Part shown: one piece after another, positions 1 to 64,000 of the stretch
Layout of the letters: each line of letters starts with the position of its first letter
Numbering within the stretch: the first letter of the stretch is position 1
Origin: Struthio camelus
Lineage: Eukaryota; Chordata; Aves; Struthioniformes; Struthionidae
NCBI RefSeq assembly: GCF_040807025.1
Contig: NC_090943.1
Location: forward strand, 978,356 to 1,042,355
DNA: 64,000 bases
Direction: 5' to 3'
Translations under genes and position numbers: made by a program
Notes under the pieces: model-generated
Databases searched by the model: none
What the model was told of the DNA's origin: nothing
Seen by the model: only the letters and a program-made list of their open reading frames with translations

Positions 1-247
1 AGGGTCGTGATCAAAACAGAGGAGCTCCTTCCTGAAGACAGTCCTGAAAACCCGGAGCTGCACGGGATGTCAGGGCAGTCGGAGGGGAGTTTCCAGAGTC
101 CGGATGAAGAGGCAGCCTGCGAGAGTCCGTACGGCTCGGTTTCCCCTCCGAGAGACCTGCCAGGAACCAGCCTGGCTGACCCCTCCGAGTACGGAGCTGA
201 CTTCAGTGAGATCCAGAGAGTCATCGTTCACCACGGGAGCTGCACAG
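1..247 (+). CDS. Zinc-finger gene, internal acidic linker exon (partial at window edge)
   Basis: The reading frame is open from base 1 through RVVIKTEE and an acidic, Ser/Pro-rich stretch ending HHGSCT, then the donor GTGAGA at 248. Bases 1-2 are AG, so the real acceptor may be exactly at the window edge. The segment contains IKTE, a likely SUMO acceptor. It resembles the start of the terminal exon, which suggests exon duplication within the gene. The sequence is low complexity and has no fold recognisable by eye. Confidence 0.65.
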
Positions 248-3200
248 GTGAGACGCTCGGCACGGGGGCCACGCGTCGGGGGGACCTGCGGGCCGAGGAG
301 GAGCTGTGCGGTGTGGCAGGCAAAGGCTGGGCAGGGGGAAGCAGCTCAACAGAAGAGGGGAGTTAAATCCCACCGGCACCAGAACTAGAAGCGAAGTGGC
401 TGTAGCCACCTCCAGAGCAGCTGCAGTCACGCTTCAGTCCAGGAGGAGGAGGCAGCACCCGGTGAATGGCGCGTATCCTCTCCCCACGCCTGACTTGCTC
501 CCCAGCGGGGAGCAGTCAGCGGAGGGAGGAAGATCCTGGCGCGGTCCTGTGGGACAGGCAGTGACGTAGTCCTCCACGCATCAGAAAAGCGCTCGCTGCA
601 CGCTGTGTGCGGGGCGGGGGGGGGGCTCTGTCCCAGACGGCGTTTGGTTAGAGCCCCAGTGACCCCCCACTACCAACATCCTAGTGTTGCAGAGGGCTGG
701 GAATGACTTGGTCAAGTGAACCTGCTTCTCCGGTGTTATTCTGTGTAGAGGAGCAGGCTACGTTGCTCGGGCCCGTAGGCGCAGTTGGTGAGAGGCCCTT
801 TGGAAACAGCCTGCCCAGAAAGTGCTTGTTGGGTCAGACAGAGGAGCAAACTTTGCAAAGCTGGCAGGGGCTGCAGGCACCTCCGGCAGGATCCAAACTG
901 AAACCGGTCTTGAGACGTTGGAGAAGGAGCCTGCAGAAATGAGGATGCACTTCACCAGGGACAAGCGCACGTTTCTGCACGTACGAAGGATGATCCACTG
1001 CCCAAGCTCGGGGGAGGAGCCGCCGGTTAGGTGGCAGTCCTGAGGGAAAGGGTCTGGGGTTTTCTGGTGAACTGTAGGCTGGACGTGAGTCAACAGTATT
1101 ATGCCCTTGCAAAAAAGGGCAAACACAGCAGGATATAGAAACAAGTAGCCGCACGATGTGCAGAGTCATCCTTCTGCTCTGCTCAGTGTCGGTCACGCTT
1201 TGCCGGAGAAAAGGGCAGTGCTGGGTGCTGCATGTCTGCACGTCTGGGCGCTGCATGCCAGCAGATGCGTGGACCCGTCAGAGAAGATCCAGAGGACAGA
1301 GATGGGAATGGCCAGAGGTCTAGGAAGTGCGAGCTGCCGGGAAGGAAGGAGTGAAGCGAGGTTATTTAGGGGAGAGAAGAGAAGATTGTGCCAGGCACCA
1401 CAGGCATAAAAGTCATCCCGGTCTGGCCTGCTGCAGAATGGGTTTAAAGAGCAGCTGGGGGGTTTTGGGCCACATCCTGGGAAAACTTTCCCAAGGAGAG
1501 GGATAAGGAAGCGGTGAAACAGCCCGTCTGCAGCACGTGGGCTCTGTCATTTGGCATTTTAGGATTGCATAATGCAAACATCTGTCGGGAAGGATGGAGT
1601 TGGTGGAGGTACGAGCTGGCCTCTGGAGGTCCCCCTCCACTCGGTGTTTCTGCTGCTGTGATCTGCTCACAGGTTTCTGAAAGAAACCAGTCAGAGAGCG
1701 AGCGGAGCTCCAGCTGGTTCTTGTCTGAGAGCTTCAGAGGATGCTTTCGCTGAGGTTCGGGCTGGCGCTGCGGCGGGAGGGGAGCAGGAGCCCGAGCGCA
1801 GTGACGCCCCGGCGGGCTGCTCCGGCCGTGGCCTCTGCGGTGAGGAGACGCGACGGAGGACCTCTGGAGAAGGTCCTGTTTCCCGCTGTCCCTGTAAGTC
1901 AGCGGGAAGAGGGCAGTGTTGGAGACATCCTGCTCCTGTTGGCTGCCGCTTCTTGGGAAAGCTCGGCTGTGCTGCCCAGCTGCAGCCCGGTGCTGCGTGT
2001 CCGCAGAGCCGTGCCGTGCCGGTGGCAGGAGGCCGGCAACGTTGTTGTAGCCCGGCAAAAAGAGCTGCCCAGAGACAAACCCTACGGGTGACAGAGTAGC
2101 TCTGAAATAACCCGGTCCCTGGAGTCCCTTGCAAACCAGCAGGAACTTTTCCCCCACCCCGTCTTGTGTCCTTGGTAACATCTCCGAATTGCAAAATTTC
2201 CCGGGCTGTCGCAGAGCCTGGCGGCATCCTCACACCTGGCGAGGAGGTTGCTCGGCCCCGGGTCAGCCTGACGCCGCCGCGGCCGCCCGGCTCCGCGTCG
2301 GGACTGGCTCGTGGCTGGCCGGCGGGGCAGAGCACGCGCGGGACTGCGCAAGACCGTGAAGGTGTTTCTTTAGCAACCCCGAGGCGTGTGGCCCTAGGAG
2401 GCCACCTCTGCCCGGCTCCGGCGACGGTAACGATGTTCTGCTTTTCTCCCGCAGAGGACGGGATAGTGATTAAGACGGAGGAGGAGGAAGAGGACGACCC
2501 GGACACTCTGGAGCCGTGCGCCATGTTCTCGGGCAGGACAGAGCCGCCGGCGTTCGCGAGCCACGAGGCCGGGCTGGGCTGCGAGGCGCAGTGCAGCTCC
2601 AAAGCGCCGCCCAGGAGCCTGGCCGCCGGCCGCGTGGGCAAGCCCGCCGCCTGCGACAGAGACCCTGGGGAGATGAAGCCGGTCATCGTGCACCAGCGGA
2701 ACCGGACGCGGGAAAGGCCCTACATCTGCCCCGAGTGCGGGAAGAGCTTCATGCTCAAGATCAACTTCATGATCCACCAGCGGAACCACCTCAAGGAAGG
2801 GCCCTACGAGTGCCACGACTGCGACCTCAGCTTCCGCAACAAGCAGCAGTTCCTGCTGCACCAGCGCGGCCACCCGCGCCGCGCCGTGGGGGTGCCCCGG
2901 CGCCCCGAGCACGGCCTCAAGCCCCAGCCGCGGCCCCCGCCCCCGGGGAAGCCCTACAAGTGCACCGAGTGCGAGAGCAGCTTCAGCCACAAGTCGAGCC
3001 TCAGCAAGCACCAGATCACGCACGTCGGGGAGCGGCCCTTCACCTGCGGCGAGTGCCGGAGGAGCTTCCGCTTGCAGATCAGCCTCATCATGCACCAGCG
3101 GATCCACGCCGGCAAGAGCGACATGGCCTTCCTCTGCCCCCAGTGCGGCAAGAACTTCACCCGGCCCTCGCACCTCCTGCGGCACCAGCGGACTCACACC

Positions 3201-3545
3201 GGCGAGCGCCCCTACCAGTGCAGCCAGTGCGAGAAGACCTTCAGCGAGAAGTCCAAGCTCACCAACCACTACCGCATCCACACCCGGGAGCGCCCGCACG
3301 CCTGCGCCGTCTGCGGGAAGGGCTTCATCCGCAAGCACCACCTCCTGGAGCACCAGCGCATCCACACGGGCGAGCGGCCCTACCACTGCACCGAGTGCGG
3401 CAAGAACTTCACCCAGAAGCACCACCTCCTGGAGCACCAGCGGGCGCACACGGGCGAGCGGCCCTACCCCTGCACCGAGTGCACCAAGTGCTTCCGCTAC
3501 AAGCAGTCCCTCAAGTACCACCTGAGGACGCACATGGGAGAGTGA
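1..3545 (+). CDS. C2H2 zinc-finger protein gene, 3' part (5' end lies outside the window)
   Basis: Two coding exons are supported: 1 (or 3) to 247 and 2455-3545. The first ends at a good donor (CAG|GTGAGA) with one base of a split codon. The second follows a CTCCCGCAG acceptor and supplies the other two bases, giving Glu and keeping the frame open. The protein is probably a nuclear sequence-specific DNA-binding regulator, inferred from the finger array. Both exons carry a VVIKTEE / IVIKTEE segment near their start, and each contains an IKTE match to the SUMO consensus (hydrophobic-K-x-E). Paired acidic exons of this kind are known in ZNF282/ZNF398/ZNF777-type genes. No KRAB or SCAN box is visible, though either could lie upstream of base 1. 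The orthologue is not identifiable by eye. By synteny beside CDC25A it occupies the place of human ZNF589, but orthology is not shown. Further small exons between 248 and 2454 cannot be excluded. Confidence 0.85.
248..2454 (+). other. Intron between the two visible zinc-finger gene exons
   Basis: This is 2.2 kb of GC-rich sequence with no convincing exon and no recognisable transposon. The ATG-initiated frames here are short and lack conserved motifs. The 3' boundary is a pyrimidine-rich tract followed by CAG at 2452-2454. Confidence 0.6.
2455..3545 (+). CDS. Terminal exon with nine C2H2 zinc fingers
   Basis: The exon opens with an acidic run (IVIKTEE then E/D-rich), followed by a linker of about 80 residues and nine C2H2 fingers of the C-x2-C-x12-H-x3-H type. 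They begin approximately at YICPECGKSF, YECHDCDLSF, YKCTECESSF, FTCGECRRSF, FLCPQCGKNF, YQCSQCEKTF, HACAVCGKGF, YHCTECGKNF and YPCTECTKCF. Most are joined by TGERPY-type linkers, the hallmark of DNA-binding Kruppel-type arrays. Between fingers 2 and 3 there is a longer Pro/Arg-rich linker of about 25 residues, splitting the array into 2+7. All Cys and His ligands appear intact. The stop is TGA at 3543-3545. Opposite-strand and out-of-frame ORFs over this exon are shadows of GC-rich coding DNA. Confidence 0.95.
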
Positions 3546-3950
3546 GGGGCTGCTGACGGCTTCCTCTCCCTCCCTCCCTCCATCCCTCCCTCCGTCCCTC
3601 CTCCTCTTCTCATCTCTCCCACCGTCCCCCGGCCCCCTCCATCCCCCCCGGCTCAGGGCATGGACATCAAGGAAGCTTTGTGTGGTAGCGCCGCTGGCCT
3701 GGTGGAGACGGCTAGGCTGATCGGAAATAAATTAATTAATTAAAGCAAGCAACGCGCGGCAAAATTAAAAGATTATATATATATAATTAACAGAAGCAGC
3801 TGATTTAGGGGGAATCCTCACCATCAAAAAAAAAAAAAAAGAAAGAAAGAAAAAAAGAAACCTGTACAGGGTGTTTTGCCGGAGTAGGACTCTTAACTGC
3901 TTTTTAAATCTACTGTTTGGTTTTTTAATAAATGTGGAGGAACTTTTCAT
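3546..3950 (+). other. Zinc-finger gene 3' UTR and polyadenylation region
   Basis: A CCTCCCTCC-rich stretch (3565-3640) is followed by AT-rich sequence with AATAAA hexamers at 3726-3731 and 3927-3932. A run of A with interspersed GAAA lies at about 3825-3860. Either hexamer could end the transcript; the first is closer to the stop codon. Confidence 0.55.
3726..3731 (+). terminator. Polyadenylation signal AATAAA (zinc-finger gene)
   Basis: Canonical hexamer 180 bases after the stop codon in an AT-rich context. A second AATAAA sits at 3927-3932. Confidence 0.5.
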
Positions 3951-4019
3951 TTGGTAAGCAAACTGAGGGTTGCCGCGATTTTTTTTTTTTTTTGGTGTTT
4001 TTCAAGCGCACCGCAGGCT

Positions 4020-4860
4020 GCTTCTGCCACCCTCCCTTTTGCCCAGGAGCTCGGCGGAGGCGGCGGGGCTGCGCCTGGGCGTCCAGCACCCGGGGCCGGG
4101 GGTCTCGCCGCCGGGCAGCGCCGGGAGCGGGGCACGAGCCCGGCAGCCCCTTCGCGCCCCCCCAGCCGCTTGCTCCCGCCTGCCCGGAGGTTTGCTGCTC
4201 TCTGCTCTCCGCCTTGGCCTAAGAGGGGAAAGGAAGATTTTTTTTTCTTTTTTTTTTTTTGTGTTTTGTTTTTGGCATCAGCCCGAGGCCGCGCCGCAGG
4301 GCCCGGAGGTCCTTGGGGTGGACGAGCCCGGCCGATAAATCGAGGCGCTTTGGCTAGCGAGGGCGGAAGGCAGCGGCGCGAGGGCGGGAGCTGGCCGGCG
4401 GGCCGCGCTGGCCTCCTCGTCGCGGGACGGCCGCGCGCGCGCCCCGCTCCGCGCTCCCGCCGACTCGCCTTGGGGGGCCGGGGTCGCCGAAGCCGGCGTT
4501 GCCCGGAGAGGTGCTGCGGGGAGGCGGCTCCCGCCCTCCCTCCCGGCTCGTCAGGGCTACGTGCAATTAAAATGAATGAATAAACGAACGAGCAAAGCCG
4601 CCCCGGCCCTGGCTGCTCGCCGGGGCGGGCGCCGTGCAGGCGGCCTGGGCGCAGCGGCCCGGCGGCGGGACCGGTTGGGCCCGGTGGGCCGGTTTCCCGG
4701 CACGGCTCCCCGCGGCGGCCGGGGGCTCGTTCCAGCCTATAACTAACCGTAATTGGCTTCGGAGCGGGGAACCGGGCCGTGAATTCCCAGCGCCGGCCGA
4801 ACGCCCCGACGGCGCCTGACACCGGTGGCGGCTGCAGAAAGGTAAAAAGAATTAAGGTTT
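4020..4860. promoter_or_regulatory. CpG island, gene not identified
   Basis: GC-rich, CpG-dense DNA interrupted by T-runs (3978-3993 and about 4239-4260). Several overlapping frames are open on both strands only because stop codons are rare at this composition; none has a recognisable domain. Splice-donor-like sites occur at 4841 (AAAG|GTAAAA) and 4901 (ACAG|GTGAGC), so this could be a promoter plus non-coding first exon. No downstream partner exon can be assigned. It is also possibly an alternative upstream promoter of the TRIM gene. Confidence 0.45.
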
Positions 4861-5232
4861 TTTTTTTTTTTAAAGCTTTGGTAACTAGCGAGGGGAACAG
4901 GTGAGCAGCCCCCGGTTCGCGGGTGGCGTGGGGACCCCCCCCGCCGGTCCAGCCCCATCCCGCCCCTCGGGCGGCTCCTCAGGACCAATAAAGGGCTTTT
5001 TTTTTTTTTTGCTGCTGGAGCCAAAGGCTTCGAGGGGCACTGGGGGTGATGTCTCCCCCCGCCATGGCCCGCGCCCATGCAGGGCAGCACCCACTCAGGG
5101 CTGCCCGGCACCCCCGGCACCCAGCGGCCGCGCAGCCCGCGGTGCCCGGAGCTGCCCCCACGCAGGACCGACCCACACGGTGCTGCCGCCACCCCCTGGC
5201 TGCGGCTGAGCCCTGTGGGGCTGCTCTGACAC
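4861..5232. other. GC-rich spacer with T-runs
   Basis: This stretch holds two poly-T tracts (about 4858-4872 and 4997-5011) in GC-rich sequence between the CpG island and the G-rich minisatellite. No coding or RNA feature is recognised. Confidence 0.4.
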
Positions 5233-5846
5233 GGGGAACGGGGACAGGGTTGGGGATGGGAGTTGGGAACGGGAATAGGGATGGGAGCAGGGGACAGGGA
5301 TGAGGATGGGAGCGGGGATGGCAGCAGGGACAGGGTTGGGGATGGGGACGGGGATGGGGATGGGAGTCGGGAATGGGAATAGGGATGGGGATGGGAGTGG
5401 GGATGGGGAGCAGAGACAGGGTTGGGGATGGGGATGGGAGTGGGGAACGGGAATAGGGATGGGAGTGGGGGACAGGGATGAGGATGGGAGTGGGGATGGC
5501 AGCAGGGACAGGGTTGGGGATGGGAGCGGGGATGGGGATAGGAGTGGGGAACGAGAATAGGGATGGGGATGGGAGTGGGGATGGGAGCAGGGACAGGGTT
5601 GGGGATGGGAGTGGGGAATGGGAATAGGGATGGGAGCGGGGGACAGGGATGAGGATGGGAGCGGGGATGGGAGCAGGGACAGGGTTGGGGATGGGAGCGG
5701 GGATGGGAGCAGGGACAGGGTTGGGGATGGGAGCGGGGACGGGAATAGGGATGGGGATGGGGATGGGAGTGGGGATGGGAGCAGGGATGGGGACGGGGAT
5801 GGGAGTGGGGAACAGGGATGGGAGCAGGGACAGGCACGGGGAGCAG
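5233..5846 (+). repeat. G-rich minisatellite (GGGATGGGAGYGGGGAT-like units)
   Basis: About 0.6 kb of head-to-tail 6-bp modules GGGATG / GGGAGC / GGGACA / GGGTTG combined into longer irregular units. The + strand is strongly G-rich with GGG or GGGG every 3-4 bases, so it has high G-quadruplex potential. The minus strand encodes spurious Pro-Ile/Pro-Val dipeptide frames. It directly abuts the CT/CA array. Confidence 0.9.
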
Positions 5847-8800
5847 GCACACACACACACACACACACTCTCACAGAGTCTCACAGAGTCACACTTGCAC
5901 ACACAAACACAGTCACACACTCACACAATCTCTCACAGTCTCACAGTCACACAGTCACACACTCTCATACAGTCTCTCTGTCTCACAATCTCTCACACTC
6001 ATAATCACAGTCTCTCACAGTCTCTCATAATCTCACAGTCTCTCTCTCACACAATCTCTGTCACACACACAATCTCTCAGTCTCTCAGTCTGTTACACAG
6101 TCTCTCATACACACAATCTCTCACAGTCTGTCTCACAGTCTCTCAGTCTCCCACACACAATCTCTCACACAGATACAATCTCTCATGCACAATCTCACAC
6201 ATGCTCTGTTTCTCTCACACACAATTTGTTACACACAATGTCTCAGTCTCTCACACACACAATCTCTCACACACACAATCTCTCTCACTCAGTCTCTTGC
6301 ACACTCTCACACACAATCTCTCTCATACACAATCTCTCAGTCTCATAGTCTCACAATCTGTCTCATATACAATCTCTCAATCTCTCTCAAAATTTCTCTC
6401 ACACACAATCTGTCTGTCTTTCACACACACTCACACACACACTCACACACAGCCTCTCCCACAATCACTCAGTCTCAGTCTCTTAGTCTCTCACACACAG
6501 TCTCTCACATCTCAGTCTCTCACAATCGCTCTCACACAGTCTCTCTCTCTCTCACAAAATCTGTCGCACACTCTCTCACACAATCTCCTTCATACACTCT
6601 CTCACAGTCTCTCTCACATAGTCTCACATACAGTCTCATACAATCTCTCACACACACAATTTCTCACACAAGCTCTCACACACACAACCTCTCTCGCACA
6701 CACACAACCTCTGACACCCACCCTCTCTCTCACACACAAACTCTCACACACACAACCTCTCTTGCACACACACACTCTCACAATCTCTCTCGCATACACA
6801 CAACCTGTCTCACATACTCTCTCTCATACACACAACCTCTCGCTCTCACACACACAACCCCTCTCATACACCTCTCACACACACACAACCTCCTTCGCAC
6901 ACACACACACTCTCACACATAATCTCTCACACACAACCTCTTGCACACACACCTCTCTCTCACACACAACCTCTCTCACACACACAACCTCTCTCGCACA
7001 CAACCTCTTTCGCACACACACTCTCTCACACATACAATCTCTCTCACACAACCTCTCTCTCACACACACTCTCTCACACACACAATCTCTCTCACACACA
7101 ACCTCTCTCTCTCTCACACACAACCTCCCTCTCTCACACACACAACCTCCCTCTCTCACACAACCTCTCTCACACACACAATCTCTCTCTCACAATCTCT
7201 CTCTCACACACAACCTGTCTTGCGCAGACAGAACCTCTCTCACACACACAATCTGTCTCTCACACACAACCTCTCTCGTGCACACACACACTCTCTCACA
7301 CACACTCTCACACACAACCTCTCTCTCTCACACACACACACTCTCACACACACAATCTCTCTCTCACACACCTCTCTCACACACATCTCTCTCACACACA
7401 ATCTGTCTCTCACACACACACAATCTGTCTCTCACACACACACAATCTCTCTCTCACACACAACATCTCTCTCTCTCACACACCACCTCTCTCACACACA
7501 CAATCTGTCTCTCACACACACACAACCTCTCACACACACCACCTCTCTCTCTCTCACACACAACCTCTCTCACACACAACCTCTCTCTCTCACACACAAC
7601 CTCTCTCACACACACAACCTCTCTCACACACACACAATCTCTCTCACACACAATCTCTCTCTCTCACACAACCTCTCTCTCACACACAATCTCTCTCTCA
7701 CACACAATCTCTCTCTCACACACACAACCTCTCTCACACACACAATCTCTCTCTCTCACACACACAATCTCTCTCTCACACACAACCTCTCTCTCACACA
7801 CACACAATCTCTCTCTCTCTCACACACAACCTCTCTCACACACAACCTCTCTCTCACACACAACCTCTCTCTCTCTCACACACAACCTCTCTCACACACA
7901 ACCTCTCTCTCACACACAACCTCTCTCTCACACACAATCTCTCTCTCTCACACAACCTCTCTCACACACACACAACCTCTCTCTCACACACAATCTCTCT
8001 CTCACACACAATCTCTCTCTCTCACACACAATCTCTCACACACACACAACCTCTCTCTCACACACAATCTCTCTCTCTCACACACAATCTCTCTCTCACA
8101 CAATCTCTCTCTCTCACACACACAACCTCTCTCTCACACACAATCTCTCTCTCTCACACCTCTCTCACACACAACCTCTCTCTCACACACAATCTCTCTC
8201 TCTCTCACACACAACCTCTCTCACACACAACCTCTCTCTCACACACAACCTCTCTCTCACACACAATCTCTCTCTCTCACACACAATCTCTCTCTCTCAC
8301 ACACAATCTCTCTCTCTCACACACAATCTCTCACACACACACAACCTCTCTCTCACACACAACCTCTCTCTCACACACAACCTCTCTCACACACACAACC
8401 TCTCTCTCTCTCACACACACAACCTCTCTCACACACACAACCTCTCTCTCACACACAACCTCTCTCACACACACAATCTCTCTCTCTCTCACACACACAA
8501 TCTCTCTCACACACACAATCTCTCTCTCACACACAACCTCTCTCACACACACAATCTCTCTCTCTCACACACACAACCTCTCTCTCACACACACAATCTC
8601 TCTCACACACACAACCTCTCTCTCACACACACAATCTCTCTCTCACACACAACCTCTCTCACACACACAATCTCTCTCTCTCTCACACACACAATCTCTC
8701 TCACACACACAATCTCTCTCACACACACAATCTCTCTCTCTCTCTCACACACACAATCTCTCTCTCTCTCTCACACACACAATCTCTCTCTCTCTCTCAC

Positions 8801-8986
8801 ACACACAATCTCTCTCTCACACACAACCTCTCTCACACACACAATCTCTCTCTCTCTCACACACACAATCTCTCTCTCACACACAACCTCTCTCACACAC
8901 ACAATCTCTCTCTCTCACACACAACCTCTCTCTCACACACAATGTGTCTCTCTCTCTCTCACACACAATCTGTCTCTCTCTCTCAC
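5847..8986 (+). repeat. 3.1-kb CT/CA compound array (CTCTCTCACACACAAYC-type units)
   Basis: The array alternates (CT)n and (CA)n blocks joined by AACCTC or AATCTC. Early units (5.85-7.0 kb) are degenerate with G and T substitutions; later units (7.3-8.95 kb) are highly homogeneous and almost lack G on the + strand. Near-absence of TAA/TAG/TGA in this vocabulary creates very long spurious frames (Leu-Ser-His-Thr repeats on +, Cys-Val-Arg-Glu on -). It ends within about 15 bases of the GC boxes upstream of the TRIM gene. Confidence 0.95.
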
Positions 8987-9000
8987 GCACCAGCTTTCTC

Positions 9001-9070
9001 GCCCCGCCCCCTCACCTCGCCCCGCCCCCTCACCTCGCCCCGCCCCCTCACCACGCCCCGCCCCCACCCT
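9001..9070 (+). promoter_or_regulatory. TRIM promoter: four tandem 18-bp GC-box units
   Basis: Units of 18 bp start at 9001, 9019, 9037 and 9055, each containing GCCCCGCCCC (Sp1/KLF GC box on the reverse strand) followed by CTCACC. They lie 45-115 bases upstream of the TRIM ATG, and no TATA box is seen. A GC-box-driven, TATA-less start is inferred. Confidence 0.7.
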
Positions 9071-9114
9071 CCCCACTTCCCCGTCCCCGCCCCGCCCGGC
9101 GCAGTCTCGGCGCC

Positions 9115-9651
9115 ATGTCGTCGTCGAGGTCGCGGTCGCAGTCGCCGCCGCCGCCGCCGCCGCCGGAGGAGGAGGAGGAGGAGGCGGCGGCGGCGGCGCT
9201 GGCGGCGCGGCTGGAGGAGGAAGAGGAGGAGGAGGCGGCGGCGCTGGCGGCGCTGGCGGCGCGGCTGGAGGAGGAGGCCGCCTGCGCCGTGTGCCTGGAG
9301 CTGCCGGCCGCGCCGCTGCTGACGCCCTGCGGCCACGGCCTGTGCGCCGCCTGCCTGGCCGCCCTGCCGCGCCCCCTCTGCCCGCAGTGCCGCGGCCCGC
9401 TGCCGCCGGGCTCCTGCCGCCCCAACCGCCCGCTGCGCGGCGCCGCCGAGGCGGCGGCCGACCTGGGCCGCCTGGCCGCCGCCGCCGCCCGCCGCCCGCG
9501 CTGCGCCGCCCACGGCCAGCCGCTGCGCCTCTTCTGCCAGCGCTGCCGCCGCTCGCTCTGCCCGCTCTGCCCGCCCTGCCGCCTGGGGCCCGCCGCCGCC
9601 GCCGGCCCCCACCTCCTCCTGCCCGCCCGGCAGGCCGCGCCCCGCCTCCGG
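9115..9651 (+). CDS. TRIM exon 1: low-complexity N-terminus, RING and B-box
   Basis: ATG at 9115 sits in GGCGCCATGT, a fair Kozak context, and is the first ATG after the GC boxes. RING ligands are C57, C60, C72, H74, C77, C80, C89 and C92. The B-box region has C130, H133, C141, C144, C149, C152 and H166. Between C152 and H166 the family's usual His pair is replaced by an Ala/Gly/Pro-rich insert, so zinc site two may be altered. GC content is extreme. The donor is G|GTACCG at 9652, weaker than the others in this gene but in phase with exon 2. Confidence 0.82.
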
Positions 9652-12600
9652 GTACCGCCGCCGCGCCGACCGCCGGGCTGCCGGCTGGCCCCCGCCTCGG
9701 AGCGCGGCTGCGGGCCGCTCCCGTCCGGGCCTGGGTTGGGGTCCCGTCCGGGGGCAGGTCGGGGCCTCGTCCAGGTGTGGGCTGAGGCCCCGTCCGGGCC
9801 TGGGTTGGGGTCCCGTCCGGGGGCAGGTCGGGGGCTCGTCCAGGTGTGGGCTGAGGCCCCGTCCGGGCCTGGGTTGGGGTCCCGTCCGGGGGCAGGTTGG
9901 GGGCTCGTCCAGGTGTGGGCTGAGGCCCCGTCCGGGCCTGGGTTGGGGTCCCGTCCGGGGGCAGGTCGGGGGCTCGTCCAGGTGTGGGCTGAGGCCCCGT
10001 CCGGGCCTGGGTTGGGGTCCCGTCCGGGGGCAGGTCGGGGCCTCGTCCAGGTGTGGGCTGAGGCCCCGTCCGGGCCTGGGTTGGGGTCCCGTCCGGGGGC
10101 AGGTCGGGGCCTCGTCCAGGTGTGGGCTGAGGCCCCGTCCGGGCCTGGGTTGGGGTCCCGTCCGGGGGCAGGTCGGGGCCTCGTCCAGGTGTGGGCTGAG
10201 GTCCCGTCCGGGCCTGGGTTGGGGTCCCGTCCGGGGGCAGGTCGGGGCCTCAGCCCACACCTGGACGAGGCCCCGTCCGGGCCTGGGTTGGGGTCCCGTC
10301 CGGGCCTGGGTTGGGGTCCCGTCCGGGGTCAGGTCGGGGCCTCGTCCAGGTGTGGGCTGAGGCCCCGTCCGGGCCTGGGTTGGGGTCCCGTCCGGGGGCA
10401 GGTCGGGGGCTCGTCCAGGTGTGGGCTGAGGCCCCGTCCGGGCCTGGGTTGGGGTCCCGTCCGGGGGCAGGTCGGGGCCTCGTCCAGGTGTGGGCTGAGG
10501 CCCTGTCTGGGCCTGGGTTGGGGTCCCGTCCAGGCAGAGGTTGGGGTCCCGTCCGGGGGCAGGTTGGGGGCTCGTCCATTTGTGGGCTGAGGTCCCGTCC
10601 GGGCCTGGGTTGGGGTCCCATCCGGGGGCAGGTCGGGGCCTCGTCCAGGTGTGGGCTGAGGTCCCGTCCGGGCCTGGGTTGGGGTCCCGTCCGGGGGCAG
10701 GTCGGGGCCTCGTCCAGGTGTGGGCTGAGGCCCTGTCTGGGCCTGGGTTGGGGTCCCATCCGGGGGCAGGTCGGGGCCTCGTCCAGGTGTGGGCTGAGGT
10801 CCCGTCCGGGCCTGGGTTGGGGTCCCATCCGGGGGCAGGTCGGGGCCTCGTCCAGGTGTGGGCTGAGGCCCCGTCCGGGCCTGGGTTGGGGTCCCGTCCG
10901 GGGGCAGGTCGGGGCCTCGTCCAGGTGTGGGCTGAGGCCCCGTCCGGGCCTGGGTTGGGGTCCCGTCCGGGGGCAGGTCGGGGGCTCGTCCAGGTGTGGG
11001 CTGAGGCCCCGTCCGGGCCTGGGTTGGGGTCCCGTCCGGGGGCAGGTCGGGGGCTCGTCCAGGTGTGGGCTGAGGCCCTGTCTGGGCCTGGGTTGGGGTC
11101 CCGTCCGGGGGCAGGTTGGGGGCTCGTCCAGGTGTGGGCTGAGGTCCCGTCCGGGCCTGGGTTGGGGTCCCATCCGGGGGCAGGTTGGGGGCTCGTCCAG
11201 GTGTGGGCTGAGGCCGCGTCCGGGGGCAGGTTAGGGTCCCATCCAGGCATGTGTTGAGGTCCCGTCTGGGTGCAGGTTGAGGCCCCGTCCGGGCCTGGGT
11301 TGGGGTCCCGTCCGGGGGCAGGTTGGGGGCTCGTCCAGGTGTGGGCTGAGGCCGCATCCGGGGGCAGGTTAGGGTCCCATCCAGGCATGTGTTGAGGTCC
11401 CGTCCGGACCTGGGTTGAAGTCCCATCTGGGTGCAGGTTAGGGTCCCATCCAGGCATCTGTTGAGGTCCCATCTGGGTGCACGTTGAGGCCCTGTCCGGG
11501 CACGGGTTGGGGGCCCATCTGGGGGCAGGCTGGGGTGCCTTTTCTCCCACGGCTCTTCACATCCCTCTCTCCCTTCGCTAGCCCGGTCTGGCCACCACAG
11601 CCCACCGCGTCCCCAGTCCCCTGCTGCGTGCCAGCCGGGGATGGGTCTGGGACCCGCGTCTCTAGGGAACCACGGTCTCTCCCCCGTGTGCGGACTGGGG
11701 TCCCCACCGGGAACCAGCTCTGCCGTAGGGCACAGCGAGCAGGAGTGTATTTTTTTTTTGAGTGATACGAGACAGTGCTGATATTTCAAACCTCTCCCCA
11801 CAAATCCCATTTTAATACAAAAATTTGTTCTTAAAGAAATAAAATAAAATCAAATCAGGATTCCAGCTATTCCAGAAATGTTTCTGGACGAAACAGCTGC
11901 GCATCGGCATCTCGCTACCCAGTTTCTCAAATATGTTTGGAGAGAGGTGCCGTAGGTGGGAAGCTGTCTCTGAGCTGTTCCTTTTCAGACAGAGCAGAAA
12001 ACGAAACCCAACACCAAAGTTATCCCTCTTTGCAGAGCAATATTGTCCCCATGGGGACTGGCTGGTGAACAGCAATATCAGCCCTGCAAACACAACCCAA
12101 AATCACCGAATGTGCATTTTTTTCCCCAGGAGATGCTTCAGAGCAATTTGCTTTTCCTCCAGAAAGAGAAGGAGGATTTTAACCCAGAAGGAGAAAAGAA
12201 AAGCGATGAGCTGATGGTATGTTCCTCTCTCTCCATGGGCATGCTCTTCCTGCCTGTATATCCGTATATCCACACATCCTGCCTTTCCCTTTCAGTGGAT
12301 ATATTTATCTTTCTCTGCAAGAGCACTCCTGTTTTCTCTCTCCCAGTGCATCTGTCAATCCCATACATCCTCCGTCCACCCTCCCGTCGTCCTTGTCTCG
12401 TTAAGCCTTAGCTGTCATCCTGGGCCCATCAGTGTCCAAACTCGTCTCCACGCTGCCCTCTCCCTCACTTCCCTCTGGCTCAGTATGCCTCTGCTCTTCC
12501 AGCTTTTCCACCCCAATAGCTCTTCTCCTTTCTCCCATGATTATTTGGCCTGCTCTCGTTAGCGCTGCTTCCCCAGGCAGCGTCCCCGTGCCCACCTGGA

Positions 12601-15600
12601 GGTAGAGGGAGGCTGACATGGCTCTTTTCCGCTGCCTTGCAGGGGATGGTGGCATCGGAGAGGGAGAAGCTGCAGGCTGGATTCCAGGAGCTGCAGCAGT
12701 TCCTGCAGGAGCAGGAGGGTGTCCTGCTGGCCCAGCTCGACGAGGTGCACAGCAGGCTCGCAGAGGGGCGCAGCGAATACCTCAGCAGTGTTTCTGCGAG
12801 GAGGTCGCTGCTGGACACGCTGGTTGCCAAGATAGAGAAGAAACGTGGTCAGACGGATATCGAATTCCTTATGGTGAGTCCACGTCGCCCTCGCCAGTCT
12901 GGCAAGTCCTGCAGCGCCCGGCGGGGCTGCGCAGCCTGGCAGGCCTGGGAGCGCGGGGCGGCCAGCCGTGCAGCACCCCTGCGTCTGCGGCTTGACCCTG
13001 AACTGAGGGGATGTGATAGTTTTGAGGAGCTGGGGAAAAGGCAGAAGTGATGTTAGACTCGCACAGTCGCCAGGAGACTGGATGATCCCCGGGGATTCCC
13101 ATCACCGGGGTGCGCAAAGCGGCGAGGAGGGCTGCAGCGCGGCAGCAGGCGACAGGTCCGGGCAGCAGCAGAGGGTCAGGCCGGAGCTTCGGGAGGAAGG
13201 AGCGTGTCCCTGCACCAGAGCCCCTGCCCGGTCTGCGCAGGAGGCGGGCGGCCGCCCTGGCCTGGCAGTGACGGCGACGGGGTCCCGTGCGGGGTGGCTG
13301 CTGGGGCACGTGGGCCTGGCTGCGCGATGCCTCGCAGGGAGATGGTCAGCAGTGGCAGGGAGCAAGGGAAAGGTGCAGGTGATGGGAAGGACAGGGAGCT
13401 GAAGGGGTGAAGTCCGGCAGCCTGCACTGTTGTCCACCGAGTCCCACAGTGGGAGAACTGGAGGCACTGGGGGACACTGGGAGGAGACTGGTTTGAATCA
13501 GAGGAAGGCAAGTCCTTCATGCAGCGGGGGAGCAACCTGTGTAACTCGCCGCCCCAGGCGCTGTGGTTCTTCGTGGCAGTGTCAGAACTGAACTAGTGTT
13601 TTCTGTCCTTCCTAGGATATTGACAGCACCCTGAACAGGTAAGAAACGGGCTCAGCGTCGCTCTCCTCCTGGGCAGAGGTTTGGAAACCCTGCAGGAGCC
13701 TCAGCAGCAGTAGCCAAGAGGGGAAGTGGCTTTGCCCTGCAAAGTATTTGGATTTAATGTGATGTTATCAGGAACCAAAGCTGGTTGTATGGCTGGGGGT
13801 GGAGCAGCTCTGGGAGCAATAGCTGGAACCTGCAGTAGGCAAAAACTTAGCTTTTGGGGTTTTTTTTGCCTTATATTCTTTTCCAGCACTAAATTATTTC
13901 TATTTTGCTCTATATTTGCTAAAAGAAGGGTTGGGCAAGTCACAGACAAACCGGCCTTCAAAAGCGCCAAGCGCCTGAATGCCGGGTGAGCTCAGTGCTG
14001 GGAAGTCGGCTTTGCGCCCCCCAGCATCTCTCCAGCCTCTCTCCCGGCCTGACAAAGACGAGGTTTCTGTGCTGGTAGCCAGGACGCAGTGAGGCCCAGG
14101 CTCTCATCTCTGCTCTGCACCCGCTGGGCTCCGGGGTGGCCAGTCTCTCCCTGTGGCTCAGCCTCCCTCTCCTGCCTTGTGCCATCCCACCAGGGAGAGA
14201 GGCTGCCCCGCTGCGTGAGCCGTGTCCAGCATGGGGGCGGCTGAGCGCCGCAGGACCCTGCGTGAGATGAGGAGAGTAATAGCTCAGCTGAATTTTGCAG
14301 GCAGACGTTTCCTCTTGCTATACGGGATTGTTCCCCGCTGTCTCCATCCTGGCCCCAGGTGCTGGCTCACTGCTGTGGTGAGGGCTCACCTCCACGTTGC
14401 TGTGTCTTCCTAGCTGCGAGACAGCGAAAGCCCCGATCCCGGAGCCGGTTTCCTTAGAGCTGCAGAGGAGAGTTTGCAGCCTCTCCAAGACGAGCAAGCT
14501 GGTCATGGGTGCCATGGCTGAATTCAAAGGTAAAGCAAAGAAGCAGTGAGCGATATCTTGCTGCACAGCCTGCGCCCAGGCCCCACGTGGGTTTGCCGCT
14601 GCCCCAGGGCACTGGGCCATGCTATCTTTAATGAACACGTTTGCTGAAGCTCATCTGCGAGCCGCCTGGTGCCCAGGGGGTTTAGGAGGGGGCTCTGCAG
14701 AAGCCACGAGCTGTGCCTCCTGCTTGTCTCCGCTGCACACACGTGTCCGTGGCAGAGCTGCTCCCGGGAGCATCCTCGCGCTGTGGCCTCTGCCCAGGGC
14801 ACGGGCTCATCGCACCGGCTCCAGGCAGGGCCGCAGCTCTGAGACAGGCTTTGCTGGAGCCTGGGGTGGGCGGCAGGAGGTGGGCAGTGGGGCCCAGATC
14901 AGGATTTCATCTCTGATGGCCTCAGTGCTCTAAGGGGAGCAGGAAAGAGGCTGCAAGAGGAAAGAGAACTCATCCCTCCCCCTTTCCTTCCTCTAGTGAA
15001 TCTGCTGAACAAGATGGATAGAGAAAAGGGTAAGTTTCTGGAGCTGGTGGGCACAAGCAAGGGAGAACAGCTTTCCTGAAATAAGTTTCCTCATGTCCAG
15101 AGGGTAGAGATAGGCTCACACCATGACATCTGAGTCCAGGTCCCTTCATTTTGACTAGGCCCACTATAAAAATGCAGGCCCATTCCCAAGCTGAGAAACC
15201 GCCAGAGACACCGTTCTCTAGCACTGCACAAGACCCTCTGCCAGGGCAGCGCTGGGCCCTCGGCTTCGCTGTCTCTCTGGAGAGTTTCTCTTCTTTCGCC
15301 GTGATTTGTAAGGGATTTAGTAGATAAACGCAGGTGGGTCCGTTCCTGTGGCCGGAGCAAGAGGGGCCCATAAGCATTTTGAGCTGGTTTTTAGGCACAG
15401 AAGGGAAATGCCTCTGCACGCGCTTGGGGGTGCCTTCGGGCCTGGGAGCACCACAGGGCTCGGAGCTGGTCGGAGCTGTTTGTGGTGAGGCTGGTCGCTG
15501 CCTTGTGGTTTCGTGGCCGAGGACCAGACTCGCAGGATGGCGTTCCTCAGTTTCCCCTAAGCCGCGGTCCCCGCCACGAGCAGAGGCCCCAGGAGGAGCG

Positions 15601-16773
15601 GGCTTAGCGGAGGGGCCGGGGTGGTGGTGCTGGGCGGTGACACCTCTGTGGCCTTGCGGGACGGCCGCAGGATGGCAGCAGAGCATCCTGCGTTAGCAGA
15701 TGGCTCCGGCTTTGCAATGAGACTGCCTGGTTAGCGGGCAGAGCGGGGCCTTGGGAGCGGCTTCTCTCTTTGGTGGGCGCTTGTCCCTTGACAGCGGAGC
15801 AGGGCTTGGCCTGGCACCATCACACGTAACGCTTCCTCACTTCCCCCGGCGATAGGCTGTTCCCCTGCGGCCCTTCGGGTACCCCTGTGCCCAGCCTGGC
15901 TGGGAGTGCTGCAGCTCTGTTATGCTTAAGCCCAGCAATAACGGGGATGTTGGGAAGCAGAGGTTTGGCAAAGCGCAGTGTGTCGGCAGGAATTCAGAGC
16001 ATCCTCCTCTGTGTCAAAGAGCCCCGGGGCGTGGGGACGCTGCTTGGCCCAGTCCTGCTCTGGGAAGTGTTGCTTCTGCCAAGCTTCGCCCGTGGTGGAC
16101 GTGGGGCTGCAGCCTCTGGGTCCCTGCAGGGAGGGTGGGGAGGGTCCTGTGCCATGCGAGGGGGCTGCATGTGCTGCGTGCCTGCTTGCGGGATGTCAGG
16201 AGAGGCACTGCTTTGCCTGTCGGCGGACGACGGACTGACGTTTCCCTCTGTCGTTCGTTAGTGAAGGTGACCCTGGACCCGGAGACGGCAAACCCTTACC
16301 TGGTCCTGTCGAAGGACGGCAAAACCGTGCGTCTTGGGGAAGGACAGCAAAAGCTCCCTGACACCCCCAAGAGATTCACAGGCAGCCCCAGCGTCCTGGG
16401 CTCCCAGGGGTTCACGGCAGGGAGGCATTACTGGGAGCTGGAGGTGGGGGACGGGGACAGCTGGGCCGTGGGGGTGGCCGTGGAGTCCGTGCAGAGGAAG
16501 GAAGCGCTCAGCCTCGCCATGGGAGGGATCTGGGCCGTGCGGCTGGACTGGGATCGCCAGTACATGGCGCTTACCATGCCCCCCACCCCACTGGTCCTGC
16601 AAGAAGCGCCTCGGCAGATCAGGGTCCACCTGGACTACGAAGCCGGCGAAGTGACCTTCTACAACGTGGAAAACATGACACAGATCTTCCAGTTCAAGGC
16701 CTCCTTCACTGAGAAGGTCTTCCCATACTTTTGGCTCTGGTCAGCGGAATCCTATATCCGGCTGTGTGACTGA
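9115..16773 (+). CDS. TRIM-family E3 ubiquitin ligase (RING, B-box, coiled coil, PRY-SPRY)
   Basis: Seven coding exons splice in phase to 512 aa: 9115-9651, 12130-12216, 12643-12873, 13616-13638, 14414-14529, 14997-15029 and 16262-16773. All introns are GT-AG. Exon sizes 231, 23 and 116 nt match the conserved layout of class IV (SPRY) TRIM genes such as TRIM39, TRIM27 and TRIM7. Residues 1-54 are Ser/Arg, poly-Pro and alternating Glu/Ala runs. A C3HC4 RING spans 57-92 (CAVC...CGHGLCAAC...CPQC), a B-box 130-166, a coiled coil about 180-293, and PRY-SPRY 343-512. The RING is complete, so ubiquitin transfer from an E2 is expected; the SPRY presumably binds the target. The B-box lacks one of the usual closing histidines. 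Which TRIM paralogue this is cannot be settled by eye. Confidence 0.88.
9723..11537 (+). repeat. 1.8-kb minisatellite of 69-bp units, each three 23-bp monomers (TRIM intron 1)
   Basis: The basic unit is 69 bp made of three diverged 23-bp monomers. Each begins GTCC and is G-rich: one contains GGGCCTGGGTTGGGG, one GGGGGCAGGTCGGGG, one AGGTGTGGGCTGAGG. There are about 26 unit lengths. Distal copies (after about 11.2 kb) are more degenerate and shortened. Because 69 and 23x3 are multiples of 3, several frames stay open on both strands; these are not genes. One monomer is inverted (10246-10272). Confidence 0.93.
11538..12129 (+). other. Remainder of TRIM intron 1
   Basis: Non-repetitive sequence between the minisatellite and exon 2. 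It ends in a pyrimidine-rich tract and TTTCCCCAG at 12121-12129. No other feature is recognised. Confidence 0.6.
12130..12873 (+). CDS. TRIM exons 2-3: coiled coil
   Basis: Exon 2 (12130-12216, 29 codons) starts EMLQSNLLFLQKEKEDF and ends at ATG|GTATGT. Exon 3 (12643-12873, 231 nt, 77 codons) starts GMVASEREKLQ and ends DIEFLM before GTGAGT. Both show heptad-like Leu spacing and many Glu, Lys and Gln residues, as expected for the antiparallel TRIM coiled coil. The 231-nt size is the family standard. Exon 2 is 87 nt rather than the common 96 nt. Confidence 0.85.
13616..13638 (+). CDS. TRIM exon 4 (23-nt micro-exon)
   Basis: CCTAG acceptor, 23 coding bases (DIDSTLNR with a split last codon) and donor GTAAGA. 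A 23-nt exon at this position is diagnostic of SPRY-class TRIM genes. Confidence 0.85.
14414..15029 (+). CDS. TRIM exons 5-6: linker between coiled coil and SPRY
   Basis: Exon 5 (14414-14529, 116 nt) encodes CETAKAPIPEPVSLELQRRV and continues to AMAEFK. Exon 6 (14997-15029, 33 nt) encodes VNLLNKMDREK. Phases 2-1-1 join correctly to exons 4 and 7. Confidence 0.8.
15030..16261 (+). other. TRIM intron 6
   Basis: 1.2-kb intron with no recognisable repeat or exon. It ends at CGTTAG before the SPRY exon. Confidence 0.6.
16262..16773 (+). CDS. TRIM exon 7: PRY-SPRY (B30.2) domain
   Basis: The exon starts in phase with VKVTLDPETANPYLVLS, the classic PRY opening. The three B30.2 motifs follow: LDP near the start, WELEVGDGDSWAVGVA in the middle, and an LDYEAGEVTFYN plus FPYFWLWS segment near the end. 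The stop is TGA at 16771-16773. All hallmark residues are present, so the domain should fold and bind a ligand. The ligand is unknown. Confidence 0.92.
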
Positions 16774-16934
16774 TGGGGTCGGATGCCTCCTGGTCCCCTA
16801 CCCGTGCCTTTGGTTAGCTGAGCGGGAGGGCTGCGTGGGGACGGCGCGGCGTCGCGTGGCAAACTCCCCTTCCGCTTGGGCTGCCTGGTGTCCGCATGCT
16901 GCTGCTGCTCCCGCTGCTGCTCGTCTGCTGGAGC

Positions 16935-16940
16935 ATTAAA
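16935..16940 (+). terminator. Polyadenylation signal ATTAAA (TRIM gene)
   Basis: The hexamer lies 162 bases after the stop and is the nearest poly(A)-like signal. Confidence 0.5.
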
Positions 16941-17530
16941 GATGCGCTTGGCCTATCTGGGGGTGTCCGTGCTGGTATCCTGGCCAGATCTCACAGTGGC
17001 AGTTGTTGCTGAGGGCGCAGCCACACGGATAAGTAGGGGAACGGCAGGGAAGGTGCTCCAGCCCTGGTCCCCGATTGCCCACGCTGGTCTTTGACAGCTC
17101 TGCTGGCTGCTTTTGGCTGCGTGTGGTGTGACGTGGGGACACGGCCGCCCTGCACCCTTGCTCCCTGGGGCTGGGAGTCGCGGGGGGATTTGGGTGAAGC
17201 CGCGGAGTTGCTAACGGTGCTGGTAGCTGCCTGCATGAAACCGCGTTGCAATGAAGGTGGTAAATTAAAGGGGCCCAGGGGAAACGGCGGCTGCGGAGCA
17301 GCGGGGACCTGGGGTGGTGTCAGCCTCGGGATTGAGGGGGGCGCGGGACCGGCAGCTCAGCGGTAGACAGGACGGCAGAGGACGCGAGTGCTGCCAGAGG
17401 CCATCGCGGCCCCTCTGCGTGAACGTGCCCTCGTGCGTTGCCATCAGCTCTGCGCGCAGGTCTGCTCCCCGGAGGAAGGAAAACATCCGGAGATGGGACA
17501 AAGCTGACCAGAGAGCCCCCGCGGCGTGGG
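16941..17530. other. Intergenic sequence between TRIM and the CR1 fragment
   Basis: GC-rich unique sequence. No coding, RNA or repeat feature is recognised. Confidence 0.5.
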
Positions 17531-18385
17531 TCACAGAATCACAGAATCATTTAGGTTGGATGGGACCTCTGGAGATCATCTAGTCCAACCTCCCAGCTCA
17601 AGCAGGGTCACCTAGAGCATATTTCCCAGGACCACATCCAGACAGGTTTTGAATATCTCCAGGGAAGGAAACTCTACCACCTCTCTGGGCAACCTGTTCC
17701 AATGCTCTGTCACCCTCACAGTCAAGAAGTTTTTTCTCAGGTTTAGGTGGAACTTCCTGTGGTTCAGTTTGTGCCCGTTGCCTCTTGTCCTGTTGCTGGG
17801 CACCACGGAGAAGAGGCTGGCCTCATCCTCTTGACACTCCCCCTTCAGAGACTTGTACACGTTGATGAGATCCCCTCTCAATCTTCTCTTCCCCAGGCTG
17901 AACAGGCCCAGCTCTTGCAGCCTTTCTTCCTAGGAGAGGTGCTCCAGCCCTCTAATCATCTTGGTAGCCCTCCGCTGGACTTTCTCCAGGAGTGCCACGT
18001 CTCTCTTGTCCTGGGGAGCCCAGAACTGGACCCAGCACTCCAGGTGAGGCCTCCCCAGGGCTGAGGAGAGGGGCAGGATCACCTCCCTCCACCTGCTGGC
18101 AACACTCTGCCTCATGCACCCCAGGAGACCATTGGCCTTCTAGGCCACAAGGGCACACTGCTGGCTCAGGGTCAACTTGTTGTCCACCAGCACTCCCAGG
18201 TCCTTCTCTGCAGAGCTGCTTTCCAGCAGGTCAACCCCCAGCCTGTCCTGGTGCATGGGGTTATTCCTGCCTAGGTGCAGGACCTTGCACTTGCCTTGGT
18301 TGAACTTCATGAGGTCCCCCTCCGCCCAACTCTCCAACCTGTCCAGGTCCCTCTGAATGGCAGCACAGCCTTCTGGTCCCTCAAG
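17531..18385 (-). mobile_element. CR1 LINE, 5'-truncated, about 850 bp (3' end of ORF2 plus 3' tail)
   Basis: On the minus strand the element ends with tandem ATTCTGTG-type octamers (17532-17550), the hallmark 3' terminus of avian CR1. Upstream, the minus strand encodes reverse-transcriptase C-terminal motifs: [63 protein letters not shown] and [15 protein letters not shown]. The frame is broken by frameshifts near 17.9 and 18.12 kb, so it is dead. The endonuclease and most of the RT are absent, as usual for CR1. Its good match to the typical CR1 sequence suggests fairly recent insertion. It ends about 365 bp upstream of the CDC25A promoter palindrome. Confidence 0.93.
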
Positions 18386-18740
18386 GCCGTGCGGCCGCTT
18401 TTCGTTTTTTGTTTTCTTTCTTTGTTTTAAACCTTTGAAGTTTCCAGCCTGGAATGGCCGTTTCCCACTCGTGGTTATACGCCGTGACTTTATATTTTTA
18501 GGCACCGGGCGGGTGTCGCTTCCCCGGGGGATGCTGCACCCTGTGGCGGGAGGGCGTTTCACCCCAAACAGGACGGGGTGAGAAGGTTTACGGGCCTTAA
18601 AACAACCCTTGTCGCCGGGAAAAAAAAAACGGGGGGAAAAAAAAAAAGGCACCCGGCCTTTTTTAGGGCTGCGACAAGAGTGAGGGGAGTAGTGTGAGTA
18701 ACAGGCCCCCATGAGGGCGGCTTGACTGGAGGCGCCTCAG
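18386..18740. other. Spacer between the CR1 fragment and the CDC25A promoter
   Basis: Contains A-runs around 18620-18648 (AAAAAAAAAC then GGGGGG then A-run). No gene is recognised. Confidence 0.4.
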
Positions 18741-18749
18741 GGAGGCTGG

Positions 18750-18838
18750 GGACTACATTTCCCAGCATGCAACGCCGAGGCGGGCAACGCGTTCCACGCG
18801 TTGCCCGCCTCGGCGTTGCATGCTGGGAAATGTAGTCC
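18750..18838. promoter_or_regulatory. Perfect 89-bp palindrome with two head-to-head ZNF143-type sites
   Basis: The left arm 18750-18792 and right arm 18796-18838 are exact reverse complements over 43 bases, separated by a 3-base loop (18793-18795). Each outer arm carries ACTACATTTCCCAGCATGC, which closely matches the ZNF143/STAF (SBS) consensus ACTACAATTCCCAGMATGC. The inner arms hold GCGGGCAACGCG. It lies about 390-475 bases upstream of the CDC25A ATG. Regulatory function is inferred from the motif and position. Confidence 0.85.
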
Positions 18839-18889
18839 TCTCCGCCGGCCACAAAGCAAGCCCCCCCCACCTATTCCTCGAGGCACCCC

Positions 18890-19087
18890 ATTGGCCGCCC
18901 TCTCTGGCAAAGCCTATTGGCCGCAAGCGCTGTCAAGCAGCCCATGAGGGGAAGGAAGGCGATTCCCGGCGTTTCGATTGGTCGGAGGAAGGAGCGGGCG
19001 GGGTAGAACTAAAAAAAAAACCCCACCCACCCACCAAAGCCCTGAGGAGACGCTGGTTCTGATTGGCGGAGAGGGAGTTTGGCGCCA
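18890..19087 (+). promoter_or_regulatory. CDC25A: CDC25A core promoter: four inverted CCAAT boxes and an E2F-like site
   Basis: ATTGG (inverted CCAAT, NF-Y type) occurs at 18890-18894, 18916-18920, 18977-18981 and 19062-19066. TTTGGCGCCA at 19078-19087 fits an E2F site (TTTSGCGC). There is no TATA box. Multiple CCAAT boxes with E2F are a known signature of G1/S and G2/M cell-cycle promoters, and human CDC25A is an E2F target. The start site probably lies between 19090 and 19220. Confidence 0.72.
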
Positions 19088-19225
19088 GCTTCGGAGCGGG
19101 GGCGGAGCGGGCGGGCGGCGCGCGCGCGCCGGGCGACGGGTGGCGGCGGGGGTCAAAGCGGCGCGGGTTGTTAGGGGGGCGGGGGGGGGAGGTTGCTGAC
19201 AGGAGGAAGGAGTCGGCTCGCCGCC

Positions 19226-19377
19226 ATGCACCGTGCGCCGGGGGGCTCGCACCGCCGCCGCCTCCTGCTGCTCTCCCCGGCGCCGCCCGCCGCCTCCGCC
19301 GTCGTCAAGTCCCTCTTTCCCGCCGAGCTCTCGCCGGTCTCCGACCTCCGCCTCACCATGGAGCAGCTGGGACGCGG
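19226..19377 (+). CDS. CDC25A: CDC25A exon 1
   Basis: ATG at 19226 in GCCGCCATGC, a strong Kozak context. It encodes an [13 protein letters not shown] segment and ends [13 protein letters not shown], paralleling the human start (HRRRLLF... and TMDQLQGLG). The donor GTCAGT at 19378 precedes a C-run minisatellite by only about 20 bases. Residues 1-51, last codon split. Confidence 0.9.
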
Positions 19378-22300
19378 GTCAGTCCGGCCGCAACCGCCCC
19401 CCCCCCCAAAAGGAGGGAGGCCTCGAGGGCCCCTTTCTGCCTCCCCCCCCCCAAAAGGAGGGAGGCCTCGAGGGCCCCTTTCTGCCTCCCCCCCCAAAAA
19501 GGAGGGAGGCCTCGAGGGCCCCTTTCTGCCTCCCCCCCCCCAAAAGGAGGGAGGCCTCGAGGGCCCCTTTCTGCCTCCCCCCCCCAAAAGGAGGGAGGCC
19601 TCGAAGGCCCCTTTCTGCCTTCCCCCCCCCCCCCCAAAAAAAGGAGGGAGGCCTCGAGGGCCCCTTTCTGCCTCCCCCCCCCCAAAAGGAGGGAGGCCTC
19701 GAGGGCCCCTTTCTGCCTCCCCCCCCCCCCAAAAGGAGGGAGGCCTCGAGGGCCCCTTTCTGCCTCCCCCCCCCCCAAAAGGAGGGAGGCCTCGAGGGCC
19801 CCTTTCTGCCTCCCCCCCCCAAAAGGAGGGAGGCCTCGAGGGCCCCTTTCTGCCTCCCCCCCCCCCAAAAGGAGGGAGGCCTCGAGGGCCCCTTTCTGCC
19901 TCCCCCCCCCCCAAAAGGAGGGAGGCCTCGAGGGCCCCTTTCTGCCTCCCCCCCCCCAAAAGGAGGGAGGCCTCGAGGGCCCCTTTCTGCCTTCCCCCCC
20001 CCCAAAAGGAGGGAGGCCTCGAGGGCCCCTTTCTGCCTTCCCCCCCCCCCCAAAAAAAGGAGGGAGGCCTCGAGGGCCCCTTTCTGCCTCCCCCCCCCCA
20101 AACGGAGGGAGGCCTCGAGGGCCCCTTTCTGCCTCCCCCCCCCCAAAAGGAGGGAGGCCTCGAAGGCCCCTTTCTGCCTCCCCCCCCCCAAAAGGAGGGA
20201 GGCCTCGAGGGCCCCTTTCTGCCTTCCCCCCCCCCCCCCAAAAAAAGGAGGGAGGCCTCGAGGGCCCCTTTCTGCCTCCCCCCCCCCAAACGGAGGGAGG
20301 CCTCGAGGGCCCCTTTCTGCCTCCCCCCCCCCAAAAGGAGGGAGGCCTCGAAGGCCCCTTTCTGCCTCCCCGCCCCCCCCCAAACGGTGGGAGGCCTCGA
20401 GGGCCCCTCTTCCCCCTTCCCTCCCTGTCCCGTTTCCCGCTGGGGTTCCTGCCGCGCAGCTCTCCTCCCCCGCCGCGTCCCCCCTTTCCGCCCCAGCCCG
20501 CGGCAGCGCCCCGTCCCTGCCCACGTGCTTCCCGGCGGCCCGGGGTCACACCGTGCGTCTGCCCTGCGCGGCCCCGGGCTGCCGCCTCTGCCCCCACCCC
20601 GCAGCGCCTGCCTCTCCCTCCCGGCGGGCAGCTCTCCTCTCGCTCCCGCCGCTGCCTGCCTCCCGCGACCCTGCGGCCGCCCCTCGCCCCCCGCCTGGCC
20701 GCAGGCCTCGCGGCTCTGCCGGCCTGCTCTCCCTGCTCCGCTCCCCTCCCAGCGCCCGCTGCCCCGGTGCCCTGTCCGGTTCTGCTGTTTCCAGGCTCTA
20801 ACGTCTCTCCTTGTTCCTACAGCAACCTCTGCAGTTTCCCTTACAGGGCTCCTGTCTTGCCCTGGCCTACTGTCCGGTCCTGACAGCCCTCCTCGTGTTT
20901 GTCCTTTACCTCCTGTTTTTATAGCATTCTCCTCTCTGTAATCACTCGCTTCGTGGCCCTTCCCTCCTTCGGATTCCTGGAATTCCTGCAAACAATTCGC
21001 AGCGCGCTCCTGCACGCTCGCTGTTTTATCCTTAGAGTTTGTAGGCTGGCACGTCTTCTGAATTGACCTATTTGATGTACGAGCCGCGCTCGTGTAGCCT
21101 TTCCCTTCCCTAACGTACCAGAGGAAGGCCCTGCGGGACGTGCGCCTGTGCCCCGTGTTGAAGGGGTTGCGCCTGCAGCCCCGTACAAAGCCGGGGCGCG
21201 TGTGACGCGCCCCGGCGGGCCGGCACGGCAGCCTGCCTGGAGCCTCTCCGCCTTCTCGCGGGGCGGCTGGTCCTCGGACGCGTGCTGTGAGTCGGGCTCT
21301 GAACGCCGCGCGCCCCTTCATCTGCAGAGTGACGTAGATCGCGCCGATGGTTACGTGCGCGGGGAAAAGTGAACCTTGGGAAGTCAAAGCTGGAGACCTA
21401 CCTACTTAGAAGGGGAGACTGTTGGAGTTGGACAGTTGGCCCCCCCCCCCTCAAAGTGTAGTTAACTGAGCAGGGCTGCGAAGGAAGGTTACAGCCCCAA
21501 GGAAGACAATGGCGCCCTGATACAGGGGTTTCTAGGGAACAATCTGGGAGGTGTCGATATGATTCAAGGCAACAGTATCCTATTGCACAGTTGCAGTGAT
21601 TTTAGTCCTGAGGTCTTATCACAAGGCCTGTCGCTTTGTTGTGTTAAAACCTTCATTTGTGATGGCACAAGATCAGGATAAAGCATCACTTAAAAAAAAA
21701 AAAAAAAAAGTGGGGTGGGGAACACTTCACAGTTAATGTTATGCAGAAAAGCTTGGCAATCTGGCGCGAGGGGGCCAGAAGGGCTTCCAGGAAAGTCTTA
21801 ACGGGCTGTTTCTATCCCTCTGTCAGTCTGACTCTTAATTTTGGTGGTCTAATTTCTAGTGTTATCAATACTGCATTTTAGAATTAAAAAACCAAGTTCC
21901 TGCAGACAATAGATGTGAGCATAGTTGGAAGTGTGGTGGGGTGTGTGATGTATCTGCTGTTTAGCACACAAAAGGCTTCAGTCTGCAGGGTTACCAAGCT
22001 GGAATCCTTTCACTTAGCCAAGAAGTGTTATACTTGCGTTGCGTTACCACATTCATGCACTGTTATGTTGTATTTCTCACTTTGCTGAACGCTTAAAACA
22101 ACAAAAAAATTCTGTCTTTCTTTACAGTCAGCATGACGATTCTGAAAAAGTCTTGGGAAATAAGAATAGTAATGGTTTACAGAGAACAGTGTCATCGGAA
22201 TCAACTGACTCAGGTATGGCTTTTGCAGTTACTAAGTAAATAATGAGTATGGAGCGAAATGCATGATATCTTCTTTACTTGCCTTTTACTGTGAGCAGCG

Positions 22301-25300
22301 TCCAGGTTTTGGAGAGGAAACTAATGCTATATACTTGTAATCTCTGCAGCTTGCTTCTCCTCCTTACGGTCTTCGAGGGAGGGAGGCAGATGTCTCCCCC
22401 ACCTGGTAAACTTGTGCGGCCTGAGATTTCGGGTGTTTTGATCGTCCTGGATATTATGCTAGCAGTAGAGGTAGCATGGAAAATAACTGTTTCTGGTTCC
22501 ACGGGGGGACTCCGGCAGAGGTGGCTTGCTTTTATTTTTAGGGATGACTGTAAGATGTGGCTGCTGACCTATCCTGCTTTGCAGTCCAGTGCGATGTTAA
22601 TCGGTGCTGTGTTCTGATTATGTTGTGTTCTGCTCTGTACGTGGTAATAGGTCAGTGCCTTATCCAGAGCGTGTCAATCTTCCTCGCAATACGGACAGCT
22701 GAAGTTGAAAGCTACTAAAGATATCCCGAGATAGGCTTCGCTAGTGAGTTAGAGGCCCACTAGAGTCTGTGGTGTCTTATAGATATTGGCTTATGAATAT
22801 TTATAGCTACTTGTTGGGGTTGTGGAACGACTGAGATGGTGTCTAATCGTTCACTGTTAAGATCTGTTGCGTATCTACGTTCAGCTCTGAACGGAACCGA
22901 ACTGAGTTTTTGCCCTTTTCAGGGGAATAACTTTTAGAGTAAGTTGTCTTCATGTGGTTTCTCTCGTTAAACCCAAATTATGCTAACCTGCTCCGCACAC
23001 TCAAATAAAAGCTGTTGAGCAGGGTTTGTCTTGTGCCTTGGGTTTTGTTTGTGGTTTTTGTTTTGTTTTCACCAGCTGATTGTTTACCTTGAAGTGTGGG
23101 GAACTGCATTTTAGTACTGATGTTCGTCTAGAAGTAATTTTTCAGAGGCGTTATATCAGTGACATTAAATATGTTGTTACCCCATGACTTTTGTAAAATC
23201 AGGGAAGCTTCTGATACTTCAGTGGTCCACCCCGGCGATGGAAGTCAGTGCTTCAGCTTGAATTCATGTGCAGCACCTGCACGTGTCCCTGACTGTGTAT
23301 GGGACTTTGGCCTTCAAAGGAACCTTATAAACTTGTAAAATGCAAAGATAGTTGGCAAACCACAGAGTGACATAGAAAAACCAAGATTAGCACATCTCTA
23401 CTTCCTCCTGGAAAAAACTTATTCCTTCTGTCTCCAAAGTAGGTCTTAAGCTGTTAGGCTTGCTGCTATTTACAGCAGCCCTTCTGACTTGATTTTTCTC
23501 CTCTCAGTTATTATTTTTGTTGCAGTGCTTACAAAATGCTCGTGTGGTTAAGATTTCTGCTCTTCTGAGACCGTTACCTGTCATGCTAACCAAACTAATT
23601 CTTTATACTTGTTGTTTAGATCATAATCACTGATGTAGCAATAAGTATTGTCATACTCGTACAGAGTGCGTTCTGGTAAGCAGTTGGCCTGTCACTAGGG
23701 CTTGTGACTACTACTATAATACAAAAACTCCTTGGGAATATGTGTTTAAGTAGGCTTCATGCTTGACTCTACTTAAAAGATGCTATTTGATTGTAATTGC
23801 TTAGTTGTATTGTTCGGTTTTTGCTTATACAGTGCTTGAAGTTATATTTCTGGTATACTAGCATGCCTTTGGACGGGACTTCCGACTACTTTTGGAGGGG
23901 GATGAGCCCAAAATTTCTGTCTGTGAAAACCTGTAATTGAAAACATGGGTTATAAGATACAAGTTAGTCCTTTGGGGGTTTTAAGAAGTGTGAGTAAATA
24001 AGCCAAGAGTATTCTGTGTTAGGTGATGAGATTCTATCCTGAATGACGTTCCTGCAAGGCAGGTCTAGGGAGGGTTTTTCTTTTTAATTGTTTCTTTTTT
24101 CCTCTGATACCTGGTTATCTATGGTCAAAAGTACAGGCTAGGGTGTTTTTGTAGCTGTTGTTTACTTCCACACTGAGATGAAGCTGCAGACTGGGCTTTC
24201 TACATGTGTTAAGCTCCTGTCTGAGCTACTGTGTCTTTCTGAAGAAATCCATAGCAACGTCCAATACTTCACGTTCCCTAGGTGCTAAGACATCACTCAG
24301 TAGAAAAACCTGTTTTTTCTTCCACAGGCTATGCTTTGGATTCACCCGGTCCTCCAACCCCAGACGACATCGTGGAGGAAACGTATGTAACCATATACTA
24401 AGCTTGACTTCTGGCAGTTCAAGTTGCGCCATTAACAAATGAAGGCTAATGAGAGGCTTGAAATGGCTTTGCCTTTGCTGGCACATGTACGATGGGCTTT
24501 TCTCTCTTGAATTAAGCTTCTAGCAGTGTGTGCTGTAGTGCACTGCAGCTTGAGATGCTAGGCTTTCTGTCTTGTCTTATGTCCCAGAGTACTTACAAGT
24601 CTTGGGTCTAAGTTAATGTGTTGTACCAACCAGACTGTTTGAGCATGACATTGGCACCTTACCAGGAGTCTGAGGCTGCACCAACTGGCATGTAAGTTGC
24701 AGTTTTCACTCAGTGCTTAAAACTATAATTTTTGCCTGTGTATGCCTTAACTGATATCAAGCAGTTGCTCTTAGTTTGGAATTTGCTGCTCTCAACTGGA
24801 TTTTTTTTTTTTTTCCTCTAATCTCTTCCCCCTAGGGATGAGGGACAGATCCCCTTGGTTCCTGATTTACCAAGCTTTTTTTTTTCTTTTAAGCTAGCTT
24901 CCTTTCTAAACAATGCTGAAAAGAATTTGGGGAGAAGAGGGGGAGGAAGGAGTCTAATTAGTCATTGCAAAAACAAGCATGGGATGAGCTGGCTCTGTAT
25001 ACCTTGAGAAAGACAGTGTAATCAAGAAGCATGTTGGCTTCTGTTCAGGATAATACTTCATGACTTAAATACAAGGTTGATTTAGTGTACTATCTTTGGT
25101 ATTAACTGCAGGGCATCTCGCTTATTTTCAGATTTGAGAAAGCAATTCTTGAATCTAGCAGACTGAAGTAAGTATGCTTCTCTTCTAACTTCTGTTAGTG
25201 ACTGGTCTAGATCTGCCTCTCCAGCTTTTAGAGCTTTTATTGAATAAAATGAATTTTCCTCATATTACTATCTTTAAAAACAAAATATTGAAATAACTCT

Positions 25301-25940
25301 TGGTTCTTTTTCATTGTAGCATGCGACTGCCGCTCAGAAGAATACATTCACTGCCAGTAAGTGAGGATGGCGTTCATCTTGTGTAAATGTTAAATGATTT
25401 AGTATACTAAGCATTGTTTAATTGGATACATTCCATTACTTGCTAATTTTCTAGCCTCAAGAACAGCTGCTATGATACTTAATGGAAACTCAAAATTACA
25501 GTTTAGAAACTTAATCTGGTTCGTGTTGCTGTGAAACTTCAGTGATGTAGCTTTGTCACTCTGCTGCAGCTAGAGCTCCACGTTTTGGTGTTTGTGCTCT
25601 GAGATGTCGGCTTCGACGACTCGTGCACATATTCTGCACCAGTTTGTAGTCAGAGACTTTATTCTTTATTATCTGTTCTTTTGCTTAAGATGTAGTTGTG
25701 CAATACTGAACTGGCATTACTGTGTGAACTTTGTAGCAAAGGCTCCTGGGCTCCAGTCCTGCTCTGAAGAGAAACCATTCAGACTCTCTGGATTGCGAAG
25801 CTTTTCGACTATCAGAACAAGAGGAAAATAAGGAGAATGTAAGTGTTGCTCTTTCGTCTTCTGAGATGATATGGCATGAGAGGATGTATCAAGGAAACTG
25901 AATTAGCATAGCTCTCCAGCAGTAGATGTGGTGGGAAAGG

Positions 25941-25976
<36 letters not shown>

Positions 25977-28900
25977 ATCTGCCAGGCTACAGTTTAGATG
26001 TATCAAAGTTTTGCATAGCTTATCTTGAGGGAATTTGCACTGAAGTACTGTCTGCAAACTGATTATAGGTGAATCAGACTTCTGAAGGCTTTGATTATGC
26101 AACTCCTCCTTCATGCTACTGAACCCTGACTCCGATTAGACTCCGGCAAAGGAAAATGTATTCATGCTGCTAGCTTTAGACAGCTACCTGGGTGCCGCCA
26201 GAAGGCTGTTTAGATCACCTGACCTCTTGCCACTGCTTACATGGGGAGCTGTGGCTCCTGACCGCATCTGCAGTCAGCAGCATGAATATCCTTTTCCCTA
26301 TTTGGCCTGTAAGGCCTTGCTGCTGGAAATGCCATTGGCAGGACTTGGACAGGTTTCTACAGAAAACCAGGAGGAAGGTACCAGTCACCAAGCAACAAAT
26401 ATAATTCTGACCAAGCTGCTGCCTTGGTGGCCTTCATAATGATATCTCTTGCGGAGAAGCTGACTGACAAAAGAAAGAGGAAAGCCTGTAGGTGATATTT
26501 AAGAGGATGAAAGGTTGGTTTTAGTCACTCCTGCAACAGCTTTACTCTGAAAACATTCACACTCAGACTATTCCTATTGGCAGCAGGGAACTTAAATTCA
26601 AAACATCAGGCAGAAAAAACAATGATACAATGGTCCTAGCAGCTTCTGCAGTTTGTTATTTTGGTAAAGTGATCACTCCGCTCCTTTTAATTCAGGAATC
26701 ATTTGAGTTTAAGAAGCCAACCAGACCAGTTTCTCGTAGTTCTGTGCACGTCCATTCCCGTGATGGAAAAGATGTTCTTGGCCAAAGGCAGAATTCAGCC
26801 CCAGCTCAGATGGTAAGTACTAAAGTATTCTTGGCAACTAATTTTTGCCTAATCTTCTACGGACCTGCTGTCTGAGAGGAAGAAAAATTTGCATTGTGGC
26901 TCTTGGTTTAAAGAGGTTGCCGTTAATCACCACTATTCATGTGCTAAATAGAAAAGCTTATCAGTCTGCTGGACAAGAAAACTCTCCTCCCTTTCAGTTC
27001 ATGAGCAGTTGAAAGTTTAAAACATGGATTATTCTGTAGTTTGTGAAAGATTAGTCCATGCAGAACTGAGCTTATGCTGCAGAAGGTCAAGCGAGCGTGG
27101 ACCTCAGTATAGACTAAGGAGGTTAGTTTGTAATTGTATTGTCCACTGACAATAAAGTAGATATTTATATGCGTTAGGAGCAATGAAACCTATTGTGTTG
27201 CTGCAGCTGGACCATGTGTACAGAAAGGACATGCAGGAAAAAATACGACCTTCTTCGTTTTCTGTTGCTTAGCAAAGGCAACAGAAAAATGTGATGGCTC
27301 CTTGCACAGAATGAGCTGTGGAAGCTCTTAGGTCTTGTCTCCCCTCCTTGAGCCTGATAGTCCTTCATCCTGCTTAATACTCCTGATTTCTTGCTTGGGA
27401 ACTGCAGAGATAACGTTAATTCCTATTCCTTAGACACCACCGTCTTCTCTCTTTGCACGTTCACTGGATAGCCTCTCTTTCCAGAGGAGAAGATTATTGC
27501 TTAACCAAGCTAATGAAGCGCTCCACTACTGTAATGGCCAAACAAAAGTATTGGACCCTAGTTTGGGGTGCTCAAGTCAGTGTATTCAAAGTGGTGGAAT
27601 GACTGCCATATTTTCTGGAGTGTGGCGGGAAGCATGGCACCGTCTCTGTGGTTACAGTATCCTACAAGAAAAGAGAAGGAATGTTGTTAAAACTAGGTGT
27701 CTTGTCTCAGTTTCCCCCTGGAGAAGTACCCACAGGTGACGTGGAAAACTACAGGCCAGCTTTCCTGCAGCAGTCTTCTCTAACCTCCTCTGAAAGTGAA
27801 GATGATGATGGATTCCTAGAACTGTTAGACGATCAAGACTTGAAGGTATGTACAAAGGAAATACATGAGATATTTTAAACTCGCATCTGGATAACGCTAC
27901 TGGTCTGCCAACAGTGTGTCCGTGGTGCGTAATGTTCTTGTAGAAGTCAGTGTGACAAGTGAAACTGCAAAAAGCATAGGTACTGGGACATCGTGAAAGA
28001 TGAAAAAGATGATGAGATTAACTCAACTCATACACTTCAGTGTTTCTGCTGTATCTGCACTGTTTCCTAGTGCAGACAACGGCATTTACTTGGGATGTGG
28101 ATAGCGTTTAGTCTAAGGAAGTAGTTGCTGCTGTCCCTATTGGTAGCTGAATTGCATTTACTGGAGAAAACTATTTGTACGGGGGGTATTAACTTTAGAA
28201 GCCTGCTTGAAAGAGAGCTGGGGTAATAGTATTTGTTTTCAGGCTACTTAAAGTAGAAAACCCTTTCTAGCTGAATTTGAAATGCTTAAAGTGCGAGTAG
28301 CATCCTTATTAATTAAGGAGTTGATATAACTAACCTTTTCCAATGCTTCTTAACTCAATTTCATGGTTTCATTGAGGTTTCTATTGAACTAATACTTCAT
28401 TGAAGCGGTGCTCCCATCTGTGGTAGGGGGAGGGGAGAAAGTAATTTGTAAAACTGCTCTGACAGCTGAATTGAGCTGGAACGTTTGATCAAGCTGTGCA
28501 GAAGCCTTAGATATCTCCAGTCACTATCGATGATGAAATCGATGTGAATAAACTTTCTTCCTTCCTCAGAATGATGAAGAGATGCCATCTGATGTGGCAA
28601 GCCTCTGGACTGCGCCACTAGTCATGAGGAAAACAGACAGTCGGGTAAGTGTTCTACCAGAGCACAACAGATCACATACAGGGGCTTTGTTTTGGCAGCT
28701 GTTTTCACTACTGAGACAAGTGACCACACTGTTACTGATCCTGTATTCCTAATATCAGTGGCATAATAAGATATGGTATGAAACCTCTACAGTGTTCTGT
28801 TGTCTCTAAAGCCCATCTGCCTGGAAGTTTGTGTCAGTATAGAACAATGCTCATTGTGTGCATACACAGGCTTTAAACTTCCTTTTTACAAAAATGCTTC

Positions 28901-31900
28901 AAAAATGCAGAAAGATCCTACCTTCTCTTTTCAGGTACTCTTTGACGTATCGAGAATCCGTTCTACGTAGGCTTACCTTGAATGCCTATAGCCAGGTCTT
29001 CTGATGATAGGCTGAAGGGAATTCAGGTTCAGGCAAAAGGCTCTTTAATCTGTCAATGGATTGCCTGCTAATTGATGCAAATCACTCTGTGAGCATGTCG
29101 ATATTCCAAGCTCACCCAGTCTGCATAATGGGCAATAAGTGTAAACAGAGGCATAGATCCTGAATTTAGCTGTTCCTGTTCGCGTCCTGCTCTGACTGTG
29201 CAGTGACAAGGGCTTGTATAAGGTAGAATTTTGTTTTTGGTTGTGGTGGTGGTGTATGTGTGGCTTTTTTTTTTTTTTTTTTTGAAACTCCAAAAGTCTG
29301 AGGCTTGTTTAGTTTCTAATTTTAATCTTTGCTAGAGAACTGCAACTTATCTCCCTCCTTCTAGGGCAAGCGATGCCGATTGTTTGGTTCTTCATCTCTG
29401 CCCAGTGGTGTAAGCAGAACCACACAGAAAAGAATGGAGAGATCCCAGGAAGAGAATTCTCCAGGGAAGAGTAAGAAGAGGAGAAGCCTGCCTGGATCAC
29501 TTTCTGAAGACTCAACGGTTGGTGGCTTGACACCCCATGTCGTAGCACAGAATTGATTAGGAGAGGATTAAATATAGGTATCAAAAAGTAGTAGTTGGAT
29601 GTTCTTGAGCCTGAGTTTTGTCTTGATCCAAAAGATAATTTGGGGAATCATAGTTCAGGACTTCGGAGCAAGCGTTAACTCTTCTGTTATCCTATAGGAA
29701 AACGATCTCCATACCATCCGTGCTCGATATTAATCTAACCTGTGTTTCTCTAGAGTTTGAAAATAGTAAGGACACAATCCTCCTCAGCAGAGATTGAGAG
29801 TATTTTGGACCGTGACCAGAGAGACCTCATTGGCGACTTCTCAAAGGTAATTCAAGTGATTTGCTGTTGTTTTGTTTTGATGGTGTCCTTTGGTAGAGAT
29901 GTCTCAAACCAACCCAAGTAAAGTACTTCCCTTCTTCAACAGTATGTATTCAAGTAAGTAGTAAATGCTGTGAGTGAGAAAGCTGCTTTTCTAGGTTAGA
30001 TGTGCAGTGGTTTGTTCTCAGTCATTCAAGGAGAATTGGAAATAAATCTCTTTAGTATAGGAGCTCAAAGAAAAACTGTGCCCCTGAATTCTGGAATTCT
30101 TAGTTTTAACTCTTGAACTTTGCTGAAGAGATTTTTGTCAACCAAGTATCTGTATTTTTGTCAACAAAGTATCTGAGTGATGAAGTTGTTTGGACCTTGT
30201 ACTATCAAATATGTGGTTTGCACTCAGAATTTTCTCAGTTAGATGCTGTCTGTTTTTTTTTTTTTTTTTTTAGGGTTACTTATTCCACACTGTCGACGGG
30301 AAACATCAAGATTTAAAATATATCGACTCAGAAATGGTATGTGTTCTGGGGACAGTAAGAAAATTTCTTTATGGAAAAAAAACTGCCTCAAAACGAGTGA
30401 AGTCTTTGTTTTTTGCAGATTGTGTCTGTGCTGACTGGGAAGTTTGCAAGCTTCATCAAGGAATGCGTGATAATTGACTGTAGATATCCATATGAATATG
30501 AAGGAGGCCACATTAAGGTATGCTGACCCTGTAAGAGCAATGTGTAGTTGTCTGAAGCTGCCTCTAAGGCAAACTGAGGTCACTTGGCACTGTGGGACTC
30601 TTCTTAGCTAGTGGGTGTCTAAGGCCATGTGGATATGTTGTAGCTGAGATGCTTAAGTGCCTCACTGGGGCCTGAGATCTGAGCTCACGCTTGGTTCACC
30701 AGGTGTTTTTTTCCTTCAAAGGAAGGAATGTTCAATTTTCCTTATGCAGAGGAAGTGACCTGTGTGGCAAGCGCGGAGACGGTTCTAGAGGAGGTTGTAA
30801 GACGCTTGCTGCCCAGCGTCCTGATATCTCGGGAGGTTTAAGATTAGAATGTTAAACTTCAGTTAAACGACAGGCTTAACTACAGAAGAAATGGCTGTGC
30901 AAAACATTGTGAATCACCTTGAAGTTTGATTGAGCAAGCTGGCTGGCAGTCTGAAGTCCTTTGAGAGGAGAAAGGGAAATGCAAGTAACAACAGCCTATA
31001 GCTGTTTAAATGACCACTTGAAACAGGTCCGAGTCGTCCCCCCCGCCCCCAAAAGGAGACTGTGTTAGACTACCTGTAATGTTCTGCCTCGGTTTGAAGC
31101 TTTGGCACTGGCCAGAGAAGGTTGCCAGAGCTCTTCTAGGAAACTGTAAGAGGAGGACAGAGCTTGCCAAGGGGGTTGGCTAGATTTGTTACTGTTGCCC
31201 TTTGCTTGCTCTGCGTGCTCAGGTGTGTCTCTGCCTTTTCAGGGTGCTGTAAATCTACATATGGAAGAGGACGTGGAAGATTATTTGCTCAAGAAGCCAA
31301 TCCTGCCATCGGAGAACAAACGAGTGATTATAGTGTTCCACTGTGAATTTTCTTCCGAGCGGGGTCCTCGAATGTGAGTTAGCCCACATACTCCCTAGAT
31401 CAGAATTTATTGCTGTGCTAAATAGTCTTGAGGCAATTCTTCAGGGTGGCACCAGTTACGTGCTGACAGGCTGCTAAATACAGTTCATCATGAGTAGGTT
31501 TTGTTCGTCGCCTCTGGTAGCGATGTGACGCAACCCATAATGTGAATGACCATGTTGAAGTTTGCTGTTGAGGGGGAGTGGGCTGGTGTTTTGGAGTACT
31601 TAGAAAATGAAATCCAATTAGCCACAACTTTGCAGCCAGCGTGGCCTCTCAGTGTGTTCCTAACAGGCAGTGGCTTGCTATTGTAATTCAAGGAATGGGA
31701 GATGGCAGATGTGCGCTGTTTTCATGTGTTACTTCAAGTGCAAGATTTAAATATCTTTTCTTGCTACAGGTGCCGCTTTGTGAGGGAGCGAGACAGGCTG
31801 GGTAACGAATACCCCAACCTCCATTACCCAGAATTATATGTTCTGAAGGGGGGTTACAAGGACTTCTTCTTAAGATGCCGTGTAAGTCATGCTCTCTTCA

Positions 31901-33481
31901 GCATTCACCCTTATATATATATTATATATATATATAATTTTTTTTTATGTCCCAGACTGGACTTTTTCTTGGAATAGAGTGGTTTCCTGGGGTATTTTTT
32001 CCTGCTGTTTCAGTGCTCTCCTCTACTGAGTGCAATTAAAACTTGACAGTGGAGTTGCCTTTACTTCTCTAAGCCTGTTCCATACCTCAGAGCTATCTTG
32101 GTGCCATAGCTGAAAGGTTTTGTTTGCTTGTCTCTTGAGTAAAATGTAAAACTGGTTTCTGCCCTTTTATAGCAGCTAAAAGTTCAAAATGCCCTTCAGA
32201 GAAAGAGCATTAAGACCGCTCAGCTTGCAAGGACTAGGAGGGAAGAGAGGCTTGAGAGCAGTTGCCATATAACAAATGGAAACCTGGAGTCTCATAATGT
32301 ACTAAAAGAAAGTTCAAACACTTGAGCTTTGAGTTTTCAGCCTCTAATTCAGAAAAGGAGACTTAATAAATGCCCAGTGGCTCTCTTCTGGGCCACTGTT
32401 GAGAGGATGGAGTTTCTCTTATCACTTGGCTTCTGTTTTAGCGTTTCTGTCGCCTTATTCTGATGCTCTCGCCGGCTCTCTTTGCCGTTCTAACATAAAG
32501 TACATTGGCATGATTGTCACTTCAGTCCCTTTCAGGCCCTCACTCCTTAGACTGTTTTTTTAAGATTACCTTCCCATTTCGCGACTTGGGGAACTTTTGG
32601 GCAGGTGCCAGATATGCAACCTTTCTGCAGACCCGGTCTGTGGCCTGTTGGGCCACGTGCTGTTCGCCCTTTTTGGCCCCGTGCTGTTTCCCAGGGGAGT
32701 GGTGGGTGTCCCAGCGTTTCGGCCCTCTCGGGGGATGCCGGTGCATGTGGCACAGTGAGCACCTTGGCATTTTGGCCGTTGCGGGGGATACGCTGGTGCC
32801 TGGGGGGGTGGTGGCTGCCCCTGGGTTTTGCTTTCCACCCTCTTGGGTGTGTTCTCCCCAGACAGAGGCCTGAGGGCCTCAAGGTGGCAGCATGGAACAG
32901 CTCATGGCAGGATCAAACGCTTTGGCTGATCTGGTGTGGGAGCAAGGGGCTGGCTGGCCAGTCCTGAGATGGACTAAATACAAGTATTTCCTACATCTGC
33001 GTCATTTCAAGGCGAATATTGGATAGAGTTATTTAGTATACTTACAGTATATGTTGATGTCTACCCAAAAACTTAAGGCGAGAGCTGTTTAAGCTGGGCG
33101 GAAAGCTCTTCATTTAATAGCTATCACTTCCAGCGTGGCTGTGGTCTAAATATCCCTTGGCTTTGTTCTTGAATTTCTGGTGTGAAACTCCTGCTAGTAG
33201 TCCAACTCAGTATGGCCTCCATTCTGTTTATTCTGGAGGGCAGTGACAATTGCTGGGCTGTGTTGTCTCCAGAGTCAGCAAGTCTCGGGGACTGTCACTC
33301 CTGTGACGCACTAACGTGCAACCCGCTTCTCTTTCCCCAGAGCTTCTGCGAGCCCCAGAGTTATCGCCCCATGCACCACGAGGACTTTAAAGAAGACCTG
33401 AAAAGGTTCCGCACCAAAAGCCGGACTTGGGCTGGTGAGAAGAGCAAAAGGGAGTTGTACAGTCGCTTGAAGAAACTCTAA
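19226..33481 (+). CDS. CDC25A: M-phase inducer phosphatase 1 (CDC25A), complete, 16 exons
   Basis: The coding exons are 19226-19377, 22128-22213, 24328-24382, 25132-25167, 25320-25356, 25737-25838, 26696-26812, 27711-27845, 28570-28644, 29365-29517, 29754-29846, 30274-30336, 30419-30517, 31243-31373, 31770-31881 and 33341-33481. Together they give 1587 nt, 528 aa plus stop (human CDC25A is 524 aa). Every junction is GT-AG and in phase. The protein removes inhibitory Thr14/Tyr15 phosphates from CDK-cyclin complexes in nucleus and cytoplasm. Visible elements: DSG degron at about 78-80 (SCF-bTrCP), KRNHSDS Chk1-type site, KEN box at 154-156 (APC/C-Cdh1), QRQNSAP with Ser190 (14-3-3 type site), and catalytic HCEFSSER with Cys435 and Arg441. 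The C-terminus [20 protein letters not shown] is family-specific and points to CDC25A rather than B or C. The donor of exon 10 (ACG|GTTGGT) is the weakest. Confidence 0.96.
19398..20410 (+). repeat. ~46-bp-unit minisatellite, about 22 copies (CDC25A intron 1)
   Basis: Each unit is a C-run of 7-13 bases, 3-7 A, GGAGGGAGGCCTCGAGGGCC and CCTTTCTGCCT (or CCTTC). About 22 head-to-tail copies are counted, with variation mainly in C-run and A-run length and a few GAGG/GAAGG or AACGG changes. Long frames on both strands over this region are artefacts of the repeat. C-run length differences change the frame between units. Confidence 0.95.
20411..22127 (+). other. Rest of CDC25A intron 1
   Basis: A GC-rich CpG shore (20.4-21.3 kb) grades into AT-rich intron. 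A poly-A tract lies at about 21691-21709. No further exon is recognised. Confidence 0.55.
22128..29846 (+). CDS. CDC25A: CDC25A exons 2-11: N-terminal regulatory region
   Basis: Ten exons encode residues 51-347. Exon 2 (22128-22213) ends SSESTDSG, the phosphodegron. Exons 3-5 encode [20 protein letters not shown] and [12 protein letters not shown]. Exon 6 (25737-25838) encodes [15 protein letters not shown] and ends EENKEN. Exon 7 (26696-26812) contains [14 protein letters not shown] and QRQNSAP. Exon 8 (27711-27845) is 45 codons, exactly the human length, and ends [14 protein letters not shown]. Exon 9 (28570-28644) holds [12 protein letters not shown]. Exons 10-11 (29365-29517, 29754-29846) carry a KRxxxxRSQEE / KSKKRRS basic stretch (likely nuclear localisation) and finish [10 protein letters not shown]. 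This half turns over by ubiquitin-mediated degradation in the known proteins. Confidence 0.93.
22214..24327 (+). other. CDC25A: CDC25A intron 2
   Basis: 2.1 kb of AT-rich intron. No recognisable repeat family, exon or RNA gene. Confidence 0.6.
25942..25973 (+). repeat. Poly-T tract (32 T) in CDC25A intron 6
   Basis: A pure mononucleotide run of 32 T, prone to length error in assembly. Confidence 0.9.
30274..33481 (+). CDS. CDC25A: CDC25A exons 12-16: rhodanese-like catalytic domain
   Basis: Exon 12 (30274-30336) encodes [20 protein letters not shown]. Exon 13 (30419-30517) has [16 protein letters not shown], the conserved Asp-Cys-Arg strand. Exon 14 (31243-31373) ends with the active-site loop [11 protein letters not shown], where Cys435 is the nucleophile and Arg441 binds phosphate. 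Exon 15 (31770-31881) carries [20 protein letters not shown]. Exon 16 (33341-33481) carries [20 protein letters not shown] and the CDK-docking tail. The stop is TAA at 33479-33481. No catalytic residue is lost. Confidence 0.96.
31912..31946 (+). repeat. (TA)n microsatellite and T-run in CDC25A intron 15
   Basis: TATATA repeats with one ATTA interruption, followed by T8, 30 bases after the exon 15 donor. Confidence 0.85.
31947..33340 (+). other. CDC25A: CDC25A intron 15
   Basis: The 1.4-kb intron includes a locally GC-rich block (about 32600-32900) with loosely repeated GGCC / GTGCTGTT words that differs in composition from its surroundings. It may be an old insertion; no family is recognised. 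Confidence 0.45.
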
Positions 33482-35903
33482 GGGCTGAACTGAACAACCA
33501 AAGACCCCCCATCTTGGGGGAAGGTTGTAGTGGGAGGGGAGATGTGTCTATTCCTTGCTTGGGGTTATCAGGTACCAGCTCTCTCCTCGTCTGACGTCTT
33601 ACTGGAAACACTGTGGAACTTAGGCTCACGGCCGCAGGCGTGAGCCTTGCGATGTGGATGCTGATTCAGAGCTGACTCTTCTCAATGTTTCTGTTAAGCT
33701 GCTCCATGAAAATGGCTTCTTGCTTTCTGTGACATCCACAAACAAACTGCCCAACAGTCTGCCCTGCGAAGGGATGGGAAGAGTCTGTCATGTGCCATGT
33801 ACGTGGGTCTCAGCCTGGCATGGGGTGTAAACGGTGAGGATATTTTAGTGCCTGGGGTTTTTAAATTTTTAATGCCTTTTTTTATTTAAATACAGTCAAA
33901 TGAAGCTAATACCACTGCAACTGAATCATCTGGATTGTGCTCAAACCTTATTTCTGCTAAAGGGCAGCCTGCTGCAGGAGGGTTTTAATTCTGTTCTCAG
34001 CCACAGCTTTGATTCAGTGTTTCGGTAGCATAATGCAGTGCAGTGAAGTAAGATGAGAAGTAGTTCTTTACTGCTAGGGTTTTCAGAGCTAAACTTCCCA
34101 TGTTATGCTGGGAAGCCCCTTGAAGGCAATCTAAGGGGAAACTGCTTATTGTACGTAGATATCATGTTCTCCTAATTTATGTAATCTAGATTGCTTTATT
34201 TCATAGCAATTTCTAAAGAAGCTGGTGTTTCAAAGTAGGCAGAATTTCTGGGAATTGAACTCGATTCAAAATGGGCAGTTTCAGGTGATCTCAAAAATAC
34301 CAGGAGGCAAAGCAGTTACCAGTTTTCTCAACAATAGTAATTCACCGCTGCTCACTTCAAGGTTATGTATTATCCCAAAATGTGTCCAGTAAAGAACGTG
34401 ACTGTGGGGAATCATGCCAATCCCATCAGCACGCCTTTCCTGAGGCTGCTCTAAAGCTGCTCCTGCTGCCATGGGTTTGACTTCAGATGTTTGCCAATTA
34501 TAAAGTACTAGAAGAGCCTTCTGCCAAAAAAATTCCTTTGTCAGGAAGTATAAATAGCTTTGAAAGGAGGAGAAAATGCTACCGCCAACGCCGCGCTCCA
34601 GCTGAGCCCTGCGGGTCGCCCACCAAACGCAGGTTCACGCTTCTGTGGCACAACAGTGCCAGTGTTCAACGCTGCTTTGCTGCCGCCTTGGTGACGCAGG
34701 AGACCCAACTAGCGAACGTTGCCGTAGCCCACTGACTTCAAGGCCGGCCAGCCGCTCGCTGCAGCAGCGCTGTGGTCCGTGCAGTTTGCCGGTAGCTCAT
34801 CCTCCTCCCATGCGAACGTCCTGGTGAAACATGCCCTTGTGGAGGGAGCGTGCAGCCTGGGCACGGCCGCGCATCCCCAGGCTCTCCCTTGGTACTTTAG
34901 CAGAAATCTTGGTGCTTCACATGGCTTGATTTGTACGGTGCAAGCCAATCTTACATGCAGTTGTATTTATGTCAAAAAAAATACTGAAATGGGGGTGGTT
35001 ATGTGGAGTTTTAACTTGATTTTTAAGCTATTTCTTAAGACCTGCAGTTAATACTCTTCAAAAGTGAAAGGATAAACTTTCAACTCTTGAATTAACTCTC
35101 TGCTTTTTAAAAAATACCAACTTTTGTTGGCTTCTCTTTCGAAAAGTTAAATGCCATGAACAGGAAGGTGTTAAGAAATGCTAAATCAGAAATGGTGATT
35201 ACTTAAGTTGCTCTTTGGGACAGTGAGTGTATCCCACATCTCGCCTGAAAAGCCCAGAGGGCCCGAGGAAGCCGCTGAGCTGACCTGGAGGCCCAAGCTG
35301 TAGGAGGGGATCGTGTGTCCGTGAGCCAACTGCGAGGGCTGACTGTCACTATAAGTGGTAAATAATCAGTTTAGCAAACTGTGTCACACAAGGTGTTTCA
35401 GTGCAGCCTGGTGAACAGTCGCTCTATGCGAAGTTAACTTGCTAGCCACATTCAAAAAAAAAAAAAAAAATTAGATGGAGATTGTTTATTGAGTCATAAC
35501 GTTCCTCTCTGGGGTCGCTCATCTGCAGTTTCTGGCCTGAAACCATTGTAGCAGTCTGCAGCTTTACAGTTGTCCTTCCATGTCTCTAAATCAGCTAATT
35601 ATTCCAAACTTCCTGATATTCAGGAGATTAAATGTGTTGCAGGTGTTGCCATTTCCTGGGTTCAGCAGTACTGGAGGGCTGGAGCCGCAGCGTGCGTTTT
35701 GAGCGATTTTTAGCTGTGCACGTAATGCTGTTGAGATGGAAATGCAACCCCTGGCTTTATACCTGACCTCCTCCTTTTCTGTGTACTGTGTTTGGGAGTC
35801 TCGTGGGTGTGAAGGAGAAAGCTGCAAAATGTATGTTTCTGAACAGGAGCTGTACTAAAGCAGCCTGCAATTGTAATAGGCTACTGCAGGCTATGAGAAT
35901 AAA
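33482..35903 (+). other. CDC25A: Probable CDC25A 3' UTR
   Basis: AT-rich sequence after the stop without large frames. Candidate poly(A) signals are ATTAAA at 35627-35632 and AATAAA at 35898-35903. The upstream 2.1 kb has no canonical AATAAA that I could find. A 3' UTR near 2.1-2.4 kb is compatible with the roughly 2-kb human UTR. A 17-18 A run lies near 35454-35470. Confidence 0.5.
35898..35903 (+). terminator. CDC25A: Polyadenylation signal AATAAA (candidate CDC25A end)
   Basis: The first canonical AATAAA downstream of the CDC25A stop, in an A/T-rich context, followed by a rise in GC content. Confidence 0.45.
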
Positions 35904-36799
35904 GTACTTAAAATCCATGCTGTCTACTCAGCTTACGCGTTCCCCTTGTGATGCTGCGCGTGAAGGTGTACCAGCGCGCTGCTCGGCCTAACGCAGGCAG
36001 CCGCCTCCCTGAGCCGGGGCTTAGAAAGCCCACGCTGACGGTCACTGTTTTTCTGGTCCTGCCTTCTTTGCTTCTCGCTTCCGGGATAACTTTAAACTAC
36101 AGCGAGGATGGAAAAAAATACTGACTCCCCCAGGGTACTGGGAAGCGAGGGTAAACCTGTTGGAGGAAGACCGGCTTTCTGGCCTGACCGGCAGAGACGC
36201 GACAGCTTCCAGCAAGTCACAGCTGAACGCGTGTGGGGCTGGTGGAGGCGGCTGGATGAGCAGCCGTGGGCTTCGGGGACGGGGTCCTGCCGGCAATGGA
36301 CGGGAAAGCGCAGTTGAGCCCAGTCTGGGCTAGGAGGAGAGCCGGGAGTCAGGTCGCCAGGTGCGGGTTAATGTGGGAATACCGGAGTGGCAGCTCTGGA
36401 TTTCAAAGCAGCATCTCTGCCCCTCGTACCTCCCTTGCCGCGGGGAGCTCTGCAGCCGCAGAGCCGGGGGCCGGGTCCTTTCCCCGGGAAACACCTGGGA
36501 GGTGCTTGTGAAGGCTGCCCGTAACTGCAGCCCAGAGCGCGCTGATGGAGGGCAGGTGGCCAACAACAGGGTCAGAATTAAAAGCTTCACTTCAAAATAC
36601 AGCAATGTGACTTCAAATCCACTGGAGGCTAAAGCAGAGGGGTATTTTTTTTCCTGCCTCCATCTGTCGCTCTTAAAACTGATGTTGAAAGCGGCTTACG
36701 GCTTCATCAGCTTCTAGCACGAGCTCCCGAGCGCCGCAAAGCTTAGCGTTTTCTTTCATACTGCTTTACCTTTTGTGGCCTGGAAGGAGACCTGCAGCA
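35904..36799. other. Intergenic flank of the orphan CpG island
   Basis: Moderately GC-rich unique sequence. No gene, repeat or RNA feature is recognised. Confidence 0.4.
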
Positions 36800-38990
36800 T
36801 GGAAGTGGGAGCTTTGAAAGGAAAGGTAGATGTGCCGGCAGCCCGCTGTTGGAGGGGGGCTGTGCGCAGCCAGCAGCGGGGATCGGCCTCCCCCGAGCTG
36901 CCCGCGGGGCTTTTCAGCTACTCCGTTAGGAAGAGAAAAAGGCGGGTGAAACTACACCCAGGCTGCCGGGCAAATGCCTGGTTTGGAAGGGATTTGCGCC
37001 TCTTCAAACCCTCTCCTCTCCCAGCCCTGGGCTCGTGTTTTCCTCGCCTGCCGCGTTGCTCTCCCACCCCCTGGAGCCCCTCCTGGCTCTCGCGTCCCAC
37101 CCCTGGAGGCGCCTTCCCCCAAAGGCCGCTCCGCTCTGCGCAGGCGCCGTAGCAGCGGCGAGCGAGACCTCTCGCCTTTTGCTAACGTTTGCCAAACGAA
37201 GGTGCAAAACCTCCTCCCCGCGGGACCGCTGGCTGCCGTTATCTCCGCGTGGGCCAGGAGCGGCGGCTCCCTTCTCCCCGTGACCACCTCGGCAAACGCT
37301 GAGGCTGGTCTTTGCCCAGCCCGGGCGAAGCAGGAGGCTCCACGAGGACCAGGAGGCCCGAGCCATCAGCTAAAACTCGATACTAAAGCCGAGCTGCGGG
37401 CAGGGGCCGGGAGCGCCAGCGCGGGGCCTGGAGGGAAACGGTGCAAGAGCTTGTCCCGGCGGTCGCGTCCCTCTCCGGTTTGGAAGCCGAGGGAGCAGGA
37501 GGAAGCCGGGGGCCGTGCAAACCGCCCCGCTCGCTCCGCTTCGCCAGCTCTGCGGCCGACGGCACGGCCCCGAGGAGCGGCGGGCTTCGGAGCCCCGTCC
37601 CCCACCGCGGCTCCCCGGCGCTGGTCTCCCTTCCCCGTCCCGCCTGTGGAGCTGCCGGCGGGGGCGAGAGGGGCTTCCTCCCCGCGCGGCTGGCGCTGCG
37701 TCGCCGGGAAAGTAATGGCCAAGCGCGATAAGCCGCCGCCGCCGGGCTGCGAGCGCCGGGGGCCCTTCGCTTTCCCAGACCGCAGCGTCGCGCGGGTCCC
37801 GGCGAGGCCGCTCTGCGGAAACGAGCCCGTAGCTCCGCGCGTCGGCCCCGGCGGGGGCGCGCGCCCGGCAGGACGGCCCCGAAAGCCCCGGAGGTACCCG
37901 AATACGCGGCCAGCGGTTGGAGGAGCCGCGCGGAGGGGGAAGGTCCTCGGTCGAGGAGGCCGGAGGCAGGCAGAGCTGGGAAGGACGCTCGCCGCCGGCT
38001 GTCGGCCGGGTTGGGGCGCGCCGGAGAGTCCTCCTCCTCCTCCTCCTCCTCCTCCTCCGGCTGCCGGCCGAGGACGCGCGGGAGGCCGGGACGCCCCGCG
38101 AGGAGGCCGAGGGGCCTCCGGACCTGCCCGTCCTCCCCGTCGAGGCGGAGGCGCCGGATGCCGCCCCGTTCGCTGACTCCTTCGGCGGCGGAGCGGCGGG
38201 AGGCTCCCGGCGGAGCGGGACCAGCCCCCCGCCGCCGTCGGAAAACCGCCCGACCGAGGGCCCCGTTCAACAACGCGTCACCGCTCCCAGGGGACCCTCG
38301 GGCGGCCGCCGCGCCGCGCTGCTGCGACCGGGAGTCTTGCGCGACGGTCGGTTTGTGCCCCGGGCCGCCAGAGCAGCCACCCTCCAGGCACGGGGCCGCG
38401 GGCTCCTGCGCGGCGCCCGGGGGGCTCCCGCCGCCCGCTAGCGCCCTGCTCCTCGCTCTGGGGCCAGGCCCCGTTCCTCCGGGATTTCACCCCAAACTCA
38501 CACCGGGCAGGGGCCGCTCGTCGTTCCCCGCCGGGGGGGGAACAAGCTGCGGCAGCGACTCCGAAGCGGCCGGCGGCGGCCGGGGGGGTTTTATCTTCCG
38601 CTGCGGCAGCTGTTTGCAAAGCGAACGCGCGTCCGCGCCCGGGGAGCCCGTCTCTCGCCTGGGGAGCCGACAGTATCGCTAAAGACGTTCAGACCGAGGA
38701 GACAACGGGGCGCTTGTTATCGCCGGGCCGTGGCCAGCGGTGCGAGAGGTGGGCGGCCGCGGCGGAGCCGGGGCGCTCGCACCCGCTGCTGCTGGAGTTG
38801 GTGGCAAACGGCCCCCGCCGGCCCTGCTGGCGCCCCCGGAGCTGGCCGCGGCGCGCGGGCGGCCTGCGCGAGGGGGAGGACGGGCTGGCGCGAAGGCCCC
38901 GGGCGAACGCGAAGAGCCGGGCTGAGACCGCTCTCATGCTCCCTCCTCTCCCGCTGGTGGTGGCAGGGGACCTTTGCCAGAAACACGTCT
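36800..38990. promoter_or_regulatory. Strong CpG island of about 2.2 kb with no assigned gene
   Basis: CpG-dense, very GC-rich block with a (TCC)n run at about 38030-38058. Frames up to 400 codons on + (36974-38176) and about 300 on - (37383-38273) overlap each other. They are Pro/Arg/Ala-rich and contain no recognisable domain, so composition explains them. The island lies between the CDC25A 3' end and the next promoter. It could mark an unannotated promoter, a lncRNA start or a distal enhancer. Confidence 0.6.
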
Positions 38991-41900
38991 GCACGGAGGC
39001 AACAGCAGCGAGTTGGGGTTTGGGGCTCTGACCCAGGGCTGCTCTGCCGCAGAGGGAACAGTCACCGAAACAGGCAGGTAGCGGAGAGCAAGAGGCGCTG
39101 GCTGTTGGACCGTGCGCACCCTCACGCCTGTTACGGGGGATGCAACAAGGAAGCCTGAGAAAAATGAAGTATATGTTGTTAAGACGGGCCTTAAATTAGC
39201 TGTCGTCTTCACGCCTGCAGCTGAGCACCCGCACTCTCCTGGCGGCTCAGCACGGGTGTGAGGGCCGTCCTCACCTATACGTTCTTGCTGTGTTGCTGGG
39301 CCTTAACTGCTTCTGCAAGCCGAGGACACACTCAAGGTCCCTCCCGAAGCGCGGTGGAGCCGTCCGGTCCCCCGCGCCTGCCTCTGCTCGCGGAGCAACC
39401 AAAGCCTGGGCCCCAGGCCCAGCTGGAGCCCTCTTCAGCAGGTCACGGACACGGCTAAAACAGAGCGTGAGCGTCCGTGCTTCGCCGAATGGCTCTGCTG
39501 GCAAGAGCGGGGTTCAAATGCCTGTTTTTCCTCCTGGACGAGACCAGGAGATCACGACGTAGCCAGCGAGGCGCTCTCTCCTCCTCACCGCAGGACAGCT
39601 AAAACAGACTTTTCTTTCTCCAGAATGATGTTGCTATTGTTGCTGCTAAAAGTACGTAGACACCCACCCGCGCATAAATGACTCAGTTCTTTCCAGGCAG
39701 AGCAGGTCCCCGCCGCGCTCCCTTGCATGCGGGCCGTCTCCGTGCTGCGGCTAGCGCTGTCCTGCTCTCCGTGCAGGCCAGGCCCCTCCGGGCTGCGCCG
39801 GCAGCTCAGCGAGCCGGGGAATTCAGCTGAGTCACGGCGTCAGGTTGCTGGAAGCATCTGTAAAAAGACATTGTTAATCAGCCTGGGAGGAGACGCTGTT
39901 CCAGGTCGGGAGAACCACGTACTTCAGTTCATCGTGGCTCGGCTGCACACGCGGCGCCTGCAGGACTCCGGGCGATACGGAGAATTACTGTGTTCCCCTC
40001 CAAACCATATAACAAAACCAGTGCCCTGGCGTGCTTTCCCCCATTCCCAAACGTCCAGTGATGAGCTTTTCAACACGCAAATATTTAACAGTGGCCAAGC
40101 TGCGTACAACTGAGAGCGCTCGTGCTCCTCAACGATTTTTATATGCCCAGCTGGACAAACCGGGTCAGAAGCTGCTTTTCAGCAACCCCCGAGCCTTCGC
40201 TTTCTGCAGGCTTGGGGGGTATCGAGCGGGGGCAGACATAAAACTCCTGGCCTTTTAGAAATGTGAGTTTTGGCACCGTCCTGAAATCCCTCTCCCACCT
40301 CGTTTCCTTAGCTGCCGAGCCGCGCCGGTGGCGCAGAGCTCCTGCGGGGCTTTCACCGCTGGTGGCGAGGAGCAACATCCCCTGCTCGGTCCCAAGACTG
40401 CCCTGGGAGGAAACAGGAGCAGCCCATCACGATGCATACGTGTACGTACAAACCAGCAATTTCATGCTGTCTCTTCGTGTAGGAGCTTTAAATGGTTTAC
40501 AAATAATGGCCTGGAAGTATTAGAAGCAGACACGATCTCTGCAAGGCTGAGCTCAAAGATGCCCCTGTCGGCGGGCGCTCCCGGGCTGCGGAGTCAGCCT
40601 CGTCACAACCTCAGGATGTCACGTCGGACGTTTTATCAAGCTCCCCTCAGCTGTCCTAGCAAGTATTTTTTTAACAAACATTACCACTTAAAAATACGCT
40701 GATTATTTTCAGCTACAGGTATTTTCAGTATTAAATAAAAGGCACCCGAACAGCTAAGCCCCAGTCAGGCACCCTTCATTTTTGTGGCGTAGGTCATCGG
40801 TACGTCAGTCTCTCCCTAACAACACACTTCCTTCTTCTGAACTGCTCCTCCAGTTTTGGCCCGATTTTCCTCTTTGAACAAGAGGCTGCCTGTAGTCAAC
40901 TACCAGAGAAGAGATTACCTCTCTGTTTCTTTGTGCTTGAGCCTTCTGGCTGGGAAGGGATCCCCCAAGGGATTACCACAGGATTATTTGGTAATAAATA
41001 TCCATATTTGTAATATTTGGTTACAAATCACAGCCTAATACTCTCTAATCACTGGGCATGTTTACCATACAAACATGAAACTTCTCTTTCATCACAATCC
41101 CTCCAAGATTTGTTCCCGGCCTATCTTTTAATCTAACTGTATGAGGCACCATACAAACAATAGTTAAACCAAAGCTCTTTCATCACGCTGCCAAAGGAAG
41201 TCGCTGGGTCTCTTTTCCCAGACTGGAGCCTAACTCTGTGTGGCAGCGCTCTGGGAAGCTGGTACGCGTCTTTGTCAACAAGGCCACGAGCAAAGGGAAA
41301 AATTATATATTTTGCTTGCCAGCTTCTTAGTTGGGCAGGCACCGTCGTCGCAATTACACCGGGGAGAACTGGGGAGCGCCGGGGCCTGTGCTGGGACTCA
41401 GGTGGTCCCGAGTCCTCCGAAGGCTCTAGCTCCAGTCCTCCCCTCGGCTCCGGCGGCCGGCAGCCGGCCTGCCCGTACAACACCGCACGGCGGCCTGGGT
41501 GGCGCGTGCTGCCTCACTACGGCCCTACGGGCTGGACCGAAAGACTACCAGAGCTCATTTCAGCTTCTAAGTCAGTCAGCAAACTTTCCTAAGCGATCAG
41601 CTGGCCACCTTTAACTATGCCTTTGCTCTCCCAAGCGCTTAAATAGCAGAGTTCATCGTTAAGGTTTAAAATGGGTAAGAAAAAACAATGTGTATCTGGC
41701 TCTGTTCCAGAGAAAAAAGACTAATCTGTGCTAAAATAGATGAATGCATTTTTGGAGGCCGTGATTATTTTCTTTAATCAACACAGGGTAGTGAAGCAAT
41801 AATTAGTCACAGCTGTTTGTCCGGTGAAGGGCGTTTGCGCGTGCGTGCTACAGCCCCTCTGCCCACTTTCCCTTTGAGACCGTGGCCTTGTCCCACCGCA

Positions 41901-43329
41901 CACCACTTGGAGCAGCTAGCCCAGTAGCTCTCCAAAGGGGCCCTCTTCTTCCCCTCTGCAGTGGTGTAACCCACCCCACTTCACTGCCACACGCACATCT
42001 TTATTTCCTCTCCTGGCTCTGCGAGCTGACCCGGCGCGCTCAGAGCTGTCCCCAAGGGGTCCCACTCCACTGTGGTTGCTGTGGCTCCTGGCTCCGCTGG
42101 AGGCAGCGGCACGAGTCCAATCTCACCGCAGGGATCAGCCTGCTGGGCGAGAGCCCCACAGGACCGTACGCCTGCACGCACACACGCACATACGCGAGGC
42201 AGAGCAGACTTTATGCTTGTGGCCATGATTTTGGCACTCTAGGCCTGCACAGCGCGCAGCGCAGAAGGGCCCGGGGCTGCCTGTGCCGGGTGGGCACGCC
42301 ACGCGGTGGGGGGAAGCGGCTGCGGTGTGGGGGCGCAGGGCACCGCTTTGGCGCTTCAGTGGGGAACCTCAGAATCCAGTCTGCTTTCCCCATCCCCGCT
42401 TTTGCAAGAGGCACGGCCCCATTTTATAACCTTTGAGTCAGTCTCCCTATTTAACAAGCCTCTGCTGCAAACCTACATTCATCCATTAAGTCTCAGGCTG
42501 GTCGTCTTTGTCTCTCTCGCCGTTCTAATAGCATTGCATTCTCAATAATGTTTATTTGGGATGACTGTGGGAAGATTTTGAAACCAGATATAGGCTTGGC
42601 AAAATGTTCATTATGACTGTGGCTCATCTTCCCAACCAAGAAATTGCATATTCCCCAGTGCTCCAAATCTGCTTCCATTTGCTGAAGCAGCAATTTGACA
42701 TTTAAGTCATATGGCTCTTCTCAAGGGTTTGACATTTTATTCCTCAGGTTTCCTGAGGAATTTGTTGCAGACTAACATCTAATCATACTCTGGTAGGAAT
42801 GACAGCTCACATTTAGCAAAAATACTGCTAATACTCAGGTCTGGAATCATTTCATTCAAAAGCAGATGCTTTTCCATAGCAATGGATTTATTTAAGTACT
42901 AATTGTAGGGAAATATTCGGGCTAGTTACAACCAGCACTATGCTGTCAGCATGTAAAGCTACGTGTACTGCCTTCCTGACAGTTATGACAAACTGATTAT
43001 TCCTTATTCCCTCTTCCAAAGACTCCATGGCCAAGTAAAGGAGACAACAGGCATCAGAGCCTATTTTCAGACAGAGAATTAATCTATTGACTTTTAGAAC
43101 TGCTTTGGGGCTGACACTGACAGACGTTGTCCACTAACAAAATATGGGGGGGGGGGGGACCACATGGGCCACAGCTTTAAACAGAAAGCTCCCTTTCCAG
43201 AGCTCTCGCGACAACGAGAGGTTCATGCTGCTAAAAACAAGAGATTCTCTGCTGGCTAACGCAAGGACTATGAAGGTTTCCAAGTGCTCTGTGAGCAGGA
43301 TCTGATCATTGGCCTTACTTCATCCACTT
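38991..43329. other. Intergenic region
   Basis: GC content falls from about 39.0 kb onward. Short frames only, none with a recognisable domain. A G13 run sits at about 43146-43158. No RNA gene is recognised. Confidence 0.45.
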
Positions 43330-43670
43330 TCATTTGGGGTTTATATAAACTACAAGTGTGGACTGCAGTTCACTAGCTAGTATTTTCCCTACAAGCTTTA
43401 AACAGTGATTTAGTAATGATATGGGCCTGTAAGAACTGCACAGAGTAATGGCTCTTCTAACTGGAAGAACAACAACAGTGGTTTCTTTCATGGACTGTAG
43501 AAGATCCTCTTTGAAAGGAACGGCCTGAAGGTCACCCCTCAGGCTGTGCTAATAATGCCCTAAATACCTTGTGACGTTCATCTGGACGCTGTCTGACCCT
43601 AGAGCTTTTCAAACTTGCCGTTGCCTCTACAATTTCTTCTGTTAGTTCCCTATCTACAACTTCAGGTTTG
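43330..43670 (-). mobile_element. Degenerate L1/Tx1-like LINE reverse-transcriptase fragment
   Basis: On the minus strand a decayed frame reads SMKETTVVVLPVRRAITL, CSSYRPISLLN, then KLVGKILAS-stop-LQ. This matches the L1-clade RT block (...IPKxGKDPxxCxSYRPISLLNxDxKIxxKILAxRL). Just upstream in another frame, about 43534-43660, is LTEEIVEATASLKSS followed by PDERHKVFRALL, resembling the EEVxEAIxxLKxxKAPGPDGxxxEFY segment that precedes it. Stops and frameshifts show it is long dead. The clade (L1 proper or Tx1) cannot be settled by eye. Confidence 0.6.
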
Positions 43671-46569
43671 CTCAATTCCCTGGACCGTCAGCGAGCCCGC
43701 TTCTGGCAGACGTGCTTCAGGAGCGCCAGAACGCGGGCTGTGTCAGGCCTAGAGGGTTTTGCATCAAGCAGCAACAGTAGTGCTTATCTCATTAGGATGT
43801 GTAATGACCTTTTGGAATTGTTTTTAATTTGTGAAATAATTCTTGAGTCATTTCAAGTTTTCAAGCCAGTTATCTTCTTCATTTTCCTATGACATCTTTG
43901 TGTTCCTGACATTAGTTAATCGTGAAATAGCTTTCTGAGCTTGCGCTTTCATGACTCTCTTGTAATCTTTTTAGCTCCTCTTCTAGGATTAATTTTTCCC
44001 AAGCTCTTTCTATCTGCAAGATTCTCTGTTTATTGACTGAAGCTGGCATTGAGACGTCTATTTATAGAAGTCTTTATCTTTTTTTTTTTTTTTTATTTAG
44101 CATTTCATGCCCATAATTTCCTGAGCTGCCACAAACCTTCTAGAAGTAAAATAATTCAGGAGTAGCTTAGAAGAGGGGGCTTTGATTCTTCAGAGTTTGT
44201 TTTCCTCCCCTTGAAAGGCAATCGTTAATAAAGTTACCACTTTTCAGGTAAGTGCTGGTGGTCATGATTCATTTAGCTTTTCAAAAACTTAAAAATAGTG
44301 TCAGCTGGGCTATTTGGTTGCCCGGATCCTTGTCTGGTGAATGCTTCCTGTATTTCCAATTAGGTTCTGTTCACAGAGGTGTGCCGGATTTCTCCTATAT
44401 TTCTGCTTGTCAACTGCCATGCTATTTTTTGTGGTAATTCCTCCTGACTGCAAAAATCAAACACCAAATTAATGTTTACCATCGGTCCCCAGCAACTCCC
44501 CTTTGCTGAGCCCTAAAAACCTGCCTGCTCTCCCCAAACAAGTTTTACTCAGTGACTCCCATGAAATGCCTTCAGGAGGCTCTCTCTCAGCCTTCTCGCT
44601 GAATTCAATGTCTGTAACTGTTCGGACTTTCTAGAGTCTTCTGTCTTTTCTCTCCCCTCCCTCCGTTTCTGAATTTCACTGTCTGCCAAGATTTTTTTCA
44701 TCAGATTATCATTATTTTCCATGCTTTGTATGACTGATTTGGATTTCTGTTCCAAGCAACTGGAGTGCATTTCCCCCCACCCCTTGCTCAAAGTCTCTCA
44801 TTTCTGGAAGATGAGTAAGAATTTAAATGGGAATCCTCACCCATAGTAACGAGAGCGGCTGTAATTTCTCCCAGCTCTCATTTCTTTCTAAAGTGAGAGT
44901 GGAAAGATATTTGGGGAAAAAAAAAAAATCGCTGTTTGTAGCCTTTGAGCATAGGCTTTGGATATTCTCTGGATCTCTTTTCATTCTTTCTTTCTTTTTG
45001 TTGGTTTATTTTTCAAATGGCAATGACGAAATTTCACAGTCAGGTCTCCAGGTCTGTTATGGAGCCCCAAGGGAGGAAACAGCCTTCAGGAAACTGTGTT
45101 TACTTCTCTCCCAGAAAGCTCAGGTTTATCAACATTGTAATTAAATTTTTATTTGCCAGATTGAGTTTCATCCTTCAGCATTTCCAAGCAGCCCTTACTT
45201 CTAATGTCATCCACCCTCTGTTTTATATTTAATTTAAGCAGTTCTCCCTGCTGCAGCTGCGTCACTGTGGCGTAGTGCTGCTCTCTTTTACTTTCCTCCT
45301 TTGGGCTAGTTTCTAGCAGTTACGCCTTCATCCCAGCTAATGCTTTCCTTTTTTTCCTGCTACGATTTTGGATGGGAGATGTTTCCTCCGAGGTCACCCC
45401 TCTAACCCCTGCCTCAGGGGCTAGCTGATTTGCTTGGGTTCATATATTCTATCCTGTTTTGGCAGCCAGGTTTTGGGAGCAGCCAGGTTTGGGGGTTTTC
45501 AGAAAACCTTTCCACATTGCAGGCCTGAAAAATTCATCTTACCAAGGAACCACATTTGAATGTTTTGGAAGGTCCGTCTTCCACAGCCCTGCGCTCTGCT
45601 TCGCAGGGGAGGAGTAGGCTTAGTCAGCCGGTAAAGACAAATGACTCTACTGCCCGTTCAGGTGCTGGGCAGCCATTTCAGTCCTGCACTGCTGCTCTGC
45701 GCTGAAGGGCTGGCGGCGAGAGTGGATGGTCTCTGGCTTGCTAAAAGGCTTCTCATGAAGCTTCCCTGTGACGCTGCGCAGTGAGCTGGCCAATGTGCAT
45801 GCAAGTATCTCTGCCTTCTGCTGTACTGTGTCACAATGATTCATGTCTGAAACAGGAACTATTCTGCCACCCCATTAGCTCAAGCTGCACAGCAATGGAG
45901 CTTTTCATCAGGAAGGGCTGAGCTCTGTCCCTGCTGCTCATGTGACACTGCCTTTCATCCACACAGGGGGCTCGCTTCTAGCCTAAAAATATGTTTTTCA
46001 TGCAATTTTCATGTGCAGCTCATATTTAAAACTAGAGCGCACAAGTGAAAGCTTTATTTGCTTGTCTGAACTGATGAGCGTGCAAAATGGGACCAGCAGT
46101 GGCTGCATAGCCACAGATGAGCATCACGTATGAGGGCTTTCCATCCCACACGTCCTTCACAGGGCTTGTACAAGTGGGTTAGCTGCCCCAGCTGAAAATA
46201 AAGGACAGAAAATGCCTTGGGAATTCTTCAGACAGCCACAGTGCCCGCAGCCATTTCTATGAACCACGGGGAATTTCACAGGAGTCAGGCTTCTAAAGTG
46301 GCTGTATCATTTCAGAAAGAGAACTTGGGCGTTACCGTACACAGTTAAGTCCTGACTTCTGCCTAGTCTATGACTAGAAGGAGCAGTAAATTATTACAGA
46401 TTTAAAAGGAATAAGAGGAAGTACTGCAAGTATTGGAGCACAGAGGAGTGATGTAGGAAATGCATACAAACGATATAGTTTAGCCAGAGACAATGCCCAC
46501 AATACTCTCCCATCCCACCACACCAAGTATGCTGGAGAATTAAAGAGAGTTAACAAAAAGCAGGGAAAG
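43671..46569. other. Intergenic region, possibly including more of the LINE relic
   Basis: The minus strand at about 44281-44365 reads LEIQEAFTRQGSGQPNSP then IFKFLK, vaguely like the L1 ORF1 RNA-binding domain, which would lie upstream of ORF2 in this orientation. This is weak. An 80-codon minus frame at 44549-44791 is Lys/Glu/Arg-rich without a known motif. A T-run is at about 44079-44095. Confidence 0.3.
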
Positions 46570-46960
46570 CAGCCATGGAAGAGAGAAGAGAATATGAAGA
46601 AAGTTTGGAGAGACTGGCCTCATTTGCCTTAGGAAAAAGGAAAGTCAGAGGGGATGTGATGAAAGTGAAGAAAATACTGAATGGCCTAGAGACGGGAGAG
46701 CAGGAACTTTCCGTTTCTTCTTTGCTGCAACACAAAAACAAAGGACTTGGAAAATAGCACATTTCCAAGCCATTAATTTGCACATGTACCATTACACTGT
46801 GTAACTCATTGCCACAATAAAGCGTTGCCACTGGCTTATTAGGACTCAAAAAGGGAGTGGACCGTTGGGTCCCAGGAATGCCTAGAGAAGTCATAATGAA
46901 TGGTACGGAAAGGCTAATAAACCTCATGTTCCACAGCTTGAAACAATCCAGCAATCCGAG
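46570..46960 (+). mobile_element. Old CR1-type LINE 3' fragment, about 390 bp
   Basis: The + strand resembles the CR1 RT C-terminus at nucleotide and protein level: YEESLERLASFALGKRKVRG aligns to YEERLRELGLFSLEKRRLRG. Next comes a stretch like the non-LTR 'GGAACTCATTGCCACAA' box (here GTAACTCATTGCCACAATAA) and ACTCAAAAAGGGAGTGGACC. It then ends with CCTCATGTTCCACAGCTTGA. Divergence is far higher than in the 17.5-kb copy, so this is an old subfamily. Confidence 0.68.
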
Positions 46961-49900
46961 AGCAGAATGAGCTTCAATCTGAGCAGAGCACCCCCAGTTT
47001 GGGCCTGCCAAATTCACTGCACCTGTTTCTGTGCACCAGCTACTATCAGAGACAAGACGCTACACTAAAAAGAGGTGAGGTTTGGTTGCCTTTCACAGTT
47101 CCTGCTTCTGCTCAGGCAAGGACAATACATTTCTCGTAAAAAATGCATGTCAATATTCCAGACACCCATGTCCTTTGTCTCACTACCCTCACATCTCCTC
47201 CTTCCAGCCTCTAGATTAGTGATCAAAACTTTCCCTTCTGATATTCTTTGTGCCTTATCCTGCACCCGCTCAGATGGGGAACTAAGAGAATAGCAAAACT
47301 CAGACGAGGGCTTGACCTCTGAGACGCTCCCCTTGCTGGCAAGGGATCTGGCTTGCACGAAATTCCTTGCAGACCTGCAGGGCCTAATGGAGCTGGGTTC
47401 TTTGCAGATCACTTTCCCAAGAACATTTCCTCTTCTGCCTCATCACATGGATTTTGTCAGTCTGGATTATATACTCTGTCTAGTTCAGGCTGGAAGCTCC
47501 TTGGGGCCCAGAGACCTCTCGCCCGGTCTTGCCCCAAGAGCGTCCTGTGCACCAAAAGCAGGACAAAAATAGCAAATCACAATCACAGTGAACATCAGTA
47601 ATTTGTGAGCTCCATGTTTCACACAGCAAAGGAAAAAACGTGTATGGCTTCACCAGAAGCTGTGCAGAGCTGAGAACATGATCAAAATCCCCTTTCTCCC
47701 TCACTTAGTAGTTTGAGGAGAATAATTTTATTGAAAGGCAAATCCTTTAATCTGCAGCTATAAACCAACAGAACGGAAGAATTGCTTAGGACAGAGCATA
47801 TCATATAGGGCATGTACGGTACGTCTTTTTCCTTATCTAATCAAACACGGGCCCTCCAGCTGTTAACTTATTTATAAAAGGTAACTCAAGGCTATATGCA
47901 AACTCCTAAGGACATTTTTATTCTGTCGTTACAGCACAGATTCAATTTTGAAGCCTGGTTTATGAAGGCCTAGACTAGAGAACAGAGCAGCTCTCCCAGC
48001 CTGATGCTGAAAGCCCTCTCCAATTCAGAGGCGCAGGATTAAGCCAGGCAGCCCTGTGCTTCCCGGGATAAGGCTCTTCTTAGTTAAAGAAAGAGCAGTG
48101 CAAGTATCTGCCGTACAGAGTACGGCAAGCCCATGTACTCTGACTTTTCCAGGTTCTTCTCTCCCAGGGTGGGAAATGTGGGTCATGTGCCCTGTGGGGG
48201 AGAAACCAGGAAGCATCTCACACCCTGAGTCACTTAGAGCAGGGCCTATGATGCAGGATAGCAGCTGAAGCTGTGCTTTCTGCAGGTGCTCCCAGGACTG
48301 CAAAGCCCTCAGCAGCGCTACTCCCCCTAGCCTCAGCGCAGCACAGCGGTCCGCCTCCTCCTCTGTGACCCTACGCACTGGGTACAGCTGACTGACAGAT
48401 CTCAGATCAGGAGATCAGAGTGTGCCAGCTGCAAGGCAAATCTCATGACCAGTCAGAGAGACTTGATGGGTCTCTGGGACGGCAGGGATCCCCGGCCAAA
48501 ATTCCATGCCTTCCATTACGCTGGAGTCAGCTTCGATGAGCATAATAGCCCTGTCTGGCTTGTGAATATCTGCCAGTGACTTAGCAATGCTTTTGTTACC
48601 TCCAGCACAGCACCCTCCCTAACTCTGACTATTTAACTTCTACTTGCATGCCAGATTCCTGATGGGGAAATGGACATAAATGAAGGCTGCAGTATGGGAG
48701 CGAACGTTGCAAGCTAGTTTTGTAAGAGTATTTAAATGCTCCAGGATGCTTACAGGCATTGACTTTCAAAAGCATACAGAAACATAAATTTCCAGGAAAT
48801 GAATGAGAGTCAATCAGGTGCAGCTAAAAGCGCTGAGGCAATTCTTTGCCCTGATAGGCACCCAGACACTGTATAAATCTGATCCAAAATTTTTTCTTTA
48901 TAGAGGGTTCAGGTTCATTCCTAACTAACTGCCAAACTGCAGGGCGCTCAGTTTTTGGAAATGACCCCTCTCAAAGGCTCTGCTGCATGTTTGAAATGAG
49001 TGAGAGATCACTAGAATGACAGTGAACTCATTAGCAACAAGCAGCTCTTAAAGCAGCATCACTGCAGAGCCAGGACTAAGCCCCAGCAGCCCTACCTCTC
49101 AAGCTCTTCTCATGTCAAACATTCACCTTGCCCGTTCACCTATTGTGCTGTGTGCTTTAAGGAGAGAATGACAAATGACAAACCCTTTATAAATGGGCAT
49201 AAACTTCACAATTTGTTACTGTTTCTCTCCAAGTCTTTTGCTGTTGATGCCCTGGAATCAACCGAGCCAAATCCCGCTATGTTACCGAGCATCCTTAATT
49301 TGCGCTGACTCCCGTCGAAGTGGAGGTGAATGAGCGTTTGCTGGTAACGAGCTCTCACTTTCTAACTCTCTCAGCTCTCACAGGTGACTCATAGGATACG
49401 AGTTAGGCCTACGCTTACAACAGCCTAGCTTCTGGCCTGCTCTACCTGCCCTGCTGGGCTAATGGGTCTGACCAGGAGTGACTCTTCAAGGAGATGAGCC
49501 AGAAACTGGTCTCCTTCCCTTTCCCTCGTCCACTTTCCCTTTTAACCAAGCCAGATGGCTTGATTAAAGGGCAGATCCATTGCCTACTAAGCTTCGCTCC
49601 TCCACCTCCCCTATAAAAATAAAATAACTCCCCCTCTCTATTATAAGGATAGGAGCACTTATAGCACCTTACAGATTTTGTACAACACGATTGAGGAGAG
49701 GGGTTCCTGCTCCCCTCTCTTTCAGGCCAATTCTAGCTGAGAAAGGACTGGGGGAGTCTGGAAAAGCAGCACAGAGCGAGCAATGAACAAGTGGAGAAGT
49801 CGGTTATATTATTTTGAGGGATAAACAAAGATAAATGGGAGAAAGGTTCTGAATTTTTGCATAGGGGAGGCATATGAGAAGACAAGAAATGGAGCCTGTC

Positions 49901-52270
49901 CTAAAGTTTCTCCCATAAAGCAAAAAGCAGACTGCAGATTTTAAACTAAAGAACAGGGAGGTTTCATATTAGCGAGGGCCCTCCAAAAGCGATGCTATGC
50001 TCAGGTAGAATAATAAAATAGCCATCTATTTTTCTGGGCAAGCTAGGGTTGTAAGTGCAGTCTCAGCTAAGAGAACACATCTGATATCTGCCTTGAAATA
50101 AGCCCTGTTGGATTCCATCCTGCGCCTACTTTGGTGGCTTCTGAGGAGTTACAGGATTTTATCTCTGCAGAAGAGAGGTGTAGCTCGTATTACATATTGC
50201 CCTTCCTTCCTCCTAGTCAGGAATGAGTTATTCCATGCTTCAGATGTAAGCTGAGCTTCAACCCTGCTCCTTCCAATGCCAATGATAAAAATTCAGCTGG
50301 CTTCAGTAGAAGTAATACAGGACCCAGCAAAGTTAGGAAGCCCAATTGTCAGTATACTGAGAAGCTATGCATAACAGGATAAAAAACCATGACAGCTTAA
50401 GACAGGAGCAAGGAGCATGTTATGTGGAGAAGCTCTAAAGAGGGTAAGACAATCAGAAGAATCTGTTCTCAGCTAGCAATGGGTATGGAAGAAAAGCGAT
50501 GGGAGAGGGCTGTTTGGAGAGCACTGTCACATTTCAGTGGAATGAAGAAACAACTAGCCCACTGCTGGAATGCCATATAGCTGCCTTCACTTTTCATTTA
50601 CAAATTCAGGTTTTGTAAAGTTGGAATTCCCTCATGCGATGAAATGTGGTTGTTTGGATTATGGTGGACAATTGCCTGCTGCAACATATAGTTTATAATG
50701 GACACACCTATTACATTAAAAAAGCTCAGCCGCTGCTACCTGTTCTGTTTTATGGTAGGTAGGTGTGCCTGACAGGGATTACGGTGAGTTATCAAAGCTA
50801 TCACTTGACAGAATGAGGTCTGGACACTTCGGTCTCCTTAAAACACCAGCAGTCTGGCTTTCATGTGACCAGTATATTGAAAGCTTGGCTTTGGACTCTT
50901 ACATTTTCCTTTTTTGGGAATAAATTTAGAGCTTGATAAACAACCTGAAGTTCCTTTTGGAGCCAAAAGCAGGGTCAGTCTGGTGGTCAGACCTACTCCC
51001 CAACCTGGCACTGATATAACCCAATGCTTTTTCTGGTATTACAACGTCTACTCTACAGACACAGGAATTACTATTCTGCCCTAAAACTGAGGTCTCGCCT
51101 GTCCCTGACAGCACCTAGCAGAAAGGCTGCAGAGGAGAACAGATGTGGATTTATTAAGGAGGAAAGAGGGGTCTTTAAGCCTACGATGATCTGAAGCCCT
51201 GGACAGGCTGGGACAGTCCTGAAATTCAAACCGTTGCCCAGTCATCCCAAAGAAAGCCTTCAGGATGCTATTTTATCTTGGAGTTCAAAAATAGCACACG
51301 GTACAAACAGTTGTTATATATATGCCTTTCATCAGGACATGGGATTTCCCCTACCTTCTCCTTAAAAGCTGTGGCCCTGGAAGTGTATCCATATTCTCAA
51401 CACTCGGGCAGGAAAGGAAGGGGCAGAAGCTGCAACCTTAACTCTACGTGGATGGAGAGTGCTCCTTTCCAAACCTGATGCAAAGGGTGTTTCCTCCATC
51501 AAGTGGCCAGACACTACAGACACACCCATTTTAGTTTTAATCTAGTCACCACACTTTGATTTCCTTATCTAGCAGGCCAATGTGTCACATATTCTCATGA
51601 GATTTAGTAGCTCTGCAGCTCCCTCCACTCAGATGAGTGACACAGACCCCCCTGAGGCAAATGCAGGAACCCTGCAGTAAACAGATATGGGATGATCTCC
51701 CTCCCCCTCTCCTGGATTAACTCACATAATAGGCTGCAATTGTTTAACTCGTGGAGCGTGAGGCTCAATACCCCTCCTACATGGCTGTTGTCATTGTACC
51801 AATTCTGGACGGTCTCATCTTTCATGTGACCCCTCTTTTTTGCACTCTACTACATGCATTTCAGCCATGTGCAGTCCAATTACGCCTGCTGTAAAAAGCA
51901 TGTTCTGTTATCACTTACCATTTTACAATCTTTACATTTCATCCCTATACCTTGTTCTCCTGTCCTTCTCCTGTCCTCCTGCATGCAAGGAGGGTCATGC
52001 TTCTGAACGCGAAGGGCAACAGGGGAACGTAAGCAAAGGTGCCGCTGGCATTTGTTCCTCAGCCACCTGGAGGGGTGGGTGAACCCTCCTCCTGCCCTGG
52101 ACGCTATGTTTTGCAGCAAGACCCTCCTTCCTTGATGGGTCCCCCACCCGTGACAGGCACGCATGCGCTCCCAGAGGGGTATCCTCTCTCCCACCAAACG
52201 CAGTGCCTTCCCGTCCTGCCTCACCCTCCCCAAGCCACTGGGTCTCCTTCTTTCAGCTCTCATCCACCCT
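46961..52270. other. Gene-poor intergenic region
   Basis: About 5.3 kb of moderately AT-rich DNA with only short frames. Two places look like very old, unassigned interspersed repeats: 47465-47570 (GGAAGCTCCTTGGGGCCCAG, as in many amniote SINE/LINE 3' ends) and 50258-50335 (CCCTGCTCC...GGCTTCAGTAGAAG). No gene or RNA is recognised. Confidence 0.4.
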
Positions 52271-52289
52271 CAAACTTGGCTGTCTCCAC

Positions 52290-53840
52290 AGTGAGACCCC
52301 ACCACTCTCACTTCCCTCTCCCCTCACCGCTTCCTCTCAGCCATCTCCCCCCAGGCCCCTCTCCCCCCACCACTTCCCCTCAGCTTCCCCACCTCTTCCC
52401 TCAACCTCCTCTCTCCTCACCATTTCCCCTCAGCCCTCTCCCCTCAGCTCCCTGTCCCCTCACTGCTTCCCCTCAGACATCTCCCCTCAGATCCCCATCC
52501 TCTCACCCCTCCTTCCTCAGCCCTCTCCCCTCAGCCCTCTCCCTCACCACTTCCCCTCAACCGTCTCCCCTCAGCCTTCTCCCCTCACCCCTTCCCCTCA
52601 GCCCTCTCCCCTCACCACTTCCCCTCAGCCATTTTCCCTCAGCCCCCTCCCCTCACCACTTCCCCTCAACCGTCTCCCCTCAGCCCTCTCCCCCCACCAC
52701 TTCCCCCAGCCGTCTCCCCTCAGCCCTCTCCCCTCACCACTTCCCCTCAGCCATCTCCCCTCAGCCCCCTCCCCTCACCACTTCCCCTCAACCCTCTCCC
52801 CTCACCACTTCCCCTCAGCCATCTCCCCTCAGCCCCCTCTCCCCCACCACTTCCCCTCAGCCCTCTCCCCTCAGCTCTCTCCCCTCAGCCCTCTCCCTTC
52901 ACCACTTCCCCTCAGCCCTCTCCCCTCAGCCCTCTCCCTTCACCACTTCCCCTCAGCCATCTCCCCTCAGCCCCCTCCCCCCACCACTTCCCCTCAGCCC
53001 CCTCTCCCCTCACCACTTCCCCTCAGCCGTCTCCCCTCAGCCCCCTCCCCTCACCACTTCCCCTCAGCCGTCTCCCCTCAGCCCTCTCCCCTCAGCCCCC
53101 TCTCCCCTCACCACTTCCCCTCAGCCCTCTCCCCTCAGCCCCCTCCCCTCACCACTTCCCCTCAGCCGTCTCCCCTCAGCCCTCTCCCCTCAGCCCCCTC
53201 TCCCCCACTTCTCCTCAGCCCTCTCCCCTCAGCCCCCTCTCCCCTCACCACTTCCCCTCAGCCCTCTCCCCTCAGCCCTCTCCCCTCATCACTTCCTCTC
53301 AGCCCTCTCCCCTCACCACTTCCCCTCAGCCCTCTCCCCTCACCACTTCCCCTCAGCCCTCTCCCCTCAGCCCCCTCTCCCCTCACCACTTCCCCTCAGC
53401 CCTCTCCCCTCAGCCCCCTCTCCCCCACCACTTCCCCTCAGCCGTCTCCCCTCAGCCCCCTCTCCCCTCACCACTTCCCCTCAGCCCTCTCCCCTCAGCC
53501 CTCTCCCCTCACCACTTCCCCTCAGCCATCTCCCCTCAGCCCCCTCTCCCCTCACCACTTCCCCTCAGCCCTCTCCCCTCAGCCCTCTCCCCTCATCACT
53601 TCCCCTCAGCCCTCTCCCCTCACCACTTCCCCTCAGCCGTCTCCCCTCAGCCCCCTCTCCCCTCACCCCTTCCCCTCAGCCCTCAGCCCTCAGGCCCTTT
53701 CCTGCCAGCCCCAACTCCCCTCACCTCCATCTCCCCATACATCTTCCCTTCAGGTCACCTTCCCCTCACCTCCATCTCCCCACACCCCTCCGCTGCCTTC
53801 CCCTCCGCCCCCTGTCCCCCAGCCCCCCTCCCCTCCGCCT
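52290..53840 (+). repeat. 1.5-kb C/T-rich minisatellite (CCCCTCAGCC / CCCCTCACCACTT modules)
   Basis: Irregular head-to-tail combinations of 12-15-bp modules: CCCCTCACCACTT, CCCCTCAGCCCTCT, CCCCTCAGCCATCT, CCCCTCAGCCGTCT and CCCCTCAGCCCCCT. The + strand is almost entirely C and T with scattered A and G; modules degenerate at both edges. Long Ser-Pro-Leu frames (to 675 codons) are artefacts. The array runs directly into the CpG-island promoter. Confidence 0.93.
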
Positions 53841-54198
53841 TCCCCTCTCCCTCAGCCCCCCCGGCCCGGCCGCGCCCCACCCAACGCCATGGCCCCTCCG
53901 CGCCGCACCCTACCCCGCTGCCCTGTCACTGCCGCGCCGCCTCAGCACCGCCCGCCGCCCGCCCGGCCCCCCGCCGCCCGCGCTCGCGCGGATTGGCTGG
54001 CCGCCGGCGCGGCGCGGCCCCATTGGCCGAGCGGCCGAGAGCCCGCCCGCGGCGCTAGCAGGTTAGTGCGCTCGGCGTGAAGCCAGCAGTCCCTGCGCTC
54101 CCTCCTCCCTCTCCCTCCCCCGGCCGGGCCCGCAGGGGAGAGTGACACTCAGCAGGCGGCTCCGTCCCGGCGGCAGCCCGCGCGCCCCTCCGCCTCCG
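53841..54198 (+). promoter_or_regulatory. CpG-island promoter and probable non-coding first exon of the next gene (MAP4 by synteny)
   Basis: CpG-dense sequence with two inverted CCAAT boxes (ATTGG at 53992-53996 and 54022-54026), no TATA box, and a good donor CTCCG|GTAAGG at 54199. A start site between about 54040 and 54080 and a first exon ending at 54198 are inferred. No ATG-initiated conserved coding sequence is seen before the donor. In human 3p21.31, MAP4 lies immediately downstream of CDC25A in the same orientation. MAP4 identity rests on that alone; the MAP4 N-terminal coding exon was looked for and not found in this window. Confidence 0.5.
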
Positions 54199-54543
54199 GT
54201 AAGGGCCTCGCGCGAAGGCCGGGGGGGAGAGGGCGCGGGGGGACCCCGAGCGGCGGCGGCGGCGGCGGCGGCGGCCGGGCCCGGGCGGAGCCCGCGGGCG
54301 GCGGCCCGGGCGGGCAGCGGCTGTGTGGCGCCGGAGACGAGGCGAGGCTGTGGGCGAGGGCACGGCGCGAAGCGGGCCGCTGGCGGTAACGCGGGGAGCG
54401 CCGGCCGGGCCGAGCCGAGCCGAGCCGGGCCCAACCGGGCCGGGCCCCTCCCCTGCTGTGTGAGGGGGGGGCTGCGGCGGCGCGCAGCGGGGACGCGCGT
54501 CTGAGGGGCGGCGGCGGCGGCGGGCTGCGCCGTGGGTGCGGCC

Positions 54544-54618
54544 GGCCCCGCTCCCGGCCCCGCTCCCGGCCCCGCTCCCGGCCCCGCTCCCGGCCCCGCT
54601 CCCGGCCCCGCTCCCGGC
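54544..54618 (+). repeat. 12-bp tandem repeat GGCCCCGCTCCC, about 6 copies
   Basis: Nearly perfect 12-bp head-to-tail units inside the CpG island downstream of the inferred first exon. Open frames across it (Pro-Ala-Pro-Gly) are repeat artefacts. Confidence 0.9.
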
Positions 54619-57600
54619 GAGTTGGGGGCTGCCCGGTCCTGCCGAGAGCCCCCTCCGGGCCGGGAGATGCGCTGGGCTCCTGCCGCCTCCCGTCCTGGGA
54701 GCGTGCCCGAGTCTGAATTCGAGCCTGAATCTAGTCGGCTTTGGGTTTCTTTCTTTTTTTTTTGATGTTTTCTCATAATTCTTACTTGCGCTGCTGCTTA
54801 TCTTAATTCTTTCCCCCAAATCCAGAATGAGTATTAAGGTTCTTACTATCTGTAAGAATAAACTAATTTATTTCTTTTTTTTTTAAACTTTTTTTGGGGA
54901 GGGAGAAGTGGAAGTATTTTAACTTGAGTTTCTGCATTCTGTAGGTCGGTATTCTTCCTCGCGTACAGTTTTAGCGGTTTGTCTGAAAGACTAGTTGAAT
55001 ACCATCATAAACATCTAAGCGCTTTTTAAATCTTTAAGCTTGTGGAATAGCAGATCTTCTTCTGCACCTCCTTTCTCCGTACCCCCGCTCTTTATGCAGA
55101 CAGAGCTCTGCGTGTGATGCTGATGTAGCTTCATTTTGCAAACTGAGAAGGCAGGACCGTGCTGGAGTTTTTCAGCTGTAGAACTTTGTTTCCTCTTTGT
55201 TACAGCTTGATTATTCCATCTAGTGGTATGTAGTGCTGCAACTTACTAACTCTTCCTTCATTTGAAAAAGTCATAATTCAACTTTGTTTAAAGTAGCGAA
55301 GTTAGCGCTGTCAATCACGACAGAAGTAACTACTTGGCCAAGCAAACTTGGCTGTGTCAGAATTGCTTGGACTCCTCCTCTCTTCCCCCCCCTCCCCCCT
55401 CCCCCCCCAATGAGAAGTGGTGAATTTTTAATTATCCTTTCAGATGCAGTTTGGAGGATTCATGGGTTTTTGCCCTGCTCAGGTCAAAACAGATAGGTGT
55501 TTCAATTCAAAAACAGCCCAACTGATGCGCTACTGCGATAGCAGCCGTATCCTCTGTCTTCTGTTTTCTTTGGTTATACTTGTGTTCTTCCTGATGAATA
55601 ACAAGCAGAAAGGTAGAATAGTTGATCTGCTTGTCAATGTGACTGTTGACTCCGAAACTGATGGACACTGCTATTAAATCTGTTGTACGTGCCTCTACAG
55701 AAATGATATATCAAATAATACAAAGCTGTGTCAGTGGTTTGATGATCATGGTGCTCAAAGTCCAGCTAGGCCACAGCCACTGGTGCGGCTCTGTGAATCA
55801 TCCTGCCCCCAATCCTTGAGTGATACTAGGGGAGGATCAAGTCACTGCCGTCTTCCGAGAACAAATAGAAGCCTTTTGGTAGTGTGCTTATGCTGAGGGC
55901 GGATACGTGTTGAAGCTTTAGTATCTGACTTTATCAGGTTGTTTCTTAAAAGCTAGTAGCTCTGTCAGTCGGCTAACGTGGTCCTAGTCAGGGGTCTGAG
56001 GGCCTGGTTCCAAGGCGTGTTGAACACTGCGGCTCGGCGCTGGGAACTGCAGAACCTCACCCTTTGAGGGTATCTGATCTGTTTTAACAGGTTGCCTAAT
56101 TTGTCTGCGGGAAACTTTGAAGGTTATGAGTAGTATATTGTTGTGGGTAAAGGCATCATTATAGCCCTTGCCCTCTGCTTTGTAAGTGTTGGCTGTGAGC
56201 ATCGTAGAGAGTGGAGGAACGAGACCAGGAGGTCCCTAACGCAGGACAGCCTCTAGTATCAGCTGCTGAAACCAGGCTGGACTTACTCTGGTATACATGT
56301 GTGCAGTGCCCTTACTGTACTGGTAAGTGTTGTTTAAAGGTGGCAATGCTGCTTCAAAAATACTTGGTCTTAGAGTGCTCACTCATTTAACTTTCAGGGA
56401 CACTTGTTGCGTAATGTCAGGTTTTAAATATTGTTTAAATTGTTCTTTTTATTGCAGCATTAAATTTAAAAAACAGGACAAAACAGAAGCCTGAGACAAC
56501 CTGATCAACAGAAGTAGAATGGAAATAAAGCAACTTCGTGTGTGTGTGTGTTTTTAAAGAGGCTGTTGGTAAGGATGCGTGGAGGGTGGGGCTATGACTT
56601 GATTTCCATTCTTTAGCCTCTTTTATGAAGTGTAATACTTGGTTTAAGTAAATGAATTACATATTTCTTCTGATGTTTGTGAAAAGGCTGACACAGCCTT
56701 AATTTTAGTGAAAAGAGCTGTCATTATAATTGAAGTCCAAACCTTCATGGTATTTTAGTGGTTACCTCTCTTCCCTAGAAATAAATGAATCTGAACTGTT
56801 AAATTGGATTTGAATTCTAACAGAGTTCAGGTCTAGTTTTAATTTGGACCCACTGCTGTTAGCAAGAAAAATCTATGGCTTGTTCTTGCTCTGGTTTATT
56901 CTTTTTAGCTTGTCTTCTGTTAGCTGAAGATAGTGAAAAAGAGTTTAGTTAATTGCGCAGTGTTTAAAACACATTTGTCACTAGGTACATAGCGCTGAGG
57001 TACCGATTTCCAAATTCTAATGTGTGCCAAACTTATGACTAAGGGAAGCCACTGGTCAGGCAGGGTATAAATCTGTCAAGATGAGTTCAAACTACTTACA
57101 ATTCAAATGAAAATGATGGTTACTTGCAAGCCAAGATAATGTATAACTAGATCTTGTTGTAGTCCAAAAAATCCCAAATAAATTATTTTGCTAGTTGAGG
57201 CGTAGACTGGAAGATCAAATTTGAATTTCCTCCTCTGAGAACTGGAGTTCAAGGCATGTTACTCATCGTATTGTTGCCAGTCTGATTGTAGATGGCGAAT
57301 TGTTCTGTGGATGTGTGTCTGGAGTCTCAAAGGAAAACGTAAAGAAACTGATATTGCTTTGAATGGCAGATTATTTCCTGCAGCTTCATGTTTACACCTC
57401 CTGTCCCACCTCAAGTAAATTAATCTTTTGCTTAGTTAGATATCCATGTGCATGGCTTCCTGATGTCTTAACAGTGGTATTGAACTGTGTTTTTTTGTTT
57501 TGTTGTTTTTTTTTTTTTCTTGAGGGGAAATTAAATTACACTCAGCTGTAGATCAGAGAAATGCAGGGGTCAGCAATCGCAGTAGACAGTGTGCTGGCAG

Positions 57601-60600
57601 AAGAGCTTAAGCGTTGAGCCTGAGCCATCTCACTGCCACCATCGTCTGTTACAGAAAGTTTGGCTCGCAGAAGGAGGGGTAAAGGTCCTTCGGGTCAGAT
57701 TCTTGAGTAGGTGGCATAAAAGCTGGGTTGAACAAAGTACAGCCCGTGTGAATAATGCCTTACAGGTAGGCTAGTATAGCAGGCAAACCCATGTTTTCCT
57801 TGTGATAAACTTCTCCGGCCTCCTACAACTCAGAAGCCAATTTCATGACTTACTGTTTTGCACATGTAAAAGAATTTCATGGTGGGAAGAAAAGGTCAGT
57901 GAAATCAATTGCTGTGGATATAATGCAGACTTTAACTTGGTAGCAATATGAATAAAACATTTTTTGGCTCACACTAGCACCCTATGTTGCTTTTGGGGAG
58001 GCTTCTTAATACAGTTTTTGAAATTTAAATGCTAGAAATTAATTCCTGAATTTCTTGGCATTAAAACTGGGCTGTGCGGGAATTCTAACCCCCCAAATTA
58101 TGGACAGACATTAGTGTCATGCTTAAATAGTATTTAAGCTCTAGCATGTTTTTCTTTTTAAGATATCAGAACAGTGTTGTAGGTTATTGGCAAAGGAAAA
58201 AAAAGTGAGCCTGTTTGGGAACAGTTTTTATCTTAGTTATCCTCTGAATAACTTATAAATTGCATGTGTTGTCATACAAGCCCATATTTTGCAAACATTA
58301 GTATATTTGATAGCAGAGTGTTTGCAGTTATTGTTCGAGAAAACCTGTGGAACACTGTTGAAAGAGTAAGTGTACTACCTAGATTAAAAAAAAAAAAAAA
58401 GGATAAATAACTATATATTCAAACCCCATAATACCCATTCTTCAATTTAAATACTGCTGGATAGTAAGAGGATGGTGGGTTATTTATTGTGTTGCTATAG
58501 GCGCATCTCCTCCTGGAAATGAGGAGGGAAGAGTTTGATTTCTTCCCTGCCTACTCAACCTCCTCAATATTAGAAGATATTTGTTGTTGCTCTTTTAGTC
58601 CTTCTCTGACGTCTTATGGGTTTTCCTCCTAGTAGAGAGTTGGTAGCCAATTTAGTAGTTCTCCCAAGGAGTAGCAAGATACTAACTCTGAAATAAAGCT
58701 TATCACGGCCATGGGCTTTGGACAGAACTAGGAAAGAAAAAAATCATTTTAGTGGCATAATTCAGGCAGACTTTTGTACCGCAATAGACCCTATATTGGC
58801 GTTCCTTTAAAAAGCTTAGATTTGTAGTCTCATGGAGTAGTAACTTCTTTGTAAAGGGGTTTCTGTGGACACAAACAGATTTAGAGTTTTCATGACCTGC
58901 CCAAAATAATTACGCTACTATGGTGGCTGGAAATAAGGTTAAGTATTAGGTATATCTCTGCACATTGGGTAACGTGACATGCGTGCCGTAGCTAGAGATT
59001 AAAATGGGATGATCACTTCATTTATGCTGCATCCTAGCTATCAAGCTACTCGTGTAGCTGCAGGAAGCTTCTAGGAGAAGTATGTAGTTAATCAGAGCCA
59101 TTAGCATGATTAGGATCCTCGCTGCCATTCTCCACCTACACTCATACTTGCAAATACACTGGATAAGAGGGGCAAAGTGTAAGATGTACTGAGCACAATG
59201 CAGGTTCAAACCCAAGGGATGGTCGCTGGGCTCCTAGGTATATGTAGTCGTTCTGGGTTTATATTATTATAACAGGCAGCTTCTTCAGTAAGCTGTGTTG
59301 CTGCTGTCTGAACATAAAGTCTTAAAAATCAGCCTTTCAGAGGATCTTTAGCAAGATTGTCAGGAATCCAGTTGAACGTGAAGTAGGCCTGTCTTACTAG
59401 TCAGTCAAGTGCTCATAGCTTGCTAATGTTTCATATCTAGCAGGTACCAACACTTTAATGCCTTCGTCCGTATTTGATGATGAAGTGGCATCTTCTTTCT
59501 TTTGTTGGGTCGGTGCTGTCCTTGACTTGATGGGAAGTGCCAGTATGGCCAGGGGAGTGAGTCACACACTATGTAATCCTGCAAGAAGATGCCCAGTTTT
59601 AGACTGAGACTGAGGCTGGGTGAATTGCTTGCAGTTAGGCTGGTGGAATTTTGGGCAGGGCTGATTAGAACTGAAATAAGCCAAAAAAAAGGAGGTCGTT
59701 CTGTAACTTCTTTGTTCAAGATATCTCCCTTTTCAAAACTTAATTGTTGGGAAGATACTGTATATATTAAAGCTAGATCTTTTGGAAAAAGCAAGCTTCT
59801 CTCTGAGTGTGGTTAGGTCATACATTTCCAGCGCATTCCTGCCTGGGAGTGAGTCATTGTTCCTTTTGTAAAATTGCATTACGGCTACATCATCCTGGAA
59901 AGCTGCTTTTCAGCTGAATTTAGGGTGTTGACACTTGCTTTAAACAAAGTAAAACTATGAGAGCTTTTATCAGATGAATTTCAAAGTATGTTTACATACT
60001 ATCCAGTTACGACTCCTGAAGTGTTAGGATATGAGATCAATTCATACTTGCTAGTGAAAATCCTTTGGTGCTGGGGATGCCGCTTTCTGAGCGTGCTTGT
60101 TTTGATTCCCTTCTCCTTCCCTCCCCCCCCCCCCCCCCCCCGAGTTTTTGAACCCTCAGTTCTCAAACTGACGACTTTCATGTATATGTGCACGTTACTT
60201 AATTGAGGTTTGTAATCCTTAAAATCCCCTGAAAGTGAGAAGAAATATGCATGTGCCTTTTTTTTCCCCCCCCTTCTCCCCCCCCCCTTCAACCAACTTC
60301 TCACTTGTTTCTTGCACTTACTGTGGTATGTCTAACCATAGCTCTGCTATAGGTACTCTGGCAGTTTGTCCTTCTAGGAGCTTGGGACTGAGGGTTTAGT
60401 ACCATATTAAGGCTATTTTTCTGAAACAAAACTTCTTTGAGGTGCCAGCCCTCTTCCGTGTTACACTTTCATAATGCTCTCTGCTATGTCAACACAACTA
60501 TTTGTGGACTGTGCTGTAAAATGGGTCAATGATCAGGTGGGATTTCTAGAACTATTTTTAGAAGCTGAATCAGTTCCGTTAAAGAGGAGGTAGAACGAAG

Positions 60601-63140
60601 CAGTTGGAGAAGGAGATGCCAAGAGCACGTCAAACTGGCTTTCTGTTGTTGCAGAAAATGTGATGGAGAAACACTGTCAGTGGTATGACTGAGTAAGAGC
60701 AGTGCAAAGCATTGAGGCTTCAAAAAAAACGTATATACCTTCTGTTGGAAAGGCAAGGCAAGCCAGAATATTACTGGAAATCTGAGAGTTGTGCTTTGGT
60801 GGGAGTTTTCCTGTAATCCCTCCTGGAGGATATCATGTATTTTCTGAGAGTCCAGCTGTTAGCGGTTTAAACTTGACTTGGCCTTAGGGACTCCAAGAGG
60901 AGGCGGTCTGCAGTTCTGTAAAAGGCTGTTCGTAAAGGGTTCGGCTAACGTCCATCTGGCCTATTAGGTGCTGTTGATGGTGACTAATGATGTTCTCACA
61001 CGCTCTCTTCCCACATAGATAAGTATGGCTTGGTCTGTGTTAGAGTAGTCCTGTGAAATTATTAATAATGTCAGTTCTGAAATACTATTGGAAATACTGA
61101 GAAACCCTACTGCAAACAGCAGCTTATGGAAACCATTTTAAAGCATAATTGCGGCCTCTGCTTGTAGGACATCCAAGTGCTTAATTCCTACCTGTAGCCT
61201 GATTACTGTCTACAGTCAGGTTCCCTTTCTATCGGAATGAAATAGCTTTAATAACAATGAAACTTAAGGTGGTTGCTTCTTTTTTTCTTCTTTTCCTCTC
61301 TCATCCCTTCCCAGGCCTCTTTGAGGCCTACTTCTCTTAATCTTCCGACGCTGCAAAGGTTGCTCCTCTTTTGCTTTTTGTTTAGTATAGTGCTGCTCTT
61401 AGATATGTTTCTATGCTTATTTGCACTGCTCTTAAGGAATCTCGGAACGGTTTTACTGCTGTCCGTAGGTAGCTAATTAATAGCAGTGAAAGTAGCTGCA
61501 ATTCTTAAGACTCTGGAAAAGCAAAGACAAATTTCATAAGCCAGCTGCAGCAGAAGCTTCAAATTAGGCTCTGCAGGCGTAGGAGGCAGAGGAATGAGAC
61601 AAAGAAAACTGAGTCACAGACTCTTCCTTCCTCCTGACTTTTGTGTCAGGAGTGAATGATTTCTCTTCTTGGTTGTAAAATGAAAGCAGAGTCGGAAAAG
61701 GGTTTTCAATGAGCTAGATGATTTGGGCTTCTTACTCAGCAGGAGCTGTGGATTTTAAGGTACAACTGCATATACAGACAACCTTAACCTTTTACTGAAT
61801 CCTGAAAATAAAATGTCTTAAGATTAGTTACTGATTCACAACTTCAAAAATATTACTCTGATTTTAACTCATATTATAACTCATATATACTGATATCTGC
61901 TCCTATCCTTGAAAAGGCAAAGATGAACCTTTGAAAAGGAACTTGGGATATAAAGGAAACACTTCAAACTGTTTTATTATTAGAGAGGAAACGTTTGGTC
62001 AGCACAGCAACTGATACTTTTTGTTTGAGCGTTTGCCTTCCTGCTGCGGTATGTCGAATGCCGCTGCCGAAGTGTAAGTTAGCTCCACCTACCCCAGCAC
62101 TGTAAGAAACTTCCAGTTGGACGAAATGATTGGAAATCGCTGCCAGGATGTCTGTGAAGCTAGTAGTCATTGCAGATGTTCACATCTCGAGTTAAATGTT
62201 TTTGGTACCAAGTATTATGTCACCTAATATATGTGTATCAGGTGGTACTGCTGTGACTCGGACGATGGGAACTCCATGTAGGATGCTGTGGGTGGCTTAA
62301 CCAAATTTTATGTAACAAATCTGCATCTACACTTGAATCTATAATATACTTAATCTTCAGTGTTAGTCTTTTTTGGATGTTTTTAATCTGTGGTTAAAGC
62401 ATACTTGTATATATATATATTTTTTTTTTCTTAGAGTGTATTTTAACCATTTAGCTCCAGCATGAACATTAAAGATGTATTCATCTTTTGTTCTTGAGGG
62501 CTATATATATATTTTTTTCCAATTAGTCTCTTGAGTAAAATGTGTGAGTTTGTGTGTGTGTGTTGTGGGTTTTTTTTTGTCATTGGGATTTGGACAGATC
62601 ACGTAGGGCAATAGGATCAAGTGTCACATTGGGGATTACATATTTGTCCTGCGGTGACCCTCTTAGCAGCTTGCATTGGTGTAATTGGTGAATGACTGAC
62701 TGGATTTATAGGGTTGTATACCTGCATTAGCAGTGTTTGATGTAACCCTAGCTTATTTGCTTTTGCACCAACATAATTTCAGGTTGAGAATTCTCTTTTA
62801 AAGGAAAATCCTACAATTTGCCTGAATCTAGCATTTACATGCCTATAGTTCTCTTTAAATATAATGCTTATTTTACTTGGATTAATGGTTAAGCTTGTGA
62901 GTGTAGATAAGTATTATATGACATTGAAAACCAAATGTCTCCAATAAGCTGTATTTATTTCAGAGCTGTGGCATTAATTTGATAGATGTCAATGGTGTTT
63001 AAAAAAAAAAAAAAAAGGTGCTGTCCTGTTGCATCATTAACTCATTATATTCTGAGTAATTTTGAAGAGTTGTTATAGTTTTGATAACAAGAATAAAGAG
63101 ATTAATGTACTGTGTGTTTCTTTTTTTTTTTTTTTGACAG

Positions 63141-63206
63141 CTTTCATGAGAATCCTTCTCCTGCAATGAGTAAATATAAATTTGAAAGATTCATACTGGG
63201 TTGGAG
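63141..63206 (+). other. Candidate small exon (weak)
   Basis: A long T-tract plus GACAG at 63140 and a donor-like GAG|GTGAGC near 63207 bracket about 66 bases. They contain two ATGs but no recognisable protein. It may be an alternative 5' UTR exon or chance. Confidence 0.15.
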
Positions 63207-64000
63207 GTGAGCCTGGGGAGCGTAATGAAGCTTCTTGCAACCTCAAGCTTAGTAGCTTTCTTCAGCTAAGAACTTAACTTGCCAAATTACCGCTGAGAGC
63301 TGATATTGCTAAAAGACTTCCCTATGGGCACGTCCTTCCATGCTTGTCTCTCAACGTGACTCTTGAAGCTTCTTTTTGTAGCTGATGCTAGTTACTGCTG
63401 GAGACAGTAACTTCCCTAGGATTTTCTGTTTTGATCTAGTCTGCAGTTGCAAATGCAAATGCTTGTCTGCGTCCAGTGTGTGCTCCCCTCTCTTGGCAGA
63501 GCCTGCTGGACTTGCTATCGGGTAACGAGCACCCAAAGGTGGATTAGTCAATGGCTGTGGATTGCACTTAACAAGAAAAGCTGAATTTGACAGGCAGCTA
63601 GAAATCTCTCTACACATTCAACAGAGGTTTTCCGTTCTAAAGCATTGACTTTTAAAATTATTTATTTATTTATTTTGTTATTACCATGAGTTGTTTTTGT
63701 GCTTGAGGGTCTGCTCCACTCCACTGCTACTGCTGCTTTGCTCTATCCGCTTCTGTTCTTTGCATCCATATCAGTTGGACTGGTGTCTGACCCGCACTGC
63801 TGTTTTCCTCTGTCTGTGGTTTTGCCTACCAGATTCTCTTTATAGGTCATCTGAGAGTATTGGATGTATGTGGTTTCTTTTTTCCCCCCTTCCTTCTTCA
63901 AAGGTCCTTTTAATAAAAAGGCTATTTGAGGGTTGGTTGGAGCATGTAATTTCATACAGCACTCTTAGACATCTAAACTCTGGTTGGTATCAGCTGATGG

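Follow-up and report, generated by a model that had tools for sequence, protein, structure and literature searches.

A perfect palindrome in the CDC25A promoter region carries two convergent M4/SBS sites, a pairing that recurs in the genome

The closest described system to the element reported here is the M4/SBS2 composite motif of THAP11, HCF-1, and ZNF143. The promoter of human CDC25A has been published as an M4 promoter to which THAP11, HCF-1, Ikaros, and NFKB1 bind, and THAP11 knockdown reproducibly altered the human CDC25A transcript level; relative to the TSS, M4 sites are most frequent near -89 (PMC5006282). THAP11 homodimerizes and is a binding partner of HCF-1 (PMC6944463), and ZNF143 stimulates initiation and is typically bound upstream of the start (preprint PMC11118474). 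The locus described here agrees with the M4/SBS2 motif in the sequence of the site, in its placement in a CpG-island promoter, and in CDC25A as the target. In contrast, M4 is termed not palindromic (PMC5006282), whereas here two sites face each other within a perfect palindrome.

The second relevant system is short-range template switching or quasi-palindrome conversion, which creates inverted copies of this kind (PMC7954356, PMC8794818, PMC13334657). In great apes, 4,017 significant template-switch events have been counted, and the 1,503 best-supported ones have a median copy of 12 bp and a longest copy of 128 bp (PMC7954356). The CDC25A palindrome resembles such events in its perfect inverted copy (43/43), its tiny loop (3 nt), its size within the range of up to 128 bp, and its sharp ends, since the symmetry stops abruptly and the two 40-base flanks match at only 9/40 positions. 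However, the CDC25A copy exceeds the published 12-bp median, and the event is read here from its end product. Small inverted triplications are also comparable: they have short reverse-complementary junctions with a median of 6 bp, and a 6-bp ACGCGT seed is found here (PMC13334657). They differ in that no flanking direct duplication was seen at CDC25A, and in that their median arms are 148-160 bp and their spacer 30, against 43 and 3 in our case (PMC13334657).

The window, that is, the whole 64-kb stretch of DNA that was analysed, lies in contig C2 of the searched genome, a 1.45-Gb assembly of 262 contigs with chromosome-size ones among them. The features around the palindrome are as follows.

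18401..19400, no strand: CpG island of approximately 1 kb enclosing the palindrome, CpG o/e 0.78-1.04 per 200 bp
18750..18792, plus strand: left arm of the palindrome, pairs perfectly with the right arm
18752..18770, plus strand: composite M4/SBS site ACTACATTTCCCAGCATGC (19-mer), THAP11 half ACTACA and ZNF143 core
18793..18795, no strand: loop TCC of the palindrome, ACGCGT on either side, possible fold-back seed ACGCGT-TCC-ACGCGT
18796..18838, minus strand: right arm of the palindrome, exact reverse complement of the left arm
18818..18836, minus strand: second composite M4/SBS site ACTACATTTCCCAGCATGC, convergent with the first, 66 bp start to start
18890, 18916, 18977, and 19062 (span 18890..19066), plus strand: four ATTGG boxes (inverted CCAAT), pattern matches only
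19078..19085, plus strand: E2F-like site TTTGGCGC, pattern match only
19226..19377, plus strand: coding part of CDC25A exon 1, ATG at 19226, ending MEQLGR

The gene downstream of the palindrome is CDC25A, as the original prediction held. Its last exon matched M-phase inducer phosphatase 1 best (E 2.4e-24), followed by CDC25B (phosphatase 2; E 1.6e-16), and of the four CDC25A frames compared with Pfam, one matched M-inducer_phosp, one gave a sub-cutoff Rhodanese match, and two gave no match. Judged by eye, exon 1 appears to end at a GT donor at 19378. The start codon is 432 bp downstream of the palindrome centre, and the two sites are located approximately 390-470 bp from the ATG. This distance is counted from the ATG and not from the TSS, but set beside the usual M4 position near -89 it speaks against the promoter-element reading favored below. 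A literature search on the chicken CDC25A promoter found nothing on that promoter. Upstream of the palindrome lies what we take to be CR1-like sequence, which together with the chromosome sizes of the assembly suggests a bird genome. Intron 1 of CDC25A contains, shortly past exon 1, a 45-bp minisatellite of approximately 22 copies (window 19398-20408). Elsewhere in the window, a 69-bp GC-rich minisatellite (9719-11535) lies beside a stretch that by eye resembles a RING domain and is followed by a PRY/SPRY frame at 15856-16773, indicating a TRIM-like gene, and the unit of an 84-bp repeat at 3144-3542 resembles, on visual inspection, a C2H2 zinc-finger gene.

Each arm of the palindrome carries one composite site, on opposite strands, which bears out the claim of two head-to-head ZNF143-type sites. 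The M4 consensus ACTAYRNNNCCCR occurs exactly at 18752 on the plus strand and at 18824-18836 on the minus strand, and nowhere else in the 64-kb window; a third match to ACTACATTTCCCAGCATGC in the window, at 21919, has 3 mismatches. The SBS core consensus YWCCCRNMATSCMYYRCR is satisfied at 16/18 positions, and ACTACA is present. An SBS score of 16 was also reached at 13 other places in the window, and at 3.8 per 64 kb in shuffled sequence. Because the SBS score by itself is not significant, our site call rests on the composite of M4 and SBS. The composite pattern ACTACANNTCCCAGNATGC had 175 matches in 1.45 Gb, while the reversed control had 0, and 22/28 distinct loci that were fetched are GC- and CpG-rich (GC at least 0.55, CpG o/e at least 0.6). 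Two points of the original prediction need to be reworded. The sites were described as facing outward; the ACTACA ends are indeed the outer ones, but each motif is read toward the loop, so that the two are convergent. They were also labelled ZNF143/STAF-like, which is correct for the ZNF143-type core; however, the site is better named an M4/SBS composite, for which THAP11 and HCF-1 are equally relevant.

Direct inspection of the 64-kb window confirmed a flawless palindrome with 43/43 complementary positions in the arms and the 3-nt loop TCC. No other perfect inverted repeat in the window with a loop of up to 60 is as long, and the six others of at least 14 nt (33, 28, 16, 16, 16, and 14) all fall within repetitive DNA at 9.1-10.4 kb. 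A zero-mismatch promoter repeat of this length is unusual, as had been supposed: random base order would give approximately 5e-20 repeats with 43-nt arms in a 64-kb window, and in 20 other places of the genome, 200 kb in total, the sole perfect inverted repeat (at least 12 nt, loop up to 10) had 12 nt. The 201-bp neighbourhood of the palindrome matched only itself in the genome, in both orientations, a result that is no proof of rarity.

Our analysis revealed that the convergent pairing of M4/SBS sites recurs in this genome, an observation that is new here and that the original prediction had missed. Perfect sites were taken from the matches listed (100/175 for the main pattern) and formed three sets with a total of 55; a partner was a site with a score of at least 13 of 16 informative bases, and it was set 1 that first brought out both this threshold and the peak in distance. 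Set 1 comprised 28 loci (30 fetched, 2 duplicates dropped) with 1.5 kb on each side. Its convergent partners were at 63, 64, 65, 65, 66, 66, 77, 78, 86, 120, and 284 bp, so that 9 fell at 44-87 bp and 6 of them at 63-66, and 100 block shuffles gave an expectation of 0.0 convergent partners at 61-70 bp. Four divergent partners were found in this set, at 58, 70, 70, and 72 bp, and tandem partners, listed without the array L037, were at scattered distances. Two further convergent pairs in set 1 loci without the anchor site, at 64 (L035) and 70 bp (L049), were not counted. A frame at L049, beside its convergent pair, resembles a kinesin KIF13 start.

Set 2 consisted of 19 further sites in list order, of which only the convergent side was fetched; C5:2905442 and C5:2905751 (a repeat) and C5:7421871 (40 bp from a used site) were skipped. 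Within the fetched stretch, 7 convergent partners (63, 65, 66, 66, 67, 75, and 85) were found against 1 tandem partner (60). Set 3 consisted of 8 sites, with the stretch restricted to 44-87 bp and with C7:110596 and C7:110905, the same repeat as on C5, skipped. It gave 1 convergent (66) against 1 tandem partner (59), together with sub-threshold matches (score 12) at 55 and 65 bp, and for one of its sites a convergent partner lies 91 bp away, beyond the fetched stretch. When the three sets were pooled, 17/55 sites, including CDC25A, had a convergent partner at 44-87 bp, and 12/17 of these partners were at 63-67 bp (p 1.7e-8 if distances were spread uniformly over 44-87). When set 1 was used to fix the range at 63-66, sets 2 and 3 gave 5/8 (p 2.7e-4). 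A pair on C25 (L072, 63 bp) was chosen for being a pair and stands outside the 55.

A check by position, independent of the sequences, used six site variants, for which 327 of 402 matches were listed. Among the matches listed, 14 convergent pairs were found within 150 bp (43, 50, 62, 63, 63, 65, 66, 66, 67, 75, 87, 91, 97, and 147), against 1 divergent pair (122); one more divergent pair was at 185 bp. The peak at 62-67 bp held 7/14 of these convergent pairs (p 1.1e-6), and 6/13 when CDC25A was excluded (p 1.2e-5), again among the matches listed. The two counts overlap, since 6 of the 14 pairs are also among the 17. Tandem pairs were commoner among the matches listed, with 63 within 150 bp, many of them from arrays; those at 61-66 bp came from 6 contigs and were mostly arrays. 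Because the divergent partners of set 1 lie at 58-72 bp and tandem pairs also occur at 61-66 bp, distance may be more important than orientation. No published description of such paired M4/SBS sites was found among the titles and opening parts of abstracts that were screened.

Outside the peak, convergent distances were 43, 50, 70, 75, 77, 78, 85, 86, 87, 91, 97, 120, 147, and 284 bp. Helical phasing was considered and rejected: the Rayleigh test was strong with the first 17 distances, but the signal was driven by the 63-67 cluster, and the off-cluster distances at 43-97 were unphased (p 0.35).

M4/SBS-like sites also form tandem arrays, at C33:133165-133708, C36:746799-750542, C177:17628-17894, C24:3052031-3052339, and L037. 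Many neighbours in these arrays are 31-63 bp apart, and the arrays are minisatellites built of transcription factor sites. Separately, the same two site variants occur together at C5:2905442/2905751, C7:110596/110905, C8:39190597/39190841, and C9:34325680/34325798, near the contig end on three of these four contigs. This two-variant unit is probably a repeat that carries M4/SBS sites.

The best reading of the palindrome is a recent inverted duplication, probably by template switch, in which the paired sites constitute an ordinary activator module. The earlier proposal that it either formed recently or is maintained is plausible. We favor, with reasonable though limited confidence, a proximal promoter element of CDC25A in which two identical convergent M4/SBS sites, placed 66 bp apart by this duplication, are bound by cooperating activators. 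In this mechanism, a single event, likeliest fold-back template switching in replication with ACGCGT-TCC-ACGCGT as the seed, would have turned one existing site into a mirrored pair by copying it. Each site may be bound by ZNF143 and/or by THAP11 with HCF-1, the latter two being the proteins that occupy human CDC25A. Two facing sites approximately six helical turns apart could bind cooperatively, for example via the THAP11 homodimer or HCF-1, and cooperative binding would raise initiation at CDC25A. The cruciform would then be a by-product of the duplication.

The duplication may instead be neutral, with one site being enough and the mirror copy having no effect, which we regard as rather unlikely but the most serious of the alternatives. 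Short-range template switches are common (PMC7954356), and 38/55 sites lack a convergent partner at 44-87 bp. However, the copy at CDC25A landed inside the recurring convergent spacing of 62-67 bp, although luck could account for this in one event.

It is improbable that the structure itself is functional, as a promoter cruciform or an upstream-antisense RNA hairpin that regulates transcription or replication. The hairpin is predicted to be very stable, with -63.6 kcal/mol (z -18) for the single-strand DNA fold and -100.6 kcal/mol for the RNA fold. However, GC-rich centres extrude poorly, and the whole window had no match to Rfam at gathering scores. The other pairs also argue against this possibility. 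Compared with its own reverse complement, the CDC25A interior scored 41 against a null mean of 10, and it is the sole near-perfect palindrome among the interiors of 18 convergent pairs; of the 17 others, only 3 are weakly self-complementary (L059, p 0.01; L066, p 0.025; L049, p 0.03). Since so few interiors are self-complementary, the recurring feature is the pair of sites and not the structure, and a role for the cruciform is not needed. The weak self-complementarity is compatible with some older pairs sharing the origin of the CDC25A pair.

The interiors also bear on the very unlikely reading that an old inverted-repeat transposon (MITE) with M4/SBS ends, possibly of the P-element/THAP kind, left the pairs behind. 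The inverted ends are alike in length, and THAP domains are homologous to the DNA-binding domain of P-element transposase (PMC7776569). Furthermore, the convergent pairs L063 and L067, both in low-CpG DNA, have similar ends and interiors that resemble each other weakly, and the two are possibly related. In contrast, the 18 interiors are mostly unrelated: 13/153 comparisons reached p of 0.05 or less, slightly over chance (8.5% vs 5%). A MITE would be expected in multiple related copies, whereas genome searches with the CDC25A stretch and with the L063 element returned no match besides the query itself, which is likewise no proof of rarity. No target-site duplication was evident by eye beside 10 pairs, though old duplications decay.

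An assembly or library artefact, in which one arm was folded back, is equally hard to credit: the palindrome is perfect, as a fold-back would be, but fold-backs that arise as artefacts are usually much longer, contigs of chromosome size are present in the assembly, and the CDC25A spacing is shared by other pairs whose interiors differ. Finally, the chromatin-loop anchoring by ZNF143 that had been raised is not supported: the locus has the motif family in common with the reported anchors, but the looping role in general has been attributed to an antibody cross-reacting with CTCF (PMC11687419).

This study also suggests a wider reading of the paired sites, which we put forward tentatively and consider possible but less than probable. 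Convergent M4/SBS pairs approximately 65 bp apart may be a selected promoter architecture in birds, held by a bridged THAP11-ZNF143-HCF-1 complex, to which a template switch has added a pair at CDC25A. If so, the bridged complex would read two inverted sites as one unit, in a manner reminiscent of P-element transposase, a THAP-domain protein that brings two inverted ends together. Template switches that form palindromes would be one birth route of new pairs, and CDC25A would be a newborn pair whose interior is still undecayed. A single odd palindrome thus leads to a testable rule, namely whether ZNF143/THAP11 sites function in pairs with a set orientation and spacing, and it raises the question of whether replication slips may be a source of ready-made paired sites for the promoters of essential cell-cycle genes.
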